This document shows positions 1 through 64,000 of a stretch of 64,000 nucleotides of DNA, one piece after another. This DNA comes from a virus: the IMG/VR virus record IMGVR_UViG_3300037184_000121, positions 1-64,000 of that record, one strand, 5' to 3'. The notes under the pieces are model-generated. The model had not been told where the DNA came from and did not search any database. It saw only the letters and a list, made by a program, of their open reading frames with translations. Made by a program: the position numbers and the translations under genes. The stretch's first letter is position 1; each line of letters starts with the position of its first letter.

Positions 1-2
1 TT

Positions 3-434
3 GAAGTAAATCCAGCAACTGAAGCTACTTCAACTTCCATTTTGTCTGCTTTAGGTAATTTTAATTTTAGTGGTGGTTCTCTTGTAGTTACAACCAGCGG
101 AGTTGTTGGCATCCCTATAAATAAATATGCAGAGAATACAGCAGTTCCTGCAGGTATTTTAACAACTATTTTAAGTTATACAGTTCCTGCTGGAAAAACT
201 TTAAGTATTACTGGAGCTTATGGTTGGGGTTGTTATAACGGTGAGTATTTGATCCAAGTTGATGGGGTAACTGTAGGTGGTGGATGGACTTCAGCAGCAG
301 ATATAAATTTTCATGTTAATTATGAAGATGCTCCTGTTCCAGCTACAGCAGGACAAGTTGTTACAATTTGTGTTACGATGTATAGTAATCACACAGAAGA
401 TTTTAAAGCCAATTTACTTGGCACTTTAAATTAA
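3..434 (+). CDS. C-terminal part of a virion/fibre-like protein (5' end outside window)
   Basis: The reading frame is open to the left edge, so this is the end of a longer gene. The visible part is about 143 residues. A TTG at 42 could start translation but has no ribosome binding site, so I treat it as internal. The protein is rich in Thr, Val, Gly and Ala and looks all-beta, with a VPAGKTLSITG-type stretch seen in C-terminal domains of phage appendage proteins. It lies just upstream of a run of repetitive virion proteins, so a structural role is likely. I cannot name a specific family. Confidence 0.6.
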   Translation, partial: EVNPATEATSTSILSALGNFNFSGGSLVVTTSGVVGIPINKYAENTAVPAGILTTILSYTVPAGKTLSITGAYGWGCYNGEYLIQVDGVTVGGGWTSAADINFHVNYEDAPVPATAGQVVTICVTMYSNHTEDFKANLLGTLN

Positions 435-455
435 TGAAAGAAAAGGAGAATTACC

Positions 456-656
456 ATGTCAGATTTAGGACCTAGCCAAGATTTGAATCGAAAGAGATTG
501 CAGGTGCATGTCACAGAGATGAAACTTCAGTTAGAGAGATTTGATCTTCGCAAAATGGAAGTAGCAGATGAATTGCGAAAAATTGAAGAAAATATTGCAG
601 CTGCTATGCTAGATATTAGTAAGACTCAGGAATCTATTGATAAACTTGGGAAATAA
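456..656 (+). CDS. small coiled-coil protein, unknown function
   Basis: This 66-residue protein has a good AGGAG site 9 nt before its ATG. After about 12 residues nearly the whole chain is charged and helical, with heptad-like Leu/Ile spacing (LQLERFDLRKMEVADELRKI), so it probably forms a coiled coil. It sits between the end of a structural gene and a GIY-YIG endonuclease gene, in the late gene cluster. It could be a small virion or assembly factor, but nothing in the sequence fixes the role. Confidence 0.65.
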   Translation: MSDLGPSQDLNRKRLQVHVTEMKLQLERFDLRKMEVADELRKIEENIAAAMLDISKTQESIDKLGK

Positions 657-662
657 GAGTTT

Positions 663-1265
663 ATGAAGACATATATAATTTATTTGGCTACAAGTCCCTC
701 AAATAAAGTATATGTTGGAACTACTTCTAAAAGTCTTATTGAACGTAGTAAAGAACATATTTGGTTAGCTAAGGGTAAAAAACAGCGTATTTTTCAATCA
801 GCTTTGCGAAAATATAACTATAATTTTAAATGGGAAGTGCTGGAAGAAAATTTAAATTTAAAGGAAGCAGAGCTTGCTGAAAAATATTACATAGCATTTT
901 TTAATTCTACAGATAGAAATTTTGGTTATAATCTTTCTCCTGGTGGGTTTTCTGGCAATATTAGATCTAAGGAAGGAGAAGAAATCTGGAAACAGAAAAT
1001 GCAAGAACATTGGGATGATCTTAAATTTCAAAAGAAATTATCAGAAGGACAGAAAAAGAGATTTGAAAATGAAAATCCTTGGAACAAGGGTAAGCAAGCA
1101 TCTAAGAAAACCAAAGAAAAATTAAGGATTTCACATGTGGGAAAACAATCACGTTTAGGACATAAAATACAATTTTGTCCCAAAGGCCATGATACTTTTA
1201 TTTGTGGTAGAGAAAAAAGTGGTGGGGGATGCAAACAATGTCGTAGAAAAGCTCCCATGATATAA
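663..1265 (+). CDS. GIY-YIG homing endonuclease with C-terminal zinc motif
   Basis: This 200-residue protein starts with a GIY-YIG nuclease domain (residues 1-95): YIIYLATSPSNKVYVGTTS supplies the paired Tyr-Ile-Tyr/Tyr-Val-Gly elements, SLIERSKEH the expected Arg, and AELAEKYYIAFF the metal-binding Glu. FGYNLSPGG ends the domain. A NUMOD3-like basic segment follows (about 130-165), then a C-terminal zinc-finger-like motif CPKGHDTFICG...CKQCRRK. Such free-standing enzymes spread by cutting alleles that lack them. The gene starts 6 nt after the previous stop with little ribosome binding site. The same CxxGHD zinc module occurs in the HNH endonuclease at 62808. Confidence 0.85.
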   Translation: MKTYIIYLATSPSNKVYVGTTSKSLIERSKEHIWLAKGKKQRIFQSALRKYNYNFKWEVLEENLNLKEAELAEKYYIAFFNSTDRNFGYNLSPGGFSGNIRSKEGEEIWKQKMQEHWDDLKFQKKLSEGQKKRFENENPWNKGKQASKKTKEKLRISHVGKQSRLGHKIQFCPKGHDTFICGREKSGGGCKQCRRKAPMI

Positions 1266-1313
1266 AAAGATTTTCTAAGATATAAGAAAAATATTTTGTA
1301 AAGGAGAAAAATT

Positions 1314-3335
1314 ATGTGTGCCGACTTCGATGCTCAGCTCCCAGTACGCAGTACAGCTTTAGAATTTACAACCGAGGTAGCTAACGCTGCTGGAACAACA
1401 ATCAATCCAGCAGAGGATTATGCTCAGGGATCTACTACATCAGGAGAAAATGGTGTTCTAGATCAAGGCGCAGTAACTACAGCTGCTCCAACATATATTT
1501 CAGGAACTACAAATCCTCTATCATTGGATACAAGTGGAAATCTTCGTGTAACATTTGCTGGAAGTTCCGAGCAAAATGTTAACTTGAACCAAGTTGGTGG
1601 AGCAGCTATTGCTCTTGGGCAAACAACAATGTCTGCCTCAATTCCAGTTACCATTGCTTCTAACCAATCCACTCTAAATATAAATGAAGCACAGATAAAT
1701 GGTGTTGCATTAGGATCTCCCTCTACATATGGCACTTCACCAGGAGCAGTATCCGTTCAAGGTGTAAATGCATATATTACCAATACAGTACCTGTTACTC
1801 TTACAAGTACAACCATTACAGGAACAGTAGCTGTCACACAATCTACTTCACCCTGGGTAGTTTCTTTAGCTTCTACAACCATTACTGGTACAGTAACAGC
1901 AGTAGGCAACCTTACCAATAATAACGCAGCTCCTGCTGCTAATAATATTGGTGTATTACCAGCCGTAGCTGCAGCTGCAGCTCCTACTTGGACAACTGGT
2001 GATCAGGTTCTGTTATCTGAGGATCTATCAGGTAACTTACGTGTAATCACTGGTTCAGGATCAACCACAGCCGTAACAGGAACAGTAGCCGTTACAGAAT
2101 CAGGTACTTGGAATATTACTAATATTACAGGTACAATTAGTTTACCAACTGGTGCAGCAACAAGTGCATTACAAACAACAGGCAATACAAGTCTTGCAAC
2201 TATTGCCACTAATATAACAGGACTAACTGTTGCTCAAGGTTCAACGACAGCGGGTGAAAATGGTCAGTTGACTTTAGGTGCAGTAACTACTGCTGCTCCC
2301 ACTTATGTAACGGGAACTTCGAATGCATTATCATTGACAACTGCAGGAAGTTTGAGAACTCAAGATGCATCTGATGGTCCAGTTGCTGCTGGAACTGCAG
2401 CTCTATTTTCTCAATTAGTAGGTGCCCAGTATAATACAGTACTTCCTACATTAACAAATGGTCAACAGTCAGCATTACAGATGGATTCTAATGGTAGACT
2501 ACTGGTTGATATTAGTTCATCTCCTGAGCAAAATGTTAACTTGAACCAAGTTGGTGGTGCAGCTATTGCACTTGGGCAAACAACAATGTCTGCCTCAATT
2601 CCAGTTACCATTGCTTCTAACCAGAGCGCAATTCCAGTTACTCTTACAAGCACAACCATTACAGGAACTGTAGCAGTAACACAAAGTACTAGCCCTTGGG
2701 TTGTTAGTGGGACTGTCACTACAACTCCTCCAGCAAATGCTTCGACAAACATTACACAATGGGATAGTGTAGCACTTGGTGCACCCTCAGCTTATGGTAC
2801 TGCCCCAGGAGCTGTTACTGTTCCAGGTGTTAACGCATTTATTACAAATACAGTACCTGTTACAGGTACATTCTGGCAAGCCACTCAGCCAGTTAGTGGA
2901 ACAGTAACTAGTAATCAGGGCACACCTAATACAGTAGCTAACTCTTGGCCTGTAGAAATAACAGATGGGACAAATGTACTTGGTACACCTGCCCATCCTG
3001 TTAATGTTACCTTCGCTAATGGTACTCCAGTTGTTACTTATGCTACAACAGCAGCAGTTGCTTCAAATGCTTCCGCTACACAATCAGTTGCAGGTCCAAT
3101 TAACTTAGACCAAGTGCATGTTTCAGCATCAGGTGAAGTTAAGGTCGTAATTGCTATCGGAGTAACTGGTAGTGAGGCTACAAAATGGGTTGGTTTTACA
3201 AGTGCAGCAGACAAGAACTTTGACTGGGTATTGCCAGAGACATATGTTATCCCTTCAGGTTCAGATGTTAAGATTACCATTACAAATAAAGATACTGCAG
3301 CTATGGATATCTATAGCTCGGTTATTAATCACTAA
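1314..3335 (+). CDS. large repetitive beta-rich virion protein (fibre/adhesin-like)
   Basis: This 673-residue protein has an AGGAG site before its ATG. It is almost free of charged residues and is built from repeats: a block of the type AQGSTT(A/S)GENG...GAVTTAAPTY...LSL.T.G.LR occurs twice (about residues 37-75 and 303-345), and EQNVNLNQVGGAAIALGQTT plus MSASIPVTIASNQS occurs twice, reflected in a near-identical 98-bp DNA repeat. Short linkers of ITGTVAVTQSTSPWVVS type join them. This composition is typical of phage appendage or decoration proteins. The C-terminal 100 residues are non-repetitive and may be a trimerisation or binding domain. It is a paralogue of the next gene (3420-5885). Confidence 0.7.
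   Translation: MCADFDAQLPVRSTALEFTTEVANAAGTTINPAEDYAQGSTTSGENGVLDQGAVTTAAPTYISGTTNPLSLDTSGNLRVTFAGSSEQNVNLNQVGGAAIALGQTTMSASIPVTIASNQSTLNINEAQINGVALGSPSTYGTSPGAVSVQGVNAYITNTVPVTLTSTTITGTVAVTQSTSPWVVSLASTTITGTVTAVGNLTNNNAAPAANNIGVLPAVAAAAAPTWTTGDQVLLSEDLSGNLRVITGSGSTTAVTGTVAVTESGTWNITNITGTISLPTGAATSALQTTGNTSLATIATNITGLTVAQGSTTAGENGQLTLGAVTTAAPTYVTGTSNALSLTTAGSLRTQDASDGPVAAGTAALFSQLVGAQYNTVLPTLTNGQQSALQMDSNGRLLVDISSSPEQNVNLNQVGGAAIALGQTTMSASIPVTIASNQSAIPVTLTSTTITGTVAVTQSTSPWVVSGTVTTTPPANASTNITQWDSVALGAPSAYGTAPGAVTVPGVNAFITNTVPVTGTFWQATQPVSGTVTSNQGTPNTVANSWPVEITDGTNVLGTPAHPVNVTFANGTPVVTYATTAAVASNASATQSVAGPINLDQVHVSASGEVKVVIAIGVTGSEATKWVGFTSAADKNFDWVLPETYVIPSGSDVKITITNKDTAAMDIYSSVINH
1569..1666 (+). 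repeat. 98-bp direct repeat, copy 1
   Basis: The segment begins GAGCAAAATGTTAACTTGAA and ends TTCTAACCA. It matches 2526-2623 over 98 bp with two differences that I can see. Both copies lie in the same reading frame of the 673-residue virion protein and encode the EQNVNLNQVGG...SIPVTIASNQ block. Confidence 0.9.
2526..2623 (+). repeat. 98-bp direct repeat, copy 2
   Basis: This is the second copy of the 98-bp unit at 1569-1666 and differs at two positions (GGTGC for GGAGC, GCACTT for GCTCTT). Such near-identity inside one gene points to recent internal duplication or gene conversion and gives recombination a way to change the protein length. Confidence 0.9.
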
Positions 3336-3352
3336 AGTTGAATCTCTAATAA

Positions 3353-3381
3353 GCAGTGGGTATCTAAAAAATATCCACTGC
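3353..3381 (+). other. intergenic hairpin
   Basis: GCAGTGGGTA and TATCCACTGC form a 10-bp stem (one G-T pair) around an A-rich 9-nt loop. It lies in the 84-nt gap between the two paralogous virion genes. No T tract follows, so it is a poor intrinsic terminator; it may be an mRNA processing or stability element. Confidence 0.5.
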
Positions 3382-3419
3382 ATGTTTAGGGATTTATAAG
3401 ATAATTTAAAGGAAAGAAA

Positions 3420-5885
3420 ATGGCTGATTTACCTATTGCAGAAGATAATGGTCAGATGCCTGTTACTATTAACGATCCTACAACGGTTCTTAATAGTGCT
3501 AATGTTAAAGCTGCATCAACTGCCTCAGTTGCAGCAGATAATTCATTAGTAGTCGCTCTTTCCCCAAATTCTCCAGTTCCCACTGGAACTAATAATATTG
3601 GTGTAACTGGTGTAGCACAAGCTTCTGCTACAGCAGGAGAGCATGGTGATTTAGTACAAGGAGCTGTAACTACAGCAGCACCAGCGTATACAACAGGTCA
3701 AACAAGTCCTTTGTCGTTAGATACAAGTGGTAATTTACGTGTAACATTTGCAGCGTCTGGTGAGCAGAATGTAAATATCAATCAAATAGATGGTGTTGCT
3801 GCAGTAGTTGCATCAGCTGGTGTTCTAAAGGTTGGTATCGTAGGTAATACAGGTGCAGCTATTGATGCAGCATCTACACAGAATGTAGCTACTCCAGCTA
3901 ACGGCATTTTAACACTTGCAGAATTTAATACAACACCAACTACAATCACATCAGGTAATTCGTCCCCATTACAATTAACTTCAGCTGCTCGTTTAATTGT
4001 TGATGGAAGTCAAGTCACACAACCTGTATCAGGAACTTTTTGGCAAACTACACAGCCAGTCTCTCTTTCTTCGACTACAATTACTGGTACAGTAGCAGTT
4101 ACTCAAAGTACCAGCCCATGGGTTGTTAGCCTTACAAGTACCACACTTACAGGTACATCAACGGTTGCAGGAAATCTTACAAATAATAATGCAGCTCCTA
4201 TCGCTGATAACTTAGGTGTGCTCTCCGCATTGGCTAATGCAGCTCATCCAACATGGACAGAAGGTGATCAAGTCCTGTTATCTGAGAATTTAACTGGAGA
4301 TTTAAGGGTAATTTCTAAAACTGAGGATGGTATTGGTAATGCTATTACATCAACATCTATTAATAGTAAAATAGCTCTTGATGTTACACAAGCAGCACCT
4401 GGATTGGATCGTATTGGTACAGGAACTCTAACCGCTTTAAATAGTGCAGTTACTGCTAATACGCAAGGCTGCTCAATGGTTACATTCTATGTTTCTGGTA
4501 CATTTGCTTTAACTTATCTTTGGGAAGGAACTGCTGACGGGACTAATTGGGTATCTGTATTTGCCTATGACGTTTCATTTGGTACTGTTCAGGGATCTAA
4601 TAATGCCCCCAATGTAATGTATTCAGTGGCTTGTGGTAGTTTCGAACAAGTACGAATGAGGGCATCTGCCTATACTTCTGGCACTGCTACTGTTACTTGG
4701 GATTCAAGTCAAGGTACAAATGTAGACCATCTGATAACAAATGATACAAATCCCATCAGTCAATCCATAACTGTACAAGATACAGCAACTACATCATACG
4801 TTGGGGCGAATGGACAAGTAATTTACAATGGTACTCCAGCCCCTACTGCAGGTTCAGTAAACTCCTACAGTCTAATATCAATTCAAACGATTACTCTTGA
4901 AGTGACTGGAGTATGGACTGGAACTTTGCAGACCGAAATAAGCATGGACAATGGTGGAAGTTGGTATGTTCGTCCAGTACATCAAGCTGGATTACAAATT
5001 TCGTCTGCAACCTGGACAGCCAATTTTGAAGGTACAGTAAATGTTACTGGTTGTACTAACTTTAGAATAAGAGCAATTGCTGCAATGACTGGAACAGCAA
5101 CTCCTGTTCTAGTTGAAAGTAAAAATCTTAGTAGTGTTTATATTTCTAATTCAATTCTCCCAGGAACTAATAATATTGGAGTTACTGGAGTAGCTCAAGG
5201 ATCAACAACAGCTGGAGAAATTGGTGAGTTAGTTCAAGGTGCCGTTACAACAGCAGCTCCTACTTATACTACAGGGCAGACAAGTCCTTTATCATTAACA
5301 ACTGTTGGAGCTTTAAGAACTGATAATACATCATGGCTTGGGTCAGTAGCACCAACTGTTGGTCAAAAGACAATGGCAAATTCAGTTCCCGTTGTTATTG
5401 CTTCTGATCAATCAGCTATTCCAGTTAATCAAGGAACAGCTAATACGATAGCAAATGCTTGGCCTGTTAAAATTACCAATGGCACAGATACAGTAGCAAT
5501 TAATACAGATGGTTCTTTAAACGTTCAGCAAAATCCTGCAAATCTATCGGTAACAGCTACAGCTGCAACAGGGGTTGCTGTAACAGCCACTCTTCCTGCA
5601 GTAGCTGCTGACTTTCATTATATAACTATGATTGAGATTATAAAATATGCCACTGCTGCAATTGCTGGATCTGCTACTCCTGTTCTTGTCACAACAACTA
5701 ATTTTCCAACTGCTAATGTATTTACCTTTGGAACAGCTCAGGCAGTTGGTGCAACACTTAGCTATGTTTATGCTCCAGCTTTACCAATACGTTCAGCTGT
5801 TGTGAATACTGCAACAACAATTGTTTGCCCAGCAACACCAAGCGTAATATGGCGTGTAAACGTATATTATTACGCAGGAGTATAA
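3420..5885 (+). CDS. large repetitive beta-rich virion protein, paralogue of the preceding gene
   Basis: This 821-residue protein is preceded by AAAGGAAAG and shares the repeat vocabulary of the 673-residue protein: IGVTGVAQ...TAGE.G.LVQGAVTTAAP.Y followed by TSPLSL.T.G.LR occurs near both ends, with GEQNVNINQIDG and ITGTVAVTQSTSPWVVS blocks between. The centre (about residues 330-580) is different: two beta-sandwich-like stretches with aromatic and Cys residues, one of them LWEGTADGTNWVSVFAY. These could be carbohydrate- or surface-binding modules, which is inference. The shared repeats suggest the two proteins occupy the same appendage or arose by duplication. Confidence 0.7.
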   Translation: MADLPIAEDNGQMPVTINDPTTVLNSANVKAASTASVAADNSLVVALSPNSPVPTGTNNIGVTGVAQASATAGEHGDLVQGAVTTAAPAYTTGQTSPLSLDTSGNLRVTFAASGEQNVNINQIDGVAAVVASAGVLKVGIVGNTGAAIDAASTQNVATPANGILTLAEFNTTPTTITSGNSSPLQLTSAARLIVDGSQVTQPVSGTFWQTTQPVSLSSTTITGTVAVTQSTSPWVVSLTSTTLTGTSTVAGNLTNNNAAPIADNLGVLSALANAAHPTWTEGDQVLLSENLTGDLRVISKTEDGIGNAITSTSINSKIALDVTQAAPGLDRIGTGTLTALNSAVTANTQGCSMVTFYVSGTFALTYLWEGTADGTNWVSVFAYDVSFGTVQGSNNAPNVMYSVACGSFEQVRMRASAYTSGTATVTWDSSQGTNVDHLITNDTNPISQSITVQDTATTSYVGANGQVIYNGTPAPTAGSVNSYSLISIQTITLEVTGVWTGTLQTEISMDNGGSWYVRPVHQAGLQISSATWTANFEGTVNVTGCTNFRIRAIAAMTGTATPVLVESKNLSSVYISNSILPGTNNIGVTGVAQGSTTAGEIGELVQGAVTTAAPTYTTGQTSPLSLTTVGALRTDNTSWLGSVAPTVGQKTMANSVPVVIASDQSAIPVNQGTANTIANAWPVKITNGTDTVAINTDGSLNVQQNPANLSVTATAATGVAVTATLPAVAADFHYITMIEIIKYATAAIAGSATPVLVTTTNFPTANVFTFGTAQAVGATLSYVYAPALPIRSAVVNTATTIVCPATPSVIWRVNVYYYAGV

Positions 5886-5886
5886 A

Positions 5887-6534
5887 ATGAAAATAGCTCC
5901 ATTGGATTACTCCACATTTTGGCCATTAATTTCTACTAAGAATCTTCTTCCTCAGTTTCTGGATACTGGTGATACTTATCAAGTATTTGCTTTAGAATCT
6001 AATATTTCTTGGGAGACTTTTATAGCAAAAGATGGTGGACACAATCAACTAGATTTTGAAACAAATTATAAAGCGACATGTAATCAACCTTTAGAATATC
6101 GTAGTGTAGATGGGTTGCCCAAATATGCCTCTGCAATGTTTACAGATAATTTGTCTTATTGGGTAGATGGAAGTAATGGAATTCTCTCAATTCCTGCAGG
6201 TCAAACAGGTTATATTAAGACAAATTTTTCTTTTCCTTTTAAACTCCAAGGAATCGACTTTCATTGGGATGGTTCTAATTTCGGAGACTACATCAATTTT
6301 GAAGCAGGTGTCTACAATAATAATGATGCCTCTTCTGAGGCTAATTTTATTCAGTTGTCACAATATGCAAATCAATATAGAGTCATTGGTTCAGATACGA
6401 AGTCTTTTATAGTAGATACTGTTAAAACCGTTCCACCAACATATAATGGGTTAAATATTTATCTTCGTACAACTTATGTTAATGCAGGTAGCGCATCGGT
6501 TAGCTTATGTGTTAATTTGATAGGTTATAAATAA
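5887..6534 (+). CDS. predicted virion-associated protein, unknown family
   Basis: This 215-residue protein starts one base after the previous stop, so it is probably translationally coupled. It is rich in Tyr, Phe, Asn and Ser with few charged residues and no signal peptide, and looks like a beta-sandwich appendage domain. Its stop codon overlaps the start of the next gene (TAATG). Position directly after two repetitive virion proteins suggests an appendage component. I do not recognise a specific family. Confidence 0.6.
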   Translation: MKIAPLDYSTFWPLISTKNLLPQFLDTGDTYQVFALESNISWETFIAKDGGHNQLDFETNYKATCNQPLEYRSVDGLPKYASAMFTDNLSYWVDGSNGILSIPAGQTGYIKTNFSFPFKLQGIDFHWDGSNFGDYINFEAGVYNNNDASSEANFIQLSQYANQYRVIGSDTKSFIVDTVKTVPPTYNGLNIYLRTTYVNAGSASVSLCVNLIGYK

Positions 6535-7049
6535 TGGCTTCTAAAAGACGGCATATTCTACATCCAGGAGATATTTTACTCTTTAAGCCTAGAGGGGATT
6601 CTACTTCTATTATTGATAAATTAATTGTATTAGGTCAACATTTATTTAGACAAATCCCTAGAAATGATAATTTTTGTCATGTAGCTCTTGTTGATGATGA
6701 TACCCGATTTATTTTAGAAGCAAGATGGCCTAAGACTCGAAGATCTCATTTAGCAGACGTAAGGACTAGTTGTACAGATAAAATTGAAGTATATCGAGTC
6801 CGTGGAATTACTCCAGAGCAAATTAAACTTACTTTAGATTTTGCCCATGAACATCTAAATGAGTGGTATGATGTGCCTCTTTTTTTAACAGGGTTTTTAT
6901 CTATCAAGCATACCTGGATTTGCAGTACCTTTGTATCGAAAGCTTTTAAGGCAGCTAAATTATCTATTCCATATGGGTGCTCTGATAAAGTATTTATTGT
7001 TCCAGATGATTTTGCCATTGATAAAAAAGGCGAAGAACGAATTATGTAA
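6534..7049 (+). CDS. YiiX/NlpC-P60-like (permuted papain fold) cysteine hydrolase
   Basis: This 171-residue protein begins with HPGDILLFKP, typical of the YiiX/YebB group of circularly permuted NlpC/P60-fold enzymes. The conserved His is in FCHVALVDDD (about residue 46). The nucleophile Cys is in WICSTFVSKAFKAA (about residue 130), where the CS.FV.KA pattern is the family signature. Members hydrolyse amide bonds of peptidoglycan peptides or other substrates. The start overlaps the previous stop. A role in cell-wall penetration during entry is plausible, but an intracellular hydrolase is equally possible. Confidence 0.75.
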   Translation: MASKRRHILHPGDILLFKPRGDSTSIIDKLIVLGQHLFRQIPRNDNFCHVALVDDDTRFILEARWPKTRRSHLADVRTSCTDKIEVYRVRGITPEQIKLTLDFAHEHLNEWYDVPLFLTGFLSIKHTWICSTFVSKAFKAAKLSIPYGCSDKVFIVPDDFAIDKKGEERIM

Positions 7050-7057
7050 GGGGATTT

Positions 7058-7228
7058 ATGGCTTGTCCAAAATGTTCTAGAAAACGTTATGAGGAAAAAA
7101 TTATTAAAAAGGGCAAGCATAATTTTTTAATTAGACAATGCCTAGGTTGTGATACACAGTATTCACTTATAAGAGTTAGAAAAAGTACTTTAACAAATGA
7201 ATGGGTTGAAGTTGAGAACGAAAAATAG
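7058..7228 (+). CDS. 56-residue zinc-ribbon protein
   Basis: The ATG follows a GGGG-containing site 9 nt after the previous stop. The product has CPKC near the N-terminus and CLGC at about residue 29, spaced as in a one-knuckle zinc ribbon, with a basic segment between (KRYEEKIIKKGKH). It may bind nucleic acid or just be a small structural zinc protein. It is one of several tiny Cys-rich proteins in the window. Confidence 0.6.
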   Translation: MACPKCSRKRYEEKIIKKGKHNFLIRQCLGCDTQYSLIRVRKSTLTNEWVEVENEK

Positions 7229-7245
7229 ATTTAAGGAGAAATATC

Positions 7246-7899
7246 ATGGCATACATCCAAGACATTGAAGTTAGCTGGAGTGACTTTAAAAATTTAAAGG
7301 CTGGAAGTTTGACAGGTAATCCAGTTTATTATCTGAAGAATGATTTGCAATATGTTCCTTTTTTGGTTTATAGCCAAGGAACGCCTGGAGATCCTGTATC
7401 TATTTACTTTTCAAATATAAACCGAGATCCTTCTTCTGTTTCTGGTCCATATGCTGCTTTATCCGCAGGTGTTAAGGCTTCTGCTCATATCCAGGATATT
7501 GTTTATACTGCAACTTCTTATGGAGTAAGCAGTATTACAGTGTCTTATGTGAGTGATGCTTCTGCTGTGGGGCAGGAATATGTTACAGTCTCTGGTAATA
7601 ACATTACTGTTCATATTGTTAGTGGATCTTCAACAGCACAGCAAGTTCAAGCTGCAGTCAATGGGTGGAATGCTTATACAGGTTTATCACAATACAATTC
7701 CGCTGCTTCTTCTTATTTGGTATCTGCCGTAATTGATGCTGGACAAGAAGGAATCCCACAAACAACTCAGGGACCTACAAGTTTAACAGGTGGAGTAGCA
7801 ACAGTAACTGTACTAGCAGATTGGACAACTAATTATTTAGGTACTGCAACATTAGCTACCAGTTTTGCAAATGCTACTGCAACAGAGTTGGCTGCATAA
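7246..7899 (+). CDS. beta-rich virion protein
   Basis: This 217-residue protein is preceded by AAGGAG. Its second half contains VSGNNITVHIV, a helical STAQQVQAAVNGWNAY segment and LTGG at the end. This strand-helix pattern recurs in phage sheath and baseplate proteins, including the domain in the sheath protein at 23093 that holds the DUF3494 insertion. It is followed by an HNH endonuclease gene and then another virion gene. A tail or neck protein is likely; I cannot assign an exact role. Confidence 0.6.
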   Translation: MAYIQDIEVSWSDFKNLKAGSLTGNPVYYLKNDLQYVPFLVYSQGTPGDPVSIYFSNINRDPSSVSGPYAALSAGVKASAHIQDIVYTATSYGVSSITVSYVSDASAVGQEYVTVSGNNITVHIVSGSSTAQQVQAAVNGWNAYTGLSQYNSAASSYLVSAVIDAGQEGIPQTTQGPTSLTGGVATVTVLADWTTNYLGTATLATSFANATATELAA

Positions 7900-7908
7900 G
7901 GATAAATT

Positions 7909-8475
7909 ATGAGTCTTGTAATAGAAAAGATAAGTAAAATTTGCTCAAAGTGTGGAGAAGAGAAATCTTTAGATTCTTTTGGGCCTCATAAACGAACTAA
8001 AGACAAAAAGAATAGTTGGTGCAGAAATTGCAATAGAATTAATATGCAAGAACGCCGTAATGGACATCAGGAAGAAGAAAATGCTAGAGCGAGAGAGCTT
8101 TATAAAACTAATGGAAGTTTAGAACGTACCAAAAAATGGAATAAAGAACATAAAACAGAAAAGGATGCCTATGCTGCATCTCCAAGAGGACGTTTTTTCT
8201 CGGCTAAAGGTAGTGCTGCGTTTAGGAAATTACCATGGCTTCTTTCGTTAGCAGAATACGAAAGTATAGTTTCTAATCTTTGCTATTATTGTAATGGTGA
8301 ATTGCCTTGGAAAGGCAGTGGCTTAGATCGTATTGATAATAATCCCTTAATTGGATATAGAGTAGATAATGTAGTTCCTTGTTGTGCTACGTGTAATTAT
8401 ATGAGACAGGAATCAACAGTTCAAGAATTTAAAGACCAAATTATAAAAATTGCTAAAAATTTGAGGTTACTATAA
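7909..8475 (+). CDS. HNH homing endonuclease
   Basis: This 188-residue protein has an N-terminal zinc knuckle (CSKCGEEKSLDSFG, then CRNC), a charged helical linker, and a C-terminal HNH domain. CYYCNGELPW and CCATCNYMR give the structural zinc ligands, and SGLDRIDNN followed by GYRVDNVVPCC the catalytic core, with Asp in place of the first His as in many phage HNH enzymes. The final codons overlap the next gene (TAATG). It sits between two virion genes, as expected for a mobile endonuclease gene. Confidence 0.85.
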   Translation: MSLVIEKISKICSKCGEEKSLDSFGPHKRTKDKKNSWCRNCNRINMQERRNGHQEEENARARELYKTNGSLERTKKWNKEHKTEKDAYAASPRGRFFSAKGSAAFRKLPWLLSLAEYESIVSNLCYYCNGELPWKGSGLDRIDNNPLIGYRVDNVVPCCATCNYMRQESTVQEFKDQIIKIAKNLRLL

Positions 8476-9293
8476 TGTCATTGACGATCCCACAGCCACC
8501 TGTCATAACTAATATTGGCACAAATTTTATGACGATCAACGTCCTGCCTAATAACCCTGTAGGCACCTATTATGCTATTCAGGTAATTTTTAATGGTACT
8601 GGTGGATTCGTTACAGCCCAGGGTACTCTTCAGCCTGTTCAAATGTGGCTTAATACTACTTTGATTATGGTAACTGGACTTACACCTGGGAATAACTATT
8701 CCATTCGTTTAAGTGCAGCTGAGGATTCTATTGGGACAAATTCTACTCCCTTTGGGACGACAACCAATATTACTACGCTGACAGGGCAGACAAGTCAAAA
8801 TATTACTCAGTTTACAAGCGCGGAGCAGCAAGTAATTGCCCAGGCTAGAAAATTGATGCCTGAGATCTTTTCACGTAATACAAGGGATGAGAAGATCTTA
8901 GCTTATGCTAACTTAATCTTAGCAGAGATCAACAGTTTTCCTCCTTTGACAGGATTTACGATTGGTGATATTGCAGGAAATCCTATTCTGTCAGAACTTT
9001 TGTATTTCGGCATCTCTTTGATGACGGAATTATTTTTACAAGCAAGGGCTACTTTGGAAGATTTTCAGTATAATGATAATGGGTTATCCCTAAATGTAGA
9101 CCAAGTAGGTAAAATTTCCCAATCCTATGCAAATATGCTTGCTTTCTATCAGCAGATGATTCTAAACTGGAAGAAGACGCTAATATTTAGTATGGTAGGA
9201 GCAACGGGATTAGGAACGCCTCGCTACCAAAGTCAGATCGGGCAGTTCCTCAAGGTCGCGTTGGGTTCAGCATTCAGTTGGAATGTGCCTTAA
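8475..9293 (+). CDS. virion protein with N-terminal fibronectin-III-like domain
   Basis: This 272-residue protein starts with a fibronectin type III-like domain (residues 1-95; PPVITNIGTNFMTINV, then LTPGNNYSIRLSAAEDS). It continues with a helical C-terminal part (about 115-272) containing IAQARKLMPEIF and a Gln/Tyr-rich helix. A similar Fn3 domain is found in the 388-residue protein at 12304 (both carry SIRLSAA / SVRLSAATD). Fn3 domains on phage particles often bind cell-surface carbohydrate weakly. The start overlaps the stop of the HNH gene. Confidence 0.6.
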   Translation: MSLTIPQPPVITNIGTNFMTINVLPNNPVGTYYAIQVIFNGTGGFVTAQGTLQPVQMWLNTTLIMVTGLTPGNNYSIRLSAAEDSIGTNSTPFGTTTNITTLTGQTSQNITQFTSAEQQVIAQARKLMPEIFSRNTRDEKILAYANLILAEINSFPPLTGFTIGDIAGNPILSELLYFGISLMTELFLQARATLEDFQYNDNGLSLNVDQVGKISQSYANMLAFYQQMILNWKKTLIFSMVGATGLGTPRYQSQIGQFLKVALGSAFSWNVP

Positions 9294-9375
9294 TAATTGA
9301 TTATCAATACTTTTAGTAAGTTTCTTTAATATAAATATTTGTTAACTTTTAGATAATATTTTTGAAAAATAATAG

Positions 9376-9404
9376 TTGCAAATTTATGAAATATATGCTA
9401 TACT
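9376..9404 (+). promoter_or_regulatory. sigma-70 promoter of the Vsr-like endonuclease gene
   Basis: TTGCAA, 17 bp, TATACT with an upstream TG (TGCTATACT). It lies in a 130-bp gap with no other gene and fires into the Vsr-like endonuclease at 9424, which has its own AGGAG site. The endonuclease therefore has private transcription independent of the flanking virion genes. Confidence 0.8.
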
Positions 9405-9423
9405 ATAAGTAGGAGAAATTAGA

Positions 9424-10497
9424 ATGCCTAATTATAGATGGAAACAAATTTTAGAAATGTACCCAAATCAACAAGAAGTAATTGATTTGTATAATTCTAA
9501 ACAAATAAAAGAATTAAAAGAGCTTTGGAATTGTTCTGTGGATTGTGTTCGAACTGTTAGAGATAAACTTGGATTACAAAAGAAGAATATCTCTCAGATT
9601 GAATTAATACAAAGATACACAAAAGAACAATTAGAAGATTTATATTTTAATAAGTATGATCGACATTTGAAAGATATGTCTGCAGGTCTTAATGTTTATC
9701 AAGATACGTTGTCTCAAGTTTTTGAAACCTTGAATATTGTTCAACAACCACATCATGTAAGTGAGTATGTTGAAGTGAGACAAATTTTAAGTGAAAAAGC
9801 TAAAGAAAGAGCAAAAATTGAAAATCCAATTAATCACATTTTAGATCATCCTGATTGGATTGATAATATGGTAAAGGCACGACAAGATAATGATAGTTAT
9901 CAAAAGCCTCATCATAAGAATGAACATGCTTTGGCAATTCCTCTTGAACAATTAAAGCAGGAGGTACAATTTTTAGGCATTCAAGAAATGGCAAAGAAGT
10001 ATGAATGTAGTCCGTCTACTTTATATCAAATTTGTAAAGATAATAATATTGAATTATCTACAGGGGCTCCTCTTGCGATAAGGCAGACCGAGAAGTATAA
10101 ACAACAAGCTTATAGACGTGGTGTATTGGGAGTTTTAAAAGTAAAGAGAGCAGATACTGACATAGAGAAGTTGTTAAAACACGAATTGAGATTTAGGAAA
10201 ATCAAATTTAGAAGTCGAAAGCGTTTAATAAAAAGAACTATCCCAGATGTCATTATTCAACCCAATATAGCAGTTTTTACTGATGGGTGTTTTTGGCATG
10301 GTTGTCCTGAACATTGCCCAACAAGTAAAATTGGATTGGGACGTTCTGTGGTAGATTTAGAAATTAATATTGAGTTAGCTAAGAAAGGTTATAAAGTATT
10401 TAGAATTTGGGGTCATGATGTGAAAGATCCTATTAAATTAAAAGAATTTGTTAACACTGTAGAAGCCTATATCAATGAGCAGAAAAATAGAAGATAA
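9424..10497 (+). CDS. Vsr/DUF559-like homing endonuclease
   Basis: This 357-residue protein ends in a Vsr-type nuclease domain (about 240-350): IPDVIIQPNIAVFTDGCFWHGCPEHCP carries the Asp and the FWHGC core typical of very-short-patch-repair endonucleases and I-Bth0305I-like homing enzymes, followed by a KVFRIWGHDV strand. The N-terminus has a helix-turn-helix-like module (WKQILEMYPN, then ELKELWNCS), also present at the C-terminus of the GIY-YIG enzyme at 22184. A second HTH-like segment is at about 185-215. It has its own promoter and is most likely selfish DNA rather than a repair enzyme. Confidence 0.85.
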   Translation: MPNYRWKQILEMYPNQQEVIDLYNSKQIKELKELWNCSVDCVRTVRDKLGLQKKNISQIELIQRYTKEQLEDLYFNKYDRHLKDMSAGLNVYQDTLSQVFETLNIVQQPHHVSEYVEVRQILSEKAKERAKIENPINHILDHPDWIDNMVKARQDNDSYQKPHHKNEHALAIPLEQLKQEVQFLGIQEMAKKYECSPSTLYQICKDNNIELSTGAPLAIRQTEKYKQQAYRRGVLGVLKVKRADTDIEKLLKHELRFRKIKFRSRKRLIKRTIPDVIIQPNIAVFTDGCFWHGCPEHCPTSKIGLGRSVVDLEINIELAKKGYKVFRIWGHDVKDPIKLKEFVNTVEAYINEQKNRR

Positions 10498-10672
10498 TCC
10501 ACTTTGTATTTGTGGGCATCATCAAGGAATTCATCTTATGGATGGTAAGACTAGATGCCTTTGGGAAGAAAATGAATTATCACCTAAATATGATTGGTGT
10601 AGATGTAATAAGTTTAAACAAGATAACCTTAAGTTTTTAGAGATGCACTATGAAAAGAAAACCAAAATTTGA
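10475..10672 (+). CDS. small zinc-knuckle protein with C-terminal NLKFLE motif
   Basis: This 65-residue protein overlaps the end of the endonuclease by 23 nt. It has CICGHHQGIH, two later Cys groups (CLW, CRC) and a C-terminal FKQDNLKFLEMHYEKK. The Cys/His pattern C-x-C-x-H-x4-H followed by C...C-x-C looks like a small zinc-binding fold. The DNLK(Y/F)LE tail recurs in at least seven other small proteins in this window (50352, 55112, 59494, 59669, 59877, 60097, 60494). Function unknown; the others are early-region genes, so this one is an outlier. Confidence 0.65.
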   Translation: MSRKIEDNPLCICGHHQGIHLMDGKTRCLWEENELSPKYDWCRCNKFKQDNLKFLEMHYEKKTKI

Positions 10673-10874
10673 CCAAATATTATTTGAATGCCAATATGTG
10701 GCTGCTTTAAAAGCAGTTGACGCTTATTTTAAAAATGAAGTTAAAGCTGAAATTTGGCTGCAGACTAAAAACCCCTTATTGGGAGATGTTTCTCCAGTTC
10801 ATATGATAAAAGTAGGTCGTTTTGACAAGTTGATTCAGTTCATTTACGATAGGATATCCGAGGATAGAGTATAA
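10650..10874 (+). CDS. orphan MbcA/ParS/Xre-type toxin-binding domain protein (DUF2384-like)
   Basis: This 74-residue protein overlaps its upstream neighbour by 23 nt. Its pattern ALKAVDAYF...AEIWLQTKNPLLGDVSPVHM followed by IKVGRFDKLIQFI is that of the C-terminal domain of Xre/MbcA/ParS antitoxins, which bind RES-type or related toxins. There is no N-terminal HTH and no recognisable toxin next to it. It could neutralise a host toxin, bind another partner, or be a domesticated fragment. The family assignment is by eye. Confidence 0.6.
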   Translation: MKRKPKFDQILFECQYVAALKAVDAYFKNEVKAEIWLQTKNPLLGDVSPVHMIKVGRFDKLIQFIYDRISEDRV

Positions 10875-10891
10875 TATTTCTGCGTATTATA
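10870..10891 (+). promoter_or_regulatory. conserved TATAATA inverted repeat (copy 1)
   Basis: TATAATA and TATTATA flank the 8-nt loop TTTCTGCG, immediately followed by the GGGGA ribosome binding site of the holin-like gene. The 17-nt AGTATAATATTTCTGCG occurs again at 22971. It may be a late promoter -10 region, a protein-binding operator, or an mRNA hairpin next to the ribosome binding site. Confidence 0.55.
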
Positions 10892-10901
10892 GGGGATCTA
10901 C

Positions 10902-11177
10902 ATGTACCAGCAACTTTTAACAAAGATTCTGGGTATTTTTGATATTCCAAGTGGCCCAATTGTTGGGCTTTGGAGTATTGTTATGCTCATTGGTTGTGCT
11001 TACAGCATTTATTACACCAAACAAATTTCTCAACCTGTAGCTATTATTTTTTCAACTATTATTGGTGCTTTTGCTGGTCATAAGATTGTGAATGTTTGGA
11101 AAGGATCGAATAATCAAGATAAGAATATCGATGTTAATGGAGACGATAATGATGATACTGACAAGTCTAGTAAATAA
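10902..11177 (+). CDS. holin-like small membrane protein
   Basis: This 91-residue protein has two predicted membrane helices (about residues 18-40, GPIVGLWSIVMLIGCAYSIY, and 46-68, PVAIIFSTIIGAFAG) and a very acidic, Asn/Asp-rich tail. Size, topology and its position just before another membrane-anchored gene fit a class II-type holin, which would let an endolysin through the inner membrane. No sequence motif proves it. The next gene starts inside its 3' end, as in holin/spanin cassettes. Confidence 0.5.
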   Translation: MYQQLLTKILGIFDIPSGPIVGLWSIVMLIGCAYSIYYTKQISQPVAIIFSTIIGAFAGHKIVNVWKGSNNQDKNIDVNGDDNDDTDKSSK

Positions 11178-11706
11178 GATTAAATCGAATTTAAAGCTGT
11201 ATGCGGTTATAGGGCTATCAATCCTTCTAGGGCTATTTGGGTTCAGATGTTGTAGAAAAGTGCAGCAGAAGCAGGATAAACAGGCTACAAACACAGTTCT
11301 ACAGCCTAATCAGGCTGAGAAGATAGTTGTAAACCCTGAAAATCACACAATTGAGATTATAACGCCTAAAAAGACGACTACAACGTATTTGCCAGATAGA
11401 CCTACCCAGATAATTGAGAATAAAGACGGTACAATTACTGTAATAGTGCATAAATTCGGATCTGAAGTGAAGCCCTACATTGGCCTTGGTGGTTCTTTTG
11501 ATGGGACTCCAAGAGTTCATGCTGGTGTTGACGTATTCTACTTTCATAGACTAGATTTAGGTGTAGGTGTCAATACAAATCCAGTGGAATTAAAAGATGT
11601 TCGTGCAAACTTGAGTTTGAGCTATAATTTTTACTCAAATACGAGTGTAGCAGTTAGCATTGATAATCAGCGTGTCCCAGGTCTGTTCCTTAAACTTCGT
11701 TTCTAA
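11149..11706 (+). CDS. membrane-anchored envelope protein next to the holin candidate
   Basis: I place the start at the ATG at 11149, behind GGAG, giving a 29-bp overlap with the holin candidate and a product of 185 residues. One membrane helix follows (LYAVIGLSILLGLFGF), then a basic stop-transfer stretch with Cys-Cys, an extended linker (TTTYLPDRPTQII) and a C-terminal beta-rich region (KPYIGLGGSF...LDLGVGV...LSLSYNF) ending in Phe. The end resembles outer-membrane barrel strands. It may link inner and outer membranes like a spanin, but no spanin motif is certain. Confidence 0.55.
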   Translation: MMILTSLVNKIKSNLKLYAVIGLSILLGLFGFRCCRKVQQKQDKQATNTVLQPNQAEKIVVNPENHTIEIITPKKTTTTYLPDRPTQIIENKDGTITVIVHKFGSEVKPYIGLGGSFDGTPRVHAGVDVFYFHRLDLGVGVNTNPVELKDVRANLSLSYNFYSNTSVAVSIDNQRVPGLFLKLRF

Positions 11707-11746
11707 TTAGATCTAAATCCAAAACCCTGTACAATTGAGGCTCCTT

Positions 11747-12301
11747 ATGGCTTACAATAATTATTTGCCCGATGATGAGTTATATGGTGAATCCAAACTA
11801 AAAGGGATTTACCGTGTATCATTTGATATTCAAGTGAGATCAGACGATGAGCTTTCATTGTCCGATGTCGCTCAGGCTCTTACAGAGGGATTTGGAAGAG
11901 GATTTGGAGAGGATTTCGTAAGTAGCAAGGTTGCCGATCTATCAATAGAGAAAGTTACAAAGAAAGCAGCTAAGGTATTAAAAGTTGGAGATAAGGTCCA
12001 GTTAAAAAGTGACTTGGATTTAAAGGCAGAAATTTATTCTGATGATGGCTATGTATTTATAGGCAATAAAAATGAGATCTCTGAATCAGTTACTACAGAG
12101 CCAGTTAGCATAACTGTATTCGCAGGAAGTATTGGCTATATCAATCGAATTAATAAAGATGGAAGTTTGGAAGTGGCTGATTTGGATAAACCATATGTTA
12201 ATTCCCTTTGGCAGGAAATTGGTCTTGATTCTGTGAATATAGATCTTATCACTGTAAAGGCAGAGCAACTTGAACGAATTGATTCTGAAGAGGTAAAGTA
12301 A
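11747..12301 (+). CDS. hypothetical protein with SH3/KOW-like C-terminal half
   Basis: The ATG at 11747 follows GAGG and gives 184 residues; an in-frame TTG 12 nt upstream is less likely. The N-terminal half is mixed alpha/beta, the C-terminal half (VLKVGDKVQLKSDL...GSIGYINRINKDGSLEVADL) looks like a small SH3-like barrel. It lies between the lysis-like genes and a tail Fn3 protein. I do not recognise a family, and a role in virion assembly is only suggested by position. Confidence 0.5.
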   Translation: MAYNNYLPDDELYGESKLKGIYRVSFDIQVRSDDELSLSDVAQALTEGFGRGFGEDFVSSKVADLSIEKVTKKAAKVLKVGDKVQLKSDLDLKAEIYSDDGYVFIGNKNEISESVTTEPVSITVFAGSIGYINRINKDGSLEVADLDKPYVNSLWQEIGLDSVNIDLITVKAEQLERIDSEEVK

Positions 12302-12303
12302 CC

Positions 12304-13470
12304 ATGCCATTAAATCTCCCTACAACACCTAGTATCTCAGGCGTTACTCCTACCCAGGCTCTAATTACTAAGGGTGCTGACAGTAATCCCTCTTCAACGT
12401 ATTATTGTTTTCAGCTCACTTACAATATTAACCTATCAACTGAAGTAAAATATCTTCAGTTCGATGGAACATTTAGCGATATTCCCACATGGTTGAATGT
12501 CACTAGCCTTCTCGCAGTATCTCTTGTTCCAAATACTTTATTTAGTGTACGCCTATCAGCTGCAACAGATGCTATCGGGACTGGTGCTACAGGTTTTGGT
12601 CCACCAGCTACTTTTCCAACTGCTGCTTCTCAACCTTTATACCAACCTTATAGTGCTGTGTACGCAACGATGGCTACTATAAATTGGCTCCCCAATTATA
12701 ATAATGATGGGACACAGTACTCAGTACAGTATTCTACTGATCCTTCATTTACTTTTAATGTTATTACGACACCCTGGGCAACTGGTAATTCTTTTATAGC
12801 CCCAAATCTTCTTCCCAATACCGTTTACTATAGTCGTGTTCAGGCTCGTAATAGTGTTCTCGCTGTGACTCCTTTCACAACTTTAGGTTCTGTAACGACT
12901 CCTGCAGGTCCTGCAGTAGTTCAAGGTATTCGTTCAACCAATCTTTTAGCCAATAGAGGCTTTATTATTCAGTGGGCAGCAAATGTAGAGCCTAATATTT
13001 TTGTTTATAGAGTATATCGCAGCAGCTCCCCTACAGACAATAGTAGCTTTTACATGATTGGAACTACTCCAGCTAACGTCACATCTTTTGTTGATAATGT
13101 CCCTTATACCTTTGGCATTACATGGTATTATAAAGTTACTGCTCTAGATACTGGAAATAATGAGAGTGCTCTAAATTTGACAAGTCCTGTTCAGGATATG
13201 TCTTTCTCTCAGTTCGTTGAACAGCCCTTTCCAACTACTGTTGAAGTAAATGACTTAGTTAATGATGAGATTCCTAGTGGTGTACTTGATGGGTCTAACA
13301 CACTTTTTACCACATCATATCCATTTAAAGGCAGCACTCTTTCCGTATACCTTAATGGAGTAAAGTTGATGAATGGTGTAGATTTTACTCTTAATATCCC
13401 TCAGCAATTTACGTTGGTAGAAGGTCCGTTGTCAACGGATTTCTTGCGAGTTAGCTACTTAAAATTTTAA
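12304..13470 (+). CDS. multi-fibronectin-III tail/fibre protein
   Basis: This 388-residue protein contains about three fibronectin type III-like domains: residues 1-100 (SVRLSAATDAIG), 105-200 (ATINWLPNYN, LLPNTVYYSRVQARN) and 205-300 (FIIQWAANVEPNIFVYRVYRS, YYKVTALD). It ends in a short beta domain with SVYLNGVKLMNGVDFTL and FLRVSYLKF. This C-terminal module is shared with the 256- and 604-residue proteins downstream. The arrangement is typical of baseplate-attached host-binding proteins. Confidence 0.7.
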   Translation: MPLNLPTTPSISGVTPTQALITKGADSNPSSTYYCFQLTYNINLSTEVKYLQFDGTFSDIPTWLNVTSLLAVSLVPNTLFSVRLSAATDAIGTGATGFGPPATFPTAASQPLYQPYSAVYATMATINWLPNYNNDGTQYSVQYSTDPSFTFNVITTPWATGNSFIAPNLLPNTVYYSRVQARNSVLAVTPFTTLGSVTTPAGPAVVQGIRSTNLLANRGFIIQWAANVEPNIFVYRVYRSSSPTDNSSFYMIGTTPANVTSFVDNVPYTFGITWYYKVTALDTGNNESALNLTSPVQDMSFSQFVEQPFPTTVEVNDLVNDEIPSGVLDGSNTLFTTSYPFKGSTLSVYLNGVKLMNGVDFTLNIPQQFTLVEGPLSTDFLRVSYLKF

Positions 13471-13483
13471 AATAAGGAAATTT

Positions 13484-14254
13484 ATGGTGCCCTTGAATTT
13501 TAAACATATTAATGCCGAAGAGCAGATATTTGATGGCTCTATTACTTCACCTCTTTTTGCACAAGGAGCTGTTACTGTTCAAGCAATGGACATTAATGGG
13601 GATCTTACTTTTCACGATTATCAAGCTTTAGATTTTAGAGTAGAGAATGTAACTTCTAGTACAATTCCTGCCCCAGGTAATATAGGACGAGTTGTTTATA
13701 ATACAACAACAGGTCAATTTCTTATTGATAATGGTACGGCCTTTGTTCCTATTACGGCAACGGCTGGAGTTTCTACCCTAAATACTTTAGTGGGCGCAGT
13801 TACCTTAGCTGCAGGAAGTAACATCACAATTACTCCTTCAGGAAATACCCTTACAATTGCTTCTACTGGCAGCGGATCTGGAATTACAGCCTTAACAGGA
13901 GATGCAACAGCTACAGGCCCAGGAAGTGCAGCATTAACGTTAGCCACAGTTAATAGCAATGTTGGCTCTTATACAAATGCCAATATCACTGTAAATGCAA
14001 AGGGCTTAATTACTGCAGCTTCAAATGGCTCCAATAATCCAAGTTATCAACAAGATTTATTTCCATGGATTGGTAGTAACGTATTTACTTTAACATTTGC
14101 ACCAATTTCTAATAGCCAGATTGTTTTGTTCAACGGGCTAGGGTTAGTATCTGGCTCAAGCTATGATTACACATTAATTGGAACAACATTAACATTGAAT
14201 GCAGGAATAATTTTAAAAGCTGGAGATCAGATTTTAGTAGTTTACGCACATTAA
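13484..14254 (+). CDS. tail fibre-like protein
   Basis: This 256-residue protein is preceded by AAGGAA. It has a short N-terminal attachment region, NTTTGQFLIDNGTAFVPI (a motif common in phage fibres), then a LATVNSNVGSYTNANITVN / KGLITAAS fibre repeat shared with the genes at 14325 and 36611. The C-terminal module (QIVLFNGLGLVSGSSYDYTL...GDQILVVYAH) is the same type as in 12304 and 14325. Probably a trimeric fibre subunit. Confidence 0.7.
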   Translation: MVPLNFKHINAEEQIFDGSITSPLFAQGAVTVQAMDINGDLTFHDYQALDFRVENVTSSTIPAPGNIGRVVYNTTTGQFLIDNGTAFVPITATAGVSTLNTLVGAVTLAAGSNITITPSGNTLTIASTGSGSGITALTGDATATGPGSAALTLATVNSNVGSYTNANITVNAKGLITAASNGSNNPSYQQDLFPWIGSNVFTLTFAPISNSQIVLFNGLGLVSGSSYDYTLIGTTLTLNAGIILKAGDQILVVYAH

Positions 14255-14324
14255 TAGACTAGAGTATTAGGATTAGGACTTTAGTAAAAGATTTGAAAAA
14301 TTTAATATTACAAGGAGAAATCAT

Positions 14325-16139
14325 ATGTCACTTACACAGATTGATAGAGATTCACAAATAAAACCAGGAACAGCTTATGATTGGGTAACTAATGATAGCA
14401 CAGGTAAAATGTCACAAACAGCGGTTTCACCTAACAGTGCTGTTGCTACAGATGCTAATGGTTTGCCAATTGCTAGTACGACAACTGCTACAGAACTTAG
14501 TTATGTTCATGGTGTAACCTCGGCTATTCAAACACAATTAGGTTTACTTGCCCCTCTTGCAAATCCTACATTTACTGGGACAGTATCTGTTACCACATTA
14601 AATCTTACTAATCCTTTAGCAGTAATTTATGGTGGAACAGGTACGACTACAAGCACAGGCACTGGATCAGTTGTTCTGTCTAATAGTCCTACATTAGTTA
14701 CCCCTGCTCTTGGTACACCTGCTTCTGGTGTTCTGACCAATGTAACGGGATTACCACTTACGACTGGCGTTACAGGAATATTGCCTGTAGTAAATGGTGG
14801 GACTGGACTTGCTGCTCTTACAGCGCATGATATTTTGGTCGGTGCTGGAACTTCAAATGTAACATTAGTTAGTCCAAGTACAGCAGGATATGTTCTTACT
14901 TCTAATGGTACTTCTGCTGATCCTACTTTTCAAGCTCCTACCTTCAGTGGTACTGTAACTAGTGTAGCTTTGGCAGATGGAAGCACAACTCCCATCTATG
15001 CAATTACTAATAGCCCAGTAACAAGTACTGGAACATTGACTTTTACTCTTAATACTGAATTAGCAAATAAAGTGTTTGCTGGTCCTACTACAGGAAGTGC
15101 TGCTCAACCTACATTTAGATCTCTAGTTATAGCCGATCTGTCATTTGCGGGTTCTGCCCTTGGGGTAGCAACACTTGATGCAGGTGGGAAAGTTCCATTG
15201 AGTGAGTTGCCTTCTACAATTATGTTGTATCAAGGTACTTGGGACCCAACTACTAATACACCTACTTTAGTTGATGGCACTGGTGTGACAGGGGATGTTT
15301 ATTGGGTTTCAGCTGCTTTCGCTGGACCTATTGCAGGTTTATCTAATGCTTCAATGCATAATTTCCAGATTGGTGACATTGTAATATACAATGGTGCTCA
15401 ATGGGAACTTACTACTCCTGCAGCTGGTGTTCAATCCGTTAATGGTTCTCAAGGTGTTGTTACGGTTAATGCCATTAATCAATTAACTGGTGATGTTACA
15501 ACTTCTGCTGCTTCTGGTTCACAGTCTGAAGCTGCAACTCTTGCTACAGTAAATAGCAATGTTGGTTCTTATACGTATGCTTCTATAACTGTAAATGGTA
15601 AAGGATTAATCACAGCAGCATCAAGTGGAACTGCTCCAGTAGTTTATACAGCTGGAACAGGTCTTACATTAACAGGTTCTGCATTCAGTTTAACAAATCC
15701 AGTAACAGTAGCTTTAGGTGGGACTGGACTTGCTGCTCTTACAGCGCATAATGTAATGCTCGGTGAAGGTACATCCAATGTCGCTTTTGCTGCTCCAGGC
15801 ACAGCTGGTAATTTGTTTTTATCGCAAGGTGCTTCTGCAGATCCTGCATTTGAAACAATGTCGGGTGATGCTACAATCACTAGTGCTGGTGTAGTGTCTA
15901 TTAGTGGTGGTTTGACATCACACTTCGTTACTCGTGAAGTTCCTAGTGGAACAATTAATGGCAGCAATGTAACATTTACTCTTGCACATACCCCAATAGC
16001 TGGAACAGAATGTATATACTTGAATGGTCTGCTTCAAAATGTTGGCGGTGGGAATGATTATACTATTTCTGGAGCTACAATTACGTTTGTTGCTGCCCCT
16101 GAAACAGGTAGCGTTATTCTTGTGAATTATCAGAGGTAA
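14325..16139 (+). CDS. long tail fibre protein with glycine-rich repeats
   Basis: This 604-residue protein is preceded by AAGGAG. Its N-terminus carries QIKPGTAYDWVTND, related to QIKPGTAYELLGTN at the start of the 439-residue protein at 16630, suggesting a common attachment site. The body has repeats of GGTGLAALTAH-type segments (about residues 160 and 465) followed by VLTSNGTSADPTF, and the LATVNSNVGSYT/KGLITAAS block. It ends in the ECIYLNGLLQNVGGGNDYTI...VILVNYQR module. A hairpin terminator follows, so it ends a transcription unit. Confidence 0.75.
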   Translation: MSLTQIDRDSQIKPGTAYDWVTNDSTGKMSQTAVSPNSAVATDANGLPIASTTTATELSYVHGVTSAIQTQLGLLAPLANPTFTGTVSVTTLNLTNPLAVIYGGTGTTTSTGTGSVVLSNSPTLVTPALGTPASGVLTNVTGLPLTTGVTGILPVVNGGTGLAALTAHDILVGAGTSNVTLVSPSTAGYVLTSNGTSADPTFQAPTFSGTVTSVALADGSTTPIYAITNSPVTSTGTLTFTLNTELANKVFAGPTTGSAAQPTFRSLVIADLSFAGSALGVATLDAGGKVPLSELPSTIMLYQGTWDPTTNTPTLVDGTGVTGDVYWVSAAFAGPIAGLSNASMHNFQIGDIVIYNGAQWELTTPAAGVQSVNGSQGVVTVNAINQLTGDVTTSAASGSQSEAATLATVNSNVGSYTYASITVNGKGLITAASSGTAPVVYTAGTGLTLTGSAFSLTNPVTVALGGTGLAALTAHNVMLGEGTSNVAFAAPGTAGNLFLSQGASADPAFETMSGDATITSAGVVSISGGLTSHFVTREVPSGTINGSNVTFTLAHTPIAGTECIYLNGLLQNVGGGNDYTISGATITFVAAPETGSVILVNYQR

Positions 16140-16161
16140 GTAAAAGTTTGTTATCACATAG

Positions 16162-16185
16162 AGAGGGTCAGCAATGGCCCTCTTT
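16162..16185 (+). terminator. intrinsic terminator after the fibre gene
   Basis: AGAGGGTC and GGCCCTCT form an 8-bp stem (one G-T pair) around AGCAAT, followed by a short TT run. It lies 22 nt after the fibre stop codon and just before the promoter at 16208. Confidence 0.65.
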
Positions 16186-16207
16186 AGTGTGCTAATAAAA
16201 ATAGTGG

Positions 16208-16236
16208 TTGTAGATCTATAAAAGATAGGATATACT
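16208..16236 (+). promoter_or_regulatory. sigma-70 promoter for the small coiled-coil gene
   Basis: TTGTAG, 17 bp, TATACT. The transcript would carry a leader of about 38 nt with a GGAGAG ribosome binding site before the ATG at 16281. Together with terminators on both sides it defines a one-gene unit. Confidence 0.7.
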
Positions 16237-16280
16237 TAAAATGAGAGCAGTTTATACTAACTAATAGGAGAGATAAGATC

Positions 16281-16547
16281 ATGAGTATTGAGAATGAAGT
16301 GAAAGCTGTTGAGGCTGAAGTTGTTAAGGCTGCTGATGAGGTTAAGGAAGTAGTTGTTAGTGAGGCTGAGAAGATTACGGCTTCTATCCTGGCTCAGAAA
16401 GCAAATTTTCAAACACAGCTTGACAATGTTAAAAAAGAAATGACAAAACTTCAGCAGGATTTTGAACTGAAGAAAAACTTAGGAGTTAAGCTTGAAGGTG
16501 CTTTGGAATCCTTGGAACTGCTTCTAAAAAGTCTCGTATCAAAGTAA
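16281..16547 (+). CDS. 88-residue coiled-coil protein in its own transcription unit
   Basis: The product is almost entirely helical. An Ala/Glu/Val-rich N-terminal half (EVKAVEAEVVKAADEVKEV) resembles amphipathic surface-binding repeats, and the second half (FQTQLDNVKKEMTKLQQDFEL) is a coiled coil. It has no Cys, signal peptide or membrane helix. A promoter precedes it and a GC-rich hairpin follows, so it is expressed separately from the fibre genes around it. It could be an early regulator, a scaffold or an abundant small protein; function unknown. Confidence 0.7.
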   Translation: MSIENEVKAVEAEVVKAADEVKEVVVSEAEKITASILAQKANFQTQLDNVKKEMTKLQQDFELKKNLGVKLEGALESLELLLKSLVSK

Positions 16548-16585
16548 ATCCTTGTAGTTTAATTTTGTACTAATTAAAAATAATA

Positions 16586-16607
16586 CTTCCCCCTACGGGG
16601 GAGGTTT
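16586..16607 (+). terminator. intrinsic terminator, GC-rich hairpin
   Basis: CTTCCCCC, loop TAC, GGGGGAGG, then TTT. The stem is 8 bp with five G-C pairs at the top. It closes the one-gene unit at 16208-16547 and lies just before the ribosome binding site of the next fibre gene, so readthrough may be partial. Confidence 0.7.
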
Positions 16608-16629
16608 GTGTTGTATTTTAGGAGTCCCT

Positions 16630-17949
16630 ATGTCCGAAACCGAAATCCAAGCTGATCAAATAAAACCAGGAACAGCTTATGAATTACTAGGTACTAATTC
16701 TGCTGCCACTAAGACCATTTATTTGTCTCTTGTTGGTACTAGTAATGAGGTTACTGTTACTAAGTCAGTGGCTACTATAACTTTGAGTACACCATTAACA
16801 TCTGCTATAGCCTACACATTACCCTCTACACGAGGTACAAGCGGGTATTTCTTACAGACAGATGGTAGTACTGCTGCCTTAGTTTGGGCTCCTAGTACAG
16901 GGGCTCCAGGTGGTTCTACTAGTGATGTTCAGTTTAATAATGGCGGGGTTTTTGGTGGGGATAGTAATTTAACATATTCTAGTGGTATTTTAACATTAGG
17001 AAAAGCTCCCGTTTTACCTACTTCTTCATTTTCAGCCAGTGGAGGCACTATTACGCCAGATGCTAGATTGGAGACTGTTGTAATAGTGACGGTTGATGCC
17101 ACTTGTACAATAAATGGACCCACTAATCCTTATAGTGGACAGAAGATTACTTTTGCTTTGGAACAGGATAGTACTGGGCATTCCGTTACCTTTTCTACAG
17201 GTTCTGGAAATTTTCGATTTGGTACAGACATACCTTCATTTACAGCTTCAGGAGCCAATGGCACCGACTATGTTAATGCCATTTGGGATAGTAATGCTTC
17301 TGTTTGGGATATTGTAAGTGTTTCTAAAGGATTCTCCAATGCTGCACCCTCCGTTATAGTACTTGTTAACACAACACATGCTTATTCAACTGGCTTTACT
17401 TGTCCTATTCCTGTTTCTACAACATCTGCAGGAAATTTACTCATAATTGGAATTTCTGACGAAGGTGTAGGTTCACTAGTTTCGAGCGTGACTGATGATG
17501 CCAGTAATACCTATGTTCAAGTTCCTGGTGCTTATACTGCTGGTGGAATGATGTCAGATATTTGGTATTGTGAGAATTGTAACGCTGGGGCAACAGTAAT
17601 TACTGTTAACTTTGCAACTTCGGCTGCAGTACCAATTTGTTCTGCTTCTGAGTATTCAGGAGTCAAATTATCAGGAAGTTTTGATACTGCAAATCATATT
17701 CAAGGTGGAAGTGTAAGTCCTTCAATTACCCCTTCTACTCCAGGAGAACTTTTGTTTGTTACAGCAGGGTCATCTGATGCTTTTCTATCAGCCATGACTG
17801 GTGCATGGGTCGTTGATGGGTATGAACCAACTGTTGATGGGTATATTTGGGGGCATTATATTAATCCCCCATTAAGTGTCCAATCCACAACCTTTACTCC
17901 TTCTGTTTCTAATATGGCTTCATCTGTTGCATCATTCTTACCTGCATGA
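16630..17949 (+). CDS. tail fibre/adhesin-like protein (439 aa), first of a duplicated pair
   Basis: I choose the ATG at 16630 behind AGGAG; the frame is open to 16606 but lacks a site there. The N-terminus has the QIKPGTAY attachment motif, a fibre-type linker (GGSTSDVQFNNGGVFGG), then a jelly-roll-like region. The C-terminal 200 residues contain NTTHAYSTG...PVSTTSAGNLLIIG, DIWYCENCNAGATVITV and SEYSG motifs and end in SNMASSVASFLPA. This C-terminal domain is repeated almost identically in the next gene and more distantly at 41664. The CENC pair may form a disulphide. Confidence 0.7.
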   Translation: MSETEIQADQIKPGTAYELLGTNSAATKTIYLSLVGTSNEVTVTKSVATITLSTPLTSAIAYTLPSTRGTSGYFLQTDGSTAALVWAPSTGAPGGSTSDVQFNNGGVFGGDSNLTYSSGILTLGKAPVLPTSSFSASGGTITPDARLETVVIVTVDATCTINGPTNPYSGQKITFALEQDSTGHSVTFSTGSGNFRFGTDIPSFTASGANGTDYVNAIWDSNASVWDIVSVSKGFSNAAPSVIVLVNTTHAYSTGFTCPIPVSTTSAGNLLIIGISDEGVGSLVSSVTDDASNTYVQVPGAYTAGGMMSDIWYCENCNAGATVITVNFATSAAVPICSASEYSGVKLSGSFDTANHIQGGSVSPSITPSTPGELLFVTAGSSDAFLSAMTGAWVVDGYEPTVDGYIWGHYINPPLSVQSTTFTPSVSNMASSVASFLPA

Positions 17950-17952
17950 GTC
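17671..17952 (+). repeat. 282-bp direct repeat, copy 1
   Basis: The repeat covers the last 279 coding bases of the 439-residue protein plus the stop. By eye it differs from 18773-19054 at about six positions. After this copy the sequence continues as ATG AGT CGA..., a truncated 8-codon frame, where copy 2 continues into the Kelch gene. Confidence 0.9.
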
Positions 17953-18022
17953 GAAGGCTTCATTTGACTTGATGATCCGTCAGTAAAATTTTAACTCAGA
18001 ATAGTTTTACAAGGAAATAATT

Positions 18023-19051
18023 ATGGGAAATCTCTTTAGTGTAAATGGAACGACAGGTAGTATAGTAACAGCTGGATCAATCACTTCTGCTGGTGTTCCA
18101 ATTTTGCCAGCTCATCCATTTTTAGCTAGTGGGGGAACTATTACACCAGATGCTACTATTACTAATACAGTATTTGTTACAGTTGATGCTGCTGCAACAA
18201 TTAATGGCCCAACAGGTGGATATGATGGACAAAAGATAACATTTAGATTAGCCCAGGATAGTACGGGCCATGCAGTTACTTTTTCAACAGGATCTGGTAA
18301 TTTTCGATTTGGTGCTGATATACCTTCATTTACGGCTTCAAGAGCTTATGGCACAGACTATGTAGGAGTTATCTGGAATAATAATGATTCTGTTTGGGAT
18401 ATTGTAAGTGTTATTCAAGGATTTTCTGCAGCCCCACCACCCGCAATCATAGCACTTGTAAATACTACACATGCTTATGCGACTGCTAGTACTACTTGTC
18501 CTATTCCAGTTTCGACAACATCTGCAGGTAATTTACTTGTTATTGGAATTTCTCAATCAAGTAGTGGAGCCTTCGTATCCAGCGTAACAGATAATGCTAC
18601 TATTACTAACACCTATGTTCAAGCTCCTGGTGCTTATACTTCTGGTGCACTGATGTCAGATATTTGGTATTGTGAAAATTGTCACTCTGGGGCAACAGTA
18701 ATTACTGTTAACTTTGCAAGTCCATCCTCAACACCTGTTTGTTCCGCTTCCGAATATTCTGGTGTTCTTACATCAGGAAGTTTTGATACTGCAAATCATA
18801 TTCAAGGTGGAAGTGTAAGTCCTTCAATTACCCCTTCTACTGCAGGAGAACTTTTGTTTGTTACAGCAGGGTCATCCGATGCCTTTCTATCAGCCATGAC
18901 TGGTGCATGGGTCGTTGATGGATATGAACCAACTGATGATGGGTATATTTGGGGGCATTATATTAATCCCCCATTAAGTGTCCAATCCACAACCTTTACT
19001 CCTTCTGTTTCTAATATGGCTTCATCTGTTGCATCATTCTTACCTGCATGA
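18023..19051 (+). CDS. adhesin-like protein (342 aa), second of a duplicated pair
   Basis: This protein is collinear with the C-terminal 330 residues of the 439-residue protein but lacks its N-terminal attachment region, starting instead with GNLFSVNGTTGSIVTAGSIT. It keeps the jelly-roll-like segment (GGTITPDATITNTVFVTVDA) and the DIWYCENCHSGATVITV domain, and ends in the same SNMASSVASFLPA. The last 282 bp are nearly identical between the genes, while the upstream halves have diverged, which points to gene conversion of the 3' end. Its stop overlaps the Kelch start. Confidence 0.7.
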   Translation: MGNLFSVNGTTGSIVTAGSITSAGVPILPAHPFLASGGTITPDATITNTVFVTVDAAATINGPTGGYDGQKITFRLAQDSTGHAVTFSTGSGNFRFGADIPSFTASRAYGTDYVGVIWNNNDSVWDIVSVIQGFSAAPPPAIIALVNTTHAYATASTTCPIPVSTTSAGNLLVIGISQSSSGAFVSSVTDNATITNTYVQAPGAYTSGALMSDIWYCENCHSGATVITVNFASPSSTPVCSASEYSGVLTSGSFDTANHIQGGSVSPSITPSTAGELLFVTAGSSDAFLSAMTGAWVVDGYEPTDDGYIWGHYINPPLSVQSTTFTPSVSNMASSVASFLPA

Positions 19052-19054
19052 GTC
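18773..19054 (+). repeat. 282-bp direct repeat, copy 2
   Basis: This is the second copy of the repeat at 17671-17952. It ends at the first bases of the Kelch gene (ATGAGTC), so the repeat unit includes the start codon of the downstream gene. Confidence 0.9.
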
Positions 19055-20187
19055 CCGCACCTTTAACATGGTTTCTTACTGGGAATCTCACTTATGCTAG
19101 AGATGGCTATGCAGGTGCTGTATTGCCAGATGGGAAAGTATTAGTCACTGGAGGAGATGTTCATCTAGGTCCTGATACTCCAACAACTTCTTGTGAACTT
19201 TATGATCCTGTACCTGGAACATGGAGTGCTGCAGGTCCATTGGGTACAGCACGATCTTTTCACAATGCTATTCTTCTTAATAATGGTCAAGTTTTAATTG
19301 TTGGTGGAGCTTCTGGAGGATCAGGTAGTTCCTGCTTAACTTCCTGTGAATTATATGATCCTTCCACAAATACATGTAGTCCTACAGGTTCAATGGCTGA
19401 AGGAAGGGCTCTTATAGGGATCTGGTTATTATCGAATGGTAAAGTTTTAGTAGCTGGGGGCATTCCTACTTTTGTTATTGGAACTTCTTTAGGAACATCA
19501 GAGCTTTATGATCCATCTACAGGTTTGTGGACTCCAACGGGTGATTTAAATACAGCCGTTGGAGGACCTTCAGCTGTTACCTTATCAGATGGTACTCCTC
19601 TTTGTATTGCAGGTAATCAGTCAGGTCCATGGGGAAATTCTTCACAAATTTACTCTGTTTCAGATGGAACATGGAGTGCAACAACAGGAGTGTCAGCTTA
19701 TTCTTTTGAGTGTGGTGGTGGTAATAATTCTATTCTTCTTAATAATGGGAAAGTATTGACTGCAGCGGGGAATCCCCCTCCCATGCACTCAGGAGTGTGT
19801 GAACTTTATGATCCTGGAACACAGACATACACTTTAACAGGGTCTCTAAATATTCCAAGAGCTGAAGCATGTCTCTTTAAATTAAGTGATGGTAGAATTC
19901 TAATAGCAGGTGGTGATCTATCAGATGGTGAGAGTTGTACTAATACCTGCGAAATATATGATCCAAGTTTAGGAACATGGACCATGGCTTCCCCCCTCAC
20001 CACCAATAGAGCTACTGGGCCTTCAGACTTGGGATTTCAACTCCACAATGGAGATTTATTGTGGCCTTCTGGAGCCTATAATTTTACTTCATTAAATGGT
20101 ACATCTGTAGATCGACTTAGCCAAACAGGAATAACTCCAGTAGTAGTTTCAGCAAAACAAAAAGCTTCGACAAATTTAGTTTTTTAA
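19048..20187 (+). CDS. Kelch-type beta-propeller protein
   Basis: This 379-residue protein overlaps the previous stop (ATGA). It is a chain of about six Kelch-like repeats, each with (G/N)GKVL(V/I)(T/A)GG followed by CELYDP or SELYDPSTG and a Trp: for example DGKVLVTGGDV...CELYDP, NGQVLIVGGAS...CELYDP, NGKVLVAGG...SELYDP. Such propellers bind glycans or proteins and are common in secreted bacterial proteins but less so in phage tails. There is no signal peptide, so it is likely a virion appendage subunit, perhaps a host-binding tip. Confidence 0.8.
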   Translation: MSPAPLTWFLTGNLTYARDGYAGAVLPDGKVLVTGGDVHLGPDTPTTSCELYDPVPGTWSAAGPLGTARSFHNAILLNNGQVLIVGGASGGSGSSCLTSCELYDPSTNTCSPTGSMAEGRALIGIWLLSNGKVLVAGGIPTFVIGTSLGTSELYDPSTGLWTPTGDLNTAVGGPSAVTLSDGTPLCIAGNQSGPWGNSSQIYSVSDGTWSATTGVSAYSFECGGGNNSILLNNGKVLTAAGNPPPMHSGVCELYDPGTQTYTLTGSLNIPRAEACLFKLSDGRILIAGGDLSDGESCTNTCEIYDPSLGTWTMASPLTTNRATGPSDLGFQLHNGDLLWPSGAYNFTSLNGTSVDRLSQTGITPVVVSAKQKASTNLVF

Positions 20188-20203
20188 CAAAAGGTAGATA
20201 ACA

Positions 20204-20767
20204 ATGGGTGATTCTTTTCAAATTTTGCCTGATCAGTCACAGTTCGGCCCAGATTCCATGGAGTGGTATTTCCTTTCAATTCGTGAGAAGGATAAGTGGA
20301 TCTTGAACCTTAGTGGAGAACGTGTTCTACTCTATAAGAAACGCTATGAAGGTCAGCGTTGTCCTCTTTTTGATGTGGACCGACATACGAATGCTCAGCA
20401 TGAAGATGAAATCTGCTATGGGACGGGATGGATTGCTGCTGATGCTAATTTGACAGGACCAAATGCTGGTGGTCCTTACTATGGATATTTTCAGCCTATT
20501 GAAATTGTTGTAAGTTTGATGTCAAGTGGTCCTGACGATTTGGCCTTGACTGATTATGGTCAGCAACGAATCTATAAACCCCATTCTTGGACAGCCCATG
20601 AGCCTCTATTGACTCCAGGGGATATGATTGTTCGTCGAAATAATGGACGCTTTTTTATTACTGAAGTGTTCGTCCGTCGCTGGAAACATTTCGTAACACA
20701 TCAGGATTTTGAAATGACTGAAATCGAACGTGGATCTATTGTCTATAAATTACCTAGTGGACTTTAA
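20204..20767 (+). CDS. connector/neck-like virion protein
   Basis: This 187-residue protein contains several aromatic-rich beta segments (MEWYFLSIREKDKW, GYFQPIEIVVSLM, LLTPGDMIVRRNNGRFFITEV). Its place right before a tail-terminator-like protein and the sheath matches a head-tail connector or tail completion subunit in other contractile-tail phages. The next gene starts 2 nt after its stop. I do not recognise a named family from sequence alone. Confidence 0.55.
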   Translation: MGDSFQILPDQSQFGPDSMEWYFLSIREKDKWILNLSGERVLLYKKRYEGQRCPLFDVDRHTNAQHEDEICYGTGWIAADANLTGPNAGGPYYGYFQPIEIVVSLMSSGPDDLALTDYGQQRIYKPHSWTAHEPLLTPGDMIVRRNNGRFFITEVFVRRWKHFVTHQDFEMTEIERGSIVYKLPSGL

Positions 20768-20769
20768 TT

Positions 20770-22182
20770 ATGGCAAACTCTAATCCTTATCTCATTCTTA
20801 CTAGATGTCGCACATCTGTAATCCGTGAGCTTAAAGAAATTTTTGCTCCAAGGCATAATACATCTGTTGTTCCTCCTTTCGAATACAATTATATTGAAAC
20901 TTCGTCATCGGCTACCCTTCAATTCTATGGAAATCCTGTTAGTGGGGATACCGTAACACTTGGGGCTGACCCTGTACTGCTTACGCCAAATGTAGTGATG
21001 TTTGTTTCTGCAGCTCCATCAGGTCTTCAGGTTTTGATTGGGGCAACACAGCAAATTACATTAGCCAATCTGGTTGCCTTCATAAATGCTCATAGTGCTA
21101 CTCTTACCATGAGTGCTACTACAAATACAATTCCAAATCAATTGAAATTGACATCGATTACAACGGGTGTATCAGGTAATGGCACTGTTTTGGCAACTAC
21201 TTCAAAGATTTTACGATTCTCTTCTCCTACACTTACCCAAGGGGGCTTATGGGATTTTGATAATTCAGAGATCTTTATTGGAGATGCCATTCCACAGGAC
21301 TATCAAGATTGGCCCATGATCATTGTGGATACGGCTAGTGCCAGTGAAACCCGCTACCTAGGCCCAGAAGATAGCTATCAGGCTAAGAACGTGTTCAACG
21401 TGGTTACGGTTGATGAGATTTTCTCAAGCCTAGTAGTTAACATTAATATCAAGGTATACACAATTGACGATACTCTAGCCAGGGATAAGATTATTGACTT
21501 GATTTATAATAACATCTCAGAGATTAGACACCAGTTGGCTATAAACGGTATAGAAATGATTGATCGTTCCCTGCCTACTGAAACCAGGATAGCCCAAAAT
21601 CAGCGTGTTTATATTGAAAACCATTTTATTTTAAGAGTATATTGCGAGTGGTCAGATTCAACTTCGATTGTTAATGTTTCTTCTGTTGGTGTGTCTGTAC
21701 CTTTTTATACATCTGTTATTCCTGTTATTAATAGTCCTCTGTCATATTCTTACAACATAGCTTCTAATGGGATATCTTTTGTAATTGAGAATGTTTTAGA
21801 TAGTACACATTTAGAAATTAATAGTGCAATTGGATTAGTATCAGGATACCAGATTAAACAGGGACTTATTCTAACAACTGTTGTCTCAATAACAGATTTA
21901 ACGCATATAGTCGTTACAAGTACAACTGGATTTACAACTGGTGCAGCAGTTATGGGAATTCCTTTTAGTTATCAGATTACAGCTTCAAATAGTCCAATAA
22001 GTTATGGAGAAGTTTCAGCTTCTGTTCCTCCTATTACTTTACCATTACCAGGATTAATGTTTGATTCAGCTAATGGTCTTTTATCTGGTATTCCAACTGT
22101 TACAGGTACATTTTACATTACAATCTCTGCTACAAATCTGGCTGGTACTGGAACAGGTTCTCTTACGGTGGTTATTTCTTAA
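20770..22182 (+). CDS. tail-terminator-like protein with C-terminal Ig-like (He_PIG) extension
   Basis: This 470-residue protein has a core of mixed alpha/beta sequence (about 170-320) with VVNINIKVYTIDDTLARDKIIDLIYNN-type segments, as in tail completion proteins that cap the tube and sheath. An inserted strand-helix domain lies at about 45-150 (VTLGADPVLLT, ITLANLVAFINAH). The C-terminal 80 residues form a putative Ig domain ending in MFDSANGLLSGIPTVTGTFY and ISATNLAGTGTGSLTVVIS. The downstream GIY-YIG gene ends with a similar Ig-type tail, suggesting the original 3' end was displaced by insertion. Confidence 0.6.
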   Translation: MANSNPYLILTRCRTSVIRELKEIFAPRHNTSVVPPFEYNYIETSSSATLQFYGNPVSGDTVTLGADPVLLTPNVVMFVSAAPSGLQVLIGATQQITLANLVAFINAHSATLTMSATTNTIPNQLKLTSITTGVSGNGTVLATTSKILRFSSPTLTQGGLWDFDNSEIFIGDAIPQDYQDWPMIIVDTASASETRYLGPEDSYQAKNVFNVVTVDEIFSSLVVNINIKVYTIDDTLARDKIIDLIYNNISEIRHQLAINGIEMIDRSLPTETRIAQNQRVYIENHFILRVYCEWSDSTSIVNVSSVGVSVPFYTSVIPVINSPLSYSYNIASNGISFVIENVLDSTHLEINSAIGLVSGYQIKQGLILTTVVSITDLTHIVVTSTTGFTTGAAVMGIPFSYQITASNSPISYGEVSASVPPITLPLPGLMFDSANGLLSGIPTVTGTFYITISATNLAGTGTGSLTVVIS

Positions 22183-22183
22183 T

Positions 22184-22939
22184 ATGGCTTATAAACGAAT
22201 ACAAGGTATTTATAGAATTTTAAATTTAGTTACTGGCCTTTTTTACATAGGTTCAGCTGCTACAATATTATCTCGTTGGGCTAATCATAAATCTAGACTT
22301 AAGAAAAATACACATGATAATATCTATCTTCAACGAGCTTGGAATAAGTATGGAGAAGAGGCATTTAAATTTGAAGTAATTGAAGAAATTCAAGATGAAA
22401 ATCAATTAATTCAAAGGGAACAATTTTATTTAGATACTTTTCAATGCTTTGCTGATTTGGGGAAAGGTTATAATATTTTAAAAGAAGCAGGGCATACAGT
22501 AGGATTTAAATTTTCTGAAGAAACTAAAGCTCTTTGGAGTAAACAGCGTACTGGTAGAAAGCATACAGAAGAAGCTAAAGAATTAATTAGAAAACATGCT
22601 TTACAATATAGGCATTCTGAAGAGTCTAAAAAGAGGATTTCAGAATCAAATATGGGTAAACATAATATATCTGAGGACCGTAGGCAGAAAATTAAGGAAT
22701 TTCAATTGTCTAAGAATCATTTATGGAAACAAATTCTGGCAATGTATCCGAATAAGCAGGATTTAATAACATTGTTATCTAGTAAGACAGGAAAAGAATT
22801 GAGAGAATTATGGAATTGTAGTTATGGTGTGATTAAGCGAGTTACTATGGAACTTGGTCTTAATTCGAAGCCTAGAATATCTACTAAAGGGCATAAATGG
22901 TCTGCAGGAACACAGAGTTTAACTCTTACAGTTTCTTAA
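22184..22939 (+). CDS. GIY-YIG homing endonuclease with NUMOD3 and HTH modules
   Basis: I use the ATG at 22184, two bases after the tail gene stop (TAATATG), giving 251 residues. GIY-YIG domain: QGIYRILNLVTGLFYIGSA, an Arg in ILSRWANHKS, AWNKYGEEAFKFEVIEE and the Glu in QREQFYLDTF. Then three NUMOD3-type DNA-binding repeats (FSEETKALWSKQRTGRKH and similar, about 105-175) and an HTH-like module (WKQILAMYPN, then ELRELWNCS) shared with the Vsr-like enzyme at 9424. The last residues, AGTQSLTLTVS, look like the end of an Ig-like tail domain, not of a nuclease. Confidence 0.85.
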   Translation: MAYKRIQGIYRILNLVTGLFYIGSAATILSRWANHKSRLKKNTHDNIYLQRAWNKYGEEAFKFEVIEEIQDENQLIQREQFYLDTFQCFADLGKGYNILKEAGHTVGFKFSEETKALWSKQRTGRKHTEEAKELIRKHALQYRHSEESKKRISESNMGKHNISEDRRQKIKEFQLSKNHLWKQILAMYPNKQDLITLLSSKTGKELRELWNCSYGVIKRVTMELGLNSKPRISTKGHKWSAGTQSLTLTVS

Positions 22940-22972
22940 TGGCAGTAGATAAGAATAAAAACATCTAAAAAG

Positions 22973-22995
22973 TATAATATTTCTGCGTTATTATA
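22973..22995 (+). promoter_or_regulatory. conserved TATAATA inverted repeat (copy 2)
   Basis: TATAATA and TATTATA flank TTTCTGCGT, followed by GGAG. The stretch AGTATAATATTTCTGCGT is shared with 10868. A GTG follows the GGAG at 7-nt spacing but meets a stop after three codons, so no gene starts here. The 153-nt gap (22940-23092) leading to the sheath gene holds nothing else I can identify. Confidence 0.55.
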
Positions 22996-23092
22996 GGAGT
23001 ACTACGTGCAGACGTAGGATGTTGCTATTTATAAAACAAATTTTTGTAAGAAAAAATAGATTTAAAACTTAGTAGTTATAAGGAGCCAACCC

Positions 23093-25399
23093 ATGCCTTC
23101 CATTAATTCACAACCTGTTTTGCCTGGAGTCTATGACCAAGTGCAACAGCAATTGCTTGCTTCAGTAACTGGTGGCATTCGTGTCGCAGCTTATATTGGA
23201 ACAGGACGACTTACAAATTTAGTAGCTGGCGAAGTAGTTACTCGTGGAGCAACCAGCACTGATGCTCTTGCTCATACTGCTACTGTTCTTGATGGCAGTA
23301 CCATCACTGACGCTAACTATGCAACTTATGAAGCAGGTGTTGATTATTCTGCTACTCCAGTTTCAGGTGGAGTTGAATGGCTTAGTGGTCCTATTTCTTT
23401 AACAGGCAAACTCTCCGATCCTTATGCAGGTCTTAGCGGAAAAACTTTCCAAGTATCCGTTGCTGGTGGACCAATTCAAACATTTACTTTTTCTACAGAA
23501 ACTACAGCTGTTGAAGTTGCTGCCCTTATAAATGCTACATCAGTCCAGTTCAATGCAACCACTCCAGAAGTTCCAGTACCTACTCTTGCCACAGCTTCTA
23601 CATATGCTGTTCTCGGTGATACAACTGTAACAGCTGCTTCAACTGGTACAGGTACAGCACTAACTGGAGATTTAGGTAACGTTGCAGCCACAAGCATCAC
23701 AGGATTCCCCAATGGTACATACACGGGTACTCTTCACAGTGGAGATACTGCTGCTGGAACAGCAAACACTGATGCTCACACTGCTTACACTGCTTTTGCT
23801 GCTCTTCCAGTTACAACTAATCTTACAGGTCAAGATTTAGGTACTTTAACTCTTGCTCCTGGGGTTTATAAATTTAATTCTTCAGCCCAATTAACAGGGA
23901 CTCTTACTCTAGATGCAGGTGGTAATCCAAATGCTCAATGGGTATTCCAAATTGGTTCTACATTAACAACTGCAAGTGCATCTTCAGTTGTATTAATTCA
24001 TGGTGCCTCTGCTGGTAACGTTTATTGGCAAGTTGGTAGTTCTGCTACATTAGGAACCACAACAGCTCTACAAGGAACAATCATTGCCCTAGCAAGCATC
24101 ACTGCTGATACAGGTGCAACTGTTCAAGGACGACTTATTGCTCTTACAGGTGCTGTAACATTAGATCATAACACGGTAACAGTTGTTCCTGGAACTTCTC
24201 CTTCTGGGGCTCTCACCATTACTACAGTTGCTGGATTTAATTCCTCGCTTACAATTGAGAACGGAACAGCAAATTCAATTCTTGGATTTGTTGCTGGTTC
24301 ACTCGTTTCTACTCCTTCACAGCCAGCTCTTGGTGTTAAGTATTATGTGAATTATGAGTGGGCAAAAGCAATTGGGGATGGACAGAATTCATTCCAGCCT
24401 CAGTTCTTCTTTGTGCAGAATTTCAGCACAATTATAAATGCAATGGGAACTGTTGGTGGTGGGGATTCTCAGACGGCAAATATGCTAGGTGCTTGGACTC
24501 TTCCAGTTGCTGCTCGATTAGCACAACAGAATGGAGCCAGTATTGTTTGCTTGATGCAGATGAATCCAGCTGATGGATCGAATGCTTCTCAGGTTCGTGC
24601 AGCTCTTCAAAAGCTGTTCATTCCAAATATTAATATCGTTGTTTCTCTGGATGCTGCAGATAATGCAATGCTTATCCCAGATATTACAGCACATGTTGAA
24701 ACAGCCTCAAGCACAATTAACCGATTAGAAAGAACAGCTTTCATTGGTTTCTTGGCAGGATCAAATCCAACAATGCTTGGATATGCAACTGCTGCTTCCA
24801 GCAATCGTGTGGTTGTTGTCAATCAGACCAATACAGTATATTCAATGTTCATTGGCACAAATACTCTTCCTTCAGTTGTTGATGGAACGATGATGGCTGC
24901 AGCTTTAGCAGCTCTTCGTACAGATCCAGCATACGATGTTGCACAGCCATTGACTCGTGAAATCGTTTCTGGAATTTCTACTACGAATACTTTGGCCCAA
25001 GCAGAGAAAGTAATTCTATCCAATGGTGGAGTACTCATCGTTGACAATATCAGTGGATCTCCTAAAGTTGTGTTCGGGACAACCACTTCATTTGCAACAA
25101 TCTTGAATCAGCTCTATCAGGTTACAGAAATTACCGACTATTGCGCTCAGACTCTTCGTGGACTTCTTGATCCAATTTTCATTGGACAGAAGTTGCTGAC
25201 TAATACTCCTTCACAGGTTGAAACTGTTTCAGGAGCAATTATGCAGACGATTGAAGATGCAAATATTATTGAATCATTCGTACAGCCTACAGCAACAGTA
25301 AATCCAGTACAGCCTACCCAGATTCTACTCCAGGTAGGTATTCAACCAGTGCTGGAACTTGACACAATTCTAATCACACTTGGTCTTAACCTAGCATAA
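23093..25399 (+). CDS. contractile tail sheath protein with inserted DUF3494 domain
   Basis: This 768-residue protein is preceded by AAGGAG. It has the sheath pattern: a short N-terminal arm (QPVLPGVYDQVQ), outer domains, and a C-terminal core (about 400-768) with RTAFIGFLAGSNPTMLGYA, a VVVVNQTN segment, ALAALRTDPAYDVAQPLT and RGLLDPIFIGQKLLTN. Residues about 164-366 (23582-24190) are a complete DUF3494 domain, the fold of many ice-binding proteins: LATASTYAVLGDTTVT, TGDLGN, SITGFPNGTYTGT, LTLAPGVYKF, WVFQIGSTL, NVYWQVGSSATLG, LQGTIIALASITADTGATVQ and GRLIALTGAVTLDHN. It interrupts a smaller domain that resumes as GALTITTVAGFNSSLTI. The tube gene follows. Confidence 0.85.
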   Translation: MPSINSQPVLPGVYDQVQQQLLASVTGGIRVAAYIGTGRLTNLVAGEVVTRGATSTDALAHTATVLDGSTITDANYATYEAGVDYSATPVSGGVEWLSGPISLTGKLSDPYAGLSGKTFQVSVAGGPIQTFTFSTETTAVEVAALINATSVQFNATTPEVPVPTLATASTYAVLGDTTVTAASTGTGTALTGDLGNVAATSITGFPNGTYTGTLHSGDTAAGTANTDAHTAYTAFAALPVTTNLTGQDLGTLTLAPGVYKFNSSAQLTGTLTLDAGGNPNAQWVFQIGSTLTTASASSVVLIHGASAGNVYWQVGSSATLGTTTALQGTIIALASITADTGATVQGRLIALTGAVTLDHNTVTVVPGTSPSGALTITTVAGFNSSLTIENGTANSILGFVAGSLVSTPSQPALGVKYYVNYEWAKAIGDGQNSFQPQFFFVQNFSTIINAMGTVGGGDSQTANMLGAWTLPVAARLAQQNGASIVCLMQMNPADGSNASQVRAALQKLFIPNINIVVSLDAADNAMLIPDITAHVETASSTINRLERTAFIGFLAGSNPTMLGYATAASSNRVVVVNQTNTVYSMFIGTNTLPSVVDGTMMAAALAALRTDPAYDVAQPLTREIVSGISTTNTLAQAEKVILSNGGVLIVDNISGSPKVVFGTTTSFATILNQLYQVTEITDYCAQTLRGLLDPIFIGQKLLTNTPSQVETVSGAIMQTIEDANIIESFVQPTATVNPVQPTQILLQVGIQPVLELDTILITLGLNLA

Positions 25400-25446
25400 G
25401 TTAGATAAGAAAAATTTAAAAGATATTTTTGTAAAGGAGAATATTT

Positions 25447-25977
25447 ATGGCAGAATTGGGCAACACCATTGCGAGGCTTTCAACCTCAGTTTCATTATTT
25501 GTACTTCCAAAGTCTTTAAATTCAACGACCCTCAATAACCCAACAGCTCTCTTAGCACTTGCTCAACAGAGTGCAAAGATTGGTGCTGTACAATCATTTA
25601 CTCAAACTCAGCGTCGAAATACAGATTTTCGATTTGAATTGGATAGTGATCAGCAGGGTAAACCCGTTGAACGTCTTCCTCGTACAGTGGATGAATATTC
25701 TCTTCATGCAGATCGAGTTATGCTATACGTTTCTGATGTCCTGGAAACTCTTGGTATTTCTGGTGATGATATTGTCAATAACAATGCTCCAATAGGTATC
25801 TTGAAGCAGGAGATTGCCCCACCTGGATCTGGTATTCCTACGAAGAGCACAATTTTCACAGGAGTTTGGGTACACTCTGTATCAGCTAGTTATAATATTA
25901 ATGGTGGGGATCTCAGAATTTTAGAAGGGGTGGACCTGGGATATACATCATCCACTGTAATAGGGGAACCTGCATAA
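25447..25977 (+). CDS. tail tube protein
   Basis: This 176-residue protein lies directly after the sheath gene, the standard position of the inner tube subunit, and has an AAGGAG site. It has the expected length and a beta-rich core with FRFELDSDQQGKPVERLPRT and TIFTGVWVHSVSASYNINGG. A promoter and the frameshifting chaperone gene follow. The call is from order, size and composition; I do not see a signature motif. Confidence 0.75.
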   Translation: MAELGNTIARLSTSVSLFVLPKSLNSTTLNNPTALLALAQQSAKIGAVQSFTQTQRRNTDFRFELDSDQQGKPVERLPRTVDEYSLHADRVMLYVSDVLETLGISGDDIVNNNAPIGILKQEIAPPGSGIPTKSTIFTGVWVHSVSASYNINGGDLRILEGVDLGYTSSTVIGEPA

Positions 25978-25984
25978 ATAGTAG

Positions 25985-26013
25985 TTGCAAAGAATGTAAA
26001 GATATGATATAAT
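25985..26013 (+). promoter_or_regulatory. sigma-70 promoter before the tail assembly chaperone
   Basis: TTGCAA, 17 bp, TATAAT. It gives a leader of about 26 nt with AAAAGGAG before the ATG at 26046. A separate promoter here would let chaperone dosage differ from tube and sheath. Confidence 0.7.
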
Positions 26014-26045
26014 AGTAGTGAAAGATAAGTAAAAGGAGTTTCACA

Positions 26046-26432
26046 ATGGATTTGACAAATTTTAAAAGTTTGAATCGTGTTTCCAAAGAATTTGAAATTG
26101 TAAAAGTAGGTTATCCTGGACTTGAACAAGGTCTAAAAATTTCAATTCATACATTGGCTGTTCTGGAACAGCAATCAGCCCTAGCAGAGCTTCCTACTTC
26201 TCCATTGGGTCAAGATCCTGCCCTTCGTGCTGTTGTTCTTCAACAGGCACTATTAGTATATGCTCTAGACTCTATTAATGGAGAGAAGATTGACTTGAAG
26301 ACGGCAAAAGACTTCATTCAAAATCTGCAAGCTCCTATTTTCAATGAGATTTATAATTGTTATGATTCAATTGCACAAGAGCAAGATGCAACTATGGTTG
26401 CATTAGCTGAAAGTAAAAAAAAAGTGATTTAA
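26046..26432 (+). CDS. tail assembly chaperone, short form (gpG-like)
   Basis: This 128-residue product lies between tube and tape measure, where contractile and long-tailed phages encode two overlapping chaperones that coat the tape measure during tail assembly. It is helical in its second half (LRAVVLQQALLVYALDSING) and ends SKKKVI. The last Lys codons form a run of nine A residues at 26415-26423, a -1 slippery site. Only ribosomes that do not slip make this form. Confidence 0.8.
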   Translation: MDLTNFKSLNRVSKEFEIVKVGYPGLEQGLKISIHTLAVLEQQSALAELPTSPLGQDPALRAVVLQQALLVYALDSINGEKIDLKTAKDFIQNLQAPIFNEIYNCYDSIAQEQDATMVALAESKKKVI

Positions 26433-26779
26433 TCCCGTTTCGAGACCTTTGGGTCGTCGCAAAATCCCTCCATGTATCTCCCTTCTCTCAAGAAATTTCT
26501 AACCTATCACCTGCACAGTATACATGGATTTTAACTAATCACTTTAAGGATCAAGAGGAAGATTTTGAAAGTACAAAATTGCTTTGTCGATTCTTAAATC
26601 CTGCTGCTGCTGAGACAATATTTGATGGTAAGAAAGTTGAAAAGACTGAGAGTACAAAAGATACGATGTTTGAAAATATGGCTCGTGATCTAAAGGGAAA
26701 ATATACTCCCGAAGAGCTTCAGGCTATGATGGATGATCCAAAAAGATGGGCCAACATGGATCGGATCGAGAAAGCCTAA
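26046..26779 (+). CDS. tail assembly chaperone, -1 frameshift fusion (gpGT-like)
   Basis: The zero frame reads AGT AAA AAA AAA GTG ATT TAA. In the -1 frame there is a TAA at 26414-26416, just before the A run, then an uninterrupted frame to the TAA at 26777-26779. A slip on A-AAA-AAA gives a fusion of about 244 residues whose extension reads KSDLIPFRDLWVVAKSLHVS, SPAQYTWILTNHF and ends DDPKRWANMDRIEKA. The extension has no start codon with a ribosome binding site of its own. This matches the lambda G/GT arrangement. No pseudoknot was worked out. Confidence 0.8.
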
Positions 26780-26805
26780 CATTTCTTAACATCCAAAATT
26801 AGCCC

Positions 26806-26834
26806 TTGACATTGTTATCTTCTCCTGCTATACT
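26806..26834 (+). promoter_or_regulatory. sigma-70 promoter with leaderless downstream gene
   Basis: CCC-TTGACA, 17 bp, TGC-TATACT. The ATG of the next gene comes 5 nt after the -10 box, so transcription should begin at or next to the start codon. The spacer is close to that of the promoter at 48009 (both contain CTCCTGC). Confidence 0.85.
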
Positions 26835-26839
26835 GTAGT

Positions 26840-27091
26840 ATGGAAATCTTAATTGCACTCTTCTTCGTAGCGGCCATAGGCTTCCAAGTGCTTAACCTGA
26901 TTGATTGGGTTATTTCTTCTATTTTTCATTTGTTTGGGCTTGGTATTTTTCCTACAAGAGAGTTTGTATTAAAACAATTAGGTTACGATCCAGAGCAATG
27001 TTCCTATGCTGATGCATATTTAAATTGGGAATGCAACCAAGAAATCAGAAAATGGTCAGCACATAGCTATACATATAAATATCAAAGATAA
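26840..27091 (+). CDS. small membrane protein, leaderless, inserted before the tape measure
   Basis: This 83-residue protein begins with a hydrophobic helix (MEILIALFFVAAIGFQVLNL) and a second hydrophobic stretch (WVISSIFHLFGLGIF), then a polar C-terminus with two Cys. It has no ribosome binding site; the start lies 5 nt after a consensus -10 box. Its early-type promoter is odd in the middle of the late tail cluster, so it may be a moron-like accessory gene acting at the host membrane. Function unknown. Confidence 0.65.
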   Translation: MEILIALFFVAAIGFQVLNLIDWVISSIFHLFGLGIFPTREFVLKQLGYDPEQCSYADAYLNWECNQEIRKWSAHSYTYKYQR

Positions 27092-27155
27092 ATAAGGTTT
27101 AGCAGTATATTTCTGTAGTTCCAACCTAACGTAATTCAATTCTGAGGTAATTCCA

Positions 27156-28889
27156 TTGCCAGATCTATTAGGCCCTTCTGGGCAACCTTTGCCACCTAAC
27201 CCTTTTACACAGTCACAGTCGCAGAATGTGAGTGCTAATGTTTCTGTTAATACCCAACCTGCTGAGAGAGCTTTTGCTGACTTGCAGAAGGTTCTAGATG
27301 GGTTGATGAAGAACTTTGGGGTGAATTGGGAGAAAGCTTCTCATGATGGAATGGCTGCACAAGAACGATTTTATAGTTATATTGGGGATAAACAGAAAGA
27401 ACGGGAATTGGCTCTAAAACGATATAGTTCCGAAGCTATTAGTGGTATAGAAAAGGAAAGAGATGCAGCTATTGCAGCATTAGACGCAAAGAAGATGGCT
27501 CATGAAGATTTTGAAAAAGAAAAGACACGAATTACAGATGATGCAGAAAAAGCTAGAAAGAAGATTGGGGAAGAGACTGATAGAAAAAGAAAGCAATCTA
27601 GTGGAGTTATGCAGTCTATTGCAAAATTTGCTGGTGATGTAGGAGGTCCTTTTGGAGGAGCAATAAGTTCACAGATAACAAGTATGGCAGAGCATCCAAT
27701 AGCATATCTTGTTTCTGGTGCAATAATGGCAGGTATAGAGAAAAGTATAGTTCATGCTCAGTTTACAAGAGCTGGGGCAGGACTTGCAGGAGCAGGATTT
27801 AGGCTTGGTGCAGGTGCTTCAACTGCAGAAGCTTTTGATAGAGCTTTATTTGGTCCTGGTGTAGCAGGAGGCCGTTTTGGGGCAGCTTTATCAAGGGATC
27901 AGCAAGTACAGATTATGGCGCAAATGGCTGGATCTAGAACAATGATAGATCAAGCTAGAGGTGGGGGTTTTGGAGCTATTTCAGGGAATCTTGGTTTATT
28001 TGCAAATATCCTTCCTGATGCTTCAAAAGAGATGGAAATTTTTACAGATGCTACTAAAGATTTAGGGATGTCTCAGAAAGATATTACTAACACTTTTGTT
28101 TCTTCTCGTGTTAATGCGGATCGTCTTAAAATAACTCAATTAGATGCTATTGCAACCCAGATGGATATGGCAAGAGCCCTTCGTAATGTTACAAATGATG
28201 GAGTAGTTGCAGCAAATGTTCTTTATAATATTACTGGTTATTTGAATGCAATTGGAGCAAGTGAGAGTGAAAAGATTAGAATAGCGGGAGCTGTTGGGCA
28301 AGCAGGAGCCAATCTTTCTTTTCAAACACTTTATGGAATGTCCACTTTTCTTAATGATGGGAAAAGACCAACCTTTGAAGGTATGTTTGGCACAGGTGCC
28401 TATGGAGTTGCAGGAAGCAAGGTAGGAATAATGCATGACCCTTTTAAGACATTAGGAGGGTTTTTAACTAAAATTGGAGGACAGTTTCACGATCCTAATG
28501 TCAGAATGCTTGTAGCTTCCCAATTGATGGATAAATATGTTCCTGGCCTTCGTATGCAAGATATTCCTCAATTTTTTAATCTTGCAGCTGCTGCTATGCG
28601 GGGAGATAAGGGCATAGATTATGGAAAAGAATTTGAAAAATTAGAGAAAAAGACTCCCCAAATAGCTATGGCTGAAGGTATTAATACGTTAGTTCAGATT
28701 GTTGCTCCTATCGTAAGATTGGAGAATGTATTTACTAACTTCTGGCCAATGATTGATGAGCGTATAAATAAGTTATTCAATCATTTTGGAATAGGTACAA
28801 TTAAGGGATTGCCAAAAAAGATGATGGATTGGGTTGACATGAATATTAAACACAAAGGACCAGCAGGTGGTGCTTCTGGTACTTATTAA
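27156..28889 (+). CDS. tape measure protein
   Basis: This 577-residue protein starts at TTG behind TGAGGT. It has a Pro/Gln-rich N-terminus, a charged coiled coil (about 60-150, KERELALKRYSSEAI and onward), and a long Gly/Ala-rich hydrophobic region (about 155-290, FAGDVGGPFGGAISS, AGAGLAGAGFRLGAG) as found in tape measures that cross the host membrane. Position after the frameshifting chaperone and before the hub genes confirms the role. Using the family rule of about 1.5 angstrom per residue, the tail would be short, roughly 85-90 nm (inference). Confidence 0.8.
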   Translation: MPDLLGPSGQPLPPNPFTQSQSQNVSANVSVNTQPAERAFADLQKVLDGLMKNFGVNWEKASHDGMAAQERFYSYIGDKQKERELALKRYSSEAISGIEKERDAAIAALDAKKMAHEDFEKEKTRITDDAEKARKKIGEETDRKRKQSSGVMQSIAKFAGDVGGPFGGAISSQITSMAEHPIAYLVSGAIMAGIEKSIVHAQFTRAGAGLAGAGFRLGAGASTAEAFDRALFGPGVAGGRFGAALSRDQQVQIMAQMAGSRTMIDQARGGGFGAISGNLGLFANILPDASKEMEIFTDATKDLGMSQKDITNTFVSSRVNADRLKITQLDAIATQMDMARALRNVTNDGVVAANVLYNITGYLNAIGASESEKIRIAGAVGQAGANLSFQTLYGMSTFLNDGKRPTFEGMFGTGAYGVAGSKVGIMHDPFKTLGGFLTKIGGQFHDPNVRMLVASQLMDKYVPGLRMQDIPQFFNLAAAAMRGDKGIDYGKEFEKLEKKTPQIAMAEGINTLVQIVAPIVRLENVFTNFWPMIDERINKLFNHFGIGTIKGLPKKMMDWVDMNIKHKGPAGGASGTY

Positions 28890-28902
28890 AAGGTAATTAA
28901 CA

Positions 28903-29400
28903 ATGGCTAATATCTATCCTGTTCGTCTAAATAACTTAAATTTCTATGTTAATCCTAGAAATATGAAAGTGACTAAAGGTGTGAATTATGGAACACTCCC
29001 TACACAAGGAGGCGTTCAGTATCAGATTTGGTATAATGCTCCTGAAATGTTAATTATGACAGGAGCTTCAGCAGGACAGACAGCCTATCAGGAACTTTTA
29101 TTTTTAAAACAGCAGTTTGAGAGTAATAATAAGTTAAGTACACTTTTTTATAAAACTCAATTATATCAAGGTTTTCTTACTCTGTTGGATGTTGAAGCTT
29201 CTACAAGTCATTTGAATGAGTTTACATATACAATAAATTTTCAGTTGCTATTTGGGCAGCAATTTGCTATTGAAGATTTCTCCATTTCTACTACGAATAA
29301 TGGAGTGGTTGAAGGGGCAATTGGTCGATTACAAAATATTTTAAATATTCCATTAAATAAGGCTAGTGCGAATATAACGAATCTATTACAGAAGTTCTAA
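28903..29400 (+). CDS. baseplate/tail hub-proximal protein
   Basis: This 165-residue protein follows the tape measure and precedes the large hub protein. It begins with a beta domain (YPVRLNNLNFYVNPRNMKVT) and contains YNAPEMLIMTGASAGQTAYQ followed by a helix, a pattern of small tube-initiator proteins located between tape measure and hub. The next gene starts 2 nt after its stop. The exact family is not clear. Confidence 0.6.
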   Translation: MANIYPVRLNNLNFYVNPRNMKVTKGVNYGTLPTQGGVQYQIWYNAPEMLIMTGASAGQTAYQELLFLKQQFESNNKLSTLFYKTQLYQGFLTLLDVEASTSHLNEFTYTINFQLLFGQQFAIEDFSISTTNNGVVEGAIGRLQNILNIPLNKASANITNLLQKF

Positions 29401-29402
29401 TT

Positions 29403-31826
29403 ATGGCAAACAACGATCAGGTCAGTCAAGAATATCTATTAGTTAAATGCTTCCTTTACAAGTATACTCCTCCTTTTGCTCAAGTGTTAACACCAACGGC
29501 AGGGGGGGATGTGACTTCTACAACATTTTCTGGATTATCTACTTTTAAACCTTATGAGATTCCTTTAGATGATACTCATTATTTTACAAAGTATGATATT
29601 TCTCAATTTGTTACATCTTATGCATTTGAGCAGAATATTGATGAAACAACTTATTCATGGTCTGTAGAATTGCAAGATTTAGCTCTTAGTTATGGACTAA
29701 TTAATAGTAAGTTGAAAGTAAAACCCCCTTCAGGAAGTTCTTTAAAAGGAGGTCTTTCTTTTACTAATTCCTCTATTTCAGGAAATTATTTAGCTGAATA
29801 TGAGACAGATGCTAATACTTTTAAAAATAATACTAAAGCTATTTTTGGGTCTAATCCAGCAAATTTAGTTGACCCTATTTTGACTGCTAAGATAAGTCGT
29901 GGTTTCACTCCTGGACCTTTAACTGTGCAGAATCCAAATCTGAATGCAGCTTTATCAACCGTTCCTGGACTCAGACTTAGTGATTTGATTCAAGAATATG
30001 ATTTTATTTCATTATTTCTTTATAAAAATACTACCCCATTGACAGATATTTATGGTTGTGTTATTACCTTAACTGGGTCTGTGTCAGCACTTCCAAATAA
30101 TCCTTTGTACCTTTTTGAATACGCTTTTACAAATTCAGATCAGGTATCTTTTGGTAATGCTTTTAATGCTGCAAATTATCAGCCTCTAACAGATGCAAAT
30201 CTTCAATATGAATCTATTTTAATGACCAAAATTAAAATGCCCAATGGTCAGAGTCAGACCTTATTTTCTAATGAATTTAATGGTTTTGTAATGAAAAAGA
30301 ATACAGCTAGTGCTATTGGCCAAGTTGATAGGGTTACAATAGCAGGGAATGGTTGGAGTCGTTTATTTGGTGCTACTCGTCGTGCAATGAAGACTTCTTT
30401 ATTTGCAAATGCCTTGTATCAAATTGGGCAGGTTACAGGCTTAAAGGATGTTACTCCATACGAAAATATCTTTGCAGGTCAGCCTATAGCAAATATTATA
30501 CAAGATTTGTTTGATAGTCTTTATAGAATTGATTTTAATACTACTACAGCAGAACTTGTTAAAGCTGCTGCACAACCCATAAATCCTTTGAATTCAACAA
30601 ACTTAGCGACTTCTACTCAGGTACAGACAGATTTTTTTGCAAGTCCTTTAGGAATTACAGGAACTGTGCCAGCGGCTACTTCTAGTCCTACATTGCAACC
30701 TTTAGGAACTAGCTTCTATAATATTACCTCGTTAATAGTAGGAAATTCATACCCCGCAAATTTATTTACTTTGCCTCCTTATTTGTTATCTACAGTAATG
30801 AAGCTTAGACCTTTCGCCTATATTGAACCACTAAATTTTCCAGTATCAGATGATTTTATAAGCGGAGCAACTTCTGCAGCAGCATCGAAATTTACTACTG
30901 CAAATGCTTCTGGAGTACAAACGTCACCTGCAACATTTCAGCAAGTAATTCAGAATTATAATACTAGTCAACAAGTTATAAATTATACGAGCACAAGTCC
31001 CGTATTTATTGATCCAAGTGTTCAGAATTTGGTAGCCTATTTTAATTATTTAGATGTAGTATTTCTTCCTTATAGTCCACAATTACAAACTCCATATGAA
31101 ATTTTAGATCAAATTCGAAGTATTACATTTACAGAAATTTTTGAACAGCCTAGTGGTCAGTTTCTAGTACGTTCACCCCAATATAACAATATGGCTGCTT
31201 CTGTTCCAGGAAGATCTGATATTTCTATGATTCGGAGTAGGAATTTAAATATTCTTTCTACAAATTATACAGAAACTGTAGAACATCTAGTGACTAGACT
31301 AATATCAGGTTATTCTACTAGTGTATTACCTACAGATCTGCTAAAACAATTTGGCTATTGTGATGGAAAACTTTTAATTCAAAATGGATTAACAGAAATG
31401 GAGACAATAGCAAATCCAAATACTTCAACAATTTCTTTATCTAATCCTACAACTAATAACAGTTCTATTCCAGGTATTTTTGGATGGGCCGAATATTTGA
31501 TGGAATTATCTAATGCTAAACTTAAAACAGGCACTATTATGTGTGATTTAGATAATACAATTCAAGTAGGACAGACATTTATTGATGAGACAAAATTTAA
31601 ATTTGGATATATTATAGGTGTTAGCAAGCATGTTGCTGTGGCGGGAACAGCTACGATGTCTCTTAATTTATCATATGTACGTGATGCTGTCCCTTCATAT
31701 TCTGATCCATCTAACCCATATGCAATTACAGGCATAAATGTAGATTTGTTACCTATTTTAACAGATATTGAGAATTCATTTGCATCAGGTACTTTAAAAC
31801 CAACGTCACAGACAACCAATATATGA
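29403..31826 (+). CDS. baseplate hub protein (gp27/gpD-like role)
   Basis: This 807-residue protein lies between the tube-initiator-like gene and the spike. The N-terminal 140 residues include DISQFVTSYAFEQNIDETTYSW, typical of hub proteins that define the tail axis. The centre has ITLTGSVSALPNNP and VDRVTIAGNGWSRLFG, and the C-terminal part contains a late beta domain (FGYIIGVSKHVAVAGTATMS, LNLSYVRD). The stop overlaps the start of the spike gene. It is longer than most hubs, with Asn/Ser/Thr-rich insertions. Assignment is from order and fold hints. Confidence 0.65.
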   Translation: MANNDQVSQEYLLVKCFLYKYTPPFAQVLTPTAGGDVTSTTFSGLSTFKPYEIPLDDTHYFTKYDISQFVTSYAFEQNIDETTYSWSVELQDLALSYGLINSKLKVKPPSGSSLKGGLSFTNSSISGNYLAEYETDANTFKNNTKAIFGSNPANLVDPILTAKISRGFTPGPLTVQNPNLNAALSTVPGLRLSDLIQEYDFISLFLYKNTTPLTDIYGCVITLTGSVSALPNNPLYLFEYAFTNSDQVSFGNAFNAANYQPLTDANLQYESILMTKIKMPNGQSQTLFSNEFNGFVMKKNTASAIGQVDRVTIAGNGWSRLFGATRRAMKTSLFANALYQIGQVTGLKDVTPYENIFAGQPIANIIQDLFDSLYRIDFNTTTAELVKAAAQPINPLNSTNLATSTQVQTDFFASPLGITGTVPAATSSPTLQPLGTSFYNITSLIVGNSYPANLFTLPPYLLSTVMKLRPFAYIEPLNFPVSDDFISGATSAAASKFTTANASGVQTSPATFQQVIQNYNTSQQVINYTSTSPVFIDPSVQNLVAYFNYLDVVFLPYSPQLQTPYEILDQIRSITFTEIFEQPSGQFLVRSPQYNNMAASVPGRSDISMIRSRNLNILSTNYTETVEHLVTRLISGYSTSVLPTDLLKQFGYCDGKLLIQNGLTEMETIANPNTSTISLSNPTTNNSSIPGIFGWAEYLMELSNAKLKTGTIMCDLDNTIQVGQTFIDETKFKFGYIIGVSKHVAVAGTATMSLNLSYVRDAVPSYSDPSNPYAITGINVDLLPILTDIENSFASGTLKPTSQTTNI

Positions 31827-32869
31827 ACAATTATCGTATTTTTCAAGCTCAAATTTTAGCTAAAGATCCAGTAACCCCTAGGCAGTATTCGGTGGTAGAG
31901 ATTCCTAATGGTCAAAAATTGGTTGGGGTTCAGCTTCCGAATGCTTTAAAAGATCAAAGTGCTCCCTTACTCGGTAGTATTGTTTTAGTGCTTCAGTTGG
32001 ATGCCTATAGATCTTATATTTTAATGGTATTGAGAGAGCCCTATACATTCTTATCTACCAATGATCAGTATAGAGGTTTTATTCCATCTGTAGGAAATGC
32101 TGCTCAAGATATTCATAATCATGCCAATCCTATTCAAGATGGCGAAATCTATATGGAAGCAACAGGCCCTTCTTCACCTACAGGACAGGGGATTCCAGGT
32201 TTTGGGGCTCACCTATACCTTGGCAACAATGGGACTGCTCAAATTGAATCTGGGTCCACTGGTGAGCGTTTGGTAGTAGGTGGCACAGGTTCCGATGATG
32301 ATCATGAGGTAGTATTGTCAGCAGATAATGGTTATTTTGAGAGTAATACAGGTACAAATAATATTCAAAGTACTTTCAATTTTACAACAAATTCTGTTAC
32401 TGGATTAACTGAAGGTCTTCAAATAGCTACACAGTTATCTGTTCCTACAGGTCTTACTACAGTTGAAACTCCTATTTGTGAATTGACAATGGATACAATA
32501 GGGAATATATCTCTTAATAATACTACTTTTGGGACTGGAATAAGTTTGGCTTCTTTAAAGATGGACCCCCTTGGAGATATTTCTTTAACTGGGACTACAA
32601 TTTCTTTAAATGGTGGAGTTGGCCAAGGTGTAGCTCGATTGAATGACTTAACAATTTCAAATACATCTACGGACCCAATTTATTGGTTGTTTATACAGGC
32701 AATTCAAAGCTTTTTTACGGCATTGGCAGGATTTCAAGGTGGAAGTCCTGTGTTGCATTCTGAACTTGGAGCATTAGGAGCAGCTTTCTTAGCACAATCA
32801 CCAATTGTTCCTCCATCAATAACAAGCAAGATAAGTACATCATCACTTTCAGTCACGGCGGGTAATTAA
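31823..32869 (+). CDS. baseplate spike protein (gpV/gp5-like)
   Basis: This 348-residue protein overlaps the hub gene by 4 nt. An OB-fold-like N-terminal domain (about 15-75: QYSVVEIPNGQKLVGVQLPN, SIVLVLQLDAYRSYILMVLR) is followed by a beta-helical region with repeated short strands (AHLYLGNNGTAQIES, ICELTMDTIGNISLNN, SLKMDPLGDISLTG) ending around 280, then a helical C-terminus. This matches central spikes that puncture the outer membrane. No lysozyme domain is seen. Confidence 0.75.
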   Translation: MNNYRIFQAQILAKDPVTPRQYSVVEIPNGQKLVGVQLPNALKDQSAPLLGSIVLVLQLDAYRSYILMVLREPYTFLSTNDQYRGFIPSVGNAAQDIHNHANPIQDGEIYMEATGPSSPTGQGIPGFGAHLYLGNNGTAQIESGSTGERLVVGGTGSDDDHEVVLSADNGYFESNTGTNNIQSTFNFTTNSVTGLTEGLQIATQLSVPTGLTTVETPICELTMDTIGNISLNNTTFGTGISLASLKMDPLGDISLTGTTISLNGGVGQGVARLNDLTISNTSTDPIYWLFIQAIQSFFTALAGFQGGSPVLHSELGALGAAFLAQSPIVPPSITSKISTSSLSVTAGN

Positions 32870-32870
32870 G

Positions 32871-33362
32871 ATGCCTAATCCTCCTACATCTGCTTTAACA
32901 ACATTAGGTACATGCTTTTACAATTTCGTGAAGGCTATACTTTGCGGTAACGTTATTTTAAAAAGTACATTCAAAACCTTTTTGAATAGTCAGATATTGG
33001 CAGCAAATGCAGAGATTGCAATACTTGGAGCACAGGTTGTACGATTGGATATTTTGAATTCATTTGCACAATTAGAAATTAATACTCTTGCAGCAGTGCA
33101 GAATAAGATACAAGCAGATCTCAACGTGGTTCTTGGTCCTATGGTAGGAGCTTCTACTTGTCCAGTGATTAGCAATTTTATAGCTCAGGCTGAAAGTGGG
33201 GCAACTCTTAAGGCATTGGCAGGATTGCAGAATCTCATATACACGTACAATAGGAGAGCCTACGTTGCAACTGCTATTTCAAATAAAGTTAAATCGTTAC
33301 AAAATTTTGTGAATAAAGCGCAAACAGCTTTAAATTTAATTGATCAGATTTGTGGATCTTAA
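32871..33362 (+). CDS. helical baseplate-region protein, unknown
   Basis: This 163-residue protein starts 1 nt after the spike stop. Most of it is predicted helical with Ala/Leu/Gln-rich stretches (ILAANAEIAILGAQ, INTLAAVQNKIQADL, ISNKVKSLQNFVNKA) and a few Cys. It lies between spike and gp25-like wedge and is probably a baseplate or assembly protein. No known family recognised. Confidence 0.55.
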   Translation: MPNPPTSALTTLGTCFYNFVKAILCGNVILKSTFKTFLNSQILAANAEIAILGAQVVRLDILNSFAQLEINTLAAVQNKIQADLNVVLGPMVGASTCPVISNFIAQAESGATLKALAGLQNLIYTYNRRAYVATAISNKVKSLQNFVNKAQTALNLIDQICGS

Positions 33363-33371
33363 GGAAAAAAT

Positions 33372-33851
33372 ATGTCAGATCTTTTGTTAACAACTATCCC
33401 AGTTTCAGGTCAGCCCCAGTATCCACCTCAACAGGGGAATCCTTCCCAATATTTTGGAGAGGGTACGAATGATTTGCAGATTGGGTCAAATAATGATTTT
33501 ACTTTGGTAAGTGGATTAGAGGAAACAGTTCAGGATGTTCAGAAGATTCTCTTAACAGAGCAGGGCACACCCATTACATTGTTCCCATTGTATGGCACTA
33601 CACTCCAATCCTTAATCGGCAACAGGATGAATCCAGCGACTATCAGTGGCACAGTGCAGCAGCAAATTACTCAAGCTCTACAGGTACTTTATCTGCTTAC
33701 ACAGAATAGAAGTAATCCAGCAGAAATTGTACAAACACTTTATTCGTTAAATGTATCGCTTCAGAGCGAAACAAATATAGCAGCATTATTAACCGTGATC
33801 GCCATGAATAATGAGGAGATCACAACTGGCATAAACGTAGGATCAATATAA
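33372..33851 (+). CDS. gp25-like baseplate wedge protein
   Basis: This 159-residue protein has the gp25/gpW signature: an N-terminal extension, then NDLQIGSNNDFTLVSGLEE, VQDVQKILLTEQGTPITLFP and YGTTLQSLIGNRMN, followed by two helices. In the family this subunit joins the wedge to the sheath initiator and contains a lysozyme-like pattern only in T4. Preceded by AAGGAA. The GIY-YIG gene that follows separates it from the gpJ-like gene it normally neighbours. Confidence 0.85.
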   Translation: MSDLLLTTIPVSGQPQYPPQQGNPSQYFGEGTNDLQIGSNNDFTLVSGLEETVQDVQKILLTEQGTPITLFPLYGTTLQSLIGNRMNPATISGTVQQQITQALQVLYLLTQNRSNPAEIVQTLYSLNVSLQSETNIAALLTVIAMNNEEITTGINVGSI

Positions 33852-33852
33852 G

Positions 33853-34737
33853 ATGGCAAAAATTAAATTATCTGGAATATATAAAATTCAACATATAGAT
33901 GGAAAGATGTATGTTGGATCTGCTATTAATATTGATAAACGTTGGAAACTTCATTTGGCACAATTACATAGTAATAGACACCATTCAATCCTTCTTCAAA
34001 GAGCATGGAATAAATATGGTGAAGTTGCATTTAAATTTGAAGTATTAGAAATCGTTGACAATCCTACCAAAGAGTTATTGGAAGAAAGAGAACAATTTTG
34101 GATGGATTATTATCAATGCTATGATCCTGAAAAAGGATACAATGTAGCCATTAAGGCTGGAACAAATTTAGGTATTAAAAAGTCTAAAGAAGCACGTTTA
34201 AAATTAAGTCTTGCACGAAAAGGTTGTGTAGCATGGAATAAAGATTCTTGGAAAGATAAAGTATCTGAAGAAGAACTTGTTGCCTATTACCAAGCAGGAA
34301 ATTCTATGGGTGATTGTAAAATGAAATTTCATATTTCATTGGATTCCATTAGGTTGATTTTAAGACGAAATAATGTTATGCGTTCTCCATTAGAAGGACG
34401 AAGGCAAGAAAAATTTAGAAATAAGATAAGAATGACAGTTATTGGAAAACCTTCACCACGGAAAGGAATAAAAACAGAAAAAATAAGTTGGAATAATGGC
34501 ATTTGGAAGAGTAAAGCTTCTGAAGAAGAGATAGTTGAATTTTATAAATTAGGTAATTCAATACAAGATTGTCATGAACATTTTAACATATCTGTAGATA
34601 CTATTCGAATGGTTTTGAATAAACATAATGTTGTTCGTACACCACATGAAGGAATGATTTTAGAAAAAGCTCAGGGTAAAAGAATAAAAGCTTACAAAAA
34701 ATGGCGTAATACAAATAAAATTTTAGTTGAGGCATAA
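33853..34737 (+). CDS. GIY-YIG homing endonuclease with tandem C-terminal DNA-binding modules
   Basis: This 294-residue protein has a GIY-YIG domain (SGIYKIQHIDGKMYVGSAIN, Arg in DKRWKLHL, AWNKYGEVAFKFEVLE, Glu in EEREQFWMDYY). After a NUMOD3-like segment come two copies of a module: SEEELVAYYQAGNSMGDCKM...SLDSIRLILRRNNV and SEEEIVEFYKLGNSIQDCHE...SVDTIRMVLNKHNV. Each looks like a helix-turn-helix. The gene lies between gp25-like and gpJ-like genes with 1-2 nt gaps, a clean insertion between two essential genes. Confidence 0.85.
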   Translation: MAKIKLSGIYKIQHIDGKMYVGSAINIDKRWKLHLAQLHSNRHHSILLQRAWNKYGEVAFKFEVLEIVDNPTKELLEEREQFWMDYYQCYDPEKGYNVAIKAGTNLGIKKSKEARLKLSLARKGCVAWNKDSWKDKVSEEELVAYYQAGNSMGDCKMKFHISLDSIRLILRRNNVMRSPLEGRRQEKFRNKIRMTVIGKPSPRKGIKTEKISWNNGIWKSKASEEEIVEFYKLGNSIQDCHEHFNISVDTIRMVLNKHNVVRTPHEGMILEKAQGKRIKAYKKWRNTNKILVEA

Positions 34738-34739
34738 TT

Positions 34740-36605
34740 ATGGCATTTCCCACATTCAGTCAAATCATTCAGCAAATGGTATCATTTTTACAGATATCGC
34801 GGCCAGATATCGCGTCTACACCTGGAACAGTAGTTTCGGACGTAATTATTTCAACTGTTGCAAATCAATTATCTGCTCAAAATGGTACTGATCCTTCTGT
34901 TTTTTCAAACTTGCAATATACACAGAATCTCCAAGCTTTTGTAGTGAATGCAGCTACAATTCTCCCTGCGGATATGGACAATATTGCACAGAATTATGGT
35001 ATGGTTAGAAATCCTGCAGTTCAGGCTACAGGATTTATCACGCTAAGGATTAGAAATTACACTACTTCTTCACCTATTATTACAGTTCCTTCTGGAATGA
35101 CAGTTACTACTCTATCTACCTCTAATACTCCCGCTGTTTCTTTTTCTACAACAGCCACAAAAACTTTTACGCCCTCTAATGCCCCCAGCTATTACAATCC
35201 TCAAAGTGGATTTTATGAACAAACGGTTGGAATCATAGCACAAACAGCGGGAAGCTTAGGAAATGTAAATTCAAATACCATCGTCTCCCTTGTTGGTCCT
35301 GGTCTTGGTATTGATAGTGTGACAAATATTGCAGCAACTAGTGGTGGAACGAATATTGAATCTAACGTTCAATTTGCTGCTCGTATTCAGATTAAGCTTG
35401 AAGGTAATAACGTAGGCACTCCTAATGGAATAATTTCCCTTATGGAGACAAATCCAAATGTTATTCAAGCTCTTATCGTTGGGCCTAATGATCCTAATCC
35501 TCCCTTGCGTAATCAATATGGGGGAAGTGTCAATGTCTATATTAGGGGGCAGATCCCAGTAACTGTATTGGCAGAACCTTTTACCTATTCTTCAACTGGA
35601 AGTCAGCAGTATGTTTTATTGAATCAGCCAGCACTATCAGTAGGTTCTGTCACTGGTATTGTTGGGGGTGTACCCTATACTTTTGTAGCTGGTACAGATT
35701 ATAAATTTGTATTAAATCCAAATCTTTTACTGGCAGGAAGTACTGAAGCAGCCAGCTATATCGTTTTTGGAAGATCCACTTATTTTAATATTGTAACAGT
35801 AGGTCTTCCTTTTACGGTTGCTACTGTAACAGATAGTGTACATTTAGTTGTTTCTTCTACTATAGGCATGACTGCTGGAGATACAATTGTACAAGGATCT
35901 AATACTACTACAATTACTATCATAACTGATGGGACCCATTTAGTCGTCGGATCTACAATTGGGTGGATAGGATCTGGAACTGCAGCTGCAGATACCTCTG
36001 TATCACAGTTAGTTGTTAATACAACAAGTGGAATGAATCCTGGAGATACAATTGTACAAGGAGCTTTTTTCACTACTGTTACTTCCGTTACTAATTCAAC
36101 TGTAGTTGTAGTGGCAAGTCTAACAGGTGCTGTAGCGGGATCAGCCTTCTTTGAGGGCTTCTTCCCTGATAATAATACAGTGGTCACAATTAATTATACA
36201 TATGATAGTTTGATTGCTACTCTCCAAGCTTTAATTAACAATAATTCTAATCATATTGTCGGCTCAGATATTCTTGTGGTGGAAGCTATTGAAGCAGTAA
36301 TTTCAGGTAATATGGGAATTTTTATTGTTCCAGGTTATGTTCCCGCCACAGTTCAAACTAATGTATCTACAGCACTTTCTACATACATAGATGCCCTTGG
36401 ATTAGGAGCAAACATTGTATTGAGTGAATTAGTTGCAATCGCGCAAGATGTACCAGGAGTAGCAGAGGTTGATCTTACGAGTCTCGTTTTGCAAAGTACA
36501 GAAGGTGTTGTGACGACTACTATACCTCCTGGGCAACAAATTTCAGTCGGTTCGGAGGCTTACCCAGTTACACCAATTGGAATCACTATAACAGTAGAAG
36601 GATAA
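34740..36605 (+). CDS. baseplate protein J-like (gpJ/gp6 family)
   Basis: This 621-residue protein has a typical gpJ start (FPTFSQIIQQMVSFLQI, then TPGTVVSDVIISTVANQ, about 1-45), the central beta region (IIAQTAGSLGNVNSNTIVSL, GTNIESNVQFAARIQIKLEG), and a C-terminal part LSTYIDALGLGANIVLSELV followed by AIAQDVPGVAEVDLT. Residues about 370-475 contain inserted repeats of DSVHLVVSSTIGMTAGDTIV type that make it longer than usual. The family forms the wedge ring around the hub. Confidence 0.85.
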   Translation: MAFPTFSQIIQQMVSFLQISRPDIASTPGTVVSDVIISTVANQLSAQNGTDPSVFSNLQYTQNLQAFVVNAATILPADMDNIAQNYGMVRNPAVQATGFITLRIRNYTTSSPIITVPSGMTVTTLSTSNTPAVSFSTTATKTFTPSNAPSYYNPQSGFYEQTVGIIAQTAGSLGNVNSNTIVSLVGPGLGIDSVTNIAATSGGTNIESNVQFAARIQIKLEGNNVGTPNGIISLMETNPNVIQALIVGPNDPNPPLRNQYGGSVNVYIRGQIPVTVLAEPFTYSSTGSQQYVLLNQPALSVGSVTGIVGGVPYTFVAGTDYKFVLNPNLLLAGSTEAASYIVFGRSTYFNIVTVGLPFTVATVTDSVHLVVSSTIGMTAGDTIVQGSNTTTITIITDGTHLVVGSTIGWIGSGTAAADTSVSQLVVNTTSGMNPGDTIVQGAFFTTVTSVTNSTVVVVASLTGAVAGSAFFEGFFPDNNTVVTINYTYDSLIATLQALINNNSNHIVGSDILVVEAIEAVISGNMGIFIVPGYVPATVQTNVSTALSTYIDALGLGANIVLSELVAIAQDVPGVAEVDLTSLVLQSTEGVVTTTIPPGQQISVGSEAYPVTPIGITITVEG

Positions 36606-36610
36606 AATTT

Positions 36611-38950
36611 ATGAGCATAGCATATAAGTCAAAAGTAAATGAAAGAGTAACAGGATCTCCAATTAGTTTAGAGCCACATACTGTTGGTATTGTGGGAGTG
36701 TTTACAGTTGTTCCGAATGTAATTCGTTTAGTTGAAGTTCCTCAAGGCCCAGGTCCAGCTGTTTCCATTTATGGATATACTGAAACTCTAACACCTTCTC
36801 CCTCTGGCACTCAATTTTATGTTGACTACCCAACTGGAGTTATTACATTTAACGCCTCTCAAAATGGTCATTCAGTTTTAGTTTCCTATACGGGATTAGG
36901 GTCAGAAATTGCAGCAGAAGATATTAATGAACTTCAAATTCCAGTTGGCATTGCCTTAAATGCAGATGGATCATTGTCTGCTGGTATTGTTACTACTACT
37001 AGTCTTTCTGGTTCGCTGGTTCTTCCTTTCACTACTCTTCAGACATTAAATAATTCTATTGTTCCTGTAACAAATGGATCTGGGTATTTAATTTCTTCAG
37101 CTACTACCGCAACTGAATTAGGTTATCTATCTGGTGCCGCTTCTAATATTCAAGCACAATTAAATGCTCTTTCTTCTGGTACAATCACTTCTGTAGTTGG
37201 AACAACGCATGAAATTATTGCTTCTACTTCTTTTGGAGTTGTCACATTATCTACTCCACAAGCTATTGATACAACAAGTAGCCCAACTTTTTATTCACTT
37301 ACACTTACAAATCCATTGACAGTTGGGAATGGTGGAACTGGAGATAGTTCTCATACTGCTTACGCAGTACTTACTGGAGGTACTACTTCTACTGGAGCAC
37401 TTCAATCTGTTTCAGGGGTAGGAACCTCTGGTCAAGTTCTCACAAGTAATGGAGCTAGTACCCTCCCAACTTGGCAAACTTTGATTACTCCTTCTGGGAT
37501 TACAGCTTTGACAGGTGATGTTACTACTAGTGTTAGTCCTTCGAATCCTTATCTTAATACAGCATCTACTTATGCTGTTCTAGGTGAAACAGCAGTTACT
37601 AATACGGGAAGCACTGTTCTTATTGGAGATTTAGGTATTTCTCCTAATAATGCAACATCAATTACTGGCTTCCCTCCAGGGACTTATTCAGGTACAGAAA
37701 ATGCAGGTAACTCAGCTGCAGCGACTGCCCTTGCTGATGCAACATCAGCTGCTGCCACTTTAACAGCAATGGGTCCTGGTACAGACCTATCTTCTACTGA
37801 TCTAGGTGGTCATACTTGTGTTCCAGGCGTTTATCACACATCTTCAACAGCAACATGGTCTGCAGGTAACTTAACCTTAAATGGTGCAGGTACATATATA
37901 TTCCTAATTGGTTCAAGCTTAACAATGCCAGCCAATGCAACCGTAGTATTGGAAGGTGGAGCAATCGCTGATAACGTTTACTTCGTAACGGTGTCAACCT
38001 TTACCTTTGGTGCAAATTGTACTGTTAATGGAACTATTTTAGCTGGTACTTCTATTACTTTTGCTTCTAATAGTGTGTTGAATGGTCGTGCTCTTTGTTA
38101 TGGTCCTTCTGGAACAACTGTTGCATTCCCAAGTGCAGCTACTGTAACTGTTCCTCCAGGTTCTGGTGGAGTAGAAGTTGCCACATTAGCTACAGTAAAT
38201 AGTGATGTTGGATCATTTACTTGGACTAATTTTACTGTAAATGCAAAAGGTTTAATTACTGCTGCTTCTACTAATCCAACTCCTGTTACTTCTATCTATG
38301 CTGATAGTAATCCTCTTTTGACAGGTTCAGTTCAACTAGTTTCTGGCACAAATGTCACTCTTTCCCAGGTGGGTCAGGTGATCACCATTAATGCTACTTC
38401 TGGTGGGTCAGGCACAGTTAATAGTGGGACGGTACATCAACTTGCTTATTACTCAGCTACTGGAACGGCTGTTAGTGGCAGTTCCATATTATCTCAAGAT
38501 GTTAATGGTCTAATAATTACAAGTCCAGCACCTTATGTTCGAAGTGCTGCAGGTCTTGACATACTTGCTGCTGCAAATTTATATCTTACTGCTGGTGGAA
38601 CTATCTTTTTATATGGGAACGTAATAGATGCTGCAACTCATAAAATTATTAATCTAGGTAATGGATCAGCTGCCCAGGATGCTGCTGCATTTGGTCAAAT
38701 TACTGCAGCTAATGCAGGTGCTTTGGCCTTATCTGGTGGTACATTGATTGGATCTTTAGGAATTGGGGAATCTCCAGTAGCATCTGCTGTTTTAGATGTT
38801 GCTTCTACAACTCAAGGTTTCTTACCACCAAGAATGACTACAACCCAAATGAATGCAATTAGTAGTCCTGCTGAGGGTTTAGAGATTTATGCAACTGATA
38901 CACATCAATGGATGGGATATAATGGTTCTGCTTGGGTCATATTAGGCTAA
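36611..38950 (+). CDS. fibre-like tail protein with DUF3494 domain
   Basis: This 779-residue protein begins with a small beta domain containing TQFYVDYPTGVITFNASQNG, then fibre repeats (TATELGYLSGAASNIQAQL, GGTGDSSHTAYAVL). About residues 315-517 (near 37553-38160) form a DUF3494 domain: NTASTYAVLGETAVTNTGST, ATSITGFPPGTYSGT, TDLSSTDLGG, PGVYHTSSTATWSAG, ADNVYFVTVSTFTFGA, NGTILAGTSITFASNSVLNG. Then a LATVNSDVGSFT/KGLITAAS repeat and a C-terminal module with AVLDVASTTQGFLPPRMTT and HQWMGYNGSAWVIL. Probably a trimeric fibre attached to the gpJ ring. Confidence 0.75.
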   Translation: MSIAYKSKVNERVTGSPISLEPHTVGIVGVFTVVPNVIRLVEVPQGPGPAVSIYGYTETLTPSPSGTQFYVDYPTGVITFNASQNGHSVLVSYTGLGSEIAAEDINELQIPVGIALNADGSLSAGIVTTTSLSGSLVLPFTTLQTLNNSIVPVTNGSGYLISSATTATELGYLSGAASNIQAQLNALSSGTITSVVGTTHEIIASTSFGVVTLSTPQAIDTTSSPTFYSLTLTNPLTVGNGGTGDSSHTAYAVLTGGTTSTGALQSVSGVGTSGQVLTSNGASTLPTWQTLITPSGITALTGDVTTSVSPSNPYLNTASTYAVLGETAVTNTGSTVLIGDLGISPNNATSITGFPPGTYSGTENAGNSAAATALADATSAAATLTAMGPGTDLSSTDLGGHTCVPGVYHTSSTATWSAGNLTLNGAGTYIFLIGSSLTMPANATVVLEGGAIADNVYFVTVSTFTFGANCTVNGTILAGTSITFASNSVLNGRALCYGPSGTTVAFPSAATVTVPPGSGGVEVATLATVNSDVGSFTWTNFTVNAKGLITAASTNPTPVTSIYADSNPLLTGSVQLVSGTNVTLSQVGQVITINATSGGSGTVNSGTVHQLAYYSATGTAVSGSSILSQDVNGLIITSPAPYVRSAAGLDILAAANLYLTAGGTIFLYGNVIDAATHKIINLGNGSAAQDAAAFGQITAANAGALALSGGTLIGSLGIGESPVASAVLDVASTTQGFLPPRMTTTQMNAISSPAEGLEIYATDTHQWMGYNGSAWVILG

Positions 38951-38965
38951 TAAAGGTAAATAACA

Positions 38966-41170
38966 ATGGCATTTTACGGCGCGGGAATTTTCTATGGATC
39001 GGGAAGTTTTTACATCGGGGCAACCACAACGGCTGCTCAGGGTATTCCTATTGATTTACGTTTTTATAGAACGTCACAGGATGGTGTTTATGTTTTTTGG
39101 TGGGGTTTTGATCCCACATTCATTACTCCTGCTTTAGCTTCCGCTGGATTTGATTTACAATTGGATACTGTTCCAACATTTAATTCTCCAAATTTAGTTA
39201 CGTATACTCAACTCACAGCTATTACTTTTCAAAATGGTAATGTTAGAAAAGGATTTGCTGTTCCAGTCGCTGCCCGTATTAATGATACAGTTCAAACTTG
39301 GTATGCACGAGTTAGGACTCATACTCCTTCTTTTATTTCAGATTGGTCAGCTACCTTAACTTGGATTATTCCTCAGAGTGTTCAGCAATCTTCTGCAGAA
39401 GCTTTGATGGAATCTTTGCCTGATTATCATGTATATGGTAAAGGAGATCTTTTAAAACCTGTTTCGCAGCGTAATACTAACTTATGGCAAGTTGAGAATA
39501 TGTATGGAAATCAATTAGACCAAGTATTTTATGCCAATTTTCTTACTCAGACAGATAATTATGTTGATATGTGTGTAGATGAAAATTTAGCTGAAAATTT
39601 TGGTGTGATGTTCAATTTCCCTAAACCAAATAGTATGCAGTACGTAGATTATCGTTGGATTTTGATGAATTTATATTTGGCTTCTTTAGTTGGTGGGACG
39701 AATGAAGCTGTTATTTTAACAGTTCAATCGTTTACGGGTGTTCCACCTGTTATTACTAATATACGAGACTTGAATAATTTCGTTTTAACTACAACTCAAG
39801 ATGCTCCAGAAACTCAGACACTTAATACAACTTCAATTATAAATATTATAGATGCTACTCATCTAGAAGTCGGAAGTACAATTGGTTGGGTTACTGGTTC
39901 TGCTTTAGATACAACAGTTTCCATTCCTTTTACTGTCACAGATGTGGAAGATAGCACCCATTTTATTGTTTCCTCAACAGTAGGTATGACAAATGGTGAT
40001 ACAATTAAGGAATCTGTATTTTATACTTCTTCTCCTTTTATTGATAGTACTTTAGTTGTCGAGAATATAACTCCAACTGCTTCACCTTCTCTTCTTGGTA
40101 CAGCATCTACCTTTGCTGTTTTGGGAGATACTGCAGTCACTAATATAGGCAGTACTATTTTAACAGGAGATTTAGGTAATGTGGCTGTATCTTCCATTAC
40201 AGGATTTCCTCCAGGTACATTTACAGGCATATTGCATAGTGGAGATTCTGCAGCAATACAAGCACATACAGATGCAACCTCAGCAGCAATTGCCTTGAAA
40301 GCACTTGTTCCTTTTACAAATATTTCATCAACGGATTTGGGGGGTGCTACACTTACTCCAGGTAATTATCATGCTTCCTCAACAGGAACATGGTCTGCTG
40401 GGCCTCTTACACTCAATGGTGCAGGACAATATGTATTTGTATTTGGAACTGCTCTTACTATGCCAGCTAATGCTACTGTAGTTTTAACAGGAGGTGCAAC
40501 AGCTGACAATGTTTACTTTGTAACTGGTACAACATTTACATTTGGAGCAGACTGTATTGTTAATGGCACTATCTTAGCTGGAACATCCATTACTTTTGCT
40601 TCTAACAGTGTTTTGAATGGTAGAGCATTAACGTATGGACCCTCTGGAACAACTGTGACATTCCCAAGTGCAGGTACAATAGTTGTTCCATCAGGTGGTA
40701 TTACTCCAGGTCTTATCGTTCCTCCCAGCACGTATACAACAAATGGGGCATTGGGATATTGGACTATGCTTGTCCCAACAACAAATACATTACAAGCTAT
40801 ATTTGATGTAGGCAATCCTATTAAAATATTCAATGCCTTACAAGGGGCTACTGCATTAACAGGTAATGTAACGTTTACAAATGGAAGTGCTACAGTTACA
40901 GGTGGTGGAACTTCCTTTTTATCTCAGTTATCTATTGGAGATCAGATTACAGATCCTACTGGGATTTATTTAGGTACTATAAAATTAATTACAGATAATA
41001 CACATGCCATACTGCTTGAACCTTGGGCTGGTCCAACGGAAGTCATTACAGCTTATAAATTGCAATATACGGAAGCTCAGTTGCCTGTTCCTGTTCTTTG
41101 GGATTCGGCTACATTAGCTTCTGGAGTACTTATTACAATTCTAAATCCTGGAGACTTTCCACTTTACTAA
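38966..41170 (+). CDS. gpI-like/tail protein with DUF3494 domain
   Basis: This 734-residue protein follows the fibre gene with a 15-nt gap. The N-terminal 130 residues are Fn3-like (GVYVFWWGFDP, WYARVRTHTPSFISDWSATL). Residues about 140-260 include ALMESLPDYHVYGKGDLLK and LTQTDNYVDMCVDENLAENF, consistent with tail protein I-like baseplate subunits. A DUF3494 domain spans about residues 376-578 (near 40093-40700): TASTFAVLGDTAVTNIGST, SSITGFPPGTFTGI, SSTDLGGATLTPGNYHASST, YVFVFGTALTMPANATVVL, ILAGTSITFASNSVLNGRAL. It closely resembles the copy in the preceding gene. Confidence 0.75.
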   Translation: MAFYGAGIFYGSGSFYIGATTTAAQGIPIDLRFYRTSQDGVYVFWWGFDPTFITPALASAGFDLQLDTVPTFNSPNLVTYTQLTAITFQNGNVRKGFAVPVAARINDTVQTWYARVRTHTPSFISDWSATLTWIIPQSVQQSSAEALMESLPDYHVYGKGDLLKPVSQRNTNLWQVENMYGNQLDQVFYANFLTQTDNYVDMCVDENLAENFGVMFNFPKPNSMQYVDYRWILMNLYLASLVGGTNEAVILTVQSFTGVPPVITNIRDLNNFVLTTTQDAPETQTLNTTSIINIIDATHLEVGSTIGWVTGSALDTTVSIPFTVTDVEDSTHFIVSSTVGMTNGDTIKESVFYTSSPFIDSTLVVENITPTASPSLLGTASTFAVLGDTAVTNIGSTILTGDLGNVAVSSITGFPPGTFTGILHSGDSAAIQAHTDATSAAIALKALVPFTNISSTDLGGATLTPGNYHASSTGTWSAGPLTLNGAGQYVFVFGTALTMPANATVVLTGGATADNVYFVTGTTFTFGADCIVNGTILAGTSITFASNSVLNGRALTYGPSGTTVTFPSAGTIVVPSGGITPGLIVPPSTYTTNGALGYWTMLVPTTNTLQAIFDVGNPIKIFNALQGATALTGNVTFTNGSATVTGGGTSFLSQLSIGDQITDPTGIYLGTIKLITDNTHAILLEPWAGPTEVITAYKLQYTEAQLPVPVLWDSATLASGVLITILNPGDFPLY

Positions 41171-41186
41171 AAATTAGGAGATTACG

Positions 41187-41654
41187 ATGACAGATACAAA
41201 TGATAGTTTCAAATTATGTGGTAGTGTAAGAAAGCAATTGTTTAATTCAGATGGAAATCTTATTTATGATCATACTGATTCAAATGTTGTAGTTACAGTT
41301 GGAATACAATATCTTACATCTTGGCTTACTGCTGCTACTCATGCAACCTCATTTATGCCTTATATGGGACTTGGGACTGGATCTACTACACCTGTTGTCG
41401 GGCTTACAGATCTTCAAACGCCACTTCCAACTCGTGTTCTTGGGACTTTAACAAGTTCTGCAAGTATATGGCAGAATGTCTCTACATTTGGACCTGGTAT
41501 TAATACAGGTACAATTACTGAAGCTGGATTATTTTCAGTAAATTGGACTTATCCCACTCCAGCAGGAACTATGTTTGCCTATCAAACTTTTGGTGCCGTA
41601 TCTAAAGGTGCTGGTGATACATTTATTTTAACTTGGACTGTGACTTTTAACTAA
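41187..41654 (+). CDS. small tail-appendage protein
   Basis: This 155-residue protein has a TTAGGAG site. It begins KLCGSVRKQLFNSDGNLI and has a beta-rich body with MPYMGLGTGSTTPVVGLTDL and ITEAGLFSV, a pattern common in small phage tail proteins next to fibres. Likely a beta-sandwich adaptor. No enzymatic motif. Confidence 0.6.
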   Translation: MTDTNDSFKLCGSVRKQLFNSDGNLIYDHTDSNVVVTVGIQYLTSWLTAATHATSFMPYMGLGTGSTTPVVGLTDLQTPLPTRVLGTLTSSASIWQNVSTFGPGINTGTITEAGLFSVNWTYPTPAGTMFAYQTFGAVSKGAGDTFILTWTVTFN

Positions 41655-41663
41655 GGATAAAAT

Positions 41664-42590
41664 ATGTCTACTGTATTTGTACAGCAAGCAGGTAACGGAA
41701 TTAGTGGGGCAGGTACATTAAGTATAATGGTGCCCATTAGTGCTTCTACTTTAGGAAATCTTATAGTAGTCGCTACTGGGTTTGATAACTCTATAGGGGT
41801 TTTCGTATCTAGTATAACAGATAATGCTACTGGTGGTAGTAATACCTATGTTCAAGCTCCTGGTGCTTTTGCTGCAAATCCAAATGGTACTGGAGGGGCT
41901 GTTGGGGAGAATACAGATATTTGGTATTGCATGAATTGTAAGGCAGGGGCTACCCACGTAACAGTCTCCTATTCACCATCAGTTAGACACTGTATTGCAA
42001 ATGTTTTTGAATTTTCAGGTGCTAGTGTTTCTGTAATCGCAAATAATTTAATAGGTAATACAACACCAGTAAGCCCAGCACTTATTCCATCTAATACAGG
42101 GTCATTATTAGTAGCCGTAAGTCAAAATTATACTATTAATCCTACAGGTCAGACTGGAAGTTGGACACCTTTTATATATGGTGGTGGTGGTGGAGGTGGA
42201 AATATTGCAGCATATATAATTAATCCTCCTATAAGTTCACAACAATTAGTAGAAACTCCTAATGTTGCTGCCCAATTTGCTTCTTCCATAGTAGAATTCT
42301 ATACTCCTCTACCTCCTCTTACTCTAACTTTATCTGATTCTGTATCTTCAAGTGATACAACAGTAAAAGAGGATGAGAAAATATTAACAGATTCGGTTAA
42401 TATGGTGGACTCAGTAAATCAAGCAAAAGCAGTTCCATTAGCAGATAGCATGACAGTAACAGATTCCACCCCAGGATCATTCACTATTCAAAGTGATCAT
42501 CTCGTACCAGTTACAATTCCTATTATTGAGAAATTAGTTAATCAACTCGTGCCAGCCGACGTTAAGACATATTTTAAAATAGTTGAGTAA
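41664..42590 (+). CDS. adhesin-like protein, third paralogue of the 16630/18023 family
   Basis: This 308-residue protein repeats the domain plan of the C-terminal halves at 16630 and 18023: VPISASTLGNLIVVATGFDN, YVQAPGAF, DIWYCMNCKAGATHVTVSY and a SGASVSVIANN strand. It lacks the duplicated 3' end. Instead it has a Ser/Asp/Thr-rich tail (LTLSDSVSSSDTTVKEDEK). The CMNC pair is conserved across the three proteins (CENC/CMNC). A surface-binding appendage subunit is likely. Confidence 0.65.
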   Translation: MSTVFVQQAGNGISGAGTLSIMVPISASTLGNLIVVATGFDNSIGVFVSSITDNATGGSNTYVQAPGAFAANPNGTGGAVGENTDIWYCMNCKAGATHVTVSYSPSVRHCIANVFEFSGASVSVIANNLIGNTTPVSPALIPSNTGSLLVAVSQNYTINPTGQTGSWTPFIYGGGGGGGNIAAYIINPPISSQQLVETPNVAAQFASSIVEFYTPLPPLTLTLSDSVSSSDTTVKEDEKILTDSVNMVDSVNQAKAVPLADSMTVTDSTPGSFTIQSDHLVPVTIPIIEKLVNQLVPADVKTYFKIVE

Positions 42591-42601
42591 AGGAGATTCA
42601 T

Positions 42602-44515
42602 ATGAGTTCAGTGATTTTTAGTAACGCCCAGCGTATCATAGCCGCAATTTTTGATTGGCTACAAACCAGTAGTCAGGGCAGAATTGCAGATTTTATTACA
42701 GACACATTTTCAGCAGGTATTGATAATGCTACTACAGCAGGAGAAGGATTCCTTGTTGTTCCTGGTACAAATAATACCTCGCTCACTCCCTCCGTGAATG
42801 TTACTCTTGGGGGCATAGCTTATGATCTATTGGCGAATAGAATTTATATTTCTCCAACGGATACTACTCTTTATAATCCAGCAAATATAACGACTACAAC
42901 AAATGATGGTCTTGGGAATTTATTAGCTACCCCCCAGTCTACAGGTGTTGTTAATATCCCAGTAACCCAAGGTTCCCAAAATTATCTTTGGATTGATTAT
43001 CTTCCTACCATTAATACAGCTGCTTTTACAACTAATGAAATTACAAATGCTAAGATTTTCTATGAACAGACAGATGGGTACAACATTCAAGTAACTACTG
43101 TAAATGTTCCTCCAGATGCTAATTCTATTTTCTTAGCTTCCGTAAATATGACTGGTGGAGGTGCAGTAGCAAGTTCTAATATTTCACAAATTGGACGTAC
43201 TTACATGAGTATAGATCCTAAAATGGTTCCGATAACCACACCGTTTAATAATGGATCAAATCGTACTCCTGCTTATACTCAAAATACTACCTATACACTT
43301 GATGCTCATATTAAATCGATTGGTACAGGAACGGGAATAAGTCCCACGAATCCGCATAATATGTCCCTAGGGGATTTAGGAATATCTGCTATTGATACTG
43401 TAGTTGGGCGTAGCCAGATTGAAGGTAATAATAATGTTATTATCACTACAAATCCTAATCCTGTTGCTTCTGCTATGGCTTCTTATATTAATGGTGTAAC
43501 TTACGGTAGTGATACCCTTAATGTTTATGCTCTTTCAACTTACGGAGGTATTCCTGAATATGCCATTGTAAATGGTGCAGCTTATTCAGGGACCCAAATA
43601 TTTGGTGTGGCTCTTACAAATGCAACTGTGCCATTCCCCGCTGTTTCTGGTTTTTATTATGTCTATTGGGATTCTGTTGCTCAAGCTTTTGGGGTATCAA
43701 CATCTATTGCCGTTACAACGGATGTTACGAAGCTTTTACTTGCCTCTGTTACTTATACGTATGTGGGATCTACATTTCCACCAGATCACAATATTCTTTC
43801 TGGTTTAACAGATCTTAGACTTATTGGAGGTACAAATAGTTTATTGCAACGTTGGACTACAGTAGCAAGACCTGTAAATCCAGTAGTAGGGGAATTCGGT
43901 TTTAATACTACTCTTGGAATATTAGAATATTGGGATGGAACTGCTTGGCAACAGGTTGTTGAAGCTTCTGCAAATGGAAATGTTCCATCTGGAGCTATGT
44001 TAGATTTTGCGGGAACTTCTGCAAGTATACCAACTGGTTATCTTCCTTGTGATGGTTCAGTTGTATCTCAAGCAACTTATGCTAATTTATTCGCCGTCAT
44101 TAATACAATATGGAATACAGGTGGAGAAGGGGTCGGAAATTTTAGACTTCCTAATTTTCAAAGAAGTGTTGCTGTCGGATCTGGTGGAACGGAAACTACT
44201 GAATTGGGGAGTACCGTTGGTAGCGTTGGGGGAGTGGAATCTGAAACACATACTCATACAGAAAACCCCCATATCCACAATCAGGCAAATAATGGGATAC
44301 TTAATGTAAATATAGGTACTAATATAGGTATTTATGATATTTCAGGAAATCCACCATCTCCATCCTCAGACATGGGGGCTACAAATACTGCGGGGGGTAA
44401 TCCATGTTATCGTTTAACAGCTGGAACTACAACTCAAAGTAATTCTGGTATGAGTAGTTTCACCAGTAATAATTTTCAACCTTCAGCTGTAGTTACCAAG
44501 ATTATAAAATACTAA
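42602..44515 (+). CDS. tail fibre with C-terminal tail-collar domain
   Basis: This 637-residue protein is preceded by AAAGGAG. The N-terminal 200 residues are globular, the middle has fibre linkers, and FNTTLGILEYWDGTAWQQVV leads into a Phage Tail Collar domain (about 470-560): PSGAMLDFAGTSASIPTGYL, PCDGSVVSQATYANLFAVI, VGNFRLPNFQRSVAVGSGG. A His-rich stretch follows (ETHTHTENPHIHN), like metal-coordinating HxH motifs of trimeric short tail fibres. It probably binds the host receptor. Confidence 0.85.
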   Translation: MSSVIFSNAQRIIAAIFDWLQTSSQGRIADFITDTFSAGIDNATTAGEGFLVVPGTNNTSLTPSVNVTLGGIAYDLLANRIYISPTDTTLYNPANITTTTNDGLGNLLATPQSTGVVNIPVTQGSQNYLWIDYLPTINTAAFTTNEITNAKIFYEQTDGYNIQVTTVNVPPDANSIFLASVNMTGGGAVASSNISQIGRTYMSIDPKMVPITTPFNNGSNRTPAYTQNTTYTLDAHIKSIGTGTGISPTNPHNMSLGDLGISAIDTVVGRSQIEGNNNVIITTNPNPVASAMASYINGVTYGSDTLNVYALSTYGGIPEYAIVNGAAYSGTQIFGVALTNATVPFPAVSGFYYVYWDSVAQAFGVSTSIAVTTDVTKLLLASVTYTYVGSTFPPDHNILSGLTDLRLIGGTNSLLQRWTTVARPVNPVVGEFGFNTTLGILEYWDGTAWQQVVEASANGNVPSGAMLDFAGTSASIPTGYLPCDGSVVSQATYANLFAVINTIWNTGGEGVGNFRLPNFQRSVAVGSGGTETTELGSTVGSVGGVESETHTHTENPHIHNQANNGILNVNIGTNIGIYDISGNPPSPSSDMGATNTAGGNPCYRLTAGTTTQSNSGMSSFTSNNFQPSAVVTKIIKY

Positions 44516-44529
44516 AAGGAAATTAAATT

Positions 44530-44802
44530 ATGAATGACTCTATAATTAGTTGTATTAAATGTACTGATGCAACAGGAAATGTAGACCACTATGATGTTTC
44601 TTTTTCTTTTTCTAATCTAGGATCTCTTCCTTTTACACCAATAGTAACTTTAAAATCATCAGATCTACAAAATTCTAATGATTTAAATGAAGTAAAAGCA
44701 AAAGCATGTACTCAAGCAACTCAATTAAAAGCTTTATATGTTTACCAAAATAGTCTTGTTTATTCAAAGCTTACAGATCTTAATGGCCCTGTAACTCTGT
44801 AA
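44530..44802 (+). CDS. hypothetical 90-residue protein after the tail-collar fibre
   Basis: This small protein has an AAGGAA site and follows the fibre gene by 14 nt. It is mixed beta then helical (NDLNEVKAKACTQATQLKAL). Its position suggests a fibre assembly chaperone or accessory subunit, but the sequence offers no family match that I recognise. Confidence 0.55.
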   Translation: MNDSIISCIKCTDATGNVDHYDVSFSFSNLGSLPFTPIVTLKSSDLQNSNDLNEVKAKACTQATQLKALYVYQNSLVYSKLTDLNGPVTL

Positions 44803-44815
44803 AAGGAGAACTACT

Positions 44816-45592
44816 ATGCATAAATTTACCTGGAAACCAGATCTACCTGATTTTCGTGATCTTACGTATAAGGCTATCCATAAGTACAGCCTTTATGAAC
44901 TTCCAGTAGCAGCAGATTTACGTTCTAGTTGTTCTCCTGTTGAAAATCAGGATCAGCTAGGCTCTTGCACAAGTTTCGCTTTGGCTGGAGCCCTTGAATT
45001 CTTGGAAGAGAAAGCTCTTTCAACAAAAACTGCTTCTGCTGAGATTCTTGCTTCTACCTATACTCCTTTTTCTCACCTTTTCATTTATTATAATGAACGT
45101 GATATGGAAGGTGACGTAAATGAGGATGGAGGTGGGCAGCTTCGAGATGGAATTAAGACATTGGCTACCCTTGGAGGCTGTTCAGAGCTTACTTGGCCCT
45201 ATGATGAGTCTAAAGTGTTTGATAAGCCCTCCGATGCATCTTATCAGGAAGCTCTTCAGCATAAAATTACTTCTTACCTTAGTTTGAATTCTATATCTGA
45301 TATGAAGCATTGTCTTTCAGATGGATTTCCCTTTGCTTTTGGATTTACGGTCTACGACTCCTTTGAGTCTGAAGAAACAGCTCGAACGGGTATTCTGAAG
45401 ATGCCTACTTATACAGATAGTTGTGTGGGTGGACATGCAGTGCTGGCAGTTGGCTACAGTGATGCTGAGCAAATGTTCATCGTTCGTAATTCCTGGGGTT
45501 CAGGCTGGGGCTTACAGGGATACTTCAAGATGCCCTACCAATATATCATGAATGCAAATCTAGCCTCGGATTTCTGGACGATTCGTAAGTAA
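44816..45592 (+). CDS. papain-like (C1A) cysteine peptidase
   Basis: This 258-residue protein has the full C1A set: oxyanion Gln45 in ENQDQLGSC, nucleophile Cys51 in GSCTSFALAGALEF, His207 in CVGGHAVLAVGY and Asn225 in VRNSWGSGWG. It starts directly with FTWKPDLPDFRDLTY, a motif seen in prokaryotic and viral papain-like enzymes, with no long propeptide and no signal peptide. The AAAGGAG site is strong. Placement after the fibre genes suggests a late role: virion maturation, fibre processing or host protein cleavage. Confidence 0.9.
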   Translation: MHKFTWKPDLPDFRDLTYKAIHKYSLYELPVAADLRSSCSPVENQDQLGSCTSFALAGALEFLEEKALSTKTASAEILASTYTPFSHLFIYYNERDMEGDVNEDGGGQLRDGIKTLATLGGCSELTWPYDESKVFDKPSDASYQEALQHKITSYLSLNSISDMKHCLSDGFPFAFGFTVYDSFESEETARTGILKMPTYTDSCVGGHAVLAVGYSDAEQMFIVRNSWGSGWGLQGYFKMPYQYIMNANLASDFWTIRK

Positions 45593-45602
45593 AGGAGATA
45601 AT

Positions 45603-46100
45603 ATGGACTGGGGAAATTTAATAAATCAAATTATCAGTGTTGTCTCACCTACCAATGTTCCAGTAGCGCAGCCTGACGATAATTTCGACGGGACTGAGCT
45701 GGAACTTGTAAGGGATACGTATTCTGAATTTTCTACACAGGGAAACCTTTCTATTGATGAGTCTTGGGAATGTTTTACTATAGAATGTCCTAAAGAATCC
45801 TACGAAGGTTCCCATGTGTGTATTCCTTGTGGCACATATGAGATTGAATTGGTTGATAGCCCTAAGCATGGACCAAATACCCCTCAGTTAGAAGAGGTTC
45901 CTGGTAGATCTCTTATTCAGATGCATAGTTCAAATTATGCAATTAATCCAGAAACTAAGCAAGTATTTTTATTAGGATGTATTGCCCCAGGCACTCAAAA
46001 AGATCCTAATGTAGTTTACAATTCTAAAGTAGCTATGGCTGCTGTTATGCAAAAGATAGATTGGGATAAACCAGTCAGAATAACAATTTCCGAGTCATAA
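45603..46100 (+). CDS. DUF5675-family protein
   Basis: This 165-residue protein has a strong AAAGGAG site. It contains LELVRDTYSEFSTQGNLSI, ECFTIECPKE, CGTYEIELVDSPKHG, LIQMHSSNY and FLLGCIAPGTQ, matching the DUF5675 layout (a small all-beta domain with a conserved His and GCI). Family members are common in phages and near lysis genes, but the biochemical role is unknown. It ends the late cluster; an early promoter follows at once. Confidence 0.75.
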   Translation: MDWGNLINQIISVVSPTNVPVAQPDDNFDGTELELVRDTYSEFSTQGNLSIDESWECFTIECPKESYEGSHVCIPCGTYEIELVDSPKHGPNTPQLEEVPGRSLIQMHSSNYAINPETKQVFLLGCIAPGTQKDPNVVYNSKVAMAAVMQKIDWDKPVRITISES

Positions 46101-46123
46101 ATAAACCCTCCTGTAGTTCCCCC

Positions 46124-46152
46124 TTGACATTTTTCCTATCTAGATGTATACT
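46124..46152 (+). promoter_or_regulatory. sigma-70 promoter, start of early region
   Basis: CCC-TTGACA, 17 bp, TG-TATACT. It follows the last late gene by 23 nt. The downstream GTG is 6 nt after the -10 box, so the message is probably leaderless. Confidence 0.85.
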
Positions 46153-46158
46153 GTACTT

Positions 46159-46521
46159 GTGCAAGCATTTAATTTCATCTGTGTGTCTTGTGGCTCCCAA
46201 CTCTTAGAGACTGGTGTGCTACTTGCAACAGCAGAGGGACCTTTTGTGTTTTGTGAAACCTGCAGAACGCTCTATTATATTGATGCTCTAGAAAATGCTG
46301 AGGGTCATCCAGTGGTAGTTGTGGAACCTACTCGTCTTGAGCCTGAACAAGAGTTCGATATTATTAGGGGGGCATTGAAACAGACTCCTTTAAAAGAACA
46401 CTTAGATAAAGTGGAAGAGCGAAATGTTAATCCCCATTTCCAACAAGATTTGAAATCAATGATTACTGCTTCTGTAACTCCTAGCGATTTGATAAGGAAA
46501 CTACACAACTATCATGACTAA
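46159..46521 (+). CDS. leaderless zinc-finger protein
   Basis: The frame opens at an ATG at 46144, but that codon lies upstream of the -10 box, so it cannot be on the mRNA. The GTG at 46159, 6 nt after the -10, is the likely start and gives 120 residues. The product has CVSCGSQL and CETC, a zinc-ribbon pair, then an acidic helical half (FDIIRGALKQTPLKEHLDKV). Its end overlaps the next gene. Function unknown; possibly an early regulator. Confidence 0.65.
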   Translation: MQAFNFICVSCGSQLLETGVLLATAEGPFVFCETCRTLYYIDALENAEGHPVVVVEPTRLEPEQEFDIIRGALKQTPLKEHLDKVEERNVNPHFQQDLKSMITASVTPSDLIRKLHNYHD

Positions 46522-46807
46522 TTTTAAATGTTATGCCTGTTTGGTTAAACCCCCAGAACACAAGTTTAGTGAGTGCCTATCAGTTGAGTGTTCTTGTCAA
46601 TGTGTGAGAGAGGTTTATTCGAAAGGTCCAAATCAGGTGCTTGAAGATGTAGCAGCGGATAGTCCAAATTTTTTAAAGATAAATAATGCAGAGATTAAGA
46701 CTCTCCCAGATGCTACAAAAGAAGTGAAGGAGTTCAATAAAATAGATCGTTCCGAATGGCTACCTAAAAAGAAAAAAGATAAGAGATTCAAGCGCAGAGT
46801 GAGATAA
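46514..46807 (+). CDS. Cys-rich small protein with basic tail
   Basis: This 97-residue protein overlaps its upstream neighbour by 8 nt. It has CYACLVKPPEHKFSECLSVE followed by CSCQC, a probable zinc cluster, and ends with a highly basic stretch (PKKKKDKRFKRRVR) that could bind nucleic acid. The basic tail overlaps the region where the methionine aminopeptidase frame opens. Function unknown. Confidence 0.6.
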   Translation: MTNFKCYACLVKPPEHKFSECLSVECSCQCVREVYSKGPNQVLEDVAADSPNFLKINNAEIKTLPDATKEVKEFNKIDRSEWLPKKKKDKRFKRRVR

Positions 46808-46811
46808 GACA

Positions 46812-47585
46812 ATCATAACCCTGAAGAGTAGTGAACATGTAGAACTTATTAAGAAAGCTGGCACAATCCTTTCGGATTGCCTCAGCTTTTTGTCGTTACA
46901 AGTACAACCTGGGGTGACAGGTTTACAGATTGATAAATTAGCAGATGATTTCATTCAGTCTCATGGTGGAACTGCTGCCTGTAAAGGATTTGAGGGATAT
47001 ACAGCAGCAACCTGCATTTCAGTTAATGCCAATGCAGTTCATTGTATCCCAGATAATAAACCATTTTTAGAAGGGGATATAGTAAAACTAGATATAGTAG
47101 TAGATTACCATGGCTGGAAAGCTGATTCTGCTATAAGTGTTCTCATTCCTCCAGTTAAACCAGAAGTCAGAAAGCTTGCAGAAACCACGTATACAGCAAT
47201 GCTACAGGGGATTTCAGCGTGTATTAATGGAAATACAGTCCAGAGTGTCAGTCAGGCAATTTATGACGCTAGAAACGAATATGGTATAGAATGTGGTGTA
47301 GTGAAAGAATTCACAGGGCATGGAATTGGACAAAATATCCATGAAGGGCCTTCTATTCCTAATGTGGTTATAAAAGAGAAGAATTCTCTCCTTGTTGAGG
47401 GGATGGTGCTTTGTATTGAACCTATTTTCTGCCTTGGAAAACCTGATATCTATTATAAAAAGGGGGAATGGAATACTTGGATGATGGACGGAGGTTTTGT
47501 TTCTCACTGGGAACACACAGTATTAGTAACTAACAATGTTCCTGAAATTTTAACATTACGAAAGGAAGAACGAGATCTTTTATGA
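46812..47585 (+). CDS. map: type I methionine aminopeptidase, non-canonical or uncertain start
   Basis: All five metal ligands and the key His are visible: HCIP, Asp in VKLDIVVDYHGWKADSA (two Asp), His in FTGHGIGQNIHEGPS, Glu in MVLCIEPIF and Glu in SHWEHTVLV. The enzyme removes the initiator Met from nascent proteins. The first standard start codon in frame is TTG at 46890, which would delete the N-terminal helix. The frame upstream reads ITLKSSEHVELIKKAGTIL, a normal MetAP N-terminus, and opens after a TGA at 46800. I therefore place the start at ATC/ATA near 46812; a frame error or frameshift is possible. Confidence 0.75.
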   Translation: MITLKSSEHVELIKKAGTILSDCLSFLSLQVQPGVTGLQIDKLADDFIQSHGGTAACKGFEGYTAATCISVNANAVHCIPDNKPFLEGDIVKLDIVVDYHGWKADSAISVLIPPVKPEVRKLAETTYTAMLQGISACINGNTVQSVSQAIYDARNEYGIECGVVKEFTGHGIGQNIHEGPSIPNVVIKEKNSLLVEGMVLCIEPIFCLGKPDIYYKKGEWNTWMMDGGFVSHWEHTVLVTNNVPEILTLRKEERDLL

Positions 47586-47992
47586 AATGTAAAGATGTTA
47601 TTTGTGTTACATGTCACAATAAATTTTTTGGTGGTAGTACGGCTATGTATTGTTCTATATACTGTAGACCAAGGTATCAAAAAATAAAGAGAAATACCTT
47701 ACCAATTGCAAAGCGTTTTATAGGCTATTTAAGTGAGATTAAGATTGCAGCGGATTTGACTAGTAAGGAATATGAGCTTTTTTGGCCTGTTAGTATTGCT
47801 AATTCGTGTGATTTAATTGCTTTAAAAGACAATAAGTTATTTCGTATACAAGTTAAAACTGTCCATCGGGATACAAATGGTAAAATAACAATACCACAGG
47901 TTGATGTTTTGAAATATGATATTTTAGCATTATTTGTTGATAACTCAGAACTGCTATATTTTGATACTACTAATAAACCTTTTTATTTTTAA
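47582..47992 (+). CDS. PD-(D/E)XK nuclease-like protein with N-terminal zinc knuckle
   Basis: This 136-residue protein overlaps the MetAP stop (ATGA). The N-terminus has CVTCHNKFFGGSTAMYCSIYC, a zinc motif. The rest fits the group I-intron/PDDEXK_5 type nuclease: GYLSEIKIAADL gives the helix with Glu, SCDLIALKDNKLFRIQVKT the D...QxK core, then FVDNSELLYF strands. It could be a homing nuclease or a recombination/restriction-related nuclease. Function is inferred from the motif only. Confidence 0.65.
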   Translation: MKCKDVICVTCHNKFFGGSTAMYCSIYCRPRYQKIKRNTLPIAKRFIGYLSEIKIAADLTSKEYELFWPVSIANSCDLIALKDNKLFRIQVKTVHRDTNGKITIPQVDVLKYDILALFVDNSELLYFDTTNKPFYF

Positions 47993-48008
47993 CCCTAGAA
48001 ATTATCCC

Positions 48009-48037
48009 TTGACATTCTTATCTACTCCTGCTATACT
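48009..48037 (+). promoter_or_regulatory. sigma-70 promoter of the phosphatase gene
   Basis: CCC-TTGACA, 17 bp, TGC-TATACT. The spacer resembles that of 26806 (CTCCTGC in both). The ATG is 6 nt after the -10 box, again leaderless. Confidence 0.9.
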
Positions 48038-48043
48038 TAAAAT

Positions 48044-48460
48044 ATGAGAACTGTCTTATTCATCTGCAGTGGTAACACTTGCCGAAGTCCAATGGCAATG
48101 AGTGTTGCCAGGACCTACCCTAAAATCTATGCATTTTCTAGGGGTCTTTCTGCTATGGATGGGGCTACAATGTCAGAGTGTGCTAAAAAGGCTTTAGAAT
48201 TAGCTAAGATCCCAGTGTCTCCTCATAAATCCAGGATGCTGCGTCCTGCTGATGTTGCACGAGCTGATTTGATTCTGGTGATGACTACCGTTCATCTCAA
48301 GGATATGAAGGTTGTATATCCAGAGGCTGCTGGTAAGACTTTCATGCTTAATCCCTTGGCTGATGTCGCTGATCCATTTGGTGATGAGTTGGAGCCATAC
48401 GTTAAGTGTCTTGAGAAGATTCAGGACTGGATAGCTCCGTGGTTGGACCAGCAAAAATAA
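48044..48460 (+). CDS. low-molecular-weight phosphatase, protein-arginine-phosphatase-like
   Basis: This 138-residue protein has the P-loop CSGNTCRSPMA (Cys8, Arg14) and the acid in DVADPFGDE (Asp110), so it is a catalytically complete LMW phosphatase. In the P-loop, Thr12 replaces the Ile usual in tyrosine phosphatases; Thr at this position and DPFG rather than DPYY are features of YwlE-type protein arginine phosphatases, as is DLILVMTTVHLKDM. The start is 6 nt after a -10 box. It could reverse host protein phosphorylation early in infection. Substrate is inferred. Confidence 0.85.
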   Translation: MRTVLFICSGNTCRSPMAMSVARTYPKIYAFSRGLSAMDGATMSECAKKALELAKIPVSPHKSRMLRPADVARADLILVMTTVHLKDMKVVYPEAAGKTFMLNPLADVADPFGDELEPYVKCLEKIQDWIAPWLDQQK

Positions 48461-48463
48461 GAC

Positions 48464-48492
48464 TTGACAAGATAACAATGTCATGTTATACT
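48464..48492 (+). promoter_or_regulatory. sigma-70 promoter with ATAACA-N6-TGTTAT dyad
   Basis: TTGACA, 17 bp, TATACT. The spacer begins AGATAACAATGTCATGT; ATAACA and TGTTAT form an inverted repeat over spacer and -10 box, as in the promoters at 57791 and 58343. Unlike those, a 33-nt leader with GGGAGG precedes the gene. Confidence 0.85.
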
Positions 48493-48525
48493 TTAGTAGA
48501 TCAAAAAACCTGGGAGGGTACTAAA

Positions 48526-49182
48526 ATGGAAAGACACTTTTTGAAATGCTCGTACTGTGAAAGGCCGATGTCAGTTAATGTTGAGAATACTACTGAGATC
48601 GCTTTTATTCTAAAACAGAATTGTCCTTTGTGCGGAGAGCTTGCTCTTCGATATATGGGTCAAGTACGAAAGACAAATATTGTTCGTGGTGGAGTAAAGA
48701 GTGCTTGTGACTTGCGTTGCACCTCAGCAGTTGGCCCAAAGTGTGATTGCGTTTGCGCTAATGAAAATCACGGCACCCATCGTTTGGTGGTGTTTGATAA
48801 AGTTGTTGGTAAGCTGGAAGTTGTTGAAAAGGATTTGCTGAATAACAACGAGAATTACTTAGCCAGGATCAAGAGAATGGCGGCTGCAAAGAATAAGATC
48901 AAGGTTAATGTCATTACGTTCTTGAATTATCAAAATCGGGCTATCCTGGAATACCTTAAGCAGAATAAAGGGTATGCTTATAAGATGCCTTACGAAGATT
49001 ATCGCAAGTACAATATTTATCGTGAGATGCTGAAGAAAATTGACAAGATTGAAGACCTGAAGAGCATTCAGAAAAAGATCAACTCCTTGACGAAGCTGAT
49101 TAAGCAGATCGGGACAGGTCTTGACTACTTGGAAGCTTTGAGTGCAGCGAAAGAGGCTGCTGAAGCAAAGGTGGTCGCATGA
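48526..49182 (+). CDS. zinc-ribbon plus coiled-coil protein
   Basis: I choose the ATG at 48526 behind GGGAGG; the open frame upstream (from 48439) lies before the promoter. The 218-residue product has CSYCERP, CPLCGEL and a CDLRCTSAVGPKCDC/CANENHGTH cluster, known in phage and bacterial proteins of unknown function. The second half is helical and basic (YLARIKRMAAAKNKIK, MLKKIDKIEDLKSIQKKIN). Probably nucleic-acid associated. It overlaps the next small gene by ATGA. Confidence 0.65.
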   Translation: MERHFLKCSYCERPMSVNVENTTEIAFILKQNCPLCGELALRYMGQVRKTNIVRGGVKSACDLRCTSAVGPKCDCVCANENHGTHRLVVFDKVVGKLEVVEKDLLNNNENYLARIKRMAAAKNKIKVNVITFLNYQNRAILEYLKQNKGYAYKMPYEDYRKYNIYREMLKKIDKIEDLKSIQKKINSLTKLIKQIGTGLDYLEALSAAKEAAEAKVVA

Positions 49183-49298
49183 ACATCTACGGGACTGAGA
49201 AGGGACCTTTTTTCTGGAATAAGAATGCAATCATAGTCAAACTGTGGAATAGCTTGACTAAAGCTGACTATGATGCTGTGAGACTGCGACTGAACTAA
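49179..49298 (+). CDS. 39-residue protein
   Basis: The ATG overlaps the previous stop (ATGA), which supports coupled translation. The product, beginning MNIYGTEKGPFFWNKNAI, is basic and aromatic. Nothing known. I include it because coupling and density fit the operon; it could be spurious. Confidence 0.4.
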   Translation: MNIYGTEKGPFFWNKNAIIVKLWNSLTKADYDAVRLRLN

Positions 49299-49302
49299 TT
49301 AC

Positions 49303-49491
49303 ATGGGGTTAACACTTTTAACAGCAGCAGAACGTAAGATTCTCATTGATAAGCTTGTGGCAAATGATGTCACGGAGTATTTTCATATAGCTATTGGTGA
49401 AGGATCTTTGGAAGCAGGGAGAATTAGAAAGAATATTAGAAAACTCTATAATAAATTAGACGATGCAGAATTACTGAGTATCAAATTATGA
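49303..49491 (+). CDS. 62-residue hypothetical protein
   Basis: This small helical protein (TAAERKILIDKLVANDV, GRIRKNIRKLYNKLDDAELL) begins 4 nt after the preceding short gene without a clear ribosome binding site. Charged and amphipathic, possibly a protein-protein interaction module. No family recognised. Confidence 0.5.
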   Translation: MGLTLLTAAERKILIDKLVANDVTEYFHIAIGEGSLEAGRIRKNIRKLYNKLDDAELLSIKL

Positions 49492-49513
49492 ATAGGATTA
49501 TCAAGGAGATCAT

Positions 49514-49735
49514 ATGATAGTTTGGGATGGATTTACTTTAGTTGGTTTAGTTATTGTTGGAATTGGATTTATATTGTATATTCTATCTATGGTCTTAGAT
49601 GGAATTGAGAAAGTATATGAACCAGTTGTCAAAGTAGAAAATAGTCTTGGATTGCCTTTCGGTGTAAAAGCAATTGTAAATTATGTTATTGCTTTATTTG
49701 TAATTGCTTTGTTGTGTAGATTTTTTAAAGTATAA
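49514..49735 (+). CDS. small two-helix membrane protein
   Basis: This 73-residue protein has a strong AAGGAG site. It has two hydrophobic segments (TLVGLVIVGIGFILYILSMV and AIVNYVIALFVIALLCRFF) separated by a short polar loop. An early phage membrane protein is likely (for example an exclusion or membrane-modifying factor), but the sequence gives no specific function. Confidence 0.6.
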   Translation: MIVWDGFTLVGLVIVGIGFILYILSMVLDGIEKVYEPVVKVENSLGLPFGVKAIVNYVIALFVIALLCRFFKV

Positions 49736-49747
49736 GAAGAGGATAAC

Positions 49748-50362
49748 ATGCGTGTAAGGTATAATTTAGTCAGGAAAAAATTTGGTAGGCTTTTAGTGAC
49801 GAGTTTCCACCATAAGGATGAAAAATACAGAAGTAATTTCTGGAATTGTCAATGTGAATGTGGTAATATATTAGTACTTTCTGCATCAACTCTTCAAAGA
49901 AAGAAAAGACCTACAATATCATGTGGATGCTATAGATATGATAGGGTGTCGGGTCAGCCAGCTCCAAATAGATTACTTAAGGGTCGAGCAAATTTTAATT
50001 CCTTATTTCAGTCCTATATAAAAGCTGCTAAACAGCGAGAAATAATTTTTCTTCTAACACAAGAGGAATTTCGACAATTGACTAGTCAGAATTGTCATTA
50101 TTGTAATAGTGAGCCACTGCAGAACCATAGTAAAAGGGAAACCTACGGTTCTTATTTATATAATGGTATAGATCGTTTAGATTCTGATAAATCTTATATC
50201 TTAGATAATTGCGTTTCTTGCTGCAAGGTATGTAATTATGCCAAACGAATTATGACAGTTGAAGAGTTTAAATTTTGGATTACACGAGTATATAATAATT
50301 TTGTAAACCGAAGATTGGAGGATCATCCCCTCTCCTCAGCTCCAATTTCTTATGAGCAATGA
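49748..50362 (+). CDS. HNH homing endonuclease with N-terminal zinc domain
   Basis: This 204-residue protein has an N-terminal zinc motif found in many HNH homing enzymes (FWNCQCECGNILVLSASTLQ, then SCGC) and a C-terminal HNH domain: CHYCNSEP, NGIDRLDSDKSYILDN and CVSCCKVCNYAKR. It is preceded by GAGGA. Its end overlaps the next small gene by 11 nt. The flanking genes are short early genes. Confidence 0.85.
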   Translation: MRVRYNLVRKKFGRLLVTSFHHKDEKYRSNFWNCQCECGNILVLSASTLQRKKRPTISCGCYRYDRVSGQPAPNRLLKGRANFNSLFQSYIKAAKQREIIFLLTQEEFRQLTSQNCHYCNSEPLQNHSKRETYGSYLYNGIDRLDSDKSYILDNCVSCCKVCNYAKRIMTVEEFKFWITRVYNNFVNRRLEDHPLSSAPISYEQ

Positions 50363-50588
50363 ATGTCCTTTACCGTGTAAGATTTGCTTTCACCCAGGAG
50401 AGCAGCATTTTGTATTTGAAGATACTGTTACCGAGTGGTTATTTAATGAGGATGTCGGTCATGAGGTCGAAGTAAATTCACCTTATCCTCGTCCTGTCTG
50501 TAATGAATGTTCAAGGGATTGTGTTTTTGAAGAGATGACTAATTTGGAATTTGTGGAATGGAAATATGATAATCATCAATGTAAGTAA
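50352..50588 (+). CDS. zinc-knuckle protein with NLEFVE tail
   Basis: This 78-residue protein has CKICFHPGEQHFVFED, later CNECSRDC, and the C-terminal MTNLEFVEWKYDN. It matches the C-x-C/C-x2-C-x-H-x4-H plus NLxYLE family seen at 10475, 59669, 59877, 60097 and 60494, as a more diverged member. It overlaps both neighbours. Function unknown. Confidence 0.65.
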   Translation: MSNECPLPCKICFHPGEQHFVFEDTVTEWLFNEDVGHEVEVNSPYPRPVCNECSRDCVFEEMTNLEFVEWKYDNHQCK

Positions 50589-52017
50589 TGTGAAGAGCCA
50601 GCTTGTGGGTGAACTTGATCCCAGAGTGATCTCAGCCCTACGTGCTAAACTATCTGCAGAGATGGTTGGAGCCTTTTTTGCTCGTCGAGCCAATCCCTAT
50701 GCAGGAGTCAGATACTTTTTCACTCCAAAGACTCAGATGTTTCCTACAGGCATGATCCATTACGTGCGTGATATTCTTGATAAATATGGAGTTGCTTGGG
50801 AGATCGTTGATTTACGTCCTATTGCACAGCCTGGGACTGAAATGCCTTTGCATGGTGTAATCCTACGTGATTATCAGCAGGAAGCGGTAGATCTAGCTGT
50901 CCAGAAGCAACGAGGTATCATAAGAGCTGGTACGGGGGCAGGTAAGAGTGCTGTTCTATCAGGTATCATTGGTCGGCTGAATATGAAGACTCTCATCCTG
51001 ATCCATAAGCAAGACATCTTCTATCAGTTGATCAGAACCTTTGAGAAAAATCTTCAGATACCTATTGGAAAGATCGGTGACGGTGAATGCGAATTTCAGA
51101 ATGTGACGGTAGCTATGGTTCAGACAGTTGCTCATGTCTTCAATCCAAAGGTTAAGGTCCTGGCAAAGGATAATAAGATTCTGAAGGAGAAGGCAGACGT
51201 TATTAGGCAGTTTCTTTCAGGTGTCGAGTGTGTTCTGGTAGATGAAGCCCATCATATTGCTGCAGATACCTTTTGGGATGTAATGCAGAATATTCCTAAA
51301 GCTACCTATCGTATCGGGGTGACAGCGACTGCATTTAGGGAAGATAATATGGATCTGATGCTTGAGGGAGCCTTGGCGAAGAAATTTGTGGACATCTCTT
51401 CCTCTGATTTGATTGATCGTAAATTTTTAGTCCCTCCGTCTATCTATCTGTATCCCATAGATCATCCAAGGCGTAAAAAAGATGATCCCTATGCTGTTGT
51501 CTATGGTGAAGAGATCGTTAACAACATAGAACGTAATATGCTGATCTGCAATCTCGCTCTGAAGGCTAAACATGCAGGGAAAGCTGTGCTGATAGCGGTG
51601 ACACAGATTGAGCATGGAGAAACTTTAGAAAAGCTGTTGCAATCTGTAGATAAATCTGCTATATTTGTTAATGGTCAGTCAAAATCTGAAACCCGTAAGC
51701 AGATTCTGCAAGAGCTTGGTCAGGGTACAGTGAGAATTGTTGTGGCTACAAATATCTACTCAGAAGGAGTGGATATGCCAGCTCTGTCAGTCTTAATAAA
51801 CGCTGCAGGAGCTGCCTCTGGCATTCATTCCTTGCAGTTGCTTGGTCGAGTGCTTAGAACAGCTCCAGGTAAGACGAAAGCCTGGGTTGTGGATTTGCAA
51901 GATGATGGGAAGTTTTTAAACAATCATTCAAAGGAACGGGTCAACATTTATACGACGGAACCTCGTTATAAACTGATTCCTGTGAAGGATATTTCGGAGG
52001 TGAATTTTAATGACTAA
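50566..52017 (+). CDS. SF2 DNA/RNA helicase (UvsW-like)
   Basis: Helicase motifs are clear: LRDYQQEAVDLAVQ (Q-like region), Walker A GTGAGKS, DEAH in VLVDEAHHIA, VTATAFRED (motif III), NIYSEGVDMP (motif V) and LLGRVLRTAPGK (motif VI). The N-terminal 110 residues precede the motor domain, as in UvsW/RadD-type enzymes that act on recombination intermediates or stalled forks. I choose ATG at 50566 behind GGAA; TTG at 50551 and GTG at 50590 are alternatives. The stop overlaps the metallophosphoesterase start, pairing the two functionally. Confidence 0.85.
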   Translation: MIIINVSNVKSQLVGELDPRVISALRAKLSAEMVGAFFARRANPYAGVRYFFTPKTQMFPTGMIHYVRDILDKYGVAWEIVDLRPIAQPGTEMPLHGVILRDYQQEAVDLAVQKQRGIIRAGTGAGKSAVLSGIIGRLNMKTLILIHKQDIFYQLIRTFEKNLQIPIGKIGDGECEFQNVTVAMVQTVAHVFNPKVKVLAKDNKILKEKADVIRQFLSGVECVLVDEAHHIAADTFWDVMQNIPKATYRIGVTATAFREDNMDLMLEGALAKKFVDISSSDLIDRKFLVPPSIYLYPIDHPRRKKDDPYAVVYGEEIVNNIERNMLICNLALKAKHAGKAVLIAVTQIEHGETLEKLLQSVDKSAIFVNGQSKSETRKQILQELGQGTVRIVVATNIYSEGVDMPALSVLINAAGAASGIHSLQLLGRVLRTAPGKTKAWVVDLQDDGKFLNNHSKERVNIYTTEPRYKLIPVKDISEVNFND

Positions 52018-52654
52018 GATTGATTGCATCAGTGACTTGCATATGTACTTTGGGCCTAAGCTCGAAGGTGGGGATATTCTCATTATGTCGGGGGATATTT
52101 CATTTGTCGGCAATGCTATAGACTTTGCTGAGTTCGATTTTTGGCTTGGCAAGATCAAGCACCAGTATAAAGCTATTATTGTGACTCCAGGAAATCATGA
52201 TCTGGGCAGTCAGCGTAATCCTTCCTTGTTTAAATCATTGATTACGAATGCTACCTATTTGGTGAATGAACCTGCTACCATCTTGGGTCTGAAGTTCTGG
52301 GTAAGTCCGATGACACCTACCTTTATGAATTGGGCATGGATGGCAGACCGTGGTGCATCGATTAAGAGATATTGGGACATGATCCCTGAAGGAACGGATG
52401 TAATTGTGACACATGGACCACCATTTGGTATTTTGGATGCTTGCCCTGACATGGATGATTCTACAAAGCTGGTAAACGTCGGATGTGAGGAACTTTTGAA
52501 AGCGGTGCAGCGAATTAAGCCTCGCTTGCACATTTTTGGACATATTCATGAGGGTCATGGTCAAGTCACGATTGATGGAACTACTTTTATCAATGCTTCC
52601 ATTATGAATGGTCAGTATCAGCCAGTGAATAGTCCGATTACAATAAATATTTAA
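52010..52654 (+). CDS. calcineurin-like metallophosphoesterase
   Basis: This 214-residue protein carries the family motifs in order: DCISDLHMYF (Asp, His), LIMSGDISF (GD), VTPGNHDLG (GNHD), VTHGPPFG (His) and IFGHIHEGHG (GHxH). Such two-metal enzymes hydrolyse phosphomono- or diesters, including nucleotides and DNA ends. It overlaps the helicase gene by 8 nt, so it may process DNA in the same pathway. The substrate cannot be told from sequence. Confidence 0.85.
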   Translation: MTKIDCISDLHMYFGPKLEGGDILIMSGDISFVGNAIDFAEFDFWLGKIKHQYKAIIVTPGNHDLGSQRNPSLFKSLITNATYLVNEPATILGLKFWVSPMTPTFMNWAWMADRGASIKRYWDMIPEGTDVIVTHGPPFGILDACPDMDDSTKLVNVGCEELLKAVQRIKPRLHIFGHIHEGHGQVTIDGTTFINASIMNGQYQPVNSPITINI

Positions 52655-52663
52655 AATTAGCTA

Positions 52664-52692
52664 TTGACAGAAAGTTATTTACCTGATATAAT
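52664..52692 (+). promoter_or_regulatory. sigma-70 promoter of the tRNA-like RNA and secreted-protein gene
   Basis: TTGACA, 17 bp, TGA-TATAAT, a near-perfect site. The expected start point (about 52699) coincides with the 5' arm of the tRNA-like structure. Confidence 0.85.
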
Positions 52693-52698
52693 TATAGT

Positions 52699-52784
52699 GA
52701 GTGGTGTACAGCGTAATGGGGAACGGTGCCCCATCCCTTTATAAGGGGTTGCTCATAGATACGAGTTCGACTCTCCTCACCCTC
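52699..52784 (+). ncRNA. tRNA-like RNA (degenerate or unusual tRNA)
   Basis: The 3' part ACGAG-TTCGACT-CTCCT is a T-arm-like hairpin (one mismatch). CACCCTC, just after it, can pair with GAGTGGTG at the 5' end with one bulged T, as an acceptor stem. ATCCC-TTTATAA-GGGGT forms an anticodon-like arm with U33 and anticodon UAU (Ile), and the D region contains AATGGGGA. The segment between the 5' arm and the anticodon arm is about 6 nt too long, so it is not a standard cloverleaf. No CCA is encoded. It may be a decayed tRNA, a tRNA mimic or a regulatory leader. Confidence 0.4.
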
Positions 52785-52826
52785 AAAATTTTGTATGTGT
52801 TAAATGAAATAATAGAGGTGATCCAA

Positions 52827-53822
52827 GTGAAAAAGTTACTAGCCGTACTAGCCGTGGTTTTAGTGTCGAGGTTTAGTTTTGCAGATCCGTCTACAATTGG
52901 TACACAACCACCTTCAGCTGGGTGGAATTTCGGTAACGTAACTTATGGACAAGAGGGGGGATCTCTTATCCTTAATTCATTGAGTGATCGTTATGGGATT
53001 GCACAGTTTCAAACTGCAAATACCAACGGTCAAACTACTCAAATGCTTGGGAACGCAGATTACATCCCAGAAGCAGCCGTTAAGAATCAATTGGCGATTG
53101 ATGGCTACACTCAGGCATGGGATTATAATCCTCAGTATGCGGGGATTGATGCTTCCTATTACAATCAGTCCCTCCCTACGAATATTCCTTTAACTGAATT
53201 AAGCTTTACTGGACTGGCAGGAGATCCAACTGCTCTGCAAAACGTCTATGTTCCTACTTCTGAATACAATGCTCTGTCAGCTCAGGGGCAAGCAGCCAGT
53301 ATCAGCACTTTGAATACTGGTCTTGCCACCACGAATACCCAGGTGGCAGCAAATACAGCAGGTATCACTTCCATAAATAATATGAGTGATCCTACAACAG
53401 TGTTGAACCAGGCTGTGAATGGTAACACTGTAGCGATTGCAAATGAAACAGTTAGAGCTACAACCACAGAGAATTCTTTGTACACAGGGCTTAATAATGA
53501 AACAGCACGAGCCCAAGGTGCCGAAGCTGGGCTGCAGAATCAGGTTAATGCTACCAATAGTAAGGTAGCTAACCTAGATAACCGTGTTGACAAGTTGGAA
53601 CAGGTTAAGGCTATGGTTGATATGAATGTACGTATTCTTGATGCAAAGAAGTATTCAGTAGGTTTCTTTGATACTTGGGATGTGTCCAATAGTAGGAACT
53701 TTGCCTTTGGTGCTCGTTTGACATACAAGCTTGGTTCGTCGTATGAGGAACGTCAACTTGAGAAGCAGCAGAAGCAGATTGAAGCCTTACAGCGAGTATT
53801 GACCAAGATTGCTAATCAGTAA
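52827..53822 (+). CDS. secreted coiled-coil protein with outer-membrane-like C-terminus
   Basis: I choose the GTG at 52827 behind GAGGTG; the frame further upstream runs through the tRNA-like RNA. The 331-residue product begins with a signal peptide (KKLLAVLAVVLVSRFSFA, then DPS). After a globular part comes a stalk-like coiled coil (about 145-265: NTQVAANTAGITSINN, VNATNSKVANLDNRVDKLEQ), then a beta-rich end (YSVGFFDTWDVSNSRNFAFG, ARLTYKLGS) and a final helix. The plan resembles trimeric autotransporter-like surface proteins. It may alter the host surface, for example superinfection exclusion (inference). Confidence 0.65.
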   Translation: MKKLLAVLAVVLVSRFSFADPSTIGTQPPSAGWNFGNVTYGQEGGSLILNSLSDRYGIAQFQTANTNGQTTQMLGNADYIPEAAVKNQLAIDGYTQAWDYNPQYAGIDASYYNQSLPTNIPLTELSFTGLAGDPTALQNVYVPTSEYNALSAQGQAASISTLNTGLATTNTQVAANTAGITSINNMSDPTTVLNQAVNGNTVAIANETVRATTTENSLYTGLNNETARAQGAEAGLQNQVNATNSKVANLDNRVDKLEQVKAMVDMNVRILDAKKYSVGFFDTWDVSNSRNFAFGARLTYKLGSSYEERQLEKQQKQIEALQRVLTKIANQ

Positions 53823-53830
53823 ATTAGCCC

Positions 53831-53859
53831 TTGACAAAAGTAGATAAGTATGATAGACT
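53831..53859 (+). promoter_or_regulatory. sigma-70 promoter of a small operon
   Basis: CCC-TTGACA, 17 bp, TGA-TAGACT. The spacer contains AGTAGATAA, as in the promoter at 60825, which also uses TAGACT. The ATG is 5 nt after the -10 box. Confidence 0.8.
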
Positions 53860-53864
53860 GTAGT

Positions 53865-54020
53865 ATGAAGAAATTACCTTATCAGACAAAAGCGAAATGT
53901 CCAGTGTGCAATGAATTCAAATGGACGGATTTAAAATCTAAACAAAGGGCAGCTAGAGGTTGGTCTTGTACTGATTGTGTAGCTAAGAAATTTGGTATAA
54001 CCTTTGAGGAAAGACAATGA
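53865..54020 (+). CDS. leaderless 51-residue zinc-finger protein
   Basis: The ATG lies 5 nt after the -10 box with no ribosome binding site. The product has CPVC and CTDC (about residues 12-15 and 35-38) on a basic background (KWTDLKSKQRAARGW), as in a small zinc ribbon. It overlaps the next gene (ATGA) and so heads an operon of small proteins. Function unknown. Confidence 0.65.
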   Translation: MKKLPYQTKAKCPVCNEFKWTDLKSKQRAARGWSCTDCVAKKFGITFEERQ

Positions 54021-54205
54021 GTGAGACAGACGATATTTTTGATATTGATGATTTCCTAAAAAAGAAGAAAGCTCCTGCTTATATTCAGAAAGTATGGGAT
54101 AAGCATCTAAGATATCTCAATGAGTGTGAGCAAGCTGCAGAAAAAGGTTTAGAAATAACCCAAGCTCTTAGAACTATTAAAACTGCTCTTGAGAAAATTA
54201 AATGA
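54017..54205 (+). CDS. 62-residue acidic/helical protein
   Basis: The protein starts with an acidic segment (SETDDIFDIDDFLKKKK) and continues as amphipathic helix (LRYLNECEQAAEKGLEITQA). It overlaps both neighbours (ATGA type), so it is coupled in the operon. Possibly a small interaction or inhibitor protein; unknown. Confidence 0.55.
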   Translation: MSETDDIFDIDDFLKKKKAPAYIQKVWDKHLRYLNECEQAAEKGLEITQALRTIKTALEKIK

Positions 54206-54390
54206 GCTTTATAACTAACGACAATACATGTGAGTGTGGGCATCCGAAATCGAACCATGTTTATAACAACAAGTTCGAATCAGTCTGGTGTGAGCTGAAT
54301 CAGAAGGTGTGTGATTGTTGGCAATACAAAGCGAGATATGTTGAGAGTAGAGAATATGTGGATCTTCAAATAGTTAGGGATTACAAATAA
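54202..54390 (+). CDS. zinc-knuckle protein (CxCGHxxxxH type)
   Basis: This 62-residue protein has CECGHPKSNHVYNNKFES, then CELNQKVCDCWQY. The pattern matches the zinc knuckle of the NLKYLE family but its C-terminus (EYVDLQIVRDYK) lacks a clear NLKYLE motif. It overlaps the preceding stop by 4 nt. Probably a diverged member of the same family. Confidence 0.6.
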   Translation: MSFITNDNTCECGHPKSNHVYNNKFESVWCELNQKVCDCWQYKARYVESREYVDLQIVRDYK

Positions 54391-54409
54391 CTCAAGGGAG
54401 GGTTATCCA

Positions 54410-54640
54410 ATGGCTCATAAACCTTATACAGCAGCAGAGAAGGCTAGGATTGTGGCGAAGGGAGAAGCAAGACTTGGGAATCAGCATTTCATTGGGATGA
54501 CTGAGGTTGTTCCTGAAGTGCAAGTTCTTGAAACCTCAGAGCAGAAGGCTGAAAAGGCGCAAGCAAAGTTTCATGCTATGTACACTGATTTATTCGCTAA
54601 AGCGATTACTAATCTGCAGGATGGTCGGGATCTGAGGTGA
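54410..54640 (+). CDS. 76-residue hypothetical protein
   Basis: A GGGAGG site precedes the ATG. The sequence is helical and charged (YTAAEKARIVAKGEARLGN, EQKAEKAQAKFHAMYTDLF). The stop overlaps the GTG start of the next gene. No recognised domain. Confidence 0.55.
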   Translation: MAHKPYTAAEKARIVAKGEARLGNQHFIGMTEVVPEVQVLETSEQKAEKAQAKFHAMYTDLFAKAITNLQDGRDLR

Positions 54641-54957
54641 AGATCCTAATTTCTATTCTGTGTTTAGGTCTATTGACTCCTGTGTATGCTGCAGAGTCAT
54701 ATCAGGACCTATCCAGGGAATATAATCAGGTCTATAGAGAGTTTCTTAGAAATAAGATTGAGAAGTTTCCTAAGAAAGCGACTATAGCGATTTTCTTGAA
54801 GGATGGAACGAGTGTAAAGGGAACCTTTGAAGGCTTTTCCAAATATGATGATGGTGTTTGGATTATGCCTCTGGGTAAGCATGGATTATTTGCAGATGAG
54901 GCATATGATATTCGGCAGATCCAGGATGTAAGTCTAATTATACTAAGGAGAATCTAA
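54637..54957 (+). CDS. exported small protein with Sm-like domain
   Basis: This protein starts at GTG, overlapping the previous stop. A signal peptide (KILISILCLGLLTPVYAAES) is followed by a helix and then a small beta domain, ATIAIFLKDGTSVKGTFEGF followed by DGVWIMPLG, with the strand pattern of an LSm/SH3-like barrel. A periplasmic location is inferred. The next gene (ATG overlapping the stop) is a membrane protein, so the pair may act at the envelope. Confidence 0.6.
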   Translation: MKILISILCLGLLTPVYAAESYQDLSREYNQVYREFLRNKIEKFPKKATIAIFLKDGTSVKGTFEGFSKYDDGVWIMPLGKHGLFADEAYDIRQIQDVSLIILRRI

Positions 54958-55109
54958 TGAAAGAGAAATTATTGCTTGCATTATTCTTTGTATTGGTGGG
55001 GGGGAGTTTTGTTGCTATTACCCTCTCTGTCACAAAATTATTCGTTGCTAACGTGAATAGTGTAACAACAAGTTATTTTCCAGAAGGAAACTCTGGCATA
55101 GGTGAATAG
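54957..55109 (+). CDS. 50-residue membrane protein
   Basis: The ATG shares a base with the previous stop (TAATG) and has AAGGAG upstream. One hydrophobic helix (KLLLALFFVLVGGSFVAITL) near the N-terminus could be a membrane anchor or signal, followed by a short Ser/Thr-rich tail. Function unknown. Confidence 0.55.
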   Translation: MKEKLLLALFFVLVGGSFVAITLSVTKLFVANVNSVTTSYFPEGNSGIGE

Positions 55110-55111
55110 TC

Positions 55112-55609
55112 ATGAATTATGGGGAGTTCTTAGCAGAAGCTCTTGGTGGTATTTTAATCTCCTATAAAGAGCATGGTAGCTCTCAGGGAGATTATGTTGC
55201 GATCATTGAAAAAGATCATGACTGGCATATTTATAAAGGGAGTTATGGATCTTGTACTGGTTGTGATTGGTTAAAGGGTACTCGAATTTATAGTGAAGAA
55301 GACTACAAGAAGTATGATCAAGATACGTATGATAGGGAAGCTCTTGAGAAGTGCGAAATCCTTCAATCGGTTAAGGACGAATATTTAAAAGAGAATGAGC
55401 CTTTCCTTATCATTCCAAAGTCTCAGATGCCTGAAACCTTAGAAGATTTGAAAGCTCTTTTGCCAGCGAACACAAGAACGATTGCTGACGAGAATTATAA
55501 TGACTTGGATTTGGATGCAGTGATTTTTGAGCAGATGAAAAATTTTCGATTGAATAACTTAGAGTATTTAGAAAAGAAAATTGAAGGCAAGGAGAGTTAT
55601 GGCGAATAA
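55112..55609 (+). CDS. hypothetical protein with NLEYLE C-terminal tail
   Basis: This 165-residue protein has an alpha/beta N-terminal part (DYVAIIEKDHDWHIYKGSYG, with CTGC) and an acidic middle. Its last 20 residues contain FRLNNLEYLEKKIEG, the same C-terminal NLxYLE element as the zinc-knuckle family but attached to an unrelated body. The start is 2 nt after the previous gene. Function unknown. Confidence 0.6.
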   Translation: MNYGEFLAEALGGILISYKEHGSSQGDYVAIIEKDHDWHIYKGSYGSCTGCDWLKGTRIYSEEDYKKYDQDTYDREALEKCEILQSVKDEYLKENEPFLIIPKSQMPETLEDLKALLPANTRTIADENYNDLDLDAVIFEQMKNFRLNNLEYLEKKIEGKESYGE

Positions 55610-55820
55610 AGGTGATAAGTTCTTAGCTAAGAGCATTGTTCCTCATGTCCAGGATCAGATTGTGGAATTTGTTGGCATTCAGGAGATCGGGATCGAGGAT
55701 TATCCTTCATTCGCTATTTATAATTTGACACAGGATATAGCAGGGCACCCAAAGAATAGTACCGTTAGTAAGTCTACTCTTATCGATTACGGTTTTGTTC
55801 TGCCTGAAGAGGCACCATAA
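55599..55820 (+). CDS. 73-residue hypothetical protein
   Basis: I choose the ATG at 55599 behind AAGGAG, overlapping the previous gene by 11 nt. The protein looks like a small beta barrel (GDKFLAKSIVPHVQDQIVEF, TVSKSTLIDYGFVL). No recognised family. Confidence 0.55.
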   Translation: MANKGDKFLAKSIVPHVQDQIVEFVGIQEIGIEDYPSFAIYNLTQDIAGHPKNSTVSKSTLIDYGFVLPEEAP

Positions 55821-55833
55821 AGGAGAGATGAGT

Positions 55834-55998
55834 ATGAAAAAACTACTGAAGAAAGTCCTAATTAGCAAGAGGGAGAAGATTCCAGTTCAAGATCCTGTAC
55901 AGGTACTTATTGCTCGTTTATGTGATCCTTTAGATCCCATATATGATGCAGAATTTGTAAAAGGTATGAATGAAACAAATCCCTTTAACACAAAATAA
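55834..55998 (+). CDS. 54-residue basic protein
   Basis: The ATG at 55834 has AAAGGAGAG 8 nt upstream; ATG at 55828 is possible but too close. The N-terminus is very basic (KKLLKKVLISKREK), and the rest is acidic. The 3' end overlaps the HNH/AP2 gene by 29 nt, probably because the endonuclease gene inserted at this end. Confidence 0.5.
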   Translation: MKKLLKKVLISKREKIPVQDPVQVLIARLCDPLDPIYDAEFVKGMNETNPFNTK

Positions 55999-56431
55999 AG
56001 TAGCTCTAGTAGATGATGACACCTATGAGGCTATTGGTTCCTTGAAATGGTATGCCCTTAAGGATAAGCAAAGATGGTATGCAGGTCGGGCTGTAGGCTC
56101 TGGTATTAGAGCAATAATGCGTATGCATCATTGCATTGTTGGTCAACCCTTAAATAATGATGAGGTAGATCACATTGATGGTGATGGTCTGAATAATCAA
56201 AGATCGAATTTAAGGATTGTTTCTAAAAGATTAAATCAAGGTAATCAGATAAATAGAATCAACCCTAAATCTTCAAAATATGTTGGAGTTTCTTTTAGAA
56301 AAGCAACTGGAAGATGGGAAGCAGGTCTTAAGATTAATAATAAAAGAAAACATCTAGGATATTTTTTCTCCGAACAAGAAGCACATGAAGCTTACTTAAA
56401 CGCTTTAAGTAATTTAAATGAAAATAAGTAA
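55970..56431 (+). CDS. HNH endonuclease with AP2 DNA-binding domain
   Basis: This 153-residue protein begins with KQIPLTQNKVALVDDDTYEA, has an HNH core (MRMHHCIVGQPLNNDEVDHI, DGDGLNNQRSNLRI) and an AP2 domain (SSKYVGVSFRKATGRWEAGL followed by HLGYFFSEQEAHEAY). This is the standard architecture of phage HNH-AP2 homing endonucleases. It starts inside the preceding small gene. Confidence 0.9.
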   Translation: MKQIPLTQNKVALVDDDTYEAIGSLKWYALKDKQRWYAGRAVGSGIRAIMRMHHCIVGQPLNNDEVDHIDGDGLNNQRSNLRIVSKRLNQGNQINRINPKSSKYVGVSFRKATGRWEAGLKINNKRKHLGYFFSEQEAHEAYLNALSNLNENK

Positions 56432-56576
56432 TAATGGTAGTTTCTTAGACGTATCAGTATCTCACGGTTTGTTTAATATGAATGCCCAGGTCAAATTGGT
56501 AAACCTTTTGATTGGGTACGCTATATTAGGTTTGATTATTGCTGTCCGTTGGTATCGTAAACATAAAAATAAATGA
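56418..56576 (+). CDS. 52-residue small membrane protein
   Basis: The frame begins inside the end of the HNH gene and ends overlapping the start of the transporter (ATGA). One membrane helix (VNLLIGYAILGLIIAVRW) is followed by a basic tail. It could be an accessory subunit of the transporter, judging only from coupling; an internal ATG at 56478 is an alternative start. Confidence 0.5.
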   Translation: MKISNNGSFLDVSVSHGLFNMNAQVKLVNLLIGYAILGLIIAVRWYRKHKNK

Positions 56577-57745
56577 ACTTTCTATTTGTCCTTGCAGCAC
56601 TAGTTCACTTCAGTCAGGGTATTGCGTCCCTGGCTGGTCAACCTTTATACTATTACCTGAGAGAACACCTGGGTATCAGCGTTTCCACTATTATGCTGAT
56701 TGGTTCACTCACGAATCTACCATGGATGCTGAAACCTTTGTATGGATTCCTTAGTGACTCATACCCCATTTTTTCCCTCCGTCGTAAACCCTACATTTTT
56801 ATCAGTGGAGCTATCTGTAGCATTATGGCCCTTGTGATCGGGCTTTCCCCTATTGTTTCCCTTAGCGTGTTGATCGGATTCCTTTTCATTTATGCCATTG
56901 GGCAAGCAGGAGATAATGTTGCCGTGAATGGTCTTGTGGTGGAGCAGGGGGTGAAGGATGGGACTGTGGGCAAGTATCAAAGTGTCCAATGGGCAAGCCT
57001 TGGTGTAGCGACTATCATTACAGGTATCCTGGGCGGCTATATCTCTGAAAAGGCTGATTATCACTTTGCCTATTTGGTGATTGCTTTATTTCCTGCATCT
57101 ATTATGGTGCTATCCTTCTGGCTCAAAGAAGAGAAGTGTAAGAAGATTATCAGAACGATTGGTTCTATGCATCCTACTAAAGAGTTTTTTGTTAAGCTGA
57201 ATAATCGGCAGCTCATCCTTTCAACTGCTTTCCTATTCCTGTTTTGGTTTGATCCATCCTTTGGGACTCCATTAATGGACAAGATGCGTAACACCCTTCA
57301 TTTTTCGAAGATTTGGATTGGATGGCTGGATACCATTGGCTCAGCATTTGGTATCGTTGGAGCGTTGATTTATTTTAAGTACAATAAGGGTCTAAATGTT
57401 AAAAAATGGCTGTATTATAGCGTTATTTTGAATGGTATCTTTACATTCGCCTATCTGTGGCTTACTCCCACAACTATACTGATTTATAGTGTTGTTTTTA
57501 ATGTCACTGGTCAGTTTACTCATCTTTTGATGCTTGGGATGATGGCCTATATGTGTCCAGAGGGCACTGAAGCCACTACATTTGCCCTTCTAACGGCTAT
57601 TGTTAACTTTGGGTCATTCTGTTCAGGCATCGTTGGGGCAAAGTTATTTGGGCTATTTGGATACAATGGATTGGTCATTATTTCGGCAGCAGCAGGGTTT
57701 CTCTGTTTGCCATTTATACCATTTCTACAGGTGCGAAATAAATAA
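56573..57745 (+). CDS. BT1/folate-biopterin-like MFS transporter
   Basis: This 390-residue protein has about 12 hydrophobic segments and the BT1-family N-terminal pattern: SLAGQPLYYYLREHLGIS, IMLIGSLTNLPWMLKPLYGF, LSDSYPIFSLRRKPYIF (the MFS loop 2-3 motif), then AIGQAGDNVAVNGLVVEQGV. Relatives import folates, pteridines or amino acids. Full-length MFS transporters are rare in phages, and this one is intact. It overlaps the preceding small membrane gene. Substrate and direction of transport cannot be told from sequence. Confidence 0.8.
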   Translation: MNFLFVLAALVHFSQGIASLAGQPLYYYLREHLGISVSTIMLIGSLTNLPWMLKPLYGFLSDSYPIFSLRRKPYIFISGAICSIMALVIGLSPIVSLSVLIGFLFIYAIGQAGDNVAVNGLVVEQGVKDGTVGKYQSVQWASLGVATIITGILGGYISEKADYHFAYLVIALFPASIMVLSFWLKEEKCKKIIRTIGSMHPTKEFFVKLNNRQLILSTAFLFLFWFDPSFGTPLMDKMRNTLHFSKIWIGWLDTIGSAFGIVGALIYFKYNKGLNVKKWLYYSVILNGIFTFAYLWLTPTTILIYSVVFNVTGQFTHLLMLGMMAYMCPEGTEATTFALLTAIVNFGSFCSGIVGAKLFGLFGYNGLVIISAAAGFLCLPFIPFLQVRNK

Positions 57746-57790
57746 AGCTTGCAAATAACGAGCAAGTGTGAAGAGAGCTAAAAATAAGCC

Positions 57791-57819
57791 TTGACAAGAT
57801 AACAATCTTGTGTTATACT
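57791..57819 (+). promoter_or_regulatory. sigma-70 promoter with ATAACA-N6-TGTTAT dyad
   Basis: TTGACA, 17 bp, TATACT. The sequence ACAAGATAACAATCTTGT is itself a 7-bp-arm inverted repeat, and ATAACA-N6-TGTTAT overlaps it. The ATG is 5 nt after the -10 box. Confidence 0.9.
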
Positions 57820-57824
57820 GAAGT

Positions 57825-58043
57825 ATGGATAAATGTTTTGCATGTGGTAAGAAAATAGATAAAGAACCTCGTTTAGCTTTTACATTTGAAGGTGAGCAGG
57901 TTTTTGTTGGCTCAAATTGCTATAAGCATATTTCGAATATGACAATCCATGGATGGCAATATTCAGAAGATAAACCACGATTGTATACAACTATGTTGCC
58001 TCTGTGTAATTGTCATTGGCCTTGGAAAGGGAGGACACAATGA
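57825..58043 (+). CDS. leaderless zinc-binding protein
   Basis: This 72-residue protein starts 5 nt after a -10 box with no ribosome binding site. CFACGKKIDKEP and a later CYKHISN, then CNCHW give several potential zinc ligands; FEGEQVFVGSNCYKH resembles small zinc-ribbon proteins of phages. The next gene overlaps by 4 nt. Function unknown. Confidence 0.65.
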   Translation: MDKCFACGKKIDKEPRLAFTFEGEQVFVGSNCYKHISNMTIHGWQYSEDKPRLYTTMLPLCNCHWPWKGRTQ

Positions 58044-58333
58044 AAAAACTAAAAATGAATAATGATTTATGTCAATTGTGCCAAGAGCGTGAGCATAATA
58101 CTATTGTGACCTTCGATATAAATACTTGTGCTGATTTGAACACTCCAGAATTCGTTTGCGATATTTGCCATGAGCTTAGATTAATTCAAAAGGGATGGAT
58201 TCAGGATAAAAGAACTAGTAATTGGGTAAATCCTAAGTTTGCAGAGAAAAATACAGGAGATGCTTGCATTATGTGTAGGGCTGCTATGCATAAACAATGT
58301 GAAGCAGAAGGTTGTGAGTGTCAGGATTGCTAA
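58040..58333 (+). CDS. Cys-rich zinc-binding protein
   Basis: I choose the ATG at 58040 behind GGGAGG. The 97-residue product has four Cys pairs: CQLCQE, CDICHE, CIMCRA and CECQDC at the end. This suggests two zinc sites. It overlaps the previous gene. No known family. Confidence 0.6.
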   Translation: MKKLKMNNDLCQLCQEREHNTIVTFDINTCADLNTPEFVCDICHELRLIQKGWIQDKRTSNWVNPKFAEKNTGDACIMCRAAMHKQCEAEGCECQDC

Positions 58334-58342
58334 AATAATCCC

Positions 58343-58371
58343 TTGACAAGATAACAATGTTCTGTTATACT
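58343..58371 (+). promoter_or_regulatory. sigma-70 promoter with ATAACA-N6-TGTTAT dyad
   Basis: CCC-TTGACA, 17 bp, TATACT. The spacer AGATAACAATGTTCTGT is nearly the same as at 48464 and 57791. The ATG is 7 nt after the -10 box. Confidence 0.9.
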
Positions 58372-58378
58372 GAAATAT

Positions 58379-58609
58379 ATGAAAAAACTAATTTCTATTA
58401 TAATTATTCTGTTTAGTTTGAATTCTATTGTGAATGCAACTGAGCTTCGTTATGTCCCACCTCAACCAGTTCAGAATAGCAGCAATGGAAATTCTCACAC
58501 AGCGGATTATGTAGCTATTTCAGTGGGCATTGCGGCATTGATTATTTGGATATACCAGATGCATCATAAGCATAAACAAGAGACAGAAATATTGAAAGGG
58601 AGGATTTAA
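58379..58609 (+). CDS. leaderless exported/membrane small protein
   Basis: This 76-residue protein begins with a signal-like hydrophobic helix (KKLISIIIILFSLNSIVNAT), has a polar Pro/Gln/Asn-rich loop, and then a second hydrophobic helix (DYVAISVGIAALIIWIYQM) and a basic His/Lys tail. It is either a two-span membrane protein or a processed single-span one with its N-terminal region in the periplasm. The start is leaderless. Confidence 0.6.
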   Translation: MKKLISIIIILFSLNSIVNATELRYVPPQPVQNSSNGNSHTADYVAISVGIAALIIWIYQMHHKHKQETEILKGRI

Positions 58610-58611
58610 AA

Positions 58612-58974
58612 ATGAGAGGTCATAAATGTACTCAGAATCCAAGTCAACCATTTCGTGTCTCTCTTAATACTGACGGAATACCTGTGGTTAATTGCACTCA
58701 GGTTAAAAATCGTATCCGAGGAATTAGTAAGCAGGATTTTACAAGTTTTGATGCGGCTATAATGTTTAATCGCTTGCATGAATTGGGGGCAAGAGTAGGC
58801 AAGATCAATGACTTGCTCATCACCTTTGATGGCATTGCAAAGCATTGGGCTTGGAAACTAGAAAAGCTTGAATGGAATGTTAATCGTAGGCAGATTCGAG
58901 ATGCTATTGAATTAGTCTCTAGGAGAAAAGGATCTCTTGGTAATGGACCTTCAGAACAACTGGAAGGAGAATAA
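58612..58974 (+). CDS. 120-residue hypothetical protein
   Basis: A GGGAGG site lies before the previous stop, 2 nt upstream of this ATG. The product has a small N-terminal beta part and a helical basic C-terminal half (HWAWKLEKLEWNVNRRQIRD). It may bind nucleic acid. No family recognised. The 3' end is followed directly by the NUMOD-like gene. Confidence 0.55.
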   Translation: MRGHKCTQNPSQPFRVSLNTDGIPVVNCTQVKNRIRGISKQDFTSFDAAIMFNRLHELGARVGKINDLLITFDGIAKHWAWKLEKLEWNVNRRQIRDAIELVSRRKGSLGNGPSEQLEGE

Positions 58975-58975
58975 T

Positions 58976-59488
58976 ATGCTAAAAGGAACTCATCATTTAA
59001 AAGAGACACGTCTTGCCATTAGTTATTCAAAGCAAGGAGTTCTTTTTACTAAAGAGCATAGTGGTAAAATAAGTAAAGCTCTTAAGAATAAACACAAAAC
59101 TCTTGCTCATCGTAAAGCTATTAGCTTGGGTCGAAGAAATGGTCTTAAAAGGAATAGGGTAGTTTGTAAGATAGAGAAAGGAATTAGTAGAATGAATGTT
59201 CCTTTGCGTTATTTTTTGTCTAAATTGAAGATGAAGTTGACCAATAGAAATGAGTCTAGATTTTTGAGGATAAAAAAGACCATTTTAAATTTTGTCCAGA
59301 CACATAAACGTTTACCTCATAAGCATTCTTCCTATAATTATGCAGAGCTGCCAGATTGGTCTAAAAAAGAACGGGTATTAAATTATCGGTTGTCTTATTT
59401 CACTAGTAAAGGCTCTGGATTTGATCCTAGATTTAAACAGCAGCTTGAAGATTTGCGTAGTGAACTTGGTATTGGAAGAGGGATTTAA
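58976..59488 (+). CDS. NUMOD3-like DNA-binding protein without nuclease domain
   Basis: I choose the ATG at 58976 behind AAGGAG. The 170-residue product begins with GTHHLKETRLAISYSKQGVL, then a NUMOD3-type repeat (FTKEHSGKISKALKNKHK, TLAHRKAISLGRRNG). This is the DNA-binding part of homing endonucleases, but no GIY-YIG or HNH core is present. The rest is very basic (RYFLSKLKMKLTNRNESRF). It could be a remnant of a homing endonuclease, or a domesticated DNA-binding regulator. Confidence 0.6.
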   Translation: MLKGTHHLKETRLAISYSKQGVLFTKEHSGKISKALKNKHKTLAHRKAISLGRRNGLKRNRVVCKIEKGISRMNVPLRYFLSKLKMKLTNRNESRFLRIKKTILNFVQTHKRLPHKHSSYNYAELPDWSKKERVLNYRLSYFTSKGSGFDPRFKQQLEDLRSELGIGRGI

Positions 59489-59493
59489 AAGAG

Positions 59494-59676
59494 ATGATTA
59501 GGTATTTTGTCAAAAGTCAACGGTTTCAATTTAGCGTTAAGGATGAATTTTTATGTGGTGGGAAACCACTATGGGATCAGACACTGATGGATTTAGCAGG
59601 GATTGGTATAAATTATATTCCAGCGGATAATTTAAAATATTTAGAAAAGTGTTGGGAAGAATCTATAAATGAATAG
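59494..59676 (+). CDS. 60-residue protein with NLKYLE tail, no zinc knuckle
   Basis: This protein has a beta N-terminus (RYFVKSQRFQFSVKDEF) and ends with ADNLKYLEKCWEES, the motif of the zinc-knuckle family, but only two isolated Cys. It starts the overlapping operon 59494-60463. It shows that the NLKYLE tail occurs on a non-zinc-knuckle body. Confidence 0.6.
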   Translation: MIRYFVKSQRFQFSVKDEFLCGGKPLWDQTLMDLAGIGINYIPADNLKYLEKCWEESINE

Positions 59677-59884
59677 TATTCCTTGTAAATGTAGTCATGG
59701 ATTAGAGGAGCATTTTCTAAATTCATCAAATAGGATTACATGCAGAGTGTGTGCTGCTCCAATATTTAGCATGAGCAAGGAAGAATGGAATTTAAAAAAG
59801 AAAGAATTAAGGTTTTATTGGGTACATCCATACAAGAGAGATAACCTCAAATATTTGGAGCAGTTGGTGAGTAACAATGACTGA
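59669..59884 (+). CDS. zinc-knuckle protein with NLKYLE tail
   Basis: This 71-residue protein overlaps the previous gene by 8 nt. CKCSHGLEEHFLNSSNRITC gives the C-x-C-x-H-x4-H part, then CRVCAAP, and the C-terminus has KRDNLKYLEQLVSNN. It belongs to the family of at least eight small proteins with this tail. Function unknown. Confidence 0.7.
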   Translation: MNSIPCKCSHGLEEHFLNSSNRITCRVCAAPIFSMSKEEWNLKKKELRFYWVHPYKRDNLKYLEQLVSNND

Positions 59885-60104
59885 GCAAGAGCGTCAAGAA
59901 CAGCGCATTAACTTTTATAAAATAAGGGCTATGTCTCCTTGCCTCTGCAGCCATGAATCTATCGATCATACCTGTTGGGTAGATGCTGATGGAAGTGGAA
60001 AAGGACTTGTGTATCCTGATTTTAGATACTGTGACACAAGGTATTGTGAATGTGAGAAGTATAAACAAGACAATCTAAGATACCTGGAGAGTTTAAGTGA
60101 GTAA
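59877..60104 (+). CDS. zinc-knuckle protein with NLRYLE tail
   Basis: This 75-residue protein overlaps its neighbours by 8 nt on each side. An N-terminal helix precedes CLCSHESIDHTCWVDADGSG; then YCDTRYCECEKYKQDNLRYL and E complete the zinc knuckle and tail. The tail lies directly after the last Cys pair, as in the copies at 10475 and 60097. Confidence 0.7.
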   Translation: MTEQERQEQRINFYKIRAMSPCLCSHESIDHTCWVDADGSGKGLVYPDFRYCDTRYCECEKYKQDNLRYLESLSE

Positions 60105-60291
60105 AGATTTTCCTTGTGAGTGTGGACACATAAGGCAGTCAGAGGAAACCCTCAACAGTATTTGTGTATCATGGCATGATGATAGAGATAATGATCATCA
60201 ATTAGCTGCATGTCGCTACTGTGATTGTAAGAGATACAGACCAAGTAATTTAAAGTATTTAGAAAGGTTGGCTGAAAAGTATGAATATTGA
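60097..60291 (+). CDS. zinc-knuckle protein with NLKYLE tail
   Basis: This 64-residue protein has CECGHIRQSEETLNS, then CRYCDCKRYRPSNLKYLERL. The first knuckle lacks the second His at the usual spacing, but extra His and Cys residues follow. Overlaps neighbours on both sides. Function unknown. Confidence 0.7.
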   Translation: MSKDFPCECGHIRQSEETLNSICVSWHDDRDNDHQLAACRYCDCKRYRPSNLKYLERLAEKYEY

Positions 60292-60463
60292 AATGAAAGA
60301 TGATGAAGTATTTGATTTTTTAAGTAAGAAATTGACCGTTCTTCAAGTTGATATAAAATATAATGAGAATGGGCCTACTTGGTTAGCACAGATGGAGAAG
60401 ATAAAATCCTTAACTAGAGCTGTGGAAGTTATAGTTAATAGGAAATTTAATGAACCTGAGTAA
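60281..60463 (+). CDS. 60-residue helical protein at the end of the zinc-knuckle operon
   Basis: The product is helical and acidic (MKDDEVFDFLSKKLTVLQVD, MEKIKSLTRAVEVIVNRKF). It overlaps the previous gene by 11 nt. No Cys. It could be a partner of the zinc-knuckle proteins, judging by coupling only. Confidence 0.55.
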   Translation: MNIEMKDDEVFDFLSKKLTVLQVDIKYNENGPTWLAQMEKIKSLTRAVEVIVNRKFNEPE

Positions 60464-60471
60464 TAAAGCCC

Positions 60472-60495
60472 TTGACAGCACTGGATAATTATAAT
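60472..60495 (+). promoter_or_regulatory. promoter-like remnant with abnormal spacing
   Basis: CCC-TTGACA is followed by TATAAT after only 12 bp instead of 17, in the usual place between two operons. TTGACA and TGTCAA at 60495-60500 also form an inverted repeat. The ATG of the next gene overlaps the TATAAT. It looks like a promoter that lost about 5 bp. Confidence 0.4.
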
Positions 60496-60835
60496 GTCAA
60501 ACAGTAATAGATATATAAGTGTTTTGAAATGCAAATGTAATCATAAATATTATGAGCATGAGTTTTTCGATAGCAAGGATATAGGGTTTGATATTGATCC
60601 TCGTCCAGAAGCATGTATTTATTGCGAATGTCTTGATTTTGTAGATTGGAGAATAAATAGGTGGTGTATTTGTGGTCATGCTGAAAGTGAACACCATCTT
60701 GGCATTGTATCAGGTTCTACTATTTGTCGTGAGTGTCTTAGGTTTAATATAAATCGTAATACTCATCCATTTAGGCCAGATAATCTAAGATATTTGGAAT
60801 GGAAATGGGAAGAAAAATTAGCTCTTGACAAGTAG
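60494..60835 (+). CDS. double zinc-knuckle protein with NLRYLE tail
   Basis: This 113-residue protein carries two knuckles in tandem: CKCNHKYYEHEF...CIYCECLDF and CICGHAESEHHLGI...CRECLRF, then FRPDNLRYLEWKWEEKL. It is the longest family member. The start is uncertain because the ATG overlaps a -10-like sequence; a TTG at 60524 would still keep both knuckles. Its 3' end overlaps the -35 box of the next promoter. Confidence 0.65.
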   Translation: MSNSNRYISVLKCKCNHKYYEHEFFDSKDIGFDIDPRPEACIYCECLDFVDWRINRWCICGHAESEHHLGIVSGSTICRECLRFNINRNTHPFRPDNLRYLEWKWEEKLALDK

Positions 60836-60853
60836 ATAAAGATCTGCTAGACT
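60825..60853 (+). promoter_or_regulatory. sigma-70 promoter
   Basis: TTGACA, 17 bp, TGC-TAGACT. The -35 box lies inside the last codons of the preceding gene. A leader of about 25 nt with AGAAAGG precedes the ATG at 60884. Confidence 0.8.
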
Positions 60854-60883
60854 TAGGAAACAAGAGAAAGGTGGATAACAAAT

Positions 60884-61054
60884 ATGGACATTTTAATGAC
60901 CCAAGAAGAAATGGACAACCTTATAATACAGCATCGTCAGTTGATTTATGATTATCAGCATTGCCATGCTATCAATACAGTTAAAGGTATGTTTGGATGG
61001 ACTGAGGACCCCACTACACCTTATTTTTGGCCTAGTAAAGAGCTTGTAAAGTAG
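60884..61054 (+). CDS. 56-residue hypothetical protein
   Basis: The gene is defined by its promoter, an AAAGG site and an ATG at 60884. The product is helical at first (TQEEMDNLIIQHRQLIYDYQ) and ends in a Trp/Pro-rich tail (GMFGWTEDPTTPYFWP). Its last codons contain the -35 box of the next promoter. Function unknown. Confidence 0.5.
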   Translation: MDILMTQEEMDNLIIQHRQLIYDYQHCHAINTVKGMFGWTEDPTTPYFWPSKELVK

Positions 61055-61072
61055 TTGAATTTATGTTATACT
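61044..61072 (+). promoter_or_regulatory. sigma-70 promoter of the replication operon
   Basis: TTGTAA, 17 bp, TG-TATACT. It overlaps the end of the preceding gene. A short leader with CAGGAG leads to the ATG at 61091, and the genes downstream to the primase appear to be one operon. Confidence 0.75.
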
Positions 61073-61090
61073 TGCTACAGGAGATATAAT

Positions 61091-61282
61091 ATGAGTAAGA
61101 AGAAATCTTTTATTAAGTCAACAGATAAAGAGAGAATAGAATTTCTTAGAACAGCTATCAGGCAAGCTACAGAACGAGATGGTGTGCCTTGCATGTGCAT
61201 TCTCTGTGAGGCTCTTCAGTTCGACTACATGGCTATGAAAGGTGAGATAAATCTGAAGACTGGCAAAAGAAATGAAGCCTAA
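61091..61282 (+). CDS. 63-residue protein with CxCxxC motif
   Basis: I choose the ATG at 61091 behind CAGGAG. The product is helical and basic (KKKSFIKSTDKERIEFLRTA) with CMCILCEAL. First gene of the replication operon; overlaps the next by 11 nt. Function unknown. Confidence 0.55.
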   Translation: MSKKKSFIKSTDKERIEFLRTAIRQATERDGVPCMCILCEALQFDYMAMKGEINLKTGKRNEA

Positions 61283-61439
61283 TGCTATAACAAGTTGTCA
61301 ATCTAAGAAACGCTATGATGGGGAAGCTGAGGCAGAACAGACAGCTATGTATTTGTATACTTATAAAGCAGTGGTAGTTAAATCTTATCATTGTACAGTA
61401 TGTCTTGGATGGCATCTCACTAGACGAGGAACAGTATAA
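61272..61439 (+). CDS. 55-residue zinc-finger-like protein
   Basis: The sequence SCQSKKRYDGEAEAEQTAMY followed by YHCTVCLGWHLTRRG matches a small phage/bacterial zinc-finger protein type with a C..KRRY..EAEA..Y.C..C.GWHLT pattern. It overlaps both neighbours and lies directly before the helicase, sharing a base with its start (TAATG). Confidence 0.65.
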   Translation: MKPNAITSCQSKKRYDGEAEAEQTAMYLYTYKAVVVKSYHCTVCLGWHLTRRGTV

Positions 61440-62815
61440 TGGATTCTACACTAGAAGGTAAATTTTTAGCACATGTTTTAAAAAGTCCCAGTGGCTTAGC
61501 CATAGCCCAGCAAAAAGGTATAACCTCAGATTTTTTCCAGGAAGATGTATCCAAAAAATTGTTTGATATTAACCGTTGGTACGTTAATACCTATGGAGTT
61601 CTTCTTTCTGCCAGCGAATTAGAGGGTTCCTTAAAGCAAGCTACTACCCTGGACGATGAATTTAAGAAATCTATTCTTAAATCATTCTTCGAGTTGCAGC
61701 TTCTTCCGTTAGATACAGATATCAATTTTCTTTGTGATCAATTCAGCACTTATTATAAAAAGAATCTGTTAGAGACTGCCTTAAGACGTGCAGGGGCAAA
61801 ATATTCTAATAATGAAATTGAAGATTCTATTGCAGCCTTGAAATATGATTTGGTTAAGATTGACAGTAAATTTCGAGTTGAAGAGAGTCGATCAGGTCAA
61901 CTTGATGAGTTTGGGGATCGAATTTTTGCTGAATATGAGGATCGTAAGGTAAATCCAAGTAAATATGAAGGCTTAAAATTAGGCTTTGGAGAACTTGACA
62001 AGATAATTGGTGGACTTGTGAAATCTAGTGTGTCTATTTTGCTTGCCCCTCCTAAAGATTTTAAGACAGCTTTAGCAATGACTATTTGTTATAATGTTGC
62101 AAAACGAGGGGTATATTCAGTTTATTTTGCAAATGAAGGTACAATCGAACTTTTTTACATGCGGTTTGCAGCAATGGAGCTTAGTATACCTCTATCTAAC
62201 ATAAAAGATGGAAATATGACAGGCATGGAAGAATCAAGATGGATTCAATTTATAACCTCAGTTAGAGAAGGTAAACATCAGATCCTAAATAAGATATATT
62301 TTGCAGAAGTACCACTGTCATTAAGTACACCCACCTATCTTGCTGAATTGCTTAAGAAACTTAGAGAAGAAGGTAAGAATGTTGGCTTAGTTGTTATTGA
62401 TCACTTTGGTCGTATGACTACTACAGATAAGACTATTTCACAAGATTGGCAAAAAAAAGGGGTAGTTGCTGAGGAATTGTGTAATTTGGCACGATCTGAA
62501 CGTGTTCCTTTCTTTTTATTGACACATGTAAAATCTCAAAGTGCAAAAGATGCTTTAGAAGACAATGCAGATTTCTCAGCATACGATATCGAAAGGTCGG
62601 GACAGCCCCTTAAAGATGTTGATTATGTCTTTAGTTGGCGTATAGAAAATCGTGAAGAATTTGATAGGAATGGCAAAAAAGGATTTGCTCGCCTTGCCTT
62701 AGTACTTTCCAGACATTCAGAAACATGTGGTTCAGTATTACAAATCAATGGAAAATATATGCAGATCCAAGAAATGAAGATAGGTGGCACCAATCAGGTA
62801 AATAACAATGAGTAG
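61439..62815 (+). CDS. DnaB-like replicative helicase
   Basis: This 458-residue protein has an N-terminal helical domain (1-110), a linker and a RecA-like C-terminal domain. The domain has LGFGELDKIIGGLVKSSVSI, the P-loop region LLAPPKDFKTAL (about 202-212), FANEGTIELFYMRFAA (motif 1a with Glu), GLVVIDHFGRM (Walker B), FFLLTHVKSQS (H3-like) and a DVDYVFSWR stretch. The P-loop lacks the glycine before Lys (FKT in place of GKT), which is unusual. It would unwind the phage fork. Confidence 0.8.
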   Translation: MDSTLEGKFLAHVLKSPSGLAIAQQKGITSDFFQEDVSKKLFDINRWYVNTYGVLLSASELEGSLKQATTLDDEFKKSILKSFFELQLLPLDTDINFLCDQFSTYYKKNLLETALRRAGAKYSNNEIEDSIAALKYDLVKIDSKFRVEESRSGQLDEFGDRIFAEYEDRKVNPSKYEGLKLGFGELDKIIGGLVKSSVSILLAPPKDFKTALAMTICYNVAKRGVYSVYFANEGTIELFYMRFAAMELSIPLSNIKDGNMTGMEESRWIQFITSVREGKHQILNKIYFAEVPLSLSTPTYLAELLKKLREEGKNVGLVVIDHFGRMTTTDKTISQDWQKKGVVAEELCNLARSERVPFFLLTHVKSQSAKDALEDNADFSAYDIERSGQPLKDVDYVFSWRIENREEFDRNGKKGFARLALVLSRHSETCGSVLQINGKYMQIQEMKIGGTNQVNNNE

Positions 62816-63485
62816 AAAGAAAGGAAGTAAAAATAAAGTCCACAAACAATTTTGTCTTAATGGGCATGATGTACTTATTTGTGGCAGATCTAACACTGGT
62901 AATTGTAGAGATTGTGAACGGGCTAGAGGACTACAATATTATCAAGATCATACAGAAGAAGTAAATGCTACAAATAATAGATGTTATGCTAGAGATCGAT
63001 TAAAAATATTGAAAAATCAAAAAGTATATGAAAAAGAAAATAGATCAAAAATTCTTGCTACGAAATTAGCACGTAGAAAGGTAAGACGTGCAACTGATCC
63101 AGTTTTTAAGTTAAAAGAGAAATTAAGGGGCAGACTTCATACGGCTCTTGTAGGAAAAAAGAAACAAGGATCTGCAGTTAAGGATTTAGGATGTGGAGGG
63201 GAATTTCTAAAAGATTATATTGCTGCTAAATTCTCTGCTAGTATGACTTGGGATAATTGGGGTAAAATATGGGAGTTAGATCATATAGTTCCATTGTGGA
63301 AGTTTAATTTAGAAGATAGAGAACAGTTCTTAAAGGCAGTTCACTATACTAATCTTCAACCATTAACTGTAGAAGATCATGCTAGAAAATCAGCGAATGA
63401 AGTTAGAGAATGGATAAAGTATCAACAGGAATTGAAAAAGACTAGAGGAATAGATAAATGCCAAGACTCACCATTAAAGAGCTAG
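62808..63485 (+). CDS. HNH homing endonuclease inserted between helicase and primase genes
   Basis: This 225-residue protein begins with a basic segment and a zinc motif (FCLNGHDVLICGRSNTGNC, then CER), the same type as the C-terminus of the GIY-YIG enzyme at 663. A Lys/Arg-rich middle leads to an HNH core: WELDHIVPLWKF, AVHYTNLQPLTVEDHARKS. It overlaps the helicase stop by 8 nt and the primase start by 28 nt. Insertion between two replication genes is typical for homing enzymes. Confidence 0.85.
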   Translation: MSRKKGSKNKVHKQFCLNGHDVLICGRSNTGNCRDCERARGLQYYQDHTEEVNATNNRCYARDRLKILKNQKVYEKENRSKILATKLARRKVRRATDPVFKLKEKLRGRLHTALVGKKKQGSAVKDLGCGGEFLKDYIAAKFSASMTWDNWGKIWELDHIVPLWKFNLEDREQFLKAVHYTNLQPLTVEDHARKSANEVREWIKYQQELKKTRGIDKCQDSPLKS

Positions 63486-63955
63486 TTGAATCCTACGGTG
63501 TAAGGCTGTGGCCTATTGGGGAAGGCATCCTTCGAGGAAGCTGTCCGATGCATACTAATGTGAATACCCCTTCCTTCACTGTTTATGTCAACACAGATTC
63601 TTACTTTTGTTTCGGGGAAGGCGTTGGTGGAGATGCAGCAAATTTTCTTTCCAGGATGGAACATATCTCATATGCTGAAGCAAAGAAGCGCATGGATGGT
63701 GATACAAGTTTTCAAGAGGAGTTCGATCAGATGATGGATGCGGGATCTGTTAAAGAAGAGATCAGTTACCTTCACCAGCTCAATTCTTCTGCCAGCAAGA
63801 TTTGCCGAGATACCATGTATGCTCATCCAGAGCAAGTAGGTAACATTCTAACGTTTTTACAGAGACTTGATAAAGATGTATTGACAAAACCAGTAACTAG
63901 AGATATACTTAAGCAGGGAATAGAGGAATCGTGGAATCTGAGAGGTGGTTTATGA
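63458..63955 (+). CDS. CHC2-type DNA primase zinc-finger protein (short)
   Basis: This 165-residue protein starts with a CHC2 zinc domain: LRGSCPMHTNVNTPSFTVYV and SYFCFGEGVGGDAANFLSRM. Three ligands are normal (Cys29, His32, Cys51); the fourth position has Glu54 instead of Cys. No TOPRIM catalytic domain follows, only a helical region. The polymerase part may be encoded by the next gene, which starts at 63952 and leaves the window. It lies in the replication operon. Confidence 0.75.
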   Translation: MPRLTIKELVESYGVRLWPIGEGILRGSCPMHTNVNTPSFTVYVNTDSYFCFGEGVGGDAANFLSRMEHISYAEAKKRMDGDTSFQEEFDQMMDAGSVKEEISYLHQLNSSASKICRDTMYAHPEQVGNILTFLQRLDKDVLTKPVTRDILKQGIEESWNLRGGL

Positions 63956-64000
63956 AATACAATATTTCAAAAAGGTTCAGTGATAGTGTGAAAGCAACTG
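63952..64000 (+). CDS. start of a gene that leaves the window
   Basis: The ATG overlaps the primase stop (ATGA). Only about 16 residues are visible (MKYNISKRFSDSVKAT), too few to identify. By position it could encode the rest of the primase. Confidence 0.5.
   Translation, partial: MKYNISKRFSDSVKAT

What the first reader, a model, noticed from the sequence alone, without database searches (positions are those of the whole stretch)
56573..57745. Intact BT1/MFS-type transporter gene in a phage
A complete 12-helix transporter with the BT1-family motifs is coupled to a 52-residue membrane protein. Related carriers move folates, pterins or amino acids. It may be an auxiliary metabolic gene that feeds nucleotide synthesis during infection.
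Basis: partly seen in the sequence, partly recalled or inferred. Interest (0 to 1): 0.75.

Follow-up and report, generated by a model that had tools for sequence, protein, structure and literature searches.

The report
Phage-encoded BT1-type membrane transporter
A group of uncultured tailed phages carries an intact small-molecule transporter gene kept under strong selection; in four of seven relatives it sits beside genes that rebuild NAD+, the cofactor bacteria destroy to stop infection, so it may import a building block of NAD+ rather than folate.

Summary
Window 56573-57745 (+) is an intact 390-aa ORF, BT1 family (PF03092, E 9e-41), with a confident AlphaFold2 MFS fold (pLDDT 92). It lies in a 107.6-kb phage record. 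Seven related IMG/VR phage records, counting this one, carry it near the DnaB helicase gene. Purifying selection is strong (dN/dS 0.04 between two relatives). tblastn finds no relative in 50,697 GenBank phages. The phage proteins form one clade, apart from the cyanobacterial type known for folate transport, and lack that clade's invariant charged residues. The NCBI folate/biopterin model scores half its cut-off. The 52-aa membrane ORF overlaps the start (ATGA) but is not conserved. So the folate/pterin reading is weak, not excluded (thyA/thyX occur in up to three relatives). The new lead: in four of seven phages the gene is next to NARP1 (Adps-Namat, NAD+ reconstitution against NADase defences), with the published Namat signature. 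NARP1 is absent from this record, which is incomplete, from the 180-kb relative, and from the 20 kb examined of a third. Best reading: a functional phage carrier importing a small heteroaromatic nutrient, most likely an NAD+ precursor such as nicotinamide. The substrate is inferred.

The parts
56573..57745 (+). BT1/MFS-type secondary carrier, 390 aa, intact
56418..56576 (+). 52-aa ORF with one hydrophobic segment; stop overlaps the carrier's start (ATGA); not conserved in relatives
55970..56431 (+). HNH/AP2-like homing-endonuclease-type ORF upstream (type judged by eye); homologue in L006
57746..61438 (+). Stretch between carrier and DnaB that in L008, L014 and L147 holds Adps and Namat; here only small Cys-rich and HNH-like ORFs and no convincing NARP1 remnant
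61439..62815 (+). DnaB-like helicase, syntenic marker downstream of the carrier in all seven related phages
50551..52017 (+). SF2 (ResIII/Helicase_C) helicase, upstream marker, 76-82% identical in two relatives
52010..52654 (+). Calcineurin-like metallophosphoesterase; in L006 its homologue directly precedes the carrier

Best explanation
The gene makes a working MFS secondary carrier of the BT1 branch, placed in the host inner membrane early in infection with the replication genes. It most likely imports, by ion-coupled rocker-switch transport, a small heteroaromatic nutrient. The best-supported candidate is an NAD+ precursor, nicotinamide above all, because in four of seven related phages the gene lies beside NARP1, whose Namat joins nicotinamide to ADP-ribose pyrophosphate to remake NAD+ after host NADase defences destroy it. 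Shown: intact BT1/MFS carrier, phage-borne, conserved, strongly selected, NARP1 neighbours in four relatives. Inferred: early expression, membrane site, direction of transport, ion coupling, substrate. In phages without NARP1, this one included, the carrier would serve host salvage of the same compound.
For: Intact ORF, BT1 profile and confident MFS model. Seven phage homologues plus one distant, one clade 98/95. Strong constraint: dN/dS 0.044 for the pair L242/L243 against 0.033 for their DnaB. Carrier directly upstream of Adps (about 7-12 bases apart) and Namat in L008 and L014, one lipoprotein-like gene upstream in L147, and 2.2 kb downstream of Namat in L165/L242. All four Namats carry GSYTYQY-x-TRD, the published signature (PMC12774641); R40 of SPbetaL1 Namat is kept in those checked; L008 Namat matches Namat structure 9w5x at 3e-183. 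The order carrier-[NARP1]-DnaB persists although the L014 Namat is from another Namat branch. Phages with a different NAD-precursor carrier, PnuC, are reported (papers found, not read).
Against: NARP1 is absent from this record (incomplete, no TerL found), from the 180-kb relative (TerL found) and from the 20 kb around the gene in L243, yet the carrier is kept, so its task is not tied to NARP1. About 38 other viral loci with a Namat/NAMPT-type gene have no BT1 or other poly-TM protein within about 4 kb. No BT1 carrier is known to me to move nicotinamide. Nicotinamide partly crosses membranes unaided. Co-location may reflect an insertion-prone early region near DnaB.
Confidence: 0.33

Rival explanations
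1. Folate/pterin importer: the carrier brings in reduced folates or pterins to feed phage thymidylate and nucleotide synthesis.
For: BT1 is the folate/biopterin family by name and TIGR00788 is the best NCBIfam match. ThyX over cut-off in G001, a weak sub-cut-off ThyX match in G006 and ThyA in G002.
Against: TIGR00788 score is half its cut-off. Separate clade from the cyanobacterial type, without its invariant charged residues. No Thy enzyme in the window record, and in relatives these lie kilobases away, not adjacent.
Confidence: 0.2
2. Importer of another nutrient (nucleobase, amino acid, sugar phosphate or other vitamin), unrelated to NAD or folate.
For: The nearest cellular relatives are about 30-35% identical and their neighbours give no substrate clue. 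The carrier is kept without NARP1. Fold neighbours include G6PT and monocarboxylate carriers.
Against: No phage gene of such a pathway was found next to it; NARP1 is the only recurrent neighbour cassette seen.
Confidence: 0.3
3. Efflux pump of the DHA1 type that exports a host defence metabolite or toxic compound.
For: Top fold matches include the drug:proton antiporters SotB, NorA and MdfA.
Against: Fold alone does not tell the families apart. Profile match is to BT1. The antiporter motif C (GPxxGG, helix 5) reads TGILGG here, without the proline (residues 150-155).
Confidence: 0.1
4. Passenger host gene caught recently or binned in error, without function for the phage.
For: Cellular BT1 genes exist.
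Against: Conserved in seven related phages in synteny with DnaB, phage-only clade, dN/dS 0.04, no near cellular relative found.
Confidence: 0.03

Closest known systems
Cyanobacterial and plastid folate carriers (slr0642 type, BT1/FBT family)
   Same: BT1 profile, universal residues (W51, K54-P55, S61-D62, R71, E124, W140, P329, E333, N345), MFS fold
   Different: Separate clade, 26-29% identity; lacks the cyanobacterial invariant R22, W86, R251, R253 and D305 equivalents; TIGR00788 below cut-off
BT1-like carriers of Nitrosomonas, Rokubacteria and Nitrospirota (uncharacterised)
   Same: Nearest cellular relatives, about 30-34% identity, same residue at several positions (Q23, Q139, Y294, S371)
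   Different: Phage clade has its own invariant residues (D236, R239, K246, W225, W251, W279); cellular neighbours unrelated
NARP1 (Adps + Namat), phage NAD+ reconstitution pathway 1
   Same: Adps and Namat genes, with the Namat signature, adjacent in four related phages
   Different: Absent from the window record; other NARP1 loci have no transporter next to them, so the carrier is no standard part of NARP1
Phage PnuC nicotinamide riboside/NMN carriers
   Same: Phage-encoded carrier, by annotation for an NAD precursor
   Different: Different protein family and fold; here BT1/MFS and substrate untested

Membership tests
BT1 family (Pfam PF03092) | Score over the curated cut-off across most of the model | tested here: met
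   140.4 bits against 22, positions 1-380 of 432
BT1 family (Pfam PF03092) | Family-wide conserved residues | tested here: met
   More than 25 positions invariant or nearly so across phage, bacterial and cyanobacterial members
Folate/biopterin transporter subfamily (TIGR00788) | Score over the curated subfamily cut-off | tested here: not met
   112.7 bits against 216.4
Cyanobacterial-type folate carriers | Membership of that clade | tested here: not met
   Split 100/100 from the phage clade
Cyanobacterial-type folate carriers | Clade-invariant charged residues | tested here: not met
   R22, R251, R253 and D305 equivalents replaced in all phage copies that cover them
Cyanobacterial-type folate carriers | Folate transport activity | not testable with these tools
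   Needs an uptake assay
MFS DHA1 drug:H+ antiporters | Antiporter motif C with GPxxGG in helix 5 | tested here: not met
   TGILGG at residues 150-155; motif recalled from general knowledge
NARP1 operon | Adps and Namat present with Namat signature | tested here: inconclusive
   Met in L008, L014, L147, L165/L242; not found in the window record, which is incomplete

The most novel reading that the evidence does not exclude
The carrier is a nicotinamide importer that works with NARP1 as an optional third component of phage NAD+ reconstitution, supplying the nicotinamide half of NAD+ during NADase-based abortive infection; it would, to my knowledge, be the first BT1-fold nicotinamide carrier and the first MFS carrier in phage counter-defence.
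Probability: 0.22. Interest if true: 0.75.

Novelty: new variant of a known kind. Interest (0 to 1): 0.5.

Why it matters
Full MFS carriers look very rare in tailed phages: no tblastn relative in 50,697 phage records, and every named confident match in the viral structure library is from a virus of eukaryotes. A selected carrier beside an NAD+ reconstitution operon suggests that some phages control precursor supply as well as NAD+ synthesis, which could be tested with existing NARP1 and NADase-defence assays. It also warns against reading BT1 as folate by name.

Tried and rejected
A single-protein viral scan and an alignment-based genome-contig scan found nothing; a DNA pattern for the BT1 motif found both cellular and further phage members. 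GenBank phages by tblastn with two different phage copies: no usable match. Cellular gene neighbours gave no substrate clue. Fold searches could not separate importer from exporter. The 52-aa ORF as conserved partner: rejected. NARP1 remnants between carrier and DnaB in the window: none convincing (best E 0.02 over 27 aa). NMN adenylyltransferase (CTP_transf_like, PF01467), which would point to NARP2-type synthesis: none in six records. Strict vertical descent with DnaB: rejected, since window and L014 share 75% in the carrier but 61% in DnaB, while L014 and L008 share 79% in DnaB but 47% in the carrier, so the carrier recombines among these phages. The folate-carrier mutagenesis paper looked up by DOI was not held, so its residues were not mapped. 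Host: not identified.

Full report
OBSERVATION. Window 56573-57745 (+) is a complete 390-aa ORF without internal stop. It matches BT1 PF03092 with E 9e-41 (140 bits, cut-off 22) and MFS_1 with E 6e-23. The NCBIfam folate/biopterin subfamily TIGR00788 is the best NCBIfam match but reaches only 112.7 of the required 216.4 bits. PHROG 2034, of unknown function, is matched at E 8e-19, so an MFS-like profile from phages has been catalogued before. AlphaFold2 on 39 homologues gives pLDDT 92.3 and pTM 0.90; solved MFS carriers match at Z up to 36.8 (rmsd 2.3 over 351 residues). Such fold matches do not tell importer from exporter.

THE 52-AA ORF. Its TGA overlaps the carrier's ATG as ATGA and it has one hydrophobic stretch, so translational coupling is plausible. 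Similar tight joins occur in L147 (ATGA, after an unrelated 114-aa gene) and L006 (one base, after the phosphoesterase). The 52-aa protein itself has no homologue in the relatives. I read it as a local neighbour.

CONTEXT. The window is part of a 107,602-base virus record. It has tail-sheath-like, baseplate, DnaB, RecA and DNA polymerase A genes but no detected large terminase, so it is probably incomplete. No close relative was found among the cultured phages searched with two core proteins.

RELATIVES. Searches by helicase, DnaB, carrier alignment, DNA motif and a partial carrier found homologues in L006 (180 kb), L008 (61 kb), L014 (contig edge, partial), L136/L147, L165/L242 and L243, and a distant one in L139/L149. 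Identity to the window copy is 75% (L014), 62% (L147), 51-52% (L006, L008) and about 33% (L149). In all seven of the main group the carrier lies upstream of DnaB. All eight group together (98/95), apart from cyanobacteria and from other bacteria. Nearest cellular copies are about 30-35% identical; in a sample of 398 genomes from the phylum of L068, only L068's own genome matched at 1e-30.

SELECTION. For L242/L243 (90% identical) dN/dS by Nei-Gojobori is 0.044 (dS 1.66), against 0.033 for their DnaB. Most other pairs are saturated in dS but have pN 0.18-0.36 against pS about 0.75. The window's branch (0.11-0.17) is no longer than that of its NARP1-bearing sister L014 (0.22-0.23), so there is no sign of relaxation here.

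RESIDUES. Universal BT1 positions are kept. The cyanobacterial clade has R22, W86, R251, R253 and D305 (window numbering) in all or nearly all members, which the phage copies replace; the phages have their own invariant D236, R239, K246, W225, W251 and W279. The other bacteria also differ from the cyanobacterial residues at several of these positions. That slr0642-type cyanobacterial carriers move folate is from general knowledge. This argues for a different substrate pocket but does not prove it.

NARP1. In L008 and L014 the carrier is followed within about 7-12 bases by a PRPP-synthetase-like gene and then an NAMPT-like gene. In L147 a lipoprotein-like gene and an HNH gene intervene. In L165/L242 the pair lies 2.2 kb upstream of the carrier. 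The NAMPT-like proteins bear GSYTYQY-x-TRD, the Namat signature described in PMC12774641, and R40 of SPbetaL1 Namat is kept where checked. L008 Namat is 57% identical to SPbetaL1 Namat and matches structure 9w5x at 3e-183. The partner, 32-33% identical to SPbetaL1 Adps, is called Adps by pairing, an inference. L014 and L147 also have an inorganic-pyrophosphatase-like gene after DnaB, judged by eye. The L014 Namat belongs to another Namat branch than those of L008 and L147, while the Adps proteins of all three stay together, so parts of the cassette were exchanged but the order stayed.

LIMITS OF THE LINK. Of 80 PRPP-synthetase-like viral loci, about 42 pair with a Namat or NAMPT-type gene; only the four most similar to the query have a BT1 carrier, and the rest show no poly-TM neighbour within about 4 kb. 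The window record, the 180-kb record of L006 and the L243 region lack NARP1. The carrier is thus the constant gene and NARP1 the variable one. No NMN adenylyltransferase-type gene is in any of six records.

FOLATE. No ThyA or ThyX in the window record; ThyX over cut-off in G001, weak in G006; ThyA in G002, about 3 kb before the carrier. These are common phage genes, so this is mild support at most.

VERDICT. A real, functional-looking, lineage-conserved phage BT1/MFS carrier. I give about 0.95 that it is a working carrier, 0.7 that it imports, 0.33 for an NAD+ precursor, 0.2 for folate or pterin. The rest is open.

Noticed in passing
window 10475-10672, 50352-50588, 55112-55609, 59494-60835 (several), and record positions 71672-105788: Twenty small, mostly Cys-rich + strand ORFs share a C-terminal tail like [FY]xPDNL[KR]YLE followed by a few residues; codon-shuffled expectation about 0.2. 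No PHROG match for five tested. Also in L008 and L148. Function unknown; a shared docking or targeting tail is possible.
   Followed up: partly
L006:2784-3521: A ZIP-family metal transporter (PF02535, E 2.5e-44) shortly after the carrier in the 180-kb phage.
   Followed up: partly
record 66473-66925 (L003:2473-2925), 95706-96836 (L004:11706-12836), 99517-100722 (L004:15517-16722): Macro-domain protein, T4 Rnl1-type RNA ligase, and HD plus polynucleotide-kinase-like protein in the window record: possible RNA repair and ADP-ribose handling.
   Followed up: partly
window 44816-45592, 46890-47585, 48044-48460: Papain-family cysteine protease, M24 (methionine-aminopeptidase-type) peptidase and a low-molecular-weight phosphatase-like ORF (family found, placed here by eye). 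A PTH2 peptidyl-tRNA hydrolase match is also in the record.
   Followed up: no
window 52701-53822; L006:3967-4512; L165:860-1372: Exported-looking proteins with YadA-like or collagen-like repeats and a shared C-terminal part (FGAR..KLGSSYEER); possibly surface proteins displayed by the infected cell. Judged by eye apart from tblastn similarity.
   Followed up: no
L136:6932-7783: A 283-aa ORF with a long YSSLYSSLDSSL-type tandem repeat in a related phage.
   Followed up: no
L006:5575-7689: RNA-ligase-like ORF of 704 aa that seems to hold an intein-like insert (by eye).
   Followed up: no

What the first reader, a model, noticed from the sequence alone, without database searches (positions are those of the whole stretch)
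59494..60835. Expanded family of tiny zinc-knuckle proteins sharing a C-terminal NLKYLE motif
At least eight small proteins (10475, 50352, 55112, 59494, 59669, 59877, 60097, 60494) end in a (D/N)NL(K/R/E)(Y/F)(L/V)E element. Most have a C-x-C-x-H-x4-H plus C-C knuckle before it, but 55112 and 59494 have the tail on different bodies. Four of them are translationally coupled in one operon. A shared C-terminal tail on varied bodies suggests a common docking partner, such as a host polymerase, protease or ribosome. This is the best candidate here for an undescribed system.
Basis: partly seen in the sequence, partly recalled or inferred. Interest (0 to 1): 0.88.

Follow-up and report, generated by a model that had tools for sequence, protein, structure and literature searches.

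The report
Phage toolkit sharing one docking tail
A little-known group of large bacterial viruses each carries a dozen to about sixty tiny, very different proteins, most with a zinc-binding knuckle, that all end in the same short helix; the pattern suggests that every one of them plugs into a single unknown partner during infection.

Summary
All eight proteins exist, and the 107.6-kb source phage has about 21. Across 14 IMG/VR contigs a tail profile finds 211 coding-strand ORFs (E<0.01), 0 on the opposite strand and 0 in reversed proteins. Contigs hold up to about 60 tails each, in overlapping arrays of up to 15 genes. The core is [DNST]-N-L-x-[YF]-L-E in a probable short C-terminal helix. Synonymous codons are scrambled, so selection acts on the protein.

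Bodies vary: 245 form 128 clusters. Most have zinc knuckles; some have none, including 55112, whose body domain occurs tail-less in Escherichia phage Seurat. Knuckle and tail are separable modules.

A sister phage clade (capsid about 81% identical) carries similar knuckles and the 55112 body but a coordinated tail variant, DNLxYIExLAKxKxL[VI]-COOH. Position +4 is L in 98% of clade-A tails and I/V in 99% of clade-B tails, also between body-matched proteins. Deeper sisters essentially lack both modules.

Best reading: a docking helix co-evolving with one shared partner, unidentified. Candidates are a Clp protease machine (weak support), the capsid interior, or host polymerase/ribosome. The module matches no Pfam, PHROG or PDB entry.

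The parts
10475..10672 (+). 65-aa knuckle protein (CICGHHQGIH ... CRC) ending in tail DNLKFLE (10622-10642)
   Evidence: AF2 of this protein puts the only long helix at residues 51-63, the tail, at low confidence
50352..50588 (+). 78-aa knuckle protein (CKICFHPGEQH ... CNECSRDC) with tail TNLEFVE (NLEFVE at 50541-50558); similar members G001 60702 and G003 64995
55112..55609 (+). 165-aa protein: phage domain also found tail-less in Escherichia phage Seurat gp72 and Stenotrophomonas phage CUB19 gp38, plus C-terminal tail NNLEYLE (55553-55573)
   Evidence: clade-B counterpart carries the clade-B tail
59494..59676 (+). 60-aa protein without knuckle (one Cys), tail DNLKYLE (59626-59646); first gene of the overlapping array
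59669..59884 (+). 71-aa knuckle protein (CKCSHGLEEH ... CRVC), tail DNLKYLE (59840-59860); 8-nt overlap with 59494 ORF
59877..60104 (+). 75-aa knuckle protein (CLCSHESIDH ... CDTRYCEC), tail DNLRYLE (60069-60089); 8-nt overlap with previous ORF
60097..60291 (+). 64-aa protein, GTG start, degenerate knuckle (CECGH, second His missing; CRYCDC), tail SNLKYLE (NLKYLE at 60247-60264); 8-nt overlap with previous ORF
60494..60835 (+). 113-aa protein with two knuckles (CKCNHKYYEH...CIYCEC and CICGHAESEHH...CREC), tail DNLRYLE (60779-60799)
54202..54390 (+). 62-aa knuckle protein WITHOUT tail; tail-less counterparts G003 70113, G011 17368, G013 35130: knuckle and tail are separable

Best explanation
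The tail is a short C-terminal docking helix: [DNST] N-cap, then N-L-x-[YF]-L-E-x-x-Y in clade A and D-N-L-x-[YHL]-[IV]-E-x-L-A-K-x-[KR]-x-L-[VI]-COOH in clade B. It attaches a large, fast-diversifying set of small phage proteins to one common partner. The bodies, mostly CxCxHx4H...CxC zinc knuckles, are the variable, target-specific ends; the tail is the constant end. Each phage keeps tens of such proteins and adds new ones by duplication in overlapping arrays and by fusing the tail to unrelated domains. Shown here: the modules, their modularity, protein-level constraint, array structure, and the clade-wide coordinated tail switch. Inferred: helix formation, zinc binding, one shared partner, and effector/adaptor roles against host proteins. 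The partner is not identified; a Clp-type protease machine is my leading single candidate (about 0.2).
For: Scale and strand: 211 coding-strand hits, 0 opposite, 0 reversed at E<0.01; loose counts per contig 12-63 in clade A, 31-38 in clade B, 0-3 in four deeper sisters. Constraint on protein: L1 230/235, Y/F3 222/235, L4 229/235, E5 231/235, with 193 distinct 18-mers among 235; clade B 70 distinct among 71, synonymous sites near genome expectation, so no recent gene conversion. Core 85% identical where bodies are 50% and the next six residues 39%. Modularity: tail on knuckles and on non-knuckle bodies, conserved in pairs such as G001 62190/G003 62780 and G005 13516/G012 14750; knuckle without tail; 55112 body tail-less in other phages. 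Co-variation: tail type follows the phage clade, not the body; +4 is I/V in 0 of 24 clade-A and 96% of 26 clade-B body-matched proteins, +8 is Ala in 8% vs 100%.
Against: No partner was found. A shared structural role (packing on the body) or self-association could give part of the pattern. AF2 models are poor (mean pLDDT 56 and 63), so the helix is only suggested. Many knuckle bodies could descend from one already-tailed ancestor in each clade, which would explain some of the uniformity without a partner; the strongest counter-cases (55112 body, the L238:12823 and L240:3606 groups) are few. Hosts of the two clades are unknown, so a switch driven by a host protein cannot be separated from one driven by a phage protein.
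Confidence: 0.6

Rival explanations
1. Clp adaptor bank (a specific form of the best explanation): the tail docks on a Clp unfoldase/protease (host ClpX/ClpC/ClpA or the phage-encoded ClpP), and each body captures a different host protein for degradation or sequestration, as SspB and phage SPO1 Gp53 do singly.
For: A ClpP homologue (PF00574; divergent copy E=1.6e-24, second copy aligns to PDB ClpP at 1e-61) occurs in G001, G005, G009 (2), G012, G014 (2), G015, G022 and in none of eight tail-less sister records. Several lie inside or next to tailed arrays. Ser and His of the catalytic site align. Precedent: SPO1 Gp53 is a phage adaptor-like protein acting on ClpC (PMC6873191); SspB docks on ClpX through a C-terminal motif (PMC7226468).
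Against: Not found in G000, G003 or G013 (fragments). About twenty other families share the A+B-only profile. Adjacency is only moderately above control genes (25% of controls also lie within 100 nt of a tailed gene). The tail does not conserve the LKxh-like ZBD-binding consensus: +2 is E in 106 and K or R in 92 of 235.
Confidence: 0.2
2. Capsid cargo tag: the tail loads the small proteins into the prohead, and they are ejected with the DNA as a first wave against host defences, like T4 internal proteins with their capsid targeting sequence.
For: Conserved tailed groups ('MPIRRIKN...', 'MFNS...TTT') sit inside the head operon between portal, head-maturation protease and MCP in G001, G003, G008 and G012, with overlapping reading frames, and related members occur in G002 and G009, so they are probably made late with head proteins. 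T4 CTS is a short tag on divergent bodies, one of them anti-restriction (PMC9026906).
Against: Most tailed genes lie outside the head operon. Clade-B phages carry 31-38 tailed proteins by a loose count, yet the clade-B head operon examined has no knuckle-tail gene inserted between portal and MCP. The T4 tag is N-terminal and proteolysed; here it is C-terminal and cleavage is untested. No scaffold partner identified.
Confidence: 0.15
3. Host transcription or translation docking: the tail binds host RNA polymerase, a sigma factor or the ribosome, and the bodies tune different steps of host takeover.
For: Many small genes in overlapping arrays, as in host-takeover modules (general knowledge; SPO1 module of 26 genes, PMC6873191). 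Coordinated tail change between clades could track a change of host.
Against: No direct evidence; host unknown. Some conserved members lie in the head operon, where late expression is likely.
Confidence: 0.12
4. Structural tail: the helix is just the last element of the zinc-knuckle fold, or a self-association helix, without an external partner.
For: In most members the tail follows the last CxC or H-x-F within about 4-8 residues.
Against: The tail is kept on non-knuckle bodies and some knuckle proteins lack it. Tail type switches by clade across unrelated bodies. Tail core far more conserved than the bodies.
Confidence: 0.12
5. DNA-level or chance artefact: repeated 3' sequence (promoter, ribosome-binding or recombination element) or coincidental similarity of small AT-rich ORFs.
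For: Tails lie just upstream of the next start, and E/K-rich codons can act as ribosome-binding sites.
Against: 193 distinct 18-mers among 235 and 70 among 71; shuffled, reversed, opposite-strand and sister-genome controls are empty or nearly so.
Confidence: 0.01

Closest known systems
T4 internal proteins with capsid targeting sequence (IPI/IPII/IPIII)
   Same: One short tag on rapidly diverging small phage proteins, one of them anti-restriction; tag conserved while bodies vary (PMC9026906)
   Different: T4 tag is N-terminal, 10-19 residues, cleaved by gp21, on a handful of proteins; here C-terminal, up to about 60 carriers per contig, mostly zinc-knuckle bodies, cleavage and packaging untested
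SspB ClpX-binding C-terminal motif (XBR)
   Same: Short C-terminal docking motif tethering a substrate-binding body to a shared machine (PMC7226468)
   Different: One adaptor per cell rather than tens of paralogues; tail consensus does not conserve the LKxh-like motif; interaction untested
Phage SPO1 Gp53 (ClpC adaptor-like) and the SPO1 host-takeover module
   Same: Phage protein redirecting host ClpCP; dense cluster of small host-acting genes (PMC6873191)
   Different: 25-kDa single protein of a module without a common tag that I know of; no sequence relation tested
Bacterial microcompartment encapsulation peptides
   Same: Short terminal helix fused to unrelated cargo to bring it to one shared target (PMC12339742 abstract)
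   Different: Cellular enzymes and shells, no relation in sequence; here phage proteins with unknown target

Membership tests
T4-type capsid targeting sequence (internal head proteins) | Tag at the N-terminus of the cargo | tested here: not met
   Tail is C-terminal in nearly all members
T4-type capsid targeting sequence (internal head proteins) | Incorporation into prohead and cleavage by prohead protease | not testable with these tools
   Needs virion proteomics
SspB-type ClpX adaptor | C-terminal ClpX-binding motif with LKxh-like consensus | tested here: not met
   Position +2 is E in 106 and K/R in 92 of 235; clade B mostly has S/D/T there
SspB-type ClpX adaptor | Binding to ClpX zinc-binding domain and substrate delivery | not testable with these tools
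   Needs binding and degradation assays
Any curated protein family (Pfam, PHROGs) | Significant match of knuckle or tail to a curated model | tested here: not met
   No Pfam match above cut-off for the ten proteins scanned; PHROGs only weak (best 0.0037 for a knuckle protein) apart from the 55112 body, phrog_28969 at 6.9e-9
Proteins of known structure | Sequence or fold match in PDB | tested here: not met
   Profile A2: best E=0.21, unrelated; Foldseek of a low-confidence model: best E=4.7, which is weak evidence
Zinc-binding knuckle | Invariant Cys/His ligand set | tested here: met
   In A3, whose members were selected for the motif: C 63/63, C 63/63, H 62/63, H 61/63, C 60/63, CxC about 75%; metal binding itself not tested
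ClpP (candidate partner machinery) | Clp protease fold with catalytic Ser and His | tested here: met
   PF00574 1.6e-24; Ser and His align with PDB 4jcq. Concerns the neighbouring gene, not the tailed proteins

The most novel reading that the evidence does not exclude
Each of these phages encodes a modular targeted-degradation bank: tens of small zinc-knuckle receptors, each binding a different host (defence) protein, share one C-terminal helix that docks them on a Clp-type protease, in several genomes alongside the phage's own ClpP. It would be a viral counterpart of interchangeable substrate receptors feeding one degradation machine.
Probability: 0.17. Interest if true: 0.95.

Novelty: new variant of a known kind. 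Interest (0 to 1): 0.8.

Why it matters
Over two hundred mostly unannotated small phage proteins become one system with a testable logic: one constant docking helix, many variable ends. The same partner can be fished out with any tail, and the clade-A/clade-B tail switch gives a built-in specificity control. If the bodies act on host proteins, the arrays are a ready catalogue of host-takeover or counter-defence factors. The tail could also serve as a marker for annotating small-protein dark matter in this phage group and its relatives.

Tried and rejected
Alignment A1 was too divergent for the search for related loci; replaced by degenerate DNA patterns. The first extended pattern also hit phage ribonucleotide reductase (NDNLEYFEDAYE), which was excluded. 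The scan of 84,980 species genomes gave 10 hits, all judged chance: internal to longer proteins or in short unrelated ORFs. INPHARED tblastn with three members or composites found nothing convincing. Two AlphaFold runs (21 and 63 sequences) gave low-confidence models, so fold search was uninformative. Pfam/PHROG scans of odd bodies were mostly empty; the Lar-like restriction-alleviation hit to G001 62190 (E=0.0036) is only a lead. AAA ATPases occur in tailed and tail-less phages alike, so they do not discriminate. DNA-repeat, gene-conversion and ribosome-binding explanations of the tail were rejected on codon diversity. No paper describing the motif was found in the held library (hits judged by title only).

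Full report
Observation. The eight tailed ORFs exist at the stated places. The tail pattern matches 6 times in the window, expected 0.18, reached by 0 of 100 shuffles. The window is part of a 107,602-base IMG/VR phage record with a baseplate wedge subunit, tail proteins and replicative helicases. The rest of that record brings the count to about 21 tailed ORFs, all on the + strand. Seven knuckle ORFs in the contig, plus a frame-broken one at 105126, carry no tail in frame.

Distribution. A relative found by DnaB, a 180-kb contig, has 33 exact tail patterns on its coding strand, 0 on the other and 0 in the control. Two degenerate-pattern scans of 2.9 million viral contigs brought 12 further tailed contigs. 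The first pattern, scanned over 84,980 species genomes, gave only chance hits. An 18-residue tail profile over 7,444 ORFs of 14 contigs gives 211 coding-strand hits, 0 opposite and 0 reversed at E<0.01. The profile was seeded from coding-strand C-terminal matches, so the strand and reversed controls are the safeguard against circularity.

Anatomy. Over 235 tails the core is -1 D/N/T/S, N, L (230), x, Y/F (222), L (229), E (231), x, x, Y or S; N at position 0 was largely imposed by the search. The residues before are often F/Y-x-[PK]. Knuckle ligands are close to invariant in members chosen for the motif. Tail synonymous codons are scrambled: 193 distinct 18-mers of 235. In 63 cross-contig body-matched pairs, bodies are 50% identical, the seven core residues 85% and the next six 39%. 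Adjacent tailed genes less than 60 nt apart overlap at 95 of 97 junctions, with one run of 15. The 245 bodies fall into 128 clusters, 106 of them single.

Modules. Tail without knuckle: 59494, 55112, and conserved pairs such as G001 62190/G003 62780 and G005 13516/G012 14750. Knuckle without tail: the 54202 group, in four phages. The 55112 body is a domain of Escherichia phage Seurat and Stenotrophomonas phage CUB19 proteins that end without the tail.

Evolution. The major capsid protein of contig G008 was used to find relatives. Nearest cultured relatives by capsid and portal are Bacillus phage G (30-33%) and Mycobacterium phages such as Myrna. Among contigs with capsids 90% or more identical, most of those that cover the region carry NLxYLE tails in the head operon. 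A sister group (about 81%: G014, G015, G022) has 14-17 exact knuckle patterns per contig and almost no clade-A tail patterns. Its knuckle proteins end instead in DNLxYIExLAKxKxL[VI] at the very C-terminus: 71 tails in 152 kb, 56 ending exactly 15 residues from N. Deeper sisters (G016, G017, G018, G021) have neither module to speak of, and the head operons examined there lack the inserted genes. Bodies shared between the clades keep clade-specific tails: 55112 and L238:13306 are 44.5% identical over 137 residues with tails NLEYLEKKIEGKESYGE and NLDIIETEAKSKGFI; L240:3606 and G001 176220 match at 60% over 35 residues. In body-matched sets +4 is I/V in 0 of 24 clade-A and 96% of 26 clade-B proteins, and +8 is Ala in 8% and 100%. 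Synonymous sites within clade-B genomes look random, so recent gene conversion is unlikely. Selection by one shared partner is the simplest cause; shared descent from a tailed ancestor explains part of it.

Partner. A gene-content comparison lists families in both tailed clades and missing from deeper sisters: a ClpP protease, a BT1 transporter, a deaminase, MazG, DeoC and several unknowns. ClpP is in 6 of 9 long tailed contigs (plus the short G005) and 0 of 6 long tail-less ones (Fisher p about 0.017, my calculation, uncorrected for the roughly twenty families with this profile). It lies in or next to tailed arrays in several genomes, but adjacency is only modestly above control. It was not found in G000. 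So Clp docking is a lead, not a result. Head-operon members keep the capsid-cargo reading alive.

Limits. Contigs are fragments; ORF starts are mechanical; hosts are unknown; structure models are weak. Zinc binding, helix formation and function are inferred.

Verdict. A real, large, lineage-specific family of phage proteins built from two separable modules, with strong evidence for a co-evolving docking tail and no identified partner. It resembles known tag-plus-variable-body logic (T4 targeting sequence, Clp adaptors, encapsulation peptides), but the defining sequence features of the first two were tested and not met, so it is not filed under them.

Noticed in passing
window 56573-57745: BT1-family MFS transporter (PF03092, E=9e-41) in a phage genome, conserved in both tailed clades and not detected in the deeper sisters.
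   Followed up: partly
L137:9999-10661, L168:13189-13815, L169:3649-4302, L239:14177-14803, L257:3551-4168: Phage-encoded ClpP homologues, two per genome in G009, G014 and G022: one canonical, one divergent.
   Followed up: partly
L016:1126-1336 (contig 105126-105336): A tailed-family member whose reading frame is broken at a short direct repeat; knuckle half and tail half lie in different frames.
   Followed up: partly
L130:10772-11437: Trypsin-like protease (PF13365, E=2.9e-23) with an N-terminal signal-like segment, encoded between portal and capsid genes and kept in several contigs.
   Followed up: no
window 19048-20187: Kelch beta-propeller protein in the structural region.
   Followed up: no
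window 27156-28889: Weak match to phiKZ-like internal head proteins (PF12699, E=6e-4, below curated cut-off).
   Followed up: no
L136:1534-5523, L175:9160-11874, L220:646-4659, L223:2077-5007: Portal genes enlarged by what looks like an intein or other insertion in several relatives.
   Followed up: no
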